A DNA stretch of 29,046 bases, from the IMG/VR virus record IMGVR_UViG_3300048839_000409, positions 1 to 29,046 of that record; one strand, 5' to 3'. Positions within the stretch are counted from its first letter, which is position 1. Every line of letters starts with the position of its first letter. The notes below the pieces were generated by a model. It was not told the origin of the DNA and ran no database searches. It saw nothing but the letters and a program-made list of their open reading frames with translations. Both the position numbers and the translations under genes were made by a program. This document shows, in pieces, positions 1 to 29,046 of this stretch. The DNA comes from a virus.

Positions 1-66
1 GTACGAACTATCCTCCCGGCCAGCTTTTGCGTAGAACCTATACATGGGGAGGGGGTGCGCAGTCAG

Positions 67-190
<124 letters not shown>

Positions 191-218
191 CTGGTCGTCG
201 ATCGCCTCAAAATAGTTC

Positions 219-247
219 TTGACGGATGCGTCACCAAGCCCTACATT
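219..247 (+). promoter_or_regulatory. Sigma70-like promoter with embedded TGAC-N6-GTCA dyad
   Basis: TTGACG (219-224), a 17-bp spacer and TACATT (242-247) form a good sigma70-type promoter. The dyad TGAC (220-223), six bases, GTCA (230-233) overlaps the -35 box and spacer. The same arrangement recurs at 9225-9253, 14554-14582 and 16604-16632. It would drive the small plus-strand genes beginning at 302. Confidence 0.6.
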
Positions 248-301
248 AACGACACGGCGAAACCGGCCCGCCACCTGGCCGACTCAGTTAGGACTGACAT
301 C

Positions 302-430
302 ATGAGGCTCGCAACTTTCCACCATAGCGTTTTTGGATGGTTCACGCTGCCGCGCTGCACTGCGCGCGACTACACGACGGGCGAACAAATTGAAGCGGCG
401 GCCCTCTTGGTGCTGCAGTCGGGGGAGTAA
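302..430 (+). CDS. Small hypothetical protein (42 aa)
   Basis: First open frame after the promoter at 219-247. The ATG at 302 has an AGGA ribosome site (291-294) seven bases upstream, which favours it over starts further upstream that would lie before the expected transcription start. The product (MRLATFHHSVFGWF...) has a Thr/Glu/Ala-rich C-terminal helix and no motif I recognise. Its stop is two bases before the ATG of the next small gene, so the two are probably co-translated. Function unknown. Confidence 0.5.
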   Translation: MRLATFHHSVFGWFTLPRCTARDYTTGEQIEAAALLVLQSGE

Positions 431-432
431 TC

Positions 433-516
433 ATGGCCCTCGTCATCCTCGCATGCATCGCAAGCGTCTACATCATCAGCCGCCCCGTAATCCGCGCATA
501 TCGCGCTTTTGCCTGA
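433..516 (+). CDS. Very small membrane protein (27 aa)
   Basis: The ATG at 433 follows a strong GGGGGAG ribosome site at 421-427 and lies two bases after the stop of the preceding gene. The 27-residue product starts MALVILACIASVYIIS and continues into a basic tail (RPVIRAYRAFA). One hydrophobic segment of about 15 residues followed by arginines fits a single-pass inner-membrane peptide with a cytoplasmic C-terminus by the positive-inside rule. Small phage membrane peptides of this kind are common but rarely characterised. Function unknown. Confidence 0.5.
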   Translation: MALVILACIASVYIISRPVIRAYRAFA

Positions 517-528
517 AAGCACAACGTC

Positions 529-804
529 ATGAAAAAAGAAAACTCAGCAGAATCACAAGCCCGCGCGCAAGTTGCGAGCGTTTGCGAAATGGCCGCCGCT
601 CTGCAGTGCGACTACGAAAGACTCGGCGAACTGCGAAACGAGCGCGCGGCATGGCTTGAAGAGAATCCGGGTTCTTTTCTTGAACCCAACGATCCACGAA
701 ACGGCGCGCGCTGGGTTATGGCATGCCCAGACGAAGCCGAAGAGCTGGTCGAATTGGAAGCCGCGGCCGCATCCCTGGCCCTGCGCACGCAAGTGGGGGC
801 CTGA
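529..804 (+). CDS. Hypothetical protein, acidic C-terminus (91 aa)
   Basis: An ATG at 529 opens a 91-residue frame with a Lys/Glu-rich start and a mostly helical, charged body (CDYERLGELRNERAAW) ending in an acidic stretch (PDEAEELVELEAAAASL). This layout resembles small proteins of mobile elements that have an alternating Glu/Leu helix near the C-terminus. That resemblance is weak and from memory. The ribosome site is poor. The gene lies between two coupled small genes and its stop is two bases before the next ATG. Function unknown. Confidence 0.65.
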   Translation: MKKENSAESQARAQVASVCEMAAALQCDYERLGELRNERAAWLEENPGSFLEPNDPRNGARWVMACPDEAEELVELEAAAASLALRTQVGA

Positions 805-806
805 TC

Positions 807-956
807 ATGCAAGGCTCCCCCTCCCTCCCTTTCTCCATCCTCTTCGCCGACACAATCGCAACGCACGGCATTGAGTGGGCGCGTGCCCACTACATCAAGC
901 GCGGCATGCCCGCTTGGGAATTCGCCTTCTGGGTTTCCGCAACCGCTAACTTTTAA
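807..956 (+). CDS. Small hypothetical protein (49 aa)
   Basis: The ATG at 807 lies two bases after the preceding stop, with a GGGGG ribosome site just upstream. The product (MQGSPSLPFSILFADT..., ending FWVSATANF) has 49 residues, several aromatic residues and the short helix EWARAHYIKRGMPAWEFAFW. It has no transmembrane segment or recognisable domain. It probably belongs to the same transcript as its neighbours. Function unknown. Confidence 0.5.
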   Translation: MQGSPSLPFSILFADTIATHGIEWARAHYIKRGMPAWEFAFWVSATANF

Positions 957-968
957 TTGGAGCGCATC

Positions 969-1409
969 ATGTCCGCCATCCAGACTCGCTACGTCGGCCC
1001 CACCAATACGCGCGGTTCACGCATCAAGGCATGGTGCGATGCCGGCTCAATCACCATTCCGTACCCGCACCACGCAAACAGTGAAGAGGAAAAGCACAGA
1101 ATCGCCGCTGAGGCTTTGCAGAAAAAACTAGGCTGGCTCCCCGCCCCCGGAAATTTGTACGGTGACCTAATCGGCGATTGCTTGCCGGGCGGAGGGTACG
1201 CTTTTGTAGACGATGATCGGCGTCTACTGGCCATCAAGGGGTTTGTCAATTCGGTGCGCAACGCCACATGGTCAGGCAACCCGTGGTGCAAGCCCGAATT
1301 TAGAAACGCTGTAGCGGCAATCGGCCGCGCGCATGGGTTCTTCGGCGACTGCCTTGATGCCCCTACCCGTCCCGACGAAATTTCGGCGTGGGAAGCGCGC
1401 CGGGGCTAA
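969..1409 (+). CDS. Hypothetical protein (146 aa)
   Basis: The ATG at 969 is chosen because GGAG at 959-962 sits seven bases upstream; an in-frame TTG at 957 is less likely. The protein starts MSAIQTRYVGPTNTRGSRIK and contains a segment with several His and Lys residues (PYPHHANSEEEKHRIAAEA) followed by a helix and a glycine-rich turn (CLPGGGYAFVDDD). I recall similar openings (TRY-GPTN-RGSRI) in small phage and plasmid proteins that carry no assigned function. It is the third gene of the left accessory cluster. Confidence 0.75.
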   Translation: MSAIQTRYVGPTNTRGSRIKAWCDAGSITIPYPHHANSEEEKHRIAAEALQKKLGWLPAPGNLYGDLIGDCLPGGGYAFVDDDRRLLAIKGFVNSVRNATWSGNPWCKPEFRNAVAAIGRAHGFFGDCLDAPTRPDEISAWEARRG

Positions 1410-1421
1410 ACCACGCCAGCC

Positions 1422-1445
1422 ATAGCGCCTCAGCAGGGGCGCTAT
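1422..1445. other. Hairpin, 8-bp perfect stem
   Basis: ATAGCGCC (1422-1429) and GGCGCTAT (1438-1445) form a perfect 8-bp stem with an 8-base loop in the 95-bp gap between two plus-strand genes. No U-run follows, so it is not a typical intrinsic terminator. It could be an RNA-processing or mRNA-stabilising hairpin, or a protein-binding dyad. Confidence 0.5.
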
Positions 1446-1504
1446 ACCGGGCGCGCGTTGCGCACCATGCCGGCCGCATTTGGCCGATAACCTAGGGGCA
1501 AAGA

Positions 1505-2158
1505 ATGGACAATCTCCACCGCCACAGCGAGATGCCGCGCTATCTGCGTGACTACTACGGGGCCAAGGCCCGCCTCAGTGAACTGCGCGGCGCCGCCGCA
1601 AAGCACGGCTATGCGCATTGGAAAGATGCGCGGCACTGGACTTGGCGTAATTGGCATGCAGCCCATGCCGCGCTTTCGCAAGGTGGCGCCGGGGAATGGT
1701 ACTGCCACACTGGCGAACAGTTCAGGGGCGAGTGCGACGCGCACGAATTGGTGCGCAGCCTGCCGCGCGGTTGGTTTACGGATGTGGACTGCACTGATAC
1801 CGCTATCGGCATTGTTGGGCGTTTGCCGCATGGACGCTTTATCGTCGGCTATCGCTGGACCTCAAACGATGAACGGGTTTACTACCCGGACGTTTACGAC
1901 GATGCCGACGAAGCCGCGCGGGCCGCTGATTCTCACGCAGAGCGCTTCGCAGAATCGGCGCGGGAAGATGACGAACTGTTTCAAACGATGTGCAGCGCGG
2001 AAGACCATGCCGAGAGCATGGAATTGGATACGGGCATGGCGGTTGAGGCGCGCAACGTCAGCGCGCGGCATCGCAGAGTTGCGCGCGATCGCATCGCAGA
2101 GTTGCGCGCAGCGCGCGCTGACGTTGAGACTGCGCGGGCAGCGTATGAAAGGGGTTAA
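1505..2158 (+). CDS. Hypothetical protein, charged helical C-terminus (217 aa)
   Basis: The frame from ATG 1505 follows an AGGGG ribosome site. The N-terminal part has two Trp-rich helices (HWKDARHWTWRNWHAAHAA), the middle has a beta-rich segment (GRLPHGRFIVGYRWTSNDE), and the last 100 residues are a charged, probably coiled helix (ADEAARAADSHAERFAESA). Acidic phage proteins with this layout are known only as hypotheticals. The 3-prime end carries an imperfect 23-bp tandem repeat (2068-2113) that sets the final reading frame. An alternative frame across the same DNA looks like a shadow. Confidence 0.7.
   Translation: MDNLHRHSEMPRYLRDYYGAKARLSELRGAAAKHGYAHWKDARHWTWRNWHAAHAALSQGGAGEWYCHTGEQFRGECDAHELVRSLPRGWFTDVDCTDTAIGIVGRLPHGRFIVGYRWTSNDERVYYPDVYDDADEAARAADSHAERFAESAREDDELFQTMCSAEDHAESMELDTGMAVEARNVSARHRRVARDRIAELRAARADVETARAAYERG
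2068..2109. repeat. 23-bp-offset direct repeat in a coding 3-prime end
   Basis: The 19-bp word GCATCGCAGAGTTGCGCGC occurs at 2068-2086 and again at 2091-2109. The offset of 23 bp is not a multiple of three, so gain or loss of one copy would change the C-terminus of the gene at 1505-2158. With one copy removed, the frame meets a TGA soon after. Confidence 0.85.
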
Positions 2159-2161
2159 GCC

Positions 2162-2479
2162 ATGCTTTTGATATCAAAGACTTATGAAGTCATAACCGAA
2201 AAGTCGGCCGCGCATGGTGACGCTGAAGACCGCGGTTTTGAATGGGAGGACTCACCCAACACTGTGCGCGAAACGGCCGACTATTTGCGCGGCCGCGAAC
2301 CCTCGCAAAACCCGATAACGGACCTGGCGCAAGTCTGGTTTACGGAATACGGTGATGCTGATTTTCGCACCGGGGAAGTCGAAAACACGTCTATACACTT
2401 CAGCCACAAAAACAGGCCCCATGCGCTGCGCTATTGGCGCGCGGCCATTCTGGCAGCAGGCTTCACACTCAAAGACTGA
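2162..2479 (+). CDS. Hypothetical protein (105 aa)
   Basis: The ATG at 2162 follows AAAGGGG and lies three bases after the preceding stop. The protein (MLLISKTYEVITEKSAAHGD) contains ESGF-like features of a family I recall from phages and plasmids: an N-terminal segment around D-AEDRGFEWED, a helix starting TVRETADYLRG, and a C-terminal segment beginning with SIHF and ending RYWRAAILAAGF. The role of that family is unknown. Coupling to its neighbours suggests an accessory early gene. Confidence 0.7.
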   Translation: MLLISKTYEVITEKSAAHGDAEDRGFEWEDSPNTVRETADYLRGREPSQNPITDLAQVWFTEYGDADFRTGEVENTSIHFSHKNRPHALRYWRAAILAAGFTLKD

Positions 2480-2482
2480 GCC

Positions 2483-2620
2483 ATGACAAAGCCTCTATAT
2501 TGGATTGTCTGGGTCAACGGCGCCCAGCACCGTTTCACCCAGCGCGCGGCCGCTCGCGGCTTTGCGATGCTGCGCCGCGCGTGTGGTGATGATGTGACCG
2601 TCAAGGCTATAGGATTCTGA
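2483..2620 (+). CDS. Small basic protein (45 aa), intact copy of a duplicated domain
   Basis: The ATG at 2483 opens a 45-residue frame (MTKPLYWIVWVNGAQHRFT) with an aromatic N-terminal strand and a basic helix (AAARGFAMLRRACGDD). The last 34 codons are repeated at 3010-3113 with about ten base changes, nearly all synonymous or conservative. This shows that the segment is a genuine translated unit. The tail of the gene (AGGATTC TGA CC ATG) also supplies the ribosome site for the next gene. Function unknown. Confidence 0.6.
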   Translation: MTKPLYWIVWVNGAQHRFTQRAAARGFAMLRRACGDDVTVKAIGF

Positions 2621-2622
2621 CC

Positions 2623-3000
2623 ATGACAAAACAATTTTCTGACGTATCGGGCCGCTACGGTGCCCCTATGGGCCGCGCAGAATCGCCGCCAAGCGATGCG
2701 CCGCGCAGTGTGCGGGTTTTCCGTGTTCGGCTTGACGCTGGCGGCTATGACGATGGCGGGGCGTACTGGGGCCTATCGCGCGGCGATGCGCTGTACTGCG
2801 CGCGGTGCGACGAAGGCGGCCGGCGCTTTGTGCGCGCCCGGTCTCGTTTTCACGCGCTGCAACTGCTGGAGATACCTGCCGAAACGCTAAAGCGCCGGCC
2901 GCTTGCGCAGCTCGCAAAAATGCGGGCGCTCGATACGCGCGGCGATCTGAACTGCGCAAGCGCCGCCGCGCTGGCCGACTTAGAACGTTTGGGGTACTAA
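2623..3000 (+). CDS. Hypothetical protein (125 aa) with a possible -1 frameshift extension
   Basis: The ATG at 2623 follows AGGA in the end of the preceding gene. The protein is basic and Ala/Arg-rich, with a CARCDEGGRRF segment near residue 65 that could bind metal or nucleic acid only if paired with another site. No family is recognised. The last codons, CGT TTG GGG TAC TAA, contain the heptamer T TTG GGG (2988-2994). A -1 slip there enters the frame of the duplicated domain downstream (to 3113), giving a product with about 37 extra residues. Whether that happens is unknown. Confidence 0.65.
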   Translation: MTKQFSDVSGRYGAPMGRAESPPSDAPRSVRVFRVRLDAGGYDDGGAYWGLSRGDALYCARCDEGGRRFVRARSRFHALQLLEIPAETLKRRPLAQLAKMRALDTRGDLNCASAAALADLERLGY

Positions 3001-3002
3001 CC

Positions 3003-3113
3003 ACAATCCACGGCGCCCAGCACCGATTCACCCAGCGTGCGGCCGCTCGCGGCTTTGCGATGCTGCGCCGAGCATGTGGTGATGATGTGACCATTAAAGC
3101 AGTGGGGTTCTAA
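3003..3113 (+). pseudogene. Second copy of the 2483-2620 domain, lacking its own start
   Basis: The translation THGAQHRFTQRAAARG-type segment (frame 3000-3113, ending TAA) matches residues 12-45 of the 45-aa protein at 2483-2620. Differences are largely at third codon positions, so this copy was or still is under selection as protein. There is no ATG, GTG or TTG in the frame between the preceding stop region and the match. It is either a remnant that lost its start or a C-terminal extension reached by -1 frameshifting from the gene at 2623-3000. Confidence 0.6.
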
Positions 3114-3115
3114 AC

Positions 3116-3169
3116 ATGACAAAAACCGAAGCAATCAAACGCGCACGCGCACAAGTCGGGAAGGTTTGA
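3116..3169 (+). pseudogene. Truncated small ORF (17 aa)
   Basis: ATG 3116 has a GGGG ribosome site in the end of the preceding domain, and the frame stops after MTKTEAIKRARAQVGKV. From memory, phages carry longer small proteins that begin with a similar MT(K/R)xEAI helix, so this may be the N-terminal remnant of one. Equally it may be a leader whose ending (GGGAAGG) supplies the ribosome site of the next gene. It shares the ATGACAAA start with the genes at 2483 and 2623. Confidence 0.35.
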
Positions 3170-3171
3170 GC

Positions 3172-3306
3172 ATGAGTAAGTCACAGCCGTGCTATCTGAT
3201 CGAAGCCACTAAACGGTGCCGCACGCACCGGCCCGGTGATCGCATTTATTATGTAGGTCCGCGCGCCAATATTCCAAATGGATGGCGCGTCATAGGACGC
3301 ATGTAG
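3172..3306 (+). CDS. Small basic hypothetical protein (44 aa)
   Basis: The ATG at 3172 is preceded by GGGAAGG at the right distance and lies two bases after the preceding stop. The product (MSKSQPCYLIEATKRCRTHR, ending NGWRVIGRM) is basic, has two cysteines and a short C-terminal beta-like segment, and no recognised domain. A strong terminator hairpin starts 50 bases after its stop, which suggests that this gene ends the left transcript. Function unknown. Confidence 0.55.
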   Translation: MSKSQPCYLIEATKRCRTHRPGDRIYYVGPRANIPNGWRVIGRM

Positions 3307-3355
3307 TCCGCCACGGCCGACCGGGCGCCGATAAAAGCCCGACGCGAGCCTAGGG

Positions 3356-3395
3356 GCCGCCGCATCCGAAAGGGTGCGGCGGCCTTTGTGCTTTT
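3356..3395 (+). terminator. Intrinsic terminator
   Basis: GCCGCCGCA (3356-3364) pairs with TGCGGCGGC (3375-3383) around a GAAA-containing loop, followed by the T-rich tract CTTTGTGCTTTT. It lies after the small genes at 302-3306 and just before the ribosome site (GGAG, 3396-3399 region) of the ligase gene, so the ligase is either expressed by read-through or has its own weak promoter. Confidence 0.75.
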
Positions 3396-3407
3396 GGAGT
3401 GCCGCTG

Positions 3408-3899
3408 ATGATGCATGGCGTCGATTGGCTCGATCAAGACCTGAGTGGCTGGATCGCGTCTGAAAAGATGGATGGATGCCGCGCGTATTGGACCGGCGCG
3501 CAGCTGCTGACGAAAAGCGGCCGCGCCTACCCTTGTCCACCGGCCGATCTACTGCGCCAGCTACCGGCGCATGCGCTCGATTGTGAACTGTGGGCGCCCG
3601 GCCGGCCGCGCGCAGAATCGCTGCGCTTGGCCTCAGCGGCTGCGCTGCGCGGCGAGTGGTCCGATGCGCTACGGCTGGCGGCTTTCGATCTTCCTGAGCA
3701 TGGCGGCCCTGCCATCGATCGGCGCCGCGCGTTGGACATTCACCCGCTCGCATGCGCTTGGCGCCGCGTCGCCAGCACGGCCGATGCGCTGGCCATGCGG
3801 GCCGAAGTGTGGCGCCGCGGCGGCGAGGGAGTCATGCTGCTAGACCCGGCCGGGCGCTATCAGGCCGGGCGGCGGCCCGTGCTGCTGAAGCTGAAGTGA
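3408..3899 (+). CDS. ATP-dependent DNA ligase, adenylation domain only (truncated)
   Basis: The 163-residue product carries the nucleotidyltransferase motifs of ATP-dependent DNA ligases: motif I EKMDGCR (Lys20 as the AMP acceptor), motif III-like DCELW (Glu60) and AAFDLP (about 91-96), motif IV EGVML (Glu140) and motif V LLKLK (160-163). Ligases of this family seal nicks by adenylation of enzyme and then of the 5-prime phosphate. The protein stops exactly at motif V, so the C-terminal OB-fold domain usually present is missing and no downstream frame continues it nearby. The ATG at 3408 has GGAG at nine bases; a GTG at 3399 is an alternative. It may be a minimal ligase, need a partner, or be decaying. 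Confidence 0.8.
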   Translation: MMHGVDWLDQDLSGWIASEKMDGCRAYWTGAQLLTKSGRAYPCPPADLLRQLPAHALDCELWAPGRPRAESLRLASAAALRGEWSDALRLAAFDLPEHGGPAIDRRRALDIHPLACAWRRVASTADALAMRAEVWRRGGEGVMLLDPAGRYQAGRRPVLLKLK

Positions 3900-4002
3900 G
3901 CGCTCACTGGGGCGGCCGGCCCGGCTTTTTGCACAAAAAAACGTATGACAGGGGGCGGAAAACCGAAAAACCGCCATCCTTCTCGGCCTTTCAAAAAAAA
4001 AA

Positions 4003-4776
4003 TTAGCCGCTGTAGAGAAGGCTGTTCCTGATATTTCGGGCCAGCGTTTGGCTCGCAATCCGGCCGGCGATTCCGTAAAAATCGAGCCGAACTCGATAGG
4101 TCACGGTCGGCACGTAGCGAAAAAGCGGGATCAGCGTGTTCCGTCGAAACGGCCCGGCCTTCTTCTCCACGCCTGAGCCTTCGGCCAGGTAGACGCCCGG
4201 AGCGAGCTTGCCACGCCTGCGGGTCACAAAGACGTATTGGCCGCCCGCCCTGCTCTGGGCCTGGATGCGCGAACGCCGCTGCCGCTTCGTGAGCTTGTAG
4301 CCCAGTTGCTTGCCGTAGCCGGCCACAAGTTGCGTGTTGGCCTGCGCGATGATCTGCTGGATCAGCCCACGCTTGACCTTGAGCGACCCATCGAGCGCAT
4401 TCTGCGTCGGAACCGCGAACCATCCGGGGGGCATCGCACCCTTACCCTGCAAGGACCGCTCAAATCGCTTGACAGAGCGATTTCCGCCGAGCACCTGGGG
4501 GGTGAGGGGGTGCTGACGATATTGCGGGTCTTTGCGCAGTTCTACAGCCGCCCGCAACAGACCGGGCTTGCGGTAGTCGGCCGGCTCCACCCGGAACGCA
4601 TTGAGCGTGTAGGCGTTGGGCCTGTTGAACACACGAAGCTCTTCCTGCCGCACAGCCTTCTGCACGTCCTGGGCGGTGCGCGTCAAGCCACGCGCCATGC
4701 CGAAGCGTTGCCGTTTGGCCTCACGCTTCAGCTCAGCACGCACTTGGCGAAATCCTGTGACCCGAACCTTGATCAT
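4003..4776 (-). CDS. Putative virion morphogenesis / minor tail protein (GpZ-like)
   Basis: The 257-residue protein starts with a beta strand and a helix rich in Lys/Arg (MIKVRVTGFRQVRAELKREA), followed by GMARGLTRTAQDVQKAVR. That pattern is typical of phage head-tail or tail-completion proteins of the lambda GpZ/HK97 gp10 kind. The middle is basic (TKRQRRSRIQAQ) and includes the PPGWFAVPTQNA segment that I associate with this family. It stands alone, with no other structural gene beside it, while the tail module is 16 kb away. The assignment rests on pattern memory and is moderate. The ribosome site is weak. Confidence 0.5.
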   Translation of the reverse strand: MIKVRVTGFRQVRAELKREAKRQRFGMARGLTRTAQDVQKAVRQEELRVFNRPNAYTLNAFRVEPADYRKPGLLRAAVELRKDPQYRQHPLTPQVLGGNRSVKRFERSLQGKGAMPPGWFAVPTQNALDGSLKVKRGLIQQIIAQANTQLVAGYGKQLGYKLTKRQRRSRIQAQSRAGGQYVFVTRRRGKLAPGVYLAEGSGVEKKAGPFRRNTLIPLFRYVPTVTYRVRLDFYGIAGRIASQTLARNIRNSLLYSG

Positions 4777-4878
4777 GCGGCCATGATAGCCACAATCCTT
4801 CCCACCCCGAACACCCCAAAGCCAAAAAGTCTCCGGGGTGCTACTAAGTTGTTGATTCGTATAGCTTTTTCTGTTTTA

Positions 4879-5008
4879 TACCCCATACCCCTAACCAAAC
4901 AAGTCCATACAAACATCTGTATAGTAGATAAAGATATATCTTATGTATAGTACACAATACAGAAGCTGGGGAGAACTGAAAACCCCGTTTTGTTCGGGGT
5001 ATGGGGTA
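4879..5008. repeat. 13-bp perfect inverted repeat around AT-rich core
   Basis: The left arm TACCCCATACCCC (4879-4891) and right arm GGGGTATGGGGTA (4996-5008) are exact reverse complements. The 104-bp core contains GATATATCTTATGTATAG-type AT-rich sequence, suited to duplex melting. Confidence 0.9.
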
Positions 5009-5047
5009 TTTTTCATCTTAAGTGTTTGATTCATAAGGCTTTTTTCG

Positions 5048-5065
5048 TACCCCGTATGCGGGGTA
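5048..5065. other. Hairpin with TACCCCG arms
   Basis: TACCCCG (5048-5054) and CGGGGTA (5059-5065) are perfect complements around a four-base loop. A further ACCCCGTA follows at 5071, just before the -35 box. It is probably an operator or iteron pair rather than a terminator, since no T-run follows. Confidence 0.7.
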
Positions 5066-5078
5066 AAAGCACCCCGTA

Positions 5079-5106
5079 TTGACAAGTCTCTTATCCACAG
5101 TACACT
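5079..5106 (+). promoter_or_regulatory. Promoter with a perfect DnaA box in the spacer
   Basis: TTGACA (5079-5084), a 16-bp spacer and TACACT (5101-5106) form a sigma70-type promoter reading to the gene at 5131. The DnaA consensus TTATCCACA (5091-5099) lies inside the spacer, so host DnaA binding could block or time this transcription. This promoter lacks the TGAC-N6-GTCA dyad of the other promoters. Confidence 0.6.
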
Positions 5107-5130
5107 TCTCACTTCACAACTGGAGCTGAA

Positions 5131-5457
5131 ATGAACCGCAAAGAGGCTGCAATGCTCGGAAAGAGCAAATACAACACGGGTCAACCGTGCAAGAACGGTC
5201 ACTTCTCAGACCGCTATACACTGAACGGAATTTGTGTGGCGTGCGCGAGTTCCTACCAGAAGCGCGCCTATTCCGACATACGGCGGGCTCGCAACGAAGC
5301 TCGCTTTGGCCCCGCCGCCCAGCCGCTGACCACACCCCGCGTCGCCATCCGGCAGGAACTGCTCGGTCCGGTCGAGTCGCTGCTGCAAGCCCTGATGCGC
5401 CATGACCCCCGGGCCACGAACCTGCTGGCCCTGTGGACCACTGGAGGCGCCAAGTGA
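5131..5457 (+). CDS. Small zinc-binding protein (108 aa)
   Basis: The ATG at 5131 has GGAG five bases upstream. The N-terminal 45 residues hold a treble-clef-like metal site: CKNGHF with Cys20 and His23, then ICVAC (CxxC) near residues 35-38, preceded by YNTGQP. The same C-NGH...CVxC arrangement occurs at the N-terminus of phage HNH and endonuclease VII-like proteins, but no nuclease domain follows here. The rest is a helical region ending ALWTTGGAK. It probably binds nucleic acid. Its stop overlaps the next start (GTGA), so the three plus-strand genes to 6289 form one operon. Confidence 0.65.
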   Translation: MNRKEAAMLGKSKYNTGQPCKNGHFSDRYTLNGICVACASSYQKRAYSDIRRARNEARFGPAAQPLTTPRVAIRQELLGPVESLLQALMRHDPRATNLLALWTTGGAK

Positions 5458-5858
5458 CGAACACCCCACCCCGCGTCAAAGTGATCCGCAAGGTCAACGC
5501 ACTCGCCCAGGCCCACATGATCCGCCTGCTGCTCGAAGGCACCTACACGGTCCACGAGATAGCTGCGGAGAGCGGCCTGCACTTCACCACGGTCAGCGAG
5601 TACGCCCGCGCGCTCCACCATGTCGGCGCCGCCCACATCAGCATGTGGGAGAAGGACAGCCTGGGCCGCGACTGCATCATGATCTACAAGCTCGGCCCCG
5701 GCCGCGATGCCAAGCGCTCACGCAAGACGCCAGCAGAGCGCGCAGCCGGGCGTCGCAGTCGCATCAAGGCCGCCCGCGACCTGATGGTCACAGCAGGCCG
5801 TGGTCGCTACGTCAAGGCCGCCAACGGCCGGCTGCGCTTTGAAGAGGTCACACCATGA
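5454..5858 (+). CDS. Winged helix-turn-helix DNA-binding protein (134 aa)
   Basis: The GTG at 5454 overlaps the preceding stop by four bases (GTGA), and is preferred over an upstream GTG at 5433. Residues about 15-60 form a helix-turn-helix with MIRLLLEGTYTVHEIAAES as the first helices and LHFTTVSEYARAL as the recognition helix. This resembles the MarR/GntR-like arrangement of phage and host regulators. The C-terminal half is very basic (KRSRKTPAERAAGRRSRIK). No ligand domain is evident. It may regulate the divergent region or the operon itself. The next gene starts four bases before its stop. Confidence 0.7.
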   Translation: MTNTPPRVKVIRKVNALAQAHMIRLLLEGTYTVHEIAAESGLHFTTVSEYARALHHVGAAHISMWEKDSLGRDCIMIYKLGPGRDAKRSRKTPAERAAGRRSRIKAARDLMVTAGRGRYVKAANGRLRFEEVTP

Positions 5859-6289
5859 ACCACTGCACTCTCTGCGGCGGCGCCGGCCATAGTGTCCGCT
5901 CGTGTCCATGGGCACGTCGCATGCTGGTATGTGGCGGCCGCAACTTCAGCGACCATCGCTGGCTCTATCGCGTGCTGGACGATCTGCACGCCGTCAACCG
6001 CATCGGCCTGGTGATCCACGGTGCTGCCCGCGGGGCCGACAGCCTGGCGCACAGCTGGGCGGTGTCACGAGGCGTCGAGCCGTGGCCATTCCCGGCCCGC
6101 TGGAGCATTGACGGACCCGGCGCTGGTCCGATCCGCAATGGCCGCATGCTCACCGAGGCTCAGCCCCATTTCTGCGTCGCCTTCCCAGGCGGCACCGGCA
6201 CGCAAGACATGATCAAGCGGGCGCACAAAGCCGGCGTGTTGGTGTTGACACCTAGCCGGCCTTGCGCTAATGTTGGGGCTCTTGCTTGA
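5855..6289 (+). CDS. Zinc-knuckle plus SLOG-family (DUF2493/YspA-like) fusion
   Basis: The first 17 residues hold an exact CCHC zinc knuckle, CX2CX4HX4C (Cys4, Cys7, His12, Cys17). From residue 24 follows a DUF2493/SLOG Rossmann-like fold: VCGGRNFSDHRW, then HGAARGADSLA (substrate loop) and FPGGTGTQDMIKRA (the conserved GG-T turn). SLOG proteins bind nucleotide-derived ligands and appear in conflict systems. The knuckle could target the protein to nucleic acid. It starts with an ATGA overlap at the end of the HTH gene, and a terminator follows at 6306. Catalytic activity is not shown by the sequence. Confidence 0.8.
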   Translation: MNHCTLCGGAGHSVRSCPWARRMLVCGGRNFSDHRWLYRVLDDLHAVNRIGLVIHGAARGADSLAHSWAVSRGVEPWPFPARWSIDGPGAGPIRNGRMLTEAQPHFCVAFPGGTGTQDMIKRAHKAGVLVLTPSRPCANVGALA

Positions 6290-6305
6290 GCCGACCTCCC
6301 CCTTA

Positions 6306-6330
6306 GCCGCCCCTCGTGGGCGGCTTTTTT
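6306..6330 (+). terminator. Intrinsic terminator
   Basis: GCCGCCC (6306-6312), a five-base loop, GGGCGGC (6318-6324) and TTTTTT (6325-6330) form a strong rho-independent terminator. It ends the operon at 5131-6289 and insulates it from the minus-strand gene that stops at 6329. Confidence 0.9.
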
Positions 6331-6523
6331 ATTTGGTCAGCTCCAGCACATGCGCCCACAGTTGCGCCTCGGCCTCAGCCCTGGTCGCACCGCCCCGCAG
6401 CGCGACGTAATAGTCAGCCCTAATGCTGTGGACGCAGGCCCCGCCACCGCGGCGGTGCGGGAAGTGGTATCCGCCACAGCCACACTTGAGCCGTTGGTTT
6501 CGCTTCCATCGCTTGCTACCCAT
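6329..6523 (-). CDS. Small Cys/His-rich protein (64 aa)
   Basis: The ATG (6521-6523) overlaps the stop of the primase-helicase gene by eight bases, which suggests coupled translation. The product has a possible metal site, CGCGGYHFPHRRGGGACVH, with three cysteines and three histidines within 20 residues. It then has an Arg/Glu-rich helix (ATRAEAEAQLWAHVLEL). I recall no named family. It is probably a nucleic-acid-binding accessory of the replication operon. Confidence 0.55.
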   Translation of the reverse strand: MGSKRWKRNQRLKCGCGGYHFPHRRGGGACVHSIRADYYVALRGGATRAEAEAQLWAHVLELTK

Positions 6524-8906
6524 GGCCGGCCTTCAGAATCGCGCCGATCTGCGCATTGGTGTATGTCTTGGCCACCTCGGCCGGGCTCGTGATGCTCGCG
6601 GCCGGTGAGCCCAGTTTGACGTAGAGCCGCGGCTTGCCACCGTCAGGCATCACATCGTTGTTGACCCGGCCGCCGCTGAGCGCTGGGTGCCAGTCGTAGC
6701 CGAGGCCCTGCATGAGCCCACGCCTCTTGTTGATTGGGATGCCGCCCTTGTTGATCCGGTCCAGCAGGCGATCCAGTTGGATGCTGCTGACCCAGCCGCC
6801 GCGGAAGCCGCTGACGCCCTGCTCGATGGCCTCAAGCACCTCTTGCTCCACGCTGCCCATGCCGAACTCAATGGCCTCGGTGGTGCTGCTTGTGTCGGGT
6901 GCTCGCTGGCATCCGGTCGCAGGGTTGAACTCGTCGGGGATCGGCAGCGTCCACAGCAGCTCACTCACGATCGCGGCACCGTCCGCCTTGTACCAGGCGT
7001 AGAGCTGCTGGAAGTAGTTGCCACCCATGCCGTCGCGCGCCAAGTCCTCGCGGTTCTGCTGTGCGGTGTAGAACGGGGCAAAGCGTCGATCGTTGCGCGT
7101 CTTGATCAACCCGTCCTTGTGGTTCGAGTTGAACACGAAGTTGCAGCAAATCTCGGTGCTGATCTGATCCTCGCCCTTCTTCTGGATTTCGTAGCCGGCA
7201 CCAGCTGTGATCATCGGCTTCAGCTCTTCGATCACATCCACCGTCACGTTGCCACGCTTGATGTGAATATCTTCAACCAGTATCGCGGTGGTGCCGCAGA
7301 GCCAGTGGTTGAACGGACTGGCGAGCTGGCTTGCCTTGGGCCAGTGCACATAGCGCGGGCCGATGGCCGAGGCCACCGCTAGGCTCAGTAGTGTCTTGCC
7401 GTTGCCCTCGACGCCCTGAAACAGTGGAGCCCATTGGAATTTCACGCCCTGGTGCTGGACGCAGGCGGCCAGGTAGTAGAGAGCGATGTTGCGGTCACGC
7501 TCATTGGGCAGCAGCTTCGTCAGGTGCCGCAGGAATGGCCCAGCGTCACCCGTCTTGCGCGGCACCTCGACCGGCACCCACATATTGACGCGCACCCGCC
7601 CGGCCTCTTGGATCAGCGCGCCGGCCGGCTTGGTGGGCATGAAGCACACCGAATCTGCGACTGGGCGGCGCAGCACCTGGCTCTCGGTGAAGGCTTCCCA
7701 GGCGTTGCGCGTGGTGCGCTCGTTCATCGCATCCATGGCGAAGGTGTAGCCGCCATAGATCACCTTGAAGCGATCCTGATTGCGCAGATAGCCGCCTGGT
7801 ACCAGAACCTTGTTCAAGTCGGTGACGTACACGCAGCCCTTGAAGAACTCGACTTGCGCACCGGGCGGCAGGAACGTCCCACCCTGTACCTCGCGCTGCT
7901 CCGGTTCAGCAACAGCCTCGCCCTGCTGTGTGGCCACCGCTGCCGCTGGCAGCTCGATAGGCTTGTCGCGCAGCACCTCGCGCTGCATGCGGCAGGCGCT
8001 CATGATGGTGCGGTCGCGCAGGTAATCACTCCGATCGTCCCACTTGTCGCGCACCAGGGCCGAGCGGCGCATCAGGCGCTCCATGCGCTCGCAGTCCCTG
8101 CCCGTCCAGAATGCCAGGTGCTGAGCGAGGGCAGCATCGGCGCTGCTGCGGTCGTACACATCGCCCGATCCGCTGGGGTACGCCTGGGCCAGCACCGCCT
8201 CGTCAGCCTGCCACAGATCGCGGAACGTGGCGCCCTTGCCGAACACGCTTTTGGCGCTCTGCGATGCCAGCGCGCGACGCAGCAGCTCTTCATCATCAGT
8301 CGGCCCGTGCCAGTCCTCAGACGGGCCTTCCGACCAGTCAGCCGGCGTGCCGGCCACGGCCACCTTGGCCGGGAAATAGTGGGCCACCAGCGTGCCGAGC
8401 GCTGCGGTGCAGTCCGTGGCTGCTGAGCCCATGGCGCCCGTTCCAGTCAGCGCCACAAAGCGCTTCCTGGTGTAGAACTCAAGGCCCAATGGGACGTTCT
8501 TGCAGCCGTGCTCGGGCGCGCGGCCGGTGCCGAATATGTGCAGCCCGCGGCCCGACTGGCTCACCTCCACCGCAGCACCAGGGAACATGGCGCACAGTTG
8601 CTGCGACACAACGCTCCAGCCGTCAGGCGTCAAGCAGTCGTCAATGTCGAGGAACCAAAACGGGTCGGCCTCGGTAAACGCGAAGCCCAGGCAATAGCCG
8701 TGGCCCCAGGCTTGCACCGTGGCCAGCGCGGTCGCTGCGTCCAGCCAGTTGTTAGGGTCATGCGCGTCAACGCCAACTTTGCCCGCATAGACGTTGCACG
8801 GCAGCTTGTCGGTCTTGCCCGGCTTGTCAGCCTTCGGCACCAGCTTGCACACCAGAAACTGTCGATACGCACCAAGCGGCGCCAGCGCTTCAGGTAGCGC
8901 CTGCAT
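6516..8906 (-). CDS. Primase-polymerase / DNA helicase fusion protein
   Basis: The 796-residue protein has an N-terminal archaeo-eukaryotic primase (PrimPol-like) domain. The metal-binding pair is in FLDIDD (Asp87, Asp89) and a second motif, SQSGRGLHI (about 116-124), precedes the catalytic-site strand. The C-terminal half has an SF3/D5-like helicase core with Walker A GVEGNGKT (about 497-504), Walker B-like ILVEDIH (about 541-547) and an arginine-finger region NDRRFAPF. Such proteins prime and unwind DNA at phage forks; the NrS-1 phage protein is the known model. It is the second gene after the TetR-like gene and starts two bases past its stop. Confidence 0.88.
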   Translation of the reverse strand: MQALPEALAPLGAYRQFLVCKLVPKADKPGKTDKLPCNVYAGKVGVDAHDPNNWLDAATALATVQAWGHGYCLGFAFTEADPFWFLDIDDCLTPDGWSVVSQQLCAMFPGAAVEVSQSGRGLHIFGTGRAPEHGCKNVPLGLEFYTRKRFVALTGTGAMGSAATDCTAALGTLVAHYFPAKVAVAGTPADWSEGPSEDWHGPTDDEELLRRALASQSAKSVFGKGATFRDLWQADEAVLAQAYPSGSGDVYDRSSADAALAQHLAFWTGRDCERMERLMRRSALVRDKWDDRSDYLRDRTIMSACRMQREVLRDKPIELPAAAVATQQGEAVAEPEQREVQGGTFLPPGAQVEFFKGCVYVTDLNKVLVPGGYLRNQDRFKVIYGGYTFAMDAMNERTTRNAWEAFTESQVLRRPVADSVCFMPTKPAGALIQEAGRVRVNMWVPVEVPRKTGDAGPFLRHLTKLLPNERDRNIALYYLAACVQHQGVKFQWAPLFQGVEGNGKTLLSLAVASAIGPRYVHWPKASQLASPFNHWLCGTTAILVEDIHIKRGNVTVDVIEELKPMITAGAGYEIQKKGEDQISTEICCNFVFNSNHKDGLIKTRNDRRFAPFYTAQQNREDLARDGMGGNYFQQLYAWYKADGAAIVSELLWTLPIPDEFNPATGCQRAPDTSSTTEAIEFGMGSVEQEVLEAIEQGVSGFRGGWVSSIQLDRLLDRINKGGIPINKRRGLMQGLGYDWHPALSGGRVNNDVMPDGGKPRLYVKLGSPAASITSPAEVAKTYTNAQIGAILKAGHG

Positions 8907-8908
8907 TG

Positions 8909-9217
8909 TCAGCGCACGCTGGCCAGGGCGCGGGCGCGCAGTTCGGCCGGTGCCTTCAGCGCTTGCTTGTCACCGAGCACGATGCCCTGTGCGATCAGCT
9001 TCAGGCACTCGTCACGCACCGCGGCGCGCATCACGTCGCGGCGCAACTGGGCCATGGTGGTGAAGTATTTGTTCACGCTGGCCGGGCTGATGCCGGCCTC
9101 GTCGGCCACCTGGGCGCGTGTGAATGTGGTCAAGCCGCAGATGGCTGCGACTTTGAGAGCGGCTTGAAGAATTTCGGCCTTGCGCTCTTTGGGGGCCATG
9201 CGGGTGTATGTGCTCAT
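8909..9217 (-). CDS. Short TetR-like helix-turn-helix regulator (102 aa)
   Basis: Residues about 10-60 fit the TetR N-terminal domain: AEILQAALKVAAICG, then FTRAQVADEAGISPASVNKYF, which is the helix-turn-helix. The usual ligand-binding and dimerisation domain is missing, since the protein has only about 40 further residues. The ATG at 9217 has no ribosome site, and the predicted -10 box (9225-9230) lies only seven bases from it, so the mRNA may be leaderless. A second ATG at 9199 gives MAPKERKAEIL. The promoter carries a dyad shared with four other starts, so I infer a phage regulator acting on itself and on the replication genes. Confidence 0.75.
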   Translation of the reverse strand: MSTYTRMAPKERKAEILQAALKVAAICGLTTFTRAQVADEAGISPASVNKYFTTMAQLRRDVMRAAVRDECLKLIAQGIVLGDKQALKAPAELRARALASVR

Positions 9218-9224
9218 GCGTCAT

Positions 9225-9253
9225 AGCCTACCGGCTAGTGACGCGCATGTCAA
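9225..9253 (-). promoter_or_regulatory. Promoter of the regulator-primase operon with TGAC-N6-GTCA dyad
   Basis: On the minus strand, TTGACA (9253-9248), a 17-bp spacer and TAGGCT (9230-9225) form a promoter whose -35 box is perfect. The dyad TGAC-N6-GTCA lies at 9239-9252 in plus coordinates, overlapping the -35 and spacer. A second, longer palindrome with arms TAGCC and GGCTA (9224-9236) overlaps the -10 box and the start. The gene to its left thus appears to be autoregulated. Confidence 0.65.
9239..9252. promoter_or_regulatory. Shared operator dyad TGAC-N6-GTCA
   Basis: TGAC (9239-9242) and GTCA (9249-9252) are separated by six bases. The same 14-bp dyad is present at 220-233, 14555-14568, 16605-16618 and 20225-20238. 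This copy is flanked by TAG on the left, as in the copies at 14565-14571, 16615-16621 (GTCACTA on the plus strand) and 20222. Confidence 0.65.
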
Positions 9254-9405
9254 CACACGCTGTAGACTTTCGTGCGCACCGGCAGGATGCCGGCCAGCAC
9301 CAGCACCTCGGTGCTGGACACAACTCCGCCGAGCGATGCGGCTGCGCTGGCGTTGGCGGCACCGCCGCTCAGCCGGTACTTGATTTCGGTGGATTCGATG
9401 GCCAT
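9250..9405 (-). CDS. 51-aa fragment resembling a phage virion protein N-terminus
   Basis: The ATG (9403-9405) is preceded by AAAGGG at a good distance and lies two bases after the stop of the preceding gene. The peptide contains EIKYRLSGGAANASAAASLG, which I recognise as the opening of a common phage structural protein (an RLSGGAAN-ASLGG pattern) that is normally more than 100 residues long. After SLGGVVSSTEV the resemblance is lost and the frame ends in the TGA that is part of the -35 box of the downstream promoter. It may be a truncated relic or a real micro-protein. Confidence 0.5.
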   Translation of the reverse strand: MAIESTEIKYRLSGGAANASAAASLGGVVSSTEVLVLAGILPVRTKVYSVC

Positions 9406-9407
9406 GG

Positions 9408-9605
9408 CTACCCTTTCGGTGTTGCCGGCATGCTACATGCTTGGGTGGCGTGCGTCAACGACACCCTTGATCGGATGGCAGCGGCAAAGCGCTCAATGTC
9501 GCCATCGTCTTTGATGCCGTCGTCTCCGCTGTTCCAGTAGTCGCCTCCGAGGCTTCGGATGAACGGCTTTGCAATCGCTTCGCGCTCTTCGCCGGTGAGG
9601 ATCAT
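9408..9605 (-). CDS. Small hypothetical protein (65 aa)
   Basis: The ATG (9603-9605) has an excellent ribosome site (AAAGGAG) and overlaps the stop of the preceding gene (ATGA). The product has an acidic N-terminus (MILTGEEREAIAKPFI), a WNSGDDGIKDDGDIERFA segment with several Asp residues, and a Ser/Thr-rich end. No family is recognised. Function unknown. Confidence 0.55.
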   Translation of the reverse strand: MILTGEEREAIAKPFIRSLGGDYWNSGDDGIKDDGDIERFAAAIRSRVSLTHATQACSMPATPKG

Positions 9606-9772
9606 TGCTTTGGCTCCTTTTGTTTCATCGCCGCGCCATAGGTGGCTGAGTTGATTTGACGAAGAAGCCCGACCAGCGCCTTCTCGGCAGATGCTTCACT
9701 TCCGCAAGGAATGACTTTGACAACCTCCCCGGTCGCCAACACGAAGACTTCAATGATGTAATCTGTGCTCAT
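9602..9772 (-). CDS. Small hypothetical protein (56 aa)
   Basis: The ATG at 9772 opens a frame (MSTDYIIEVFVLATGEVVKV) ending in KQKEPKQ, where the same AAAGGAG serves the next gene. The upstream sequence AGGAGCAGCAGCC gives it a strong ribosome site. The N-terminal part looks like two beta strands followed by a helix, as in many phage early proteins. The stop overlaps the next start as ATGA. Function unknown. Confidence 0.55.
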   Translation of the reverse strand: MSTDYIIEVFVLATGEVVKVIPCGSEASAEKALVGLLRQINSATYGAAMKQKEPKQ

Positions 9773-9851
9773 GGCTGCTGCTCCTTCATGGCGTCGATGG
9801 CTGCGTCAACGGCGGCCACATTTTCTCGCTTCGTCCAAGCCTAAGCGCCGT

Positions 9852-10337
9852 TCACGGCTGCTTAGCTCGAACGTTATGGCTGGCGCCCTTGCCGATCCTG
9901 TGAGCGTCTTCCGCGAACTTCACGCCCTTACGAAATGCTGCACGCTCAACCTCGCAGGACAGTTCGATTGCGTAATTGCAGCCTTTGCTGATCTGCTCAT
10001 CCGTCAGCGGCTCAAGCGGGCGGGTGTAGAGCAGCAGGTCGGGCTGGTGGTCGTCGCGCGCCTTCCTGATGGCATCTTCCAGCGCCTTGTTGCTGTACCA
10101 AACAAGCCTAGGCGCTCCGCTCATTGGCCAATGGACAAATGCCACCGGCTGCGCCTCCGCTGCCTGCTCGGCTTCGTGGGCGGCGAGGGCGGCTCGCCAT
10201 GTCTGCCAGTGCCTACTCGTCTCGACACTGCACCACGGTGCGGCGACGCCATCAAAGCGGGTCAGGTTCAAGCCAGTTTCGGCCGCATAGACCTCAAACT
10301 CACGCAGCGCCTCGGCTAGCCTGCTGCCTGTGCTCAT
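9852..10337 (-). CDS. Phage hypothetical protein (161 aa)
   Basis: The ATG at 10337 (MSTGSRLAEALREFE) has AAGGAGG about eight bases upstream and overlaps the stop of the preceding gene (ATGA), so it is preferred over longer upstream starts. The N-terminal part has the Trp-containing helix WQTWRAALAAHEAE. The rest has YTRPLEPLTDEQISK, a motif shared by many lambdoid and betaproteobacterial phage hypothetical proteins of variable length. These are accessory early genes of unknown function. About 80 bases without a clear gene separate it from the next. Confidence 0.65.
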   Translation of the reverse strand: MSTGSRLAEALREFEVYAAETGLNLTRFDGVAAPWCSVETSRHWQTWRAALAAHEAEQAAEAQPVAFVHWPMSGAPRLVWYSNKALEDAIRKARDDHQPDLLLYTRPLEPLTDEQISKGCNYAIELSCEVERAAFRKGVKFAEDAHRIGKGASHNVRAKQP

Positions 10338-10510
10338 GCTGCACCTCCTTGCTCTGCCGCGACATACTCGGACCATTCGCATGCTTCCCGCGCCGGCCGG
10401 GCGGGCAGCAGGACCACGGCGGCATGGGTGCCGTCTTTGAGCGTGGTCAGGCCGCAGAAGGTGCCGACTTCGAGCGGTTCACCCAGAGTAGGTAGTTCGG
10501 AGAATTTCAT
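10334..10510 (-). CDS. Small hypothetical protein (58 aa)
   Basis: The ATG (10508-10510) overlaps the preceding stop, and AAGGAAC lies upstream. The product (MKFSELPTLGEPLEVGTF) resembles phage small proteins with a G-F-AG-TT type strand near residue 16-25, and a hydrophobic strand AAVVLLPARPA. The C-terminus is AAEQGGAA. I know the pattern only as a hypothetical from similar phages. It is co-translated with its neighbours. Confidence 0.6.
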   Translation of the reverse strand: MKFSELPTLGEPLEVGTFCGLTTLKDGTHAAVVLLPARPAREACEWSEYVAAEQGGAA

Positions 10511-10749
10511 TGCTGTTCCTTGTGCTTGGAGAGGGCGGCGCGGGCTTGCCTTACCTCAAGGCAAACGTCTTCGTCCAGATGGAGCATCCCCTCCAGGGCT
10601 GCCACCAGCTCCGCATTAGCTGCGTGCAGGCGGCGCAGCTCTTGGATGGCTCCGTTCACGACACCACGCTCGTGCGACGGTGTGCGGTACTTGTTGGACA
10701 TATCGACCAAGTGTTCGGCCAGGCGTAGCGCCTCGGGTTGCTTGCTCAT
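10507..10749 (-). CDS. Small helical phage protein (80 aa)
   Basis: The product is almost all helix, with AIQELRRLHAANAELVAAL and LEVRQARAALSKHKEQQ having the heptad spacing of a short coiled coil. Similar 70-90 residue proteins of the EL-RLHA-N type are common in phage accessory regions and are without known function. The start overlaps the stop of the HTH gene upstream (ATGA) and its stop overlaps the next start. Confidence 0.65.
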   Translation of the reverse strand: MSKQPEALRLAEHLVDMSNKYRTPSHERGVVNGAIQELRRLHAANAELVAALEGMLHLDEDVCLEVRQARAALSKHKEQQ

Positions 10750-11045
10750 CTTTCCGCCCCCTGTTTAATCCAGCGCCTAACCGTGGCTGCTGGCAGTTGC
10801 ATGGCTCGTGCGGCCTGCCGCATCGAGTTCCCGTTAGCGACCAGTGCTCGGGCCTGACGCTTCAGGCTCTCACGGTCGAGTGTTCGCCTGACCTGGGCCG
10901 CGCGATCGCGCTGTCGCCCAACGCTGTTCACGCGGTTCCACAGTTCGATCGGCACCTCGATCGTCGTGCTGCGATGACCTGTGGCCGACTCGTAGCGACG
11001 CCGCGTGAAGCCTTCGGCGGTTCGGCGGGTTGAAAGACATTTCAT
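10746..11045 (-). CDS. HTH domain protein, possibly a terminase-small-like or resolvase-like DNA binder (99 aa)
   Basis: The C-terminal 45 residues hold a helix-turn-helix of the Trp-repressor/transposase kind (NSMRQAARAMQLPAATVRRW). The N-terminal half is very basic with RRTAEGFTRRRYE and a strand-like TTIEVPIELWNRV. It could be a transcription factor, a nuclease accessory or a helper of the VRR-NUC protein. Its start overlaps the stop of that gene as ATGA, so they are probably made together. Confidence 0.65.
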   Translation of the reverse strand: MKCLSTRRTAEGFTRRRYESATGHRSTTIEVPIELWNRVNSVGRQRDRAAQVRRTLDRESLKRQARALVANGNSMRQAARAMQLPAATVRRWIKQGAER

Positions 11046-11521
11046 AGCGCGTCACTCCCATTCCAGAAAGCCGCGTCTCCACCAAGCGATGTGACCAGCG
11101 AGATAAACCGCAGCTGCGCCTGTTCCCGCTCGGTGCCTGTGAACCGCCAGCCAGGCTCTTTGCACTCGCGCGCCCAGAACACACCGACACGCTGACCGAT
11201 CATGTCGGGCGTCACAATGCGAGGACGCACGCCGATCAGGTCAGAGGACTTGATCACAGCGTTGATTTCCTTGCTCTCGTTGCACAGACCCCAACGAACA
11301 AAAGACCCGTCCGTCATGTAGCCTGCGCCTGAGTTGTTGCGCCACAGCCGGCCACCCTGCTTCGACGCCGCCAAGCGTGCCAAGGCGACCACAGCGGCCT
11401 CGCTCTTGCCTTCGAGTGCGGGGGCGGTTTCGGTCGCTGTATCCAGGCCCAGCGTGGCATGCAGATCATCGAGTGCCTGCTGCGTCACGCCCCAGCGGAT
11501 TGCCCATTGATTGAGGTTCAT
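11042..11521 (-). CDS. VRR-NUC domain endonuclease (159 aa)
   Basis: The protein has a short helical N-terminus and then a PD-(D/E)XK VRR-NUC core: RLWRNNSGAGY (about 58-68), KSSDLIG with Asp94, ARECK with Glu119 and Lys121, and REQAQLRFI with Gln136. Such phage enzymes cut branched or single-strand DNA in a replication/recombination set, as seen beside SF2 helicases and primase-polymerases elsewhere. It is followed by an HTH gene and preceded by a Gly-repeat gene whose stop lies two bases before this start. Confidence 0.85.
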   Translation of the reverse strand: MNLNQWAIRWGVTQQALDDLHATLGLDTATETAPALEGKSEAAVVALARLAASKQGGRLWRNNSGAGYMTDGSFVRWGLCNESKEINAVIKSSDLIGVRPRIVTPDMIGQRVGVFWARECKEPGWRFTGTEREQAQLRFISLVTSLGGDAAFWNGSDAL

Positions 11522-11522
11522 A

Positions 11523-11810
11523 TCAACCTATTCCGGAGCCGTCGCCGTCGCCGTAGCCGTCGCCGTAGCCGTCGCCGTAGCCGTCGCCGTCGCCGGAGCC
11601 GGAGCCGGAGCCGTAGCCGTAGCCGTAGCCGTAGCCGGAGCCGGAGCCGTAGCCGTAGCCGTAGCCGTAGCCGTCGCCGTAGCCGTCGCCGGAGCCGTAG
11701 CCGGAGCCGTAGCCGGAGCCGTAGCCGGAGCCGGAGCCGTCGCCGGAGCCGTCGCCGGAGCCGTCGCCGTAGCCGGAGCCGTCGCCGTCAACAAAACGGC
11801 GCTTAGCCAC
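11523..11810 (-). CDS. Gly-(Tyr/Asp/Ser) dipeptide repeat protein (95 aa)
   Basis: The GTG at 11810 opens VAKRRFVDGDGSGYGDG, with GGAGAG at a suitable distance, and the frame stays open to a stop just before the VRR-NUC start. After about residue 8 the protein is a long run of Gly-X dipeptides with X=Tyr, Asp or Ser, from a hexamer array. Glycine is always encoded by GGC and X by TAC, GAC or TCC. The start is within the end of the preceding gene (8-base overlap). I recall comparable GYGSGD proteins next to DUF6948 genes in other phages, which supports coding. Low-complexity condensate-type or adhesive roles are speculation. Confidence 0.6.
   Translation of the reverse strand: MAKRRFVDGDGSGYGDGSGDGSGDGSGSGYGSGYGSGYGSGDGYGDGYGYGYGYGSGSGYGYGYGYGSGSGSGDGDGYGDGYGDGYGDGDGSGIG
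11530..11790. repeat. Hexanucleotide repeat array (GCCGTC/GCCGTA/GCCGGA)
   Basis: More than 40 consecutive hexamers begin GCCG and end TC, TA or GA. The three types are mixed in an irregular order, with some double or triple runs. On the minus strand the three hexamers read GlyAsp, GlyTyr and GlySer. Variation is limited to codon positions that change only the second residue of each dipeptide, consistent with hexamer-scale expansion plus selection for the coding pattern. Confidence 0.95.
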
Positions 11811-12165
11811 GAATGCTCTCCGCAGCGATATTCGCACAAGGGATCAGTTCGCACACACCAGTCAAATAGATGATCGGGTTCATCGTGTCGATCTTGCACT
11901 TGCTGCGGTCGATGCCGTGCTGAGCAACACCAGATAGTGCAACGCCGTCCTTAGCCTTCCAAGACCACAGCCGCACGCTGTCGGTAAGAACCACGTTCTC
12001 GCCGTCAACAGCCTTAACGGTGCCGGCGTGAACACCCGCCGCGTAGCAGCGTGCAATGACGTAAGTGCCGACAAGAGGATGTGCGGGCCGCAAACCGGCG
12101 TAGGTTTGCGGAAACATCGCCGCGATTTGCTTCAGTTGACCAAAAGTGAGTTCATCAATATTCAC
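11803..12165 (-). CDS. DUF6948-like phage protein (120 aa)
   Basis: The GTG at 12165 has GGAG eight bases upstream. The product (MNIDELTFGQLKQIAAMF) has the features of a phage family I know as DUF6948: a helix, then VGTYVIARCYAAGVHAGTV, a VRLWSWKAKDGVALSGVAQHGI segment and a C-terminal strand. The function is unknown, but the family often sits near replication genes. Its end overlaps the start of the Gly-repeat protein by eight bases. It is the third gene of the minus operon after the HNH nuclease and the SF2 helicase. Confidence 0.75.
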   Translation of the reverse strand: MNIDELTFGQLKQIAAMFPQTYAGLRPAHPLVGTYVIARCYAAGVHAGTVKAVDGENVVLTDSVRLWSWKAKDGVALSGVAQHGIDRSKCKIDTMNPIIYLTGVCELIPCANIAAESIRG

Positions 12166-12213
12166 GCCAATCTCCGGTTGCGCACTGCCACTGCGACAGC
12201 GTTGAAGCCAACT

Positions 12214-13887
12214 CTATTCGCTAATGACAGTCGCGTCAACTACTTTCGCACGTTCCAAATCAGCCTGTATCTTTTCGCGCAACTCGTCGGCCTCACGACT
12301 GCCGAGCGCGCATGCGGTGGCCACATCCACCCCGTAGCGGAAATAGAACCGCCGATAACTCTCCGTGGTGCCGCGACCCTGTTCGTGCTGCCAGCCTGCC
12401 CATAGCGCGATCGCTGAGCGCAGTTGCCCCTGGTGTTGCTGCCGCTCAATGTGGTTTTTCCGCGCAGCTAGTTGGGCGACGTGCGGCACGCCTTGCGGAA
12501 TCAGCGCCTGACCGTCCACCCTGGCGATTTCGCCGCGCAGCTTAGCGAGCACTGCCGGGTCAAGCTCAGTCAGATCGCCGTCCACACGATCCGGGCCTGA
12601 GCGATCAGCCGGCACCGGCATGTGACCGCACTCAGGGCAGCACGTCAGTACGCGCTCGTAGACGTTAGCGCACGGCACATCGTCCGGGCCGACGAAAAGG
12701 CATGTCCGCGTCGGAATCACATCGCTCGGTGCGCTGCGGCTCTTGCGCTCGCGGCGGTTCAGGCTCCACTCACGCGGGGCGTCGGGGAGGCCGTGGCGAG
12801 CCACATTACCAACGTGGTCGATGATCCAGCCGTATTGCTTACCGGGGGCTTTGGTCAGCGGCCGATTGAACTGCTGCACATAGAGGCCGTAACTAGCAGT
12901 CGGTCGCATCATGCTCATAACCTCCATGCCTGGCACATTCACACCTTCGCCATAGAGGTCAACGTTGACCAGTTGCAGCACGTCCCGCGCCTTGTAGCGC
13001 CGCATGATCGTTGAGCGAAGCCCTGCGGGGGTCTTGCCGGTCACAACTTCGGCGGGTACATCTTGCTTGCGGAATGCTTCGGCAGTTTCTACAGCTGCGT
13101 CCACGTCAACGCAGAAGGTCATGCCTCGCAAGCCCATGCATCTACGCTTGTACTCTGAAACAGCGTCACCTACGATGCGACTTGACTTGTGGACAGCCTT
13201 GCGAACCTGTTCCGGGTTGAAATCGCCTGACGCGGCAATCTTCACTTCACTCAAGTCAACGTCGCTCGGTGAGCACACGATTCGATAATCGGCGATGTAG
13301 TCTCGATCTATCAAATCGCGCGAAGATGGTCCGACATGCATGCGCTCAATCAGGCCATCAGCGTGTAACCCCAAACCTTTGCCATCGGCGCGCAGCGGGG
13401 TCGCCGTCAGCGCGGCAATCTTGGCTGAGGCGGGCAGTAGCGATGTTGCGCGGCCCCACAAATTTTCACGCAGGAGGTGGTGCCCTTCATCGACCAGTGC
13501 CAAGCCAATCGTGGCCAGCCATGGGTCGCGCGGATCAATGCCAGCCAATGTGTTCACACTGGCGATGGCCACTCGGGCGCCCTGGTCAATGTAGTTGACA
13601 CCGAGTTGCTCTAGATGCTCAACCACACACTCGCGTCGCAAAGCGTCGGAACCGATCACTCGATGCCTGATCCCTTCGGTTGCTAAGGCTGCTGACGCTT
13701 GTGACAACAGTTCAGTACGGTGCGCGATGACCACAGATGGCTTACCGAAGCGGCGGATCAGGTTCGCCATGACAACCGTTTTACCCGAGCGTGCAGGCAG
13801 CACCAACATGACCGAGCGAACCTCGGCCCAATTGTTCAGTGCAAAGTCGATCGCTTCGACTTGATAGTCACGAAGATTCGGGGTCAT
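12214..13887 (-). CDS. SF2 DEAD/DEAH-box helicase with zinc-ribbon C-terminus (557 aa)
   Basis: Conserved blocks in order: the Q-like RDYQVEAID (6-14), Walker A LPARSGKT (30-37), AHRTELL (motif Ia), DEGHH (133-137, motif II), TATP (161-164, motif III), and QQFNRPLTKAPGK (motif VI). The DHVGNVARHGLPD segment is followed by a Cys-rich zinc site with CxxxxxxxxC near residue 390 and CCPECG near 417. The C-terminal part has the VDGDLTELDP segment of phage helicases. It would unwind or remodel DNA in replication or recombination. Walker A has ARS where most relatives have TGS. It overlaps the HNH stop by 20 bases. Confidence 0.88.
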   Translation of the reverse strand: MTPNLRDYQVEAIDFALNNWAEVRSVMLVLPARSGKTVVMANLIRRFGKPSVVIAHRTELLSQASAALATEGIRHRVIGSDALRRECVVEHLEQLGVNYIDQGARVAIASVNTLAGIDPRDPWLATIGLALVDEGHHLLRENLWGRATSLLPASAKIAALTATPLRADGKGLGLHADGLIERMHVGPSSRDLIDRDYIADYRIVCSPSDVDLSEVKIAASGDFNPEQVRKAVHKSSRIVGDAVSEYKRRCMGLRGMTFCVDVDAAVETAEAFRKQDVPAEVVTGKTPAGLRSTIMRRYKARDVLQLVNVDLYGEGVNVPGMEVMSMMRPTASYGLYVQQFNRPLTKAPGKQYGWIIDHVGNVARHGLPDAPREWSLNRRERKSRSAPSDVIPTRTCLFVGPDDVPCANVYERVLTCCPECGHMPVPADRSGPDRVDGDLTELDPAVLAKLRGEIARVDGQALIPQGVPHVAQLAARKNHIERQQHQGQLRSAIALWAGWQHEQGRGTTESYRRFYFRYGVDVATACALGSREADELREKIQADLERAKVVDATVISE

Positions 13888-14560
13888 ACAGATTAGATTT
13901 CCTCAAGTTGTCGGATGCCGGTAAGCACTGCAAGTTCCAAGGTACGTGAAGCCCGCTTACAAGCCGACCCTTCAATGGAACTATGTGGTCAACATGGTGC
14001 GCAACGCCGCTAACCGATTCAATAAGTTTGGCGAGTTCGTAGAAGCCTAAGATGGCCTGCTGCTGCTCTTGTGATAGCCACTGAGGCATTCGCTGCTTCA
14101 AAAGTGCTCGTCGCTCTGCCGCATAAAAGCGAATTTTGTGTGAATTTCTATCAGCCCATTCGGCTCGCCTAGACTTTCTGTTAGAAGCGTGCCGCGCATA
14201 GCTATTGCGTTCTCTGCGTAAAAATTCGTCAATGTTCGCTTCACGGCGCGCTTTGTCCTGCGCGAGCTTTCGGTCACGGTTTCTTGAATACCATGATGCG
14301 TCGCACCGACTCTGTGCGCCCGGATTCTTATCGCGCCAGTTTGCGCTGTATTCAGCGTTCTTTCCGGGATTCGCTGCGTGCCACGCTTCAGCCTGCTTTC
14401 GACGCTTATCGACGTTGCGCAGATAGTGATCGCGGTTGCGTTGACGCATGCACAGCTTGCACTCAGCGCTAAGACCGTCGCGCATGCGCGAATTCTTGTG
14501 GAACATCGCTCCCCAAAATTCGTACTTGCAACCGTTGCAGCGCTTAAACACTATTGACAT
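13868..14560 (-). CDS. HNH endonuclease (230 aa)
   Basis: The ATG at 14560 gives a protein with an N-terminal zinc ribbon (Cys8-x2-Cys11 and Cys34-x2-Cys37), a basic Arg/Lys/Asp/Asn-rich spacer with repeated NRDK-type segments, and a C-terminal HNH site HHVDHIVPL (188-196) followed by NLQCLPASDNLRKSN, carrying the Asn and His of the beta-beta-alpha-metal fold. Such genes are often free-standing mobile nucleases. It heads the minus operon and its start lies inside a promoter for the opposite strand. No clear ribosome site is seen. The stop overlaps the helicase start by 20 bases. Confidence 0.85.
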   Translation of the reverse strand: MSIVFKRCNGCKYEFWGAMFHKNSRMRDGLSAECKLCMRQRNRDHYLRNVDKRRKQAEAWHAANPGKNAEYSANWRDKNPGAQSRCDASWYSRNRDRKLAQDKARREANIDEFLRRERNSYARHASNRKSRRAEWADRNSHKIRFYAAERRALLKQRMPQWLSQEQQQAILGFYELAKLIESVSGVAHHVDHIVPLKGRLVSGLHVPWNLQCLPASDNLRKSNLYDPESS

Positions 14561-14582
14561 GCCCGTCACTATGCCACACACT
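14554..14582 (+). promoter_or_regulatory. Promoter-like element with TGAC-N6-GTCA dyad
   Basis: TTGACA (14554-14559) is followed by a 17-bp spacer containing GTCACTA (14565-14571). The -10 element is weak (CACACT, 14577-14582). The TTGACA-N5-GTCACTA layout equals that at 9225-9253 and 16604-16632. The element overlaps the start codon of the minus-strand HNH gene, so divergent control is likely. Expected transcription start near 14590 favours ATG 14619 for the gene to the right. Confidence 0.5.
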
Positions 14583-14618
14583 AACGACTCCCGCAACTTT
14601 TTAACCACTGGGCAACAC

Positions 14619-15485
14619 ATGGACAACTTCACCGCACAACTCACCGTGAACAGCGCGATCATCACGATCAACACCAACACGCTCTCTGAGCTGACCGAGT
14701 TCGTTGAGCGCATCACCGCTGGCCCCAAGCAGGTCGAACTGTCGTTCGAGGACCGCCCCGATGTGGGCGCCCCGGAAGCCCCGCCGCTGCCGCCCACTGT
14801 GATGATCGAGCAGGCCACGGCGGCGCTGGCGTTTGGTGGAGCCCCCATGACCCCCGAGCAGATGGTCGCAGCACACCCCGCTGCGCCCGAGCTGCCGGGC
14901 CTGCCGGCTGATCTGCTGACCCCGCCCGCCGTCTCGGCCGATGTGGACAGCGCCGGCGTGCGCTGGGACGCCCGCATCCACAGTTCCACCAAGACCAAGG
15001 TGGCAAACGGCGAATGGCGCGCTCGCAAGGGTGCCGACCCGGCCCTGGTCGAACAGGTGCTGGCTGAGCAGAAGCAACTGGCTGCGCTGCCGGCTGCGCC
15101 TGCTGTCCCGGTGGCTGCGCCTGCTGTCCCGGTGGCTGCGCCTGCTGTCCCGGTGGCTGCGCCTGCTGTCCCGGTGGCTGCGCCTGCTGTCCCGGTGACT
15201 GCGCCTGCTGTCCCGGTGGCTGCGCCTGCTGTCCCGGTGACTGCGCCTGCTGTCCCGGTGGCTGCGCCTGCTGTCCCGGTGACTGCGCCTGCTGTGACCA
15301 AGTTCTCCGAGCTGTGCGATTGGCTCAACGGCCCGATGCTGGCCGTGCCGCCGAAGCTGAGCATGGACGATGTGGTCGCCGAGCTGAGCAAGCACGGCAT
15401 GAAGCAACTGCAAGACCTGATGATGCGCCAGGACTATGTGCCTGTCGTTCACCAGGGCCTGTCGGCACTCGTGGCCGGTCGCTGA
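14619..15485 (+). CDS. Recombination-operon protein with AAPAVPV repeat (288 aa)
   Basis: The first gene of the plus operon. The N-terminal 75 residues (QLTVNSAIITINTNTLSEL...) hold several beta strands. Then comes a Pro/Ala-rich linker, a conserved GVRWDARIHSSTKTKVANG module (about residues 110-130) with Trp and Lys, and a second linker of nine perfect heptapeptides AAPAVPV/TAPAVPV (21-bp units, 15093-15281) plus a partial copy. A C-terminal helical domain follows. I recall the WDARIHSS module beside DUF2800-type genes in other phages, without a known function. The start is chosen because it lies after the promoter. Confidence 0.7.
   Translation: MDNFTAQLTVNSAIITINTNTLSELTEFVERITAGPKQVELSFEDRPDVGAPEAPPLPPTVMIEQATAALAFGGAPMTPEQMVAAHPAAPELPGLPADLLTPPAVSADVDSAGVRWDARIHSSTKTKVANGEWRARKGADPALVEQVLAEQKQLAALPAAPAVPVAAPAVPVAAPAVPVAAPAVPVAAPAVPVTAPAVPVAAPAVPVTAPAVPVAAPAVPVTAPAVTKFSELCDWLNGPMLAVPPKLSMDDVVAELSKHGMKQLQDLMMRQDYVPVVHQGLSALVAGR
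15093..15296. repeat. 21-bp in-frame tandem repeat (AAPAVPV codons)
   Basis: Nine complete 21-bp units (GCTGCGCCTGCTGTCCCGGTG, differing only by the first base G or A) run from 15093 to 15281 and a partial tenth ends at 15296. The first-base change makes the unit start with Ala or Thr. The order is five Ala units, then Thr, Ala, Thr, Ala, Thr, so the 3-prime half has alternated through duplication of a two-unit block. Confidence 0.95.
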
Positions 15486-15488
15486 GCC

Positions 15489-16607
15489 ATGAGCGGCGCC
15501 CACGCAATCTTGGCCCCATCCAGCGCCGCTCGCACCGTCCAGTGCGACGGCTCTGTGGTGATGCAGCAACAGCACCCTGATCAGGGCGATGACACCGCGG
15601 CGCTGGAAGGTGAGGCGGCCCATTGGGTGCTGACCGACTGCGTGCTGGAAGGCGTGATTATTGAGGTCGGTGACGAGGCGCCCAATGGCGTGCGCGTCAC
15701 GTCCGAAATGATCACCGGGGCCGATCTGATGCTGCGCGACATTGTGGCCACGCTCGGCCCAGAGTGGCGCAGCTTGATCCGCATCGAGCAGCGCCTGCCG
15801 CCCGTGGTGACGCTGCATCCCGAGAACTGGGGCACGCCTGATGTGTACGCAGTCGTCGGCAACACGATCCATGTGTGGGACTACAAGTACGGCTACGGCT
15901 ACGTCGAGGTGTACGAAAACTGGCAGCTGATCAACTACTTCGCGCTGATCTTCTTGGCGCTGGGTCTGCATGATTGCGCTGTCAAGTTCACCATCGTGCA
16001 ACCGCGCAGCTATGGTCCCGAGGGTCCAGTCAGGCGCTGGGCAACCACAGCGGTTGCGTTGCGGGCGCATGTCAATGTGTTGCGCAATAGCTACGGTGCT
16101 GCGCTCGGCCCACAGCCCCGCCTGCGTGTCGGACCTGAGTGCGACCACTGCTCGGCCCGGCACGCTTGCCCAGAGCTGTTGCGGGCCGGTGCGCGCGCCG
16201 CCGACTATGTGCGCGGACCCCAGCCGTTCGATCTGTCACCGGCCGCGCTCGGTCGTGAGCTGACCCTGATGCGACAAACCGCTGAACTGATCAAGGCTCG
16301 CCAGTCAGGGCTCGAAGAGCAGGCGCTGCGTGCAATCAGGGCTGGTGCACAGGTGCCGGGCTATGCGGTTGGCCACGGCTCTGGCCGCCAGGCGTGGACG
16401 AAGCCTGCGGCTGCGGTGATCAACACCGGCAAGATGCTGGGTCTGGACATTGCCAAGCCGATCGAGCCGTTGACCCCCAAGCAGGCCATCGCACGCGGCA
16501 TGCCCGAGTCGCTGGTCGAATCCATGTCAACCACACCTGTCGGCGAGGCGAAGCTGATCGAAGAGGATCGCTCGCTGGCTGCGCGGGTGTTTGGCAAAAC
16601 TAATTGA
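15489..16607 (+). CDS. DUF2800 PD-(D/E)XK nuclease (372 aa)
   Basis: The protein opens with APSSAARTVQC and an EGEAAHWVLTD helix, then GTPDVYAV (Asp118), WDYKYGYG (Asp131 and Lys133) and NWQLINYFALI, which together match the PD-(D/E)XK core of the DUF2800 family. A CDHCSARHACPEL segment (about 218-230) fits the conserved four-cysteine region of the related Cas4/RecB-type nucleases. The family pairs with DUF2815 ssDNA-binding proteins and a phage polymerase in replication modules. The start is three bases after the preceding stop, and the enzyme would process DNA ends in recombination. Confidence 0.8.
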   Translation: MSGAHAILAPSSAARTVQCDGSVVMQQQHPDQGDDTAALEGEAAHWVLTDCVLEGVIIEVGDEAPNGVRVTSEMITGADLMLRDIVATLGPEWRSLIRIEQRLPPVVTLHPENWGTPDVYAVVGNTIHVWDYKYGYGYVEVYENWQLINYFALIFLALGLHDCAVKFTIVQPRSYGPEGPVRRWATTAVALRAHVNVLRNSYGAALGPQPRLRVGPECDHCSARHACPELLRAGARAADYVRGPQPFDLSPAALGRELTLMRQTAELIKARQSGLEEQALRAIRAGAQVPGYAVGHGSGRQAWTKPAAAVINTGKMLGLDIAKPIEPLTPKQAIARGMPESLVESMSTTPVGEAKLIEEDRSLAARVFGKTN

Positions 16608-16632
16608 CAGCCTCGTCACTAGCCTTTATATT
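16604..16632 (+). promoter_or_regulatory. Strong sigma70 promoter with TGAC-N6-GTCA dyad
   Basis: TTGACA (16604-16609), a 17-bp spacer and TATATT (16627-16632) form the best promoter in the window. The dyad TGAC (16605-16608)-N6-GTCA (16615-16618) covers the -35 and spacer. Its 5-prime end overlaps the last bases of the DUF2800 gene. It should start transcription near 16640, about 23 bases before the ATG of the ssDNA-binding protein. Confidence 0.75.
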
Positions 16633-16662
16633 TCGTTCACCATCAACCGCAAAGAGGATTTC

Positions 16663-17571
16663 ATGGCTACCGCACGAATCGAATTCACCACCCCCGTTGG
16701 CCGCCTGGTCGGCGGCTCGCTCTACAAGCCCAAGACCACCGACCAGAACGGTCAGCCGCGCATCATCAAGAACGGCCCGAACAAGGGCCAGCCGCACAGC
16801 TCGTTCGACTTCGGCGTCGCCATCCCCAAGGGTGGCGAACAGCACTGGTCGCAAACCGCCTGGGGTCAAATCATTTGGGGCGAAGGCAATCGCGCATTCC
16901 CGCAGTTCGCACAGCATCCGACTTTCGCCTGGAAGATCACTGACGGCGACGCCACCTCGGCCAAGAAGCCGGGCGGCAAGATTCCGCGCGAACAGACCGG
17001 CTACGCTGGCCACTGGGTTCTGTGGTTCAGCTCTGGCAGTGCGCCGCAAATCTGGAACGCCAACGGCTCGCAGCGCATCGTGGAAGAGGATGCCGTTAAG
17101 CTGGGCTACTACGTTCAGGTGTTCGGCAGCGTGGCCGGCAACGGCAGCACCGAGAGCCCCGGTGTCTATCTCAACCACAGCATGGTCGCGCTGAGCGCCT
17201 ATGGCGAGGTGATCCAGATGGGGCCTGACGTGGCCGCTGCCGGCTTCGGCAACGGTGTCGCACTGCCGCCCGGCGCGTCGGCCACACCGCCTGCCGGCTT
17301 CTCCCCGCCTGCGGCAGCTGGTGCTCCGCTGCCCGCTGCGCCCACGCCTCAGGCCGCCCCGGTGGCTCAGGTGCCCGTCATGCCGCAGCCTGGATTCGTG
17401 GCCGGCGCTGGTGCTGCGATGCCGATGCCGCCCGCTGTGGCCGCCCCGGTGGCTCCGCCCGCAGCCCCGGCGCATCAGATGACGCCAAAGGCCCAGGGCG
17501 CGAGCTACGAGTCGTTCGTCAGCCTGGGTTGGACTGACGCGCTGCTGCGTGAGCACGGCTACATGCTGTAA
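16663..17571 (+). CDS. ssDNA-binding protein, DUF2815-like (302 aa)
   Basis: The ATG at 16663 has AAAGAGG upstream. Residues 1-190 form the DUF2815-like core: IEFTTPVGRLVGGSLYKP, FDFGVAIPKGGEQHW, WKITDGD, GHWVLWFSSGSAP and VQVFGSVAGNGSTESPG. From about residue 200 the protein is a Pro/Ala/Gly-rich linker, ending in a conserved terminal segment (SLGWTDALLREHGYML) that may be the partner-contact tail, as in other SSBs. It would coat single-stranded DNA at the phage fork. Its own strong promoter, overlapping the DUF2800 end, suggests a high level of expression. Confidence 0.8.
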   Translation: MATARIEFTTPVGRLVGGSLYKPKTTDQNGQPRIIKNGPNKGQPHSSFDFGVAIPKGGEQHWSQTAWGQIIWGEGNRAFPQFAQHPTFAWKITDGDATSAKKPGGKIPREQTGYAGHWVLWFSSGSAPQIWNANGSQRIVEEDAVKLGYYVQVFGSVAGNGSTESPGVYLNHSMVALSAYGEVIQMGPDVAAAGFGNGVALPPGASATPPAGFSPPAAAGAPLPAAPTPQAAPVAQVPVMPQPGFVAGAGAAMPMPPAVAAPVAPPAAPAHQMTPKAQGASYESFVSLGWTDALLREHGYML

Positions 17572-17590
17572 GCCGTTTGCCCAAGAGCAC

Positions 17591-17623
17591 GCCCCCGATG
17601 CCTAGCGGCGACGGGGGCTTTCT
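17591..17623 (+). terminator. Intrinsic terminator (moderate)
   Basis: GCCCCCG (17591-17597) pairs with CGGGGGC (17612-17618), with an inner GCC-TAGC-GGC stem, followed by TTTCTATT. It lies 20 bases after the ssDNA-binding protein stop. The downstream genes are then reached by read-through. Confidence 0.65.
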
Positions 17624-17648
17624 ATTCTCAACAATGAAGGTGCGCACC

Positions 17649-17831
17649 ATGCGACTGTTCAAACTGTTCACCCGCCCGACTCACGGTGAAATGATCGCCC
17701 GCGAACTCGACGTAGCCCGCTGCGTGCTGCTGCGCTGGCAGGCGAACGCTGAAGCTGCGAACTACTCGGTGATGATGCTGCAAGAGCGCATCCAGCGCCT
17801 TGAGCAAATGCAGCGCGACGAGGTTAATTGA
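17649..17831 (+). CDS. Small coiled-coil protein (60 aa)
   Basis: The ATG at 17649 has AAGGTG upstream, and earlier starts in this frame would fall in the terminator. The product (MRLFKLFTRPTHGEMIAREL) ends in a helix with heptad-like Leu/Met spacing (MMLQERIQRLEQMQRDEVN). No domain is recognised. It resembles small phage proteins that lie between a terminator and the polymerase. Function unknown. Confidence 0.55.
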   Translation: MRLFKLFTRPTHGEMIARELDVARCVLLRWQANAEAANYSVMMLQERIQRLEQMQRDEVN

Positions 17832-17856
17832 CGCCACCAACAACCGAAAGGAAATC

Positions 17857-18177
17857 ATGATCAGCAGCGGAAAATTCAAAAGATTTGCGGCGATTGCCGC
17901 AGCGATGGCTGCATTTGCTCCGGCGATGCACCAAGGTGCCGTCAGCGTCGCCACCGAGGCCCAGCAATCCAAGGCGCCAGGTGCGCATCCGAGCGGCAAG
18001 GCTCTGGGCCTCAAGGAAGCCGCGAAGCGCAAGATCGAGGGCGCATTCTTTGGCGGCCACAGCAGCCGCGCCGGCGGCCGTACATTCCCTGGCTACGGCT
18101 GGTCCGTCGCGCACGACCGCCGCCAGGCGAAGAAGCGCCGCAACCAGGCCCGTAACCGCCGTGCGCAGCGCGGCTGA
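17857..18177 (+). CDS. Small basic protein with a hydrophobic N-terminal segment (106 aa)
   Basis: The ATG at 17857 has GAAAGGAAAT upstream. The N-terminus MISSGKFKRFAAIAAAMAAF is positively charged and then Ala-rich, as in a signal peptide, and could be a membrane or secreted segment. The C-terminal third (RRQAKKRRNQARNRRAQRG) is highly basic and fits nucleic-acid binding. The middle has YGWSVAHDRRQ. No family is recognised. It is followed nine bases later by the polymerase, with which it probably shares a transcript. Confidence 0.6.
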   Translation: MISSGKFKRFAAIAAAMAAFAPAMHQGAVSVATEAQQSKAPGAHPSGKALGLKEAAKRKIEGAFFGGHSSRAGGRTFPGYGWSVAHDRRQAKKRRNQARNRRAQRG

Positions 18178-18186
18178 AAGGGCAGC

Positions 18187-20190
18187 ATGCAAGTGTGGCC
18201 ACCGCTCCCACCGAAGCCCGAAGCCGAGTTCGATACCGAGTGCTACCCGAACTATTGGTTGCTCAAGGCGTGGCCGGCCGGCAGCTCAATGCGGTCCTGG
18301 CGGCTTCTAGCTGGTGAGCGGTTCACCCAGCATCAGGTCGCCGAGATTCAAACATTCTTCGGCACGCACACGGTCTACAGCTTCAACGGCTTGGGCTATG
18401 ACAACTGGATGATCGGCTATGCGCTTAGCGGCGCCACGCCCGAAGAGCTGAAGGTGATCAACGATCGCATCATCGTGGACGGCATCAAGCCCTGGGAGCT
18501 TGGCCTGCCGCGGTGGGAGCCTGCTGATCACATTGATCTGCGCGAGGTTGCGCCAGGTGACGGCTCACAGAAGCTCTATGCCGGCCGCATGCACAGCAAG
18601 ACCATGCGCGATCTGCCGTATGAGCCCGGCACGGTGCTGACGGATGAGCAGATCACCAACGTGGACGCCTACTGCGGCAATGACCTGGCCGTGCTGCGTG
18701 AGCTGAAAGAAGCCCTGCGCTCACCCGTCAAGCAGCGCGCGTCACTGGGTCAGCGCTACGGGCTGGAGCTGCGCAGCAAGTCGGATGCACAGGTCGCGGA
18801 GGCCGTGCTGCGCAAACGGTGCGAGATTGCCCTGGGCCGACGCATCTACACGCCTGACGTGGACTGGAATTTCTGCTTCAAATTCCGCGTACCAGGCTTC
18901 ATCAGCTTTGAGTTGCCGCAGTTGCGGCACGCGCTCAGCATTGTGCGTGACGCTGTGTTTCGCCTGGGCGGCAGCGGCAACGTCGAAATTCCGGATGACC
19001 TTGAAGGGCTTCAGGTCACGATCGGTCACACCACCTACAAGATGGGCGTTGGTGGCCTGCACAGCCAAGAGCAGCGCCTTGTGGTGCGCAGCGATGACCG
19101 CACAGTCATCCTCATGCCCGATGTGGCCAGCTACTACCCGCGCCTGATCCTCAATTCGGGCGAGTATCCGCCCGCGCTGGGCGAAGCGTTTGCCAAAGAG
19201 TATGAGTCGATCATCGAGGAACGACTGGCGAACAAGGCCCTGGCCAAGAAGCTCAAGCATGTTGGCGGCCCCGAGTACGAGGATGCCGTCACGGGCGACG
19301 CTGGCGGCAAGATCATGATCAACGGCACGTTCGGCAAGACCGGATCGGCCTTCAGCGTGCTGTTCGCGCCGACCATGCTGATCCAGACCACGCTGAGCGG
19401 CCAGTTTTCGCTGCTGATGCTGATCGAGTGGCTGGAGCTGAACGGCATCCCGGTCGTGTCGGCCAACACGGACGGCATTGTGCTGGCATGCCCGCGCGAC
19501 AAGCGGCACGCGGCCGAGTGGTTGATCGACCAGTGGCAGACGCGCACCGGCCTGACCATGGAGACTGAGGAATACGTGGCGCTCTATGCGCGCGATGTGA
19601 ATTCCTACTTCGCCATCAAGAGCCCTGACGATGTGAAGCGCAAGGGTGAATATGCGCTGTCCGGTCTGATGGCGAAGAAGAACCCTGACGTTGAAATTTG
19701 CTCGGACGCTGTGGCCGAGTTCCTGGCCAAAGGCACGCCGCTGCTGGTCACACTCGCCGGGTGCCGCGACATTCGCAAGTTTGTCACCATCCAGAAGGTC
19801 ACAGGCGGCGGCGTCAAAATGTGGGGTGACGGGCCGCGCAAGACCGATAAGGTGCGTGACATGATTCCTCGTATCGAAGCTCACGGCTGGGCCAAAGAGG
19901 GTCGCAAATGGCGCAATGGTGATCAGTTGCTGGACGCCCAGGCGGCCTACGCCAGCACCTACGCCCCACAGACGCCAGAATATCTCGGCAAGGTCGTGCG
20001 CTGGTACTACAGCACCCGCGCGCCTGGCCCGATCGTCTACGCCAAGCGCAACGCTGTGGTCAGCTTGTCTTACGGTGCTAAGCCGTGCATGACGCTACCC
20101 GATGAGTTCCCGCAGGACATTGACTATGCGTGGTATCTACGCAAATGCAACTCGATCCTGAACGACATTGGCTGGCAACCCCACGTTTGA
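18187..20190 (+). CDS. Family B DNA polymerase (phage type, 667 aa)
   Basis: Exonuclease motifs: Exo I FDTECY (Asp16, Glu18), Exo II NGLGYDN (67-73) and Exo III YCGNDLAVL (about 160-168). Polymerase motifs: A PDVASYYPRL (about 310-319), B KIMINGTFGK (about 375-384) and C ANTDGI (about 425-430). Motif C reads NTD where canonical PolB has DTD, but the second Asp, needed for metal binding, is kept. At 667 residues it is short. It should be the replicative polymerase. With the PrimPol-helicase and SSB it forms the replication set. AAAGGG gives a strong ribosome site. Confidence 0.9.
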   Translation: MQVWPPLPPKPEAEFDTECYPNYWLLKAWPAGSSMRSWRLLAGERFTQHQVAEIQTFFGTHTVYSFNGLGYDNWMIGYALSGATPEELKVINDRIIVDGIKPWELGLPRWEPADHIDLREVAPGDGSQKLYAGRMHSKTMRDLPYEPGTVLTDEQITNVDAYCGNDLAVLRELKEALRSPVKQRASLGQRYGLELRSKSDAQVAEAVLRKRCEIALGRRIYTPDVDWNFCFKFRVPGFISFELPQLRHALSIVRDAVFRLGGSGNVEIPDDLEGLQVTIGHTTYKMGVGGLHSQEQRLVVRSDDRTVILMPDVASYYPRLILNSGEYPPALGEAFAKEYESIIEERLANKALAKKLKHVGGPEYEDAVTGDAGGKIMINGTFGKTGSAFSVLFAPTMLIQTTLSGQFSLLMLIEWLELNGIPVVSANTDGIVLACPRDKRHAAEWLIDQWQTRTGLTMETEEYVALYARDVNSYFAIKSPDDVKRKGEYALSGLMAKKNPDVEICSDAVAEFLAKGTPLLVTLAGCRDIRKFVTIQKVTGGGVKMWGDGPRKTDKVRDMIPRIEAHGWAKEGRKWRNGDQLLDAQAAYASTYAPQTPEYLGKVVRWYYSTRAPGPIVYAKRNAVVSLSYGAKPCMTLPDEFPQDIDYAWYLRKCNSILNDIGWQPHV

Positions 20191-20193
20191 CAC

Positions 20194-20222
20194 TTGACGC
20201 GCTTCTAACGGTTTACTAATCT
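20194..20222 (+). promoter_or_regulatory. Possible promoter before the small membrane gene
   Basis: TTGACG (20194-20199) with a 17-bp spacer gives the weak -10 TAATCT (20217-20222). A second TTGACA lies at 20187-20192. The shared dyad (20225-20238) begins immediately after the -10 box, so here the site would block the start rather than the -35 box. Confidence 0.45.
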
Positions 20223-20224
20223 AG

Positions 20225-20238
20225 TGACTAACCCGTCA
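20225..20238. promoter_or_regulatory. Shared operator dyad TGAC-N6-GTCA
   Basis: TGAC (20225-20228) and GTCA (20235-20238) with outer TAG and CCA. The full match TAGTGAC-N6-GTCACCA is an almost perfect inverted repeat, the most symmetric of the five copies. It lies at the expected transcription start of the gene at 20252. Confidence 0.65.
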
Positions 20239-20251
20239 CCAAGGAAAAGTC

Positions 20252-20350
20252 ATGTTGAAGCGCGTCATTAGCTTCGTCGCTGTGAAGCTGATCGAAGCCG
20301 CCCTGATTGTCACGTCTATGGTGCTGGGGCTTCAGGCCATACTATCGTGA
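20252..20350 (+). CDS. Small single-pass membrane protein (32 aa)
   Basis: The ATG at 20252 has AAGGAAAAGT upstream. The product is MLKRVISFVAVKLIEAALIV plus TSMVLGLQAILS: a basic N-terminus followed by a long hydrophobic helix, as in phage single-helix membrane peptides. Its last 35 bases overlap, on the opposite strand, the end of the tail-fibre chaperone gene. The promoter and operator ahead of it suggest that it is expressed with the replication regulon, though it lies at the edge of the tail module. Function unknown. Confidence 0.6.
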   Translation: MLKRVISFVAVKLIEAALIVTSMVLGLQAILS

Positions 20351-20711
20351 CTGGGAACCCTTCCTGTTCCGGCACGTCACGCAGGGCCTGCCGGTAAGCC
20401 GCCCACACTTCGGGCACAGCCTCGGCGCGCTCGATCGCCCGAGTGACGATCCAGTCCGTTTCCGCAAGCAGGCGGTCACGCTTGGCGCGCGCTTCGTTGT
20501 CGCGGTCCTCGTCGCTGCGCGTATCGTGCCATTCCAGAGCCCCAGCTGCGTAGCGCAGTTGAGCCCCAAGGTGCGGCTGCGTAGGCCAATGCTCAAACGG
20601 CTCGTTCAGGCCGCCGCAGGCGTGGTCAACTGGGGGCTGACTGTCCATGCCTTCAGTCAGGCACAGCACGTCCCCATTGGTCAGGCTGTAGATGCAGTGT
20701 GTGAAGATCAT
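20316..20711 (-). CDS. Tail-fibre/tail assembly chaperone-like protein (131 aa)
   Basis: The ATG (20709-20711) overlaps the stop of the J-like gene as ATGA, which sets the start; longer upstream frames lie in that gene. The C-terminal half has RDRLLAETDWIVTRAIERAE, WAAYRQALRDVPEQ and FPVTIVWPE, a pattern widely found in phage tail-assembly (APC/tail-fibre chaperone) proteins. The N-terminal part is unusual (HCIYSLTNGDVLCL). It probably helps fold or attach the tip protein. It ends the minus-strand tail operon within this window. Confidence 0.7.
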   Translation of the reverse strand: MIFTHCIYSLTNGDVLCLTEGMDSQPPVDHACGGLNEPFEHWPTQPHLGAQLRYAAGALEWHDTRSDEDRDNEARAKRDRLLAETDWIVTRAIERAEAVPEVWAAYRQALRDVPEQEGFPVTIVWPEAPAP

Positions 20712-23700
20712 GGTGGTCCAGATCCAAAAGAGCCGTAGCCCGATCGGGTGATGGTGGCGGTGAGGCCGTTGGCATCGGTCACAGTGCAGACCGCCGTGAC
20801 GCCGATGCCGCAGTTGGAGGCGCCGCGGCCAAGGAAATTGCAACTGGCACCGCTGGCGCTGATGCCGGCCCAGTCGCCGGCAGCCGGCGCACCAGACACG
20901 ATGCTGCTGGATGCGAGTGACCACTGGTAGGTATAGGGGGCCGTGCCGCCGCTGGCGCTGGCCGTGCTGCTGCCAATGACCCGCGTGATCGTGCTGCTGG
21001 TGGCCCAGCTGGTGCTGCTGGGCGAGCCAGCGCTGACCGTGACCACATTCAACTTCAGCTCCAGTGCGCTGCCGGTCCAGCGCATGTACTGCGTGCTGCT
21101 GCCGATGCTGAATTTGTACGCCCCGCCGCTGTAGCCGAGGAAGAACCCGGTGCCGCTGGCGTAATCGGTCTGGCCGCCTCGGACGTGGCCGCTGGTCGTC
21201 ACGTTAAGTGCCCCGACAGTACCGCTCGGGGCACTGAATGACCCGCTGAAGGTGGCCACACCGCCCGACACGATCATGCCCGGCATGGTCATGTTGCCAT
21301 TGGCGCTGACCTCAAACCAGTTGCCGTCTGTGTAGTTGCCCAGGCGCAGAGCTGACGACGATAGGTAGAAGCCGGTGCCGCCCGAGGCCGGCCAGTTTCC
21401 GTCTACGAACGAACCGCCGAGCAGGATGCCGCTCTTGATGGTCAGGTTCGACCCATCCCATATCAGCGACTTCGTGCCAGCCACACCAATGCTGAGCTTG
21501 TACGTTCCCGCGTCATAGCCGAGCCAGAAGCCCGTACCGCTGTTGTAGGCCGTCTGGCCGCCTCGGACGTGGCCGCTGGTGCCCACATCCACACTGGGGG
21601 TCGTCAGCGCTGCGCTGCGCAGCGTCAACGTTGAACCGCTCCACAGAAGCGCCGAACCGCCAGCCGTGCCGATGCTGAAGCGGTAGGCCCCGCTCGAATA
21701 GCCGAGGTAGAAGCCGGTTCCAGTGTCATAGGACGTCTGGCCACCTCGGATGTAGCCCGAGGTGTCGAGCGTGATATTGCCCGCGGTGATCGCGCCCATG
21801 TTGGCGCTGATCGCGCTCAACGAACCCACCTTCAACGTGCTCAGGTAGGGCGCATTCCAGATCGTCTCGTTCGTGACCGGGTTGTAGATGCCGTCAGTCT
21901 GGTACGTCGATTCCCCCGCCACCAGCACCGGCACCGCGCCTGACCAGCCGTTTGCTGACCAGCTCCCGTTCGGCGGATAGCTGGTGCTGCCGGACGTGGT
22001 AACAGTGCCGCTGCCGAGGCTGGTAAGCGTGGTCTTGGCGTAGGCTGTACGGTAGCTTGCCCCCTGAGCGCCGTCAGCACCGGGCGCGCCGTCCGCACCA
22101 TCAGCCCCAGCGCTGCCTGCGTAGCCTCGCGCCGTGATGCTGCCGAAGCTGAAATTGGTCGTGGCCACGCCTGCCGACTCGATCAGCGTGGCCGATGGGG
22201 TGGCGGCCCACAGCGTATAGCCTGGGCTCGGAGATGTGCCTGGGGTCAGCGACCAGCCGGCCGGCGCAGCACCAAAGCCGCCCGTGGCCCAGGTATAGGT
22301 GAACGTGCCGGCCGGCGCTGCCGGAATGGTCACAGCCCACTGGTACACCGTTGGTTGCGCGCTTTGCAGGCCAGCCTCGCCGTTGGCAGCAATAGCCGCC
22401 ACAGTTGATGAACCTGGCCACGTCACCGAGGTGGAAACCGCGTCAGCCACTGCAGTGATCGACTGCTCAGCCCTCCACAGTTGCAGGCCCGGAGTGCCAG
22501 GGTTGGCAGGGACAGCAATGCTCCAGCCCGATCCACTGAATGCCGAATGCGCCGCGCTGGCCCATGTGTAAGTGCTAGACCCGGACGGTGCGGCTGCCGC
22601 TGTGGTTGCCCACTGGTACAGCGTGACCGTCGCCACTTTGTTGCCGCTGGCACCATCGGCACCATCGGCACCATCGGCACCATCGGCACCATCAGCACCA
22701 TCAGCACCATCAGCACCATCAGCACCATCGGCACCAGATGCTCCAACCCGAGCTTTTGCGATCGAGTAGATTTTTTCGAGCGTGGGGCCACCGCTGACCG
22801 CGGCGACCAGGGTGGCCGTGCCGCTGTCGGCGCTCATGCTCGAGGGGGCGTAGACGCCCGTGCTGGCGTCGATATTGGTGTGCACGCCGCTCTGGGTGGT
22901 GCGGCCGTAGCTCACGCCACTGGTAAGCCTCTGAGCGCCGCGATAGACCATCATCGTGCCACCGGCGCCAGCAAAGCTGGCCACATTGCCAGCGGCATCG
23001 GCCTGCACCACGGCAGACTCGTTGGTCAGCAGGGCCACATAACTGTCAGAGCCATCGCGCACCTTGGCCACGGTGATGGTATCGACCAGCCCGTCCCAAG
23101 TGACCTGGATGGTGGCGGTCTCTGACGCCAGGCCGGCATAGCTCAGCGCGCGGCTGTTGCCGGTGCCGGTGAGCGTGGCTGTGCCGGCCACCACAGCGAA
23201 CGCCGGACTGCCGGCCAGCGACAGCCCGGTGGCGCTGAAGGTGATGCTGCTGGGCGAGGCCGCGCCCGCCTGGTCGACCCGGAAAATCTGGCTGCTGGCC
23301 GACAGCAGCAGACTGCGGCCCGGCGCGCCATCGACTCCAGTCGGTCCAGTAGCCCCAGTCGGTCCAGTGGCCCCAGTCGGTCCAGTGGCCCCGGTTGCCC
23401 CAGCCTTGCTCTTGCTGATCTGGATGCGACGCTCAAGCGTCGGGTAATCAACGCGGGTTGCCGTAACGTCCACATGGCTCAGGTCCGTGCCAGCCGTCAG
23501 CGCTGTGATCGTCAGCGTGCCGCCCACCAGGGTGCTCGTCGCACCAGCTCCGTCACTCTTTGAAAGCACCCAGTCAGCGGTAACGTCTGCGCCACCAGAC
23601 ATAACGCGAATTGTGCTTGTCGCCCCGGAGTAGCTGGTCACAGCGCCGTCTGCCCCGGCAGGCAAGACAAACGCAACCGTGGACGACTCGATCAGCAGCG

Positions 23701-26167
23701 AAGGGTTGGCCGCCTCGATCGTGAACAGCGCGCTCGCCGCCGCTGCCGACTCATTGCCGCTGGTGTCGAAGTGCTTGGCCCACACCTGGTACTCGGCCGG
23801 ATCGTCGGGTGTCCACGCGAAGCGATCGGCAGCACCCTTGAAGATGCTAACCGCGTCAATGTGCCCCCACGACAGCCCGATGCGAAGCTCGGTGTAGGCG
23901 TAGTCAGCGTCAGGGCAGGCTGTCCACGACAGCAGCGCCTGGCCCGGCACCACTGTGGCCGACAGGTCCGTCACATCGCTTGGCGGTTCGCTCTTGCCGA
24001 TGACGTAATGGCTCAAGAGCACGTCGCTGCTGCGCACACCCAGGCCATTGACCACAGTGATGCGCACAACGATCGTCTGGAACTCGGGCGCTCCGATCAG
24101 CAGCGCATAGGTGTCCAGTGGGCCAACGCTTTGCACCGTCCACTCGGCGCCGTCAGTCGTGCGCCAAGCAACGTCGATCCGGCCATTGTCGGCATACGGT
24201 GATTCACTCACGTCCCAATCAACGCGCACGCGAGGCACGATGGTGCCGTCAGCCAGCTTCAGCAGCCGTGCCGTACCGCTGGTGGCGGCTGCTCCGGTAA
24301 CGGGCTCAGGTGCGTAGGGGTTCGGCAGGCCGGTGTTGGGCGTCGGGTCTGCCGTCGATGCGTCGGCATCGTCCCATGCAGCCTCGTCGTCCTCGATAAG
24401 CGTGAGCACCACTGCGCCCGTGTGGCTGAATTGCCAGTCGGTAACGCGGAAGTGCTTGAGCGTCCAGCCGAACTCGGCGTTGCTCACACGCACGCGCTGG
24501 CCTGGGCGCATCTCCCACGCCTTGAGCTTCGCAGGGTACTGGATGACCAGGCCATTGCGCGCCACCTCGGTCATGATGCGCGCCAGGTTGCGCGCCCGAC
24601 ACGGGTGATCGGTGAACGGTAGGCCAACGTCCTCCCACAGCTCGGTTCCGTCTGCGGTCACGAACGTGCTGTTGGTGTACGGTGGCCACAGGTCGGCGAC
24701 AGACGCTTGGCCGGCCGGGATGTAGCTGGCCCGCACGCTGTTGAAAAGCTCGTCCATCGACTCGCCGGCCTGCACGATCTGGATAGGCCCGGCCTCGTCG
24801 CCGTCCAGCAAGTCCATAACTGGCGGCGTCCACGCGCCGGCCTGGATGAACCAATCAGCGCCGTCGATCACACTGCCAGCCATCGCTGCGGCCATCTGGC
24901 TCAGCACGGATTCTTTGTCGTCGGCCGCGGTGAACGCGCCGTTGATCGTGTAGCGCGGCAGGTACCCCGTGGTCGGCCCAGGCGGGCCAATGCCGTCAGC
25001 CGGGTAGTTGTAGACAGTCATGGCCGTGCTCACGTCGCAGGCGTTGGCCGCCTCGATCGTGCTGTCCACATCTGGCGTGACACCAAAGCCCCAGCGGGTA
25101 GAGCGCAGCCAGTCGTCAATGCACAGCGCCGCGTTGTTGGTGTACTTGGTCAGACCGTCGCGAGGATCATAGATTTCGTCCCGACCGTCAATATCGAATG
25201 TCAGCTGCGGAATGCCGCCCTGAAACTGCGGGTTCTCCAGATCAAGTGTGATCACCACGCCGGCCTTACCCCGCAGCCGATCGCTGCTGGTCCACTGGCT
25301 GGGCACCTTGCTCATCAGATAAGCGTTGGCCGTCTGCGTGGACGATCCCAGGAACTTTTCGACATAGACGGTCGAGTCGTTCGCGTTGGCCGTCATGTAC
25401 GTGATGATCCACGTACCCTCGTCAGCGTTGACCGCCTCGCCCTTGAACAGCACAGAGGCGGGAAGGTTCACCGTGTTGCCGCTGACGCTGTAACCGTACG
25501 CCCCGCCTGCCGGTACGTAGACATTCGGCCCGGCCAGCCGCAAGCTAACGCCGATGATGCTCAGCAGAGAGCCGCTGATGGTGTAGCTGCTGGACGTGCC
25601 CGGCGTGGTCACGCTCACGTCATAGGGCTTGCTGTTGTTGAACTCGGAGGCAGTGGCCCAGCCCCTCATGCCGGTGATGCCGAGGCGCACGCCGCCGATC
25701 AGCACATCGTTGATCGCCTTGATGCGGTGCGACGCTACGATGATCACCAGATGCTTCAAACCGTCCTTCTTGACCACTTCGACGCCATAGGGCGGCGACC
25801 CTTTGGTTTTGTCGGACGTGAAGATGGCGACCACATCGCCGCCCGTGATGCCGGCGCCGTAGAAATAGCGCTCGGGTGGCTCTTGCTGCACCGCGGTGAT
25901 CGTGCGGTCCTTCAGCGAAGCGTTGTAGGCCCGGCGCGCATCAGCGTCAGCTTTCTTGGCCGCACGCTTTGCTCGGTAGGCGTTGAACACATTCAGGCCG
26001 AAGGCGATGGCGGTGCCGTAGGTGCTCAGGAATACCGCCCCCGTGGCGATGGCCGCAGCTGCCGTACCGCCGAAAATCGGCGCCAGCGTAGCCACAATGC
26101 TGATCGGGTCAGCGTGTGCCGCACTGGGCAGCAGGAACAGTAGAAGCAGGGCGATCAGGCGTGGCAC
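20708..26167 (-). CDS. J-like tail tip / host-specificity protein with collagen-like repeats (1819 aa)
   Basis: The GTG at 26167 has GGAGGA eight bases upstream. The N-terminus (MPRLIALLLLFLLPSAAHA) is a clear signal-peptide-like segment, unusual for a virion protein. Residues about 100-700 match a lambda J-like tip core. Then follow a fibronectin-III-like domain (about 726-815), an Ig-like domain, a collagen-like run of GATGPT units (about 920-947), a tandem pair of YQWA...TYTWA domains (about 1185 and 1275), an ADG collagen-like run (about 1142-1172), three HVRGGQT...FSIG fibre repeats (about 1465-1690) and a PKD-like end. It should bind the host receptor at the tail tip. The gene overlaps the preceding gene by 13 bases. 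Confidence 0.85.
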   Translation of the reverse strand: MPRLIALLLLFLLPSAAHADPISIVATLAPIFGGTAAAAIATGAVFLSTYGTAIAFGLNVFNAYRAKRAAKKADADARRAYNASLKDRTITAVQQEPPERYFYGAGITGGDVVAIFTSDKTKGSPPYGVEVVKKDGLKHLVIIVASHRIKAINDVLIGGVRLGITGMRGWATASEFNNSKPYDVSVTTPGTSSSYTISGSLLSIIGVSLRLAGPNVYVPAGGAYGYSVSGNTVNLPASVLFKGEAVNADEGTWIITYMTANANDSTVYVEKFLGSSTQTANAYLMSKVPSQWTSSDRLRGKAGVVITLDLENPQFQGGIPQLTFDIDGRDEIYDPRDGLTKYTNNAALCIDDWLRSTRWGFGVTPDVDSTIEAANACDVSTAMTVYNYPADGIGPPGPTTGYLPRYTINGAFTAADDKESVLSQMAAAMAGSVIDGADWFIQAGAWTPPVMDLLDGDEAGPIQIVQAGESMDELFNSVRASYIPAGQASVADLWPPYTNSTFVTADGTELWEDVGLPFTDHPCRARNLARIMTEVARNGLVIQYPAKLKAWEMRPGQRVRVSNAEFGWTLKHFRVTDWQFSHTGAVVLTLIEDDEAAWDDADASTADPTPNTGLPNPYAPEPVTGAAATSGTARLLKLADGTIVPRVRVDWDVSESPYADNGRIDVAWRTTDGAEWTVQSVGPLDTYALLIGAPEFQTIVVRITVVNGLGVRSSDVLLSHYVIGKSEPPSDVTDLSATVVPGQALLSWTACPDADYAYTELRIGLSWGHIDAVSIFKGAADRFAWTPDDPAEYQVWAKHFDTSGNESAAAASALFTIEAANPSLLIESSTVAFVLPAGADGAVTSYSGATSTIRVMSGGADVTADWVLSKSDGAGATSTLVGGTLTITALTAGTDLSHVDVTATRVDYPTLERRIQISKSKAGATGATGPTGATGPTGATGPTGVDGAPGRSLLLSASSQIFRVDQAGAASPSSITFSATGLSLAGSPAFAVVAGTATLTGTGNSRALSYAGLASETATIQVTWDGLVDTITVAKVRDGSDSYVALLTNESAVVQADAAGNVASFAGAGGTMMVYRGAQRLTSGVSYGRTTQSGVHTNIDASTGVYAPSSMSADSGTATLVAAVSGGPTLEKIYSIAKARVGASGADGADGADGADGADGADGADGADGADGASGNKVATVTLYQWATTAAAAPSGSSTYTWASAAHSAFSGSGWSIAVPANPGTPGLQLWRAEQSITAVADAVSTSVTWPGSSTVAAIAANGEAGLQSAQPTVYQWAVTIPAAPAGTFTYTWATGGFGAAPAGWSLTPGTSPSPGYTLWAATPSATLIESAGVATTNFSFGSITARGYAGSAGADGADGAPGADGAQGASYRTAYAKTTLTSLGSGTVTTSGSTSYPPNGSWSANGWSGAVPVLVAGESTYQTDGIYNPVTNETIWNAPYLSTLKVGSLSAISANMGAITAGNITLDTSGYIRGGQTSYDTGTGFYLGYSSGAYRFSIGTAGGSALLWSGSTLTLRSAALTTPSVDVGTSGHVRGGQTAYNSGTGFWLGYDAGTYKLSIGVAGTKSLIWDGSNLTIKSGILLGGSFVDGNWPASGGTGFYLSSSALRLGNYTDGNWFEVSANGNMTMPGMIVSGGVATFSGSFSAPSGTVGALNVTTSGHVRGGQTDYASGTGFFLGYSGGAYKFSIGSSTQYMRWTGSALELKLNVVTVSAGSPSSTSWATSSTITRVIGSSTASASGGTAPYTYQWSLASSSIVSGAPAAGDWAGISASGASCNFLGRGASNCGIGVTAVCTVTDANGLTATITRSGYGSFGSGPP
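22655..22735. repeat. 9-bp tandem repeat in the J-like gene (collagen-like coding)
   Basis: The units GGCACCATC or AGCACCATC repeat about nine times. In the minus-strand frame they encode Gly-Ala-Asp, giving a collagen-like G-A-D triplet run. The pattern splits into a GGCACCATC block, an AGCACCATC block and a final GGCACC, suggesting stepwise expansion. Confidence 0.95.
23338..23400. repeat. 18-bp tandem repeat in the J-like gene (collagen-like coding)
   Basis: The 18-bp unit GGTCCAGTGGCCCCAGTC occurs about three times (with GTAGCC in the first). The minus frame encodes Gly-Ala-Thr-Gly-Pro-Thr, a collagen-like stretch linking the Ig-like domain to the next domain. Confidence 0.9.
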
Positions 26168-26565
26168 GGTTCGATCCTCCAGGCGTGGGTCACATCAGCC
26201 ATCGGTACGAACGCAATGGCGCCCTCGGCCGTGGCCACCGCAGCCACACCGCCTGCGCAGATGCCCATGACCGCCCCGTCCCGCTCAAGCATCGGCAGCA
26301 GCACCACGTCGCCGGTCTGCGCGAGCTTTGGCGAGGCCAGCGGACCATAACCAAGTTGCGCCGTCCAGGCGTCAGCCATCGTGCCACCCAGACCCCGCAA
26401 CAGCCGGCGCGCAGCACGCACGTCGCGCGTCACCGGCAGGCCGGCCATCGGATCGCGCCCGGTCACGTTCTTGACCCAGCGCGCAGCGAAGTGGCAGCAG
26501 TTGTGCGTGGCCCAGTCGAACGGGGCGTTGTCGTGCTCGGCCAGAAATTGTGTGAGGCGCATCAT
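26155..26565 (-). CDS. DUF6950 / NlpC-P60-like tail assembly protein (136 aa)
   Basis: The ATG at 26565 overlaps the preceding stop as ATGA, so the start is MMRLTQFLAEH. The core DWATHNCCHFAARWVKNVTG, with a Cys pair in the position of the NlpC/P60 nucleophile, and the later GDVVLLPM strand fit DUF6950, which replaces the lambda gpK-like role in many phages. The position between the minor tail gene and J agrees. The usual second-site His is not clear (DGAVMGICAG), so peptidase activity is doubtful. Its stop lies inside the start region of J. Confidence 0.75.
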   Translation of the reverse strand: MMRLTQFLAEHDNAPFDWATHNCCHFAARWVKNVTGRDPMAGLPVTRDVRAARRLLRGLGGTMADAWTAQLGYGPLASPKLAQTGDVVLLPMLERDGAVMGICAGGVAAVATAEGAIAFVPMADVTHAWRIEPCHA

Positions 26566-27155
26566 TGCTCTTGGAACTTCTTCGACAGCCACAGGGTCGG
26601 CTGCTCGATCAGTTGGCGCATGTAGCGCAATCCGGTGTCGCCTGCGAACTCGGAGCGCTGCTGCGAATCGCTGAGCCGCCGACCCTCGTAGCGCCGCGAC
26701 CGATCCAGGCCGGCGCGCACCAGGCGCATTTCGATCTTGCCGCCCGTGCTGCCGTTGCGGTCGTTCTCGCGCTGGATGCTCACCGGCTCCATCTTGGCCG
26801 TCAGCCGGCGCACCGGAGCGCCCACAGGCTGGTGCTGGGCATTGAAGAGCTGCAAGAACAGCCGCGCCGGCCGGCCGCGATACGCCTCAACGCTGGCCAG
26901 CACCGCGGTGACGAGAGCTTGATTGCTGATCGGCAGGCTGATGCTAACCTTGTCGTTGCTGATCTTCTCGTTCTCGCGCACCGGCTCGATCGTGAGGTTG
27001 CCGCCCAGGCCGATGTATTCGTGCCCGCCGATCGTGACCGTCAGGTTGAATGTGGTCAGGTAGAGCGTGCCGGCCAGCAGATCAAGCTCCACCAGCCAGT
27101 GCGCGCCGACTTCGCCCTCGGCAAGCTGCGCCTGGGCTGCGGTATCAAAGCTCAT
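26562..27155 (-). CDS. Minor tail protein, DUF2163-like (197 aa)
   Basis: The protein begins MSFDTAAQAQLAEGEVGAHW and has a LVELDLLAGTLYLTTF strand pair, GGHEYIGLGGNLTIEP, and a final helix ending SKKFQEQ. The AAAQLA opening, then ELD-G-L-L-T, and the GG-Y-G-GN pattern are typical of phage tail proteins of the DUF2163 or lambda gpL-like kind, located between the tape measure and the NlpC-like gene. Exact family identity needs a profile search. The start and stop both overlap their neighbours (ATGA). Confidence 0.7.
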   Translation of the reverse strand: MSFDTAAQAQLAEGEVGAHWLVELDLLAGTLYLTTFNLTVTIGGHEYIGLGGNLTIEPVRENEKISNDKVSISLPISNQALVTAVLASVEAYRGRPARLFLQLFNAQHQPVGAPVRRLTAKMEPVSIQRENDRNGSTGGKIEMRLVRAGLDRSRRYEGRRLSDSQQRSEFAGDTGLRYMRQLIEQPTLWLSKKFQEQ

Positions 27156-27793
27156 TGCGGCCAGTCCTCCAGCAGATCAGGGAAGCCGTAACCTTCTTCC
27201 AGCAGCGACTGCCCCTTGTAGCGCCATGCGGTGCGGTCTGCGCCCTGCTTGCAGTAGACCAGCGGCTTGTCCCATGTGATCGCCGCGCCGGCAGTGAAGC
27301 CCTTGCGCAACGGGTGTGCGAACTGGATCGCAATGTCGCCCGCCCCGTCAGCCGTGGCATCGTCCGTCACCATGATGAGCTGCGACGTGCCGTAGCCGGT
27401 GCCGATCTGCAACCAGTCGCCGGCAAGCAGCGTGGTGGCAGCTTGACCAGCGCCGGCCGCCAGGGTCATTGTCTCAGCGCCAGCCACCACGGTCGTCTTG
27501 AGCGTGATCGTGCCCCGCATCGTGCCGCGTGGCGCGGCGCGGGCCGGGTCGTAGGCGGCAAGCACATTGATCCGCCCCTTCAGCTTGAGCGTGACTGCCC
27601 GCCAGTACGCAGCCTCGGCACGCTTGAGGCGCTGGGGCGGCATCAAGGCCAGCGACCAGCGCGGGTGCCCGTACAGCCGCGCCTGGGTCGATCCGGTCGA
27701 GTCGGCCCGGTCGATCGAGTCGTAGCGGACTTCAGCGACCCCACAATCGGGGCCGAAGATCATGCCGGCCGGGATGGTCACAACGCTCGTCAT
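27152..27793 (-). CDS. Minor tail protein, gpM/distal-tail-like (213 aa)
   Basis: The protein begins MTSVVTIPAGMIFGPDCG and holds RADSTGSTQARLYGHPRWSL, then a long beta-rich region with GTMRGTITLKTTVVAGAE and LLAGDWLQIGTGYG. The IPAGM-FG start and G-TQ--L-G-PRW pattern occur in phage distal-tail or gpM-like proteins following the tape measure gene. The order tape measure - this gene - DUF2163-like - NlpC-like - J is the lambda H-M-L-K-J layout. Start and stop overlap their neighbours as ATGA. Confidence 0.65.
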   Translation of the reverse strand: MTSVVTIPAGMIFGPDCGVAEVRYDSIDRADSTGSTQARLYGHPRWSLALMPPQRLKRAEAAYWRAVTLKLKGRINVLAAYDPARAAPRGTMRGTITLKTTVVAGAETMTLAAGAGQAATTLLAGDWLQIGTGYGTSQLIMVTDDATADGAGDIAIQFAHPLRKGFTAGAAITWDKPLVYCKQGADRTAWRYKGQSLLEEGYGFPDLLEDWPQ

Positions 27794-29046
27794 GCGATCA
27801 CCCGGTTCGCGCGCAGATTGTCGATCAGTTGCGCCTGGCCGATTTCAACGGCTCGCGCTGCGATCTGCGCCACCTGGGCCTGATCGGTGCGGCTGTCGAT
27901 ATAGAGCGTCTGGTTGATCGGCGCGCTGACCACGGAGGCGGACTGTTTCATGGGGGTGATTCTCCCCGAGGCCGCGCCCGTCGCCAAGTAGTCTTTGCCC
28001 TTGACCGTCAGCACTTCGGGCACGCCGCGCTCGTTGATCTGGTGCAGCATGCCGCGGTGAACGTCGCCACCATACGCACGCCCACCGCCGAACAGCGAGC
28101 CAATGCCACTGATGATCGAACTGCCGAAGCCCATTAGCGAGCCGAACAGGCCACTGTTCGACGCACCCGCACCGCCGAAGAACTTGCGGAACTCCAGCCG
28201 GGCCTGCGCGGCGATGAAATCGCGCACAAGAGAGCCAAGGCTGAGCTTGCCCGTTGTGACCAGTTGCGCCCAGGCGTCCTCTCCGTTCTGGAGCATGCCC
28301 GACCACATATCGTCGCTGGCTTCCCTCATCAGCTTGTTTATGTCGCGCCAGTCCTCAAGCTGGCGCTGCCATACCGGCTTTAGCTCGTCACCGATCTGCT
28401 TCTCTCGCATCACCCGCCACGCAGCCAGATCGTCAATGGCGGCCTGGCGTGCCGTATCACTCAGCGCGGCCAGGTCAAGCCGTTTGCGCAGTGCGTCCTC
28501 TTCCAGCGCCAGCTCGGCCATCAGCCGAGCCTCGCTGTCCCGAATAAGCTCAACGCTGAGTTGCTTGTTGATGGCGGCAAGCTCGCTGGCCGATGTGAGC
28601 GCTGCGGTGCGGCGCTGCTCGCTGACAGCCTGCTCGCCGGCGCGCTCGGCATTCTCGAAGCGGCGCAGATCGTCGCGGGGGCCGACGCTGCGAGCCTTGG
28701 GCACAATGTCGCGCTCGCCGCTCGCCTCAGCAGCGCGCAGTTTGGCGCGCTCTTGCTCGATACGCAGCAATTCCGTCTCAATCGTCAGCAGCGCGGCCTG
28801 CTGGGCGCGCGTCTCGTTGACGCTGGTGGGCTTGGACGAGGCGGCCAGCGCCTGGCTTGCGCGCAGCGCCTGCTCTTTGGCGGCCAGCCCCTGCATTTCG
28901 ATTTCGAGCAACGCCGCCTGGTAGCCCTGGGCTTCAACGAGGTCTTGCTGCCACGCCTGATCATAGGCGGCGCGGGCGCGCTCCAGACCCATCTGCTGCA
29001 AGGCCAGGCGGCGCTCGATGCCGGCCTTCTCGATGCCGGCGATGGC
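27790..29046 (-). CDS. Tape measure protein, C-terminal part (partial)
   Basis: The frame is open to the end of the window, so only the last 418 codons are present. The protein is mostly long Ala/Glu/Arg/Leu-rich helix (coiled coil), ending in a glycine-rich segment (FGGAGASNSGLFGSLMGFG) and GGDVHRGMLHQINERGVPEV, as at the end of many tape measure proteins. These span the tail lumen and set its length. The TTG at 29001 is only an internal codon, not a real start. It heads the visible minus-strand tail operon. Confidence 0.8.
   Translation of the reverse strand, partial: AIAGIEKAGIERRLALQQMGLERARAAYDQAWQQDLVEAQGYQAALLEIEMQGLAAKEQALRASQALAASSKPTSVNETRAQQAALLTIETELLRIEQERAKLRAAEASGERDIVPKARSVGPRDDLRRFENAERAGEQAVSEQRRTAALTSASELAAINKQLSVELIRDSEARLMAELALEEDALRKRLDLAALSDTARQAAIDDLAAWRVMREKQIGDELKPVWQRQLEDWRDINKLMREASDDMWSGMLQNGEDAWAQLVTTGKLSLGSLVRDFIAAQARLEFRKFFGGAGASNSGLFGSLMGFGSSIISGIGSLFGGGRAYGGDVHRGMLHQINERGVPEVLTVKGKDYLATGAASGRITPMKQSASVVSAPINQTLYIDSRTDQAQVAQIAARAVEIGQAQLIDNLRANRVIA

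Follow-up and report, generated by a model that had tools for sequence, protein, structure and literature searches.

The question raised by this locus is what function lies in a 354-bp, AT-rich gap of a tailed phage, from which a late operon runs leftward and a short operon rightward. The window, i.e., the whole stretch of DNA analysed, comprises all 29,046 bases of an IMG/VR virus record and has no end repeats. It is a fragment of a tailed-phage genome, neither a plasmid nor a chromosome, with a replication module and with tail genes running leftward from 20708. Among phage records, megablast found no close nucleotide relatives and blastn only a match to one DUF2493 gene; an Rfam search of the window gave no match. 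An earlier sequence-only reading had described the gap as an origin-like region with iterated motifs, an inverted repeat and a DnaA box. The gap may well be an iteron-type origin of a tailed phage, with the phage primase-helicase reading it through its C-terminal domain and IHF bending it; the probability of this explanation is estimated at about 0.6.

The composition of the gap sets it apart. Its GC content is 43%, compared with about 63% in the surroundings, in line with the AT-richness described before. It is not clearly the only long non-coding gap of the window, as had been claimed, since 20191-20707 and 17572-18186 also have no assigned gene. ACCCC/GGGGT words occur 11 times in the gap and 47 times in the entire window; the next densest 354-bp stretch has four. 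Dinucleotide shuffles of the gap contained 1.5 words on average, and 11 were reached in none of 2000. Clustered short non-coding repeats beyond chance, as in iteron arrays, are thus present, and the words are kept in relatives. The previously reported minimum of seven ACCCC(G/A)T words holds for the looser forms (11 ACCCC/GGGGT, 10 ACCCC(G/A)), but the strict form occurs only five times. The 13-bp inverted repeat is perfect even over 14 bp (4878-4891 and 4996-5009). Further dyads are ACCCC-N9-GGGGT (4982-5000) and TACCCCGTATGCGGGGTA. Words are arranged in four blocks (Table 1), with 5 bp between the GGGGT of block I and the first IHF-type site to its right. The adjacent AT-rich stretch of an iteron origin is represented by the core, which is only moderately AT-rich (68%) and lies inside a region of 63% GC.

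Table 1. Features of the gap, its neighbours and the replication module, in window coordinates
Feature	Position	Strand	Remarks
Minor tail/tail-completion protein	4003-4776	-	First leftward late gene; phrog_1924
Intergenic module, origin-like word array	4777-5130	.	Between leftward late gene and rightward short operon
Block I	4804-4839	.	ACCCC 4804-4808, ACCCC 4813-4817, GGGGT 4835-4839
IHF-type site 1, TAAGTTGTTGATT	4845-4857	-	Consensus WATCAANNNNTTR on minus strand
Block II, tandem words ACCCCATACCCC	4880-4891	+	Starts exactly 22 bp past IHF-type site 1
AT-rich core, candidate unwinding element	4892-4981	.	68% AT
Block III	4982-5007	.	ACCCC 4982-4986 and inverted tandem words GGGGTATGGGGT 4996-5007
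IHF-type site 2, TAAGTGTTTGATT	5019-5031	-	IHF consensus on minus strand
Block IV	5048-5075	.	Palindrome TACCCCGTATGCGGGGTA 5048-5065 and ACCCC 5071-5075 beside the -35 box
Sigma-70-like promoter TTGACA-16-TACACT	5079-5106	+	Toward zinc gene; TTGACA 5079-5084, TACACT 5101-5106
TTATCCACA, DnaA-box consensus	5091-5099	+	Sole exact copy in window
Zinc-module protein	5131-5457	+	phrog_1081 type; motif R..A...G...Y....PC..GH...R...G.C..C
PrimPol/SF3-type primase-helicase	6516-8906	-	phrog_1829, NrS-1-type HBD, DUF5906; proposed initiator
Primase-helicase C-terminal domain, proposed word reader	6519-6869	-	Residues 680-796; KPRL at 758-761
TetR-N-like protein	8909-9217	-	Replication module
Helicase	12214-13887	-	Replication module
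DUF2800 exonuclease	15489-16607	+	Replication module
DNA polymerase	18187-20190	+	Replication module

Two perfect IHF-type sites in the gap were absent from the sequence-only reading. Both positions have the 13-mer TAAGTnnTTGATT, which matches the IHF consensus WATCAANNNNTTR when read on the opposite strand. In 28 representative gaps the consensus was seen 20 times, a 60-fold excess over the 0.32 predicted from the remaining sequence of the loci; shuffles of these gaps had a mean of 0.89 and a maximum of 5. The middle four bases (N4) differ between phages and both halves are kept, as expected of IHF. At the sequence level both putative sites of the window fit this pattern. The distance to the words is also constrained: of 45 sites, 19 are followed at 20-23 bp by the start of an ACCCC word, 13 of them at exactly 22 bp, compared with 1.06 for random placement; as some of the loci are near-duplicates, the independent cases are fewer.

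Phages sharing the primase (45-53% identity) have Klebsiella, Acinetobacter, Edwardsiella, Pectobacterium and Stenotrophomonas as hosts. Each cultured relative has the same gap, located where a leftward late operon starts opposite a counter-oriented short gene. Observed and expected ACCCC words in the six cultured relatives were 8/1.65, 6/0.66, 4/0.69, 9/0.85, 5/0.70 and 5/0.89. A gap of the same build is present in dozens of IMG/VR phages; searching IMG/VR with an alignment of the primase yielded 80 loci. Delimiting gaps by the zinc gene alone gave 49 gaps in 28 clusters. Among all 5-mers, ACCCC was the most enriched in these clusters (137 versus 24 expected), and the top 6-mers were ACCCCG and GGGGTA. 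This is an unbiased rediscovery of the word noticed in the window. The gaps of relatives are AT-richer than their own loci; ACCCC words are few in some of them. A single genome-contig locus carries the zinc gene, and the array is present in its gap.

The arrangement of the words is conserved as well. In 7 of 52 gaps, including that of the window, a tandem word pair is separated from an inverted tandem pair by a core of roughly 100 bp; this order was seen nowhere else in 1.32 Mb. This test took the place of word orientation around the computed AT maximum, which was uninformative because the maximum is ill-defined. In locus L074 the gap is a near-perfect dyad, and each of its word pairs has an IHF site 21-22 bp further out. 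Comparison with relatives hence showed motifs kept in position and syntax, which supports the origin-like character first proposed. GC skew in seven (near-)complete relatives had no consistent turn at the gap and thus gives neither support for an origin nor a clean refutation. The contig G001 (L103/L104/L004) has a 127-bp end overlap and is probably a complete 41-kb genome; there the primase is 12 kb from the gap, and the gene of the terminase small subunit (TerS), the gap and the zinc gene are still together despite this distance.

A conserved word array requires a reader. DnaA had been considered, as its perfect box TTATCCACA does lie within the 16-bp spacer of the TTGACA promoter. The proposed coupling of host replication to the operon was not borne out: only one of 28 gap clusters has the box, and TTATNCACA is no more frequent than in shuffles. 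A DnaA-dependent, oriC-type origin was rejected since the box is private to the window phage. A promoter like that of the window is found at the same place in several relatives.

The covariation of words and proteins points to the primase-helicase, an enzyme of the NrS-1 PrimPol/SF3 type. For 43-44 gaps, word spectra were compared with protein identity. Word similarity correlated with the identity of primase residues 676-765 (r = 0.36; 0.42 without close pairs), but not with the PrimPol domain or most of the helicase (both about 0) or the zinc protein (-0.01). Controlling for the remainder of the primase left a partial correlation of 0.33, which was reached in none of 1000 permutations (p about 0.001), a value that is optimistic since the loci share ancestry. 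A second primase stretch, residues 541-630, also correlates with the words (0.28). The 3' end of the primase-helicase gene is 1.4 kb from the gap with other genes in between. The zinc gene is nearer, so that joint transfer of neighbours does not explain the covariation. The primase-helicase therefore probably reads the words.

The word itself changes within the group. ACCGG-type words are present in L060, L062 and L065, ACCTC-type words in L081 and 11 copies of TTATGAT in L070, which is without the otherwise nearly invariant GRVNN of the primase. Residue 760 of the primase follows the word type. Arginine or lysine at this position is accompanied by at least three ACCCC words in 32 of 34 loci, glutamine, valine or isoleucine in one of nine; the lone exception is phage B2 with the extended word ACCCCAAGTAC. 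The residue was chosen after viewing the first locus set. In 16 held-out loci from two further scans, at least three words were found in 6 of 11 with a basic residue and in none of 5 with a non-basic residue; this p-value of 0.058 is borderline and, given shared ancestry, optimistic. The rule has the same direction in the held-out set and is looser in distant relatives.

The AlphaFold2 model of the C-terminal domain (pLDDT 87) has helices followed by a hairpin, in a helix-helix-wing order that is winged-helix-like. A Foldseek search of the PDB gave nothing significant; the best E-value was 1.3, and winged-helix folds were among the weak matches. The C-terminal domain is probably the reader of the ACCCC words as judged from covariation, and a better candidate than the zinc or the HTH protein. 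The NrS-1 primase recognises the template word TTTGGTTA (PMC8718748). It occurs once in the window (4892-4899, minus strand), inside the gap and beside block II. As a meaningful site it was dismissed: only 2 of 28 gap clusters have it, and its presence is probably due to chance. A short TetR_N-only protein is encoded directly before the primase in the window, KpV52, B2, Geezett and Scuro. It is a small, conserved partner of the enzyme and might bind DNA in an accessory role.

An unlikely explanation is a transcription control region without origin function, in which words and IHF sites would serve as operators for switching between the late and the short operon. The gap heads the late operon, divergent from the short gene, in the relatives examined, and the TTGACA promoter of the window abuts the last word. 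IHF-bent promoters are common. However, the covariation points to a replication enzyme and to no regulator, and the array stays when the counter-oriented gene changes or is missing and when the late-side gene varies. Of 32 loci, 25 have TerS on the late side; elsewhere the neighbour is a tail-completion protein (window, L005, L067, L074), a ParB-like protein (L044, L048) or another, all with the array kept. Both functions may coexist, as the palindrome and the word of block IV lie directly beside the -35 box.

The frequency of TerS beside the gap raised the possibility of a packaging site (cosB/pac), with the words as TerS sites and IHF bending the DNA. In lambda cosB (R3-IHF-R2), which lies upstream of terS, repeats flank an IHF site, and the inverted words of the gap are placed around an IHF-type site in a similar way. 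In contrast to cosB, the gap has an AT-rich core and a two-sided array. The same array is found alongside three unrelated large terminases (GpA, Terminase_6 and Terminase_3), remains beside the tail-completion and other genes listed above, and in G008/L067 TerL is beyond the tail-completion gene. The G001 contig self-closes in its tail region and not at the gap. Membership in cosB/pac was rejected, as the array is linked to no cognate terminase and TerS is sometimes non-adjacent; a packaging function is quite improbable. In L067 and L074, whose gaps adjoin neither a zinc gene nor TerS, the arrays consist of 9 and 13 words, respectively. The persistence of the array with three terminase types, and without zinc gene or TerS, indicates a site in its own right.

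That the zinc-module protein binds the iterons as an initiator or autoregulator is very improbable. Its gene adjoins the gap in about 50 loci and a relative precedes replication genes elsewhere, but its identity does not follow the words (r = -0.01), zinc modules in unrelated phages have no accompanying words and strong arrays exist without it. It is a usual, not an obligatory partner. The related gene is found in phiV10-type phages (L099 2492-2692; L100 2492-2701) just before DnaT-like and lambda-P-like genes. Neither Pfam nor NCBIfam contains a model for the zinc module, phrog_1081, which is repeated four to five times in B2 and G001; the fold of the protein was modelled confidently and had no match in the PDB. 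The sequence-only reading named both a zinc and an HTH protein as the first downstream genes and as candidate iteron binders. Both genes are present, but the zinc protein comes first and the HTH protein second. The HTH candidate found no support either: its gene has no PHROG match.

The nearest described analogue of the gap is the PICI/P4-type origin. PICI origins consist of an AT-rich region flanked by two iteron sets (PMC6092414). The word sets at 4880-4891 and 4996-5007 around 4892-4981 have this arrangement. Unlike the pri-rep-ori order of PICI/SaPI, the gap is not immediately 3' of a rep gene and not in a PICI element; the window is from a tailed phage with its own DNA polymerase, fixed-spacing IHF-type sites and other words. 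The alpha protein of P4 binds origin repeats via a C-terminal winged helix and primes, and ORF904 of pRN1 also carries a C-terminal winged helix (PMC4234260). The likeness to P4 ori/crr and alpha is a primase-helicase whose C-terminal domain is proposed to read origin repeats. The enzymes differ: the P4 primase is of the Toprim type, whereas that of the window is PrimPol-type and NrS-1-like, with a C-terminal domain that has no significant structural match. Origins of the iteron plasmids pSC101 and R6K gamma combine iterons, an IHF site, an AT-rich stretch and an inverted repeat at the adjacent promoter. The gap has words, IHF-type sites, an AT-rich stretch and an inverted repeat by the promoter, but the window phage is without a plasmid-type Rep, and its DnaA box is unconserved in the phage group.

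For the iteron-type origin, we infer origin function, binding, bending, melting, initiation and promoter control as follows. The primase-helicase would bind the ACCCC words with its winged-helix-like C-terminal domain. Host IHF would bend the DNA at one or two sites. The bend would set block I against block II, which starts two helical turns from the bend site. Words flanking the AT-rich core would let the primase-helicase load and melt the core, and the enzyme would prime the melted DNA for the phage DNA polymerase. The primase-helicase may in addition throttle the adjacent operon through the palindrome, which touches the TTGACA promoter.

A full-text search of open-access papers found no described origin in this phage group. 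The odds are about even that the gap represents a hitherto undescribed origin class, common to a large tailed-phage clade whose virion modules are unrelated, and defined by two-sided words, IHF sites 22 bp off and a coevolving PrimPol-helicase domain. Within this class, word and domain appear to coevolve: a basic residue 760 is paired with ACCCC and glutamine with ACCGG-type words. If this is true, the origin is located and the initiator named for a group that includes Jedunavirus, Yokohamavirus and Peatvirus, and a single primase-helicase plus IHF drives this origin type. The group would then provide a natural series of matched word/domain pairs for decoding DNA recognition by a protein, and origins of uncultured phages would be findable by sequence alone.

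Other elements were observed in the gap and the window. A TTGTGGC/TGTGGC word is enriched near the late-gene start in several relatives (at about 4787-4795 in the window); TGTGGC was found there in 9 of 28 gap clusters and is possibly part of the late promoter. An ATP-dependent DNA ligase-like ORF at 3405-3899 is seemingly short (164 aa) and convergent with the tail-completion gene. Tandem arrays are located at 67-193 (27-bp units), 11533-11788 (6 bp), 15092-15295 (21 bp) and 22649-22736 (9 bp). The 21-bp array has 97% matching copies and lies immediately left of the DUF2800 gene.
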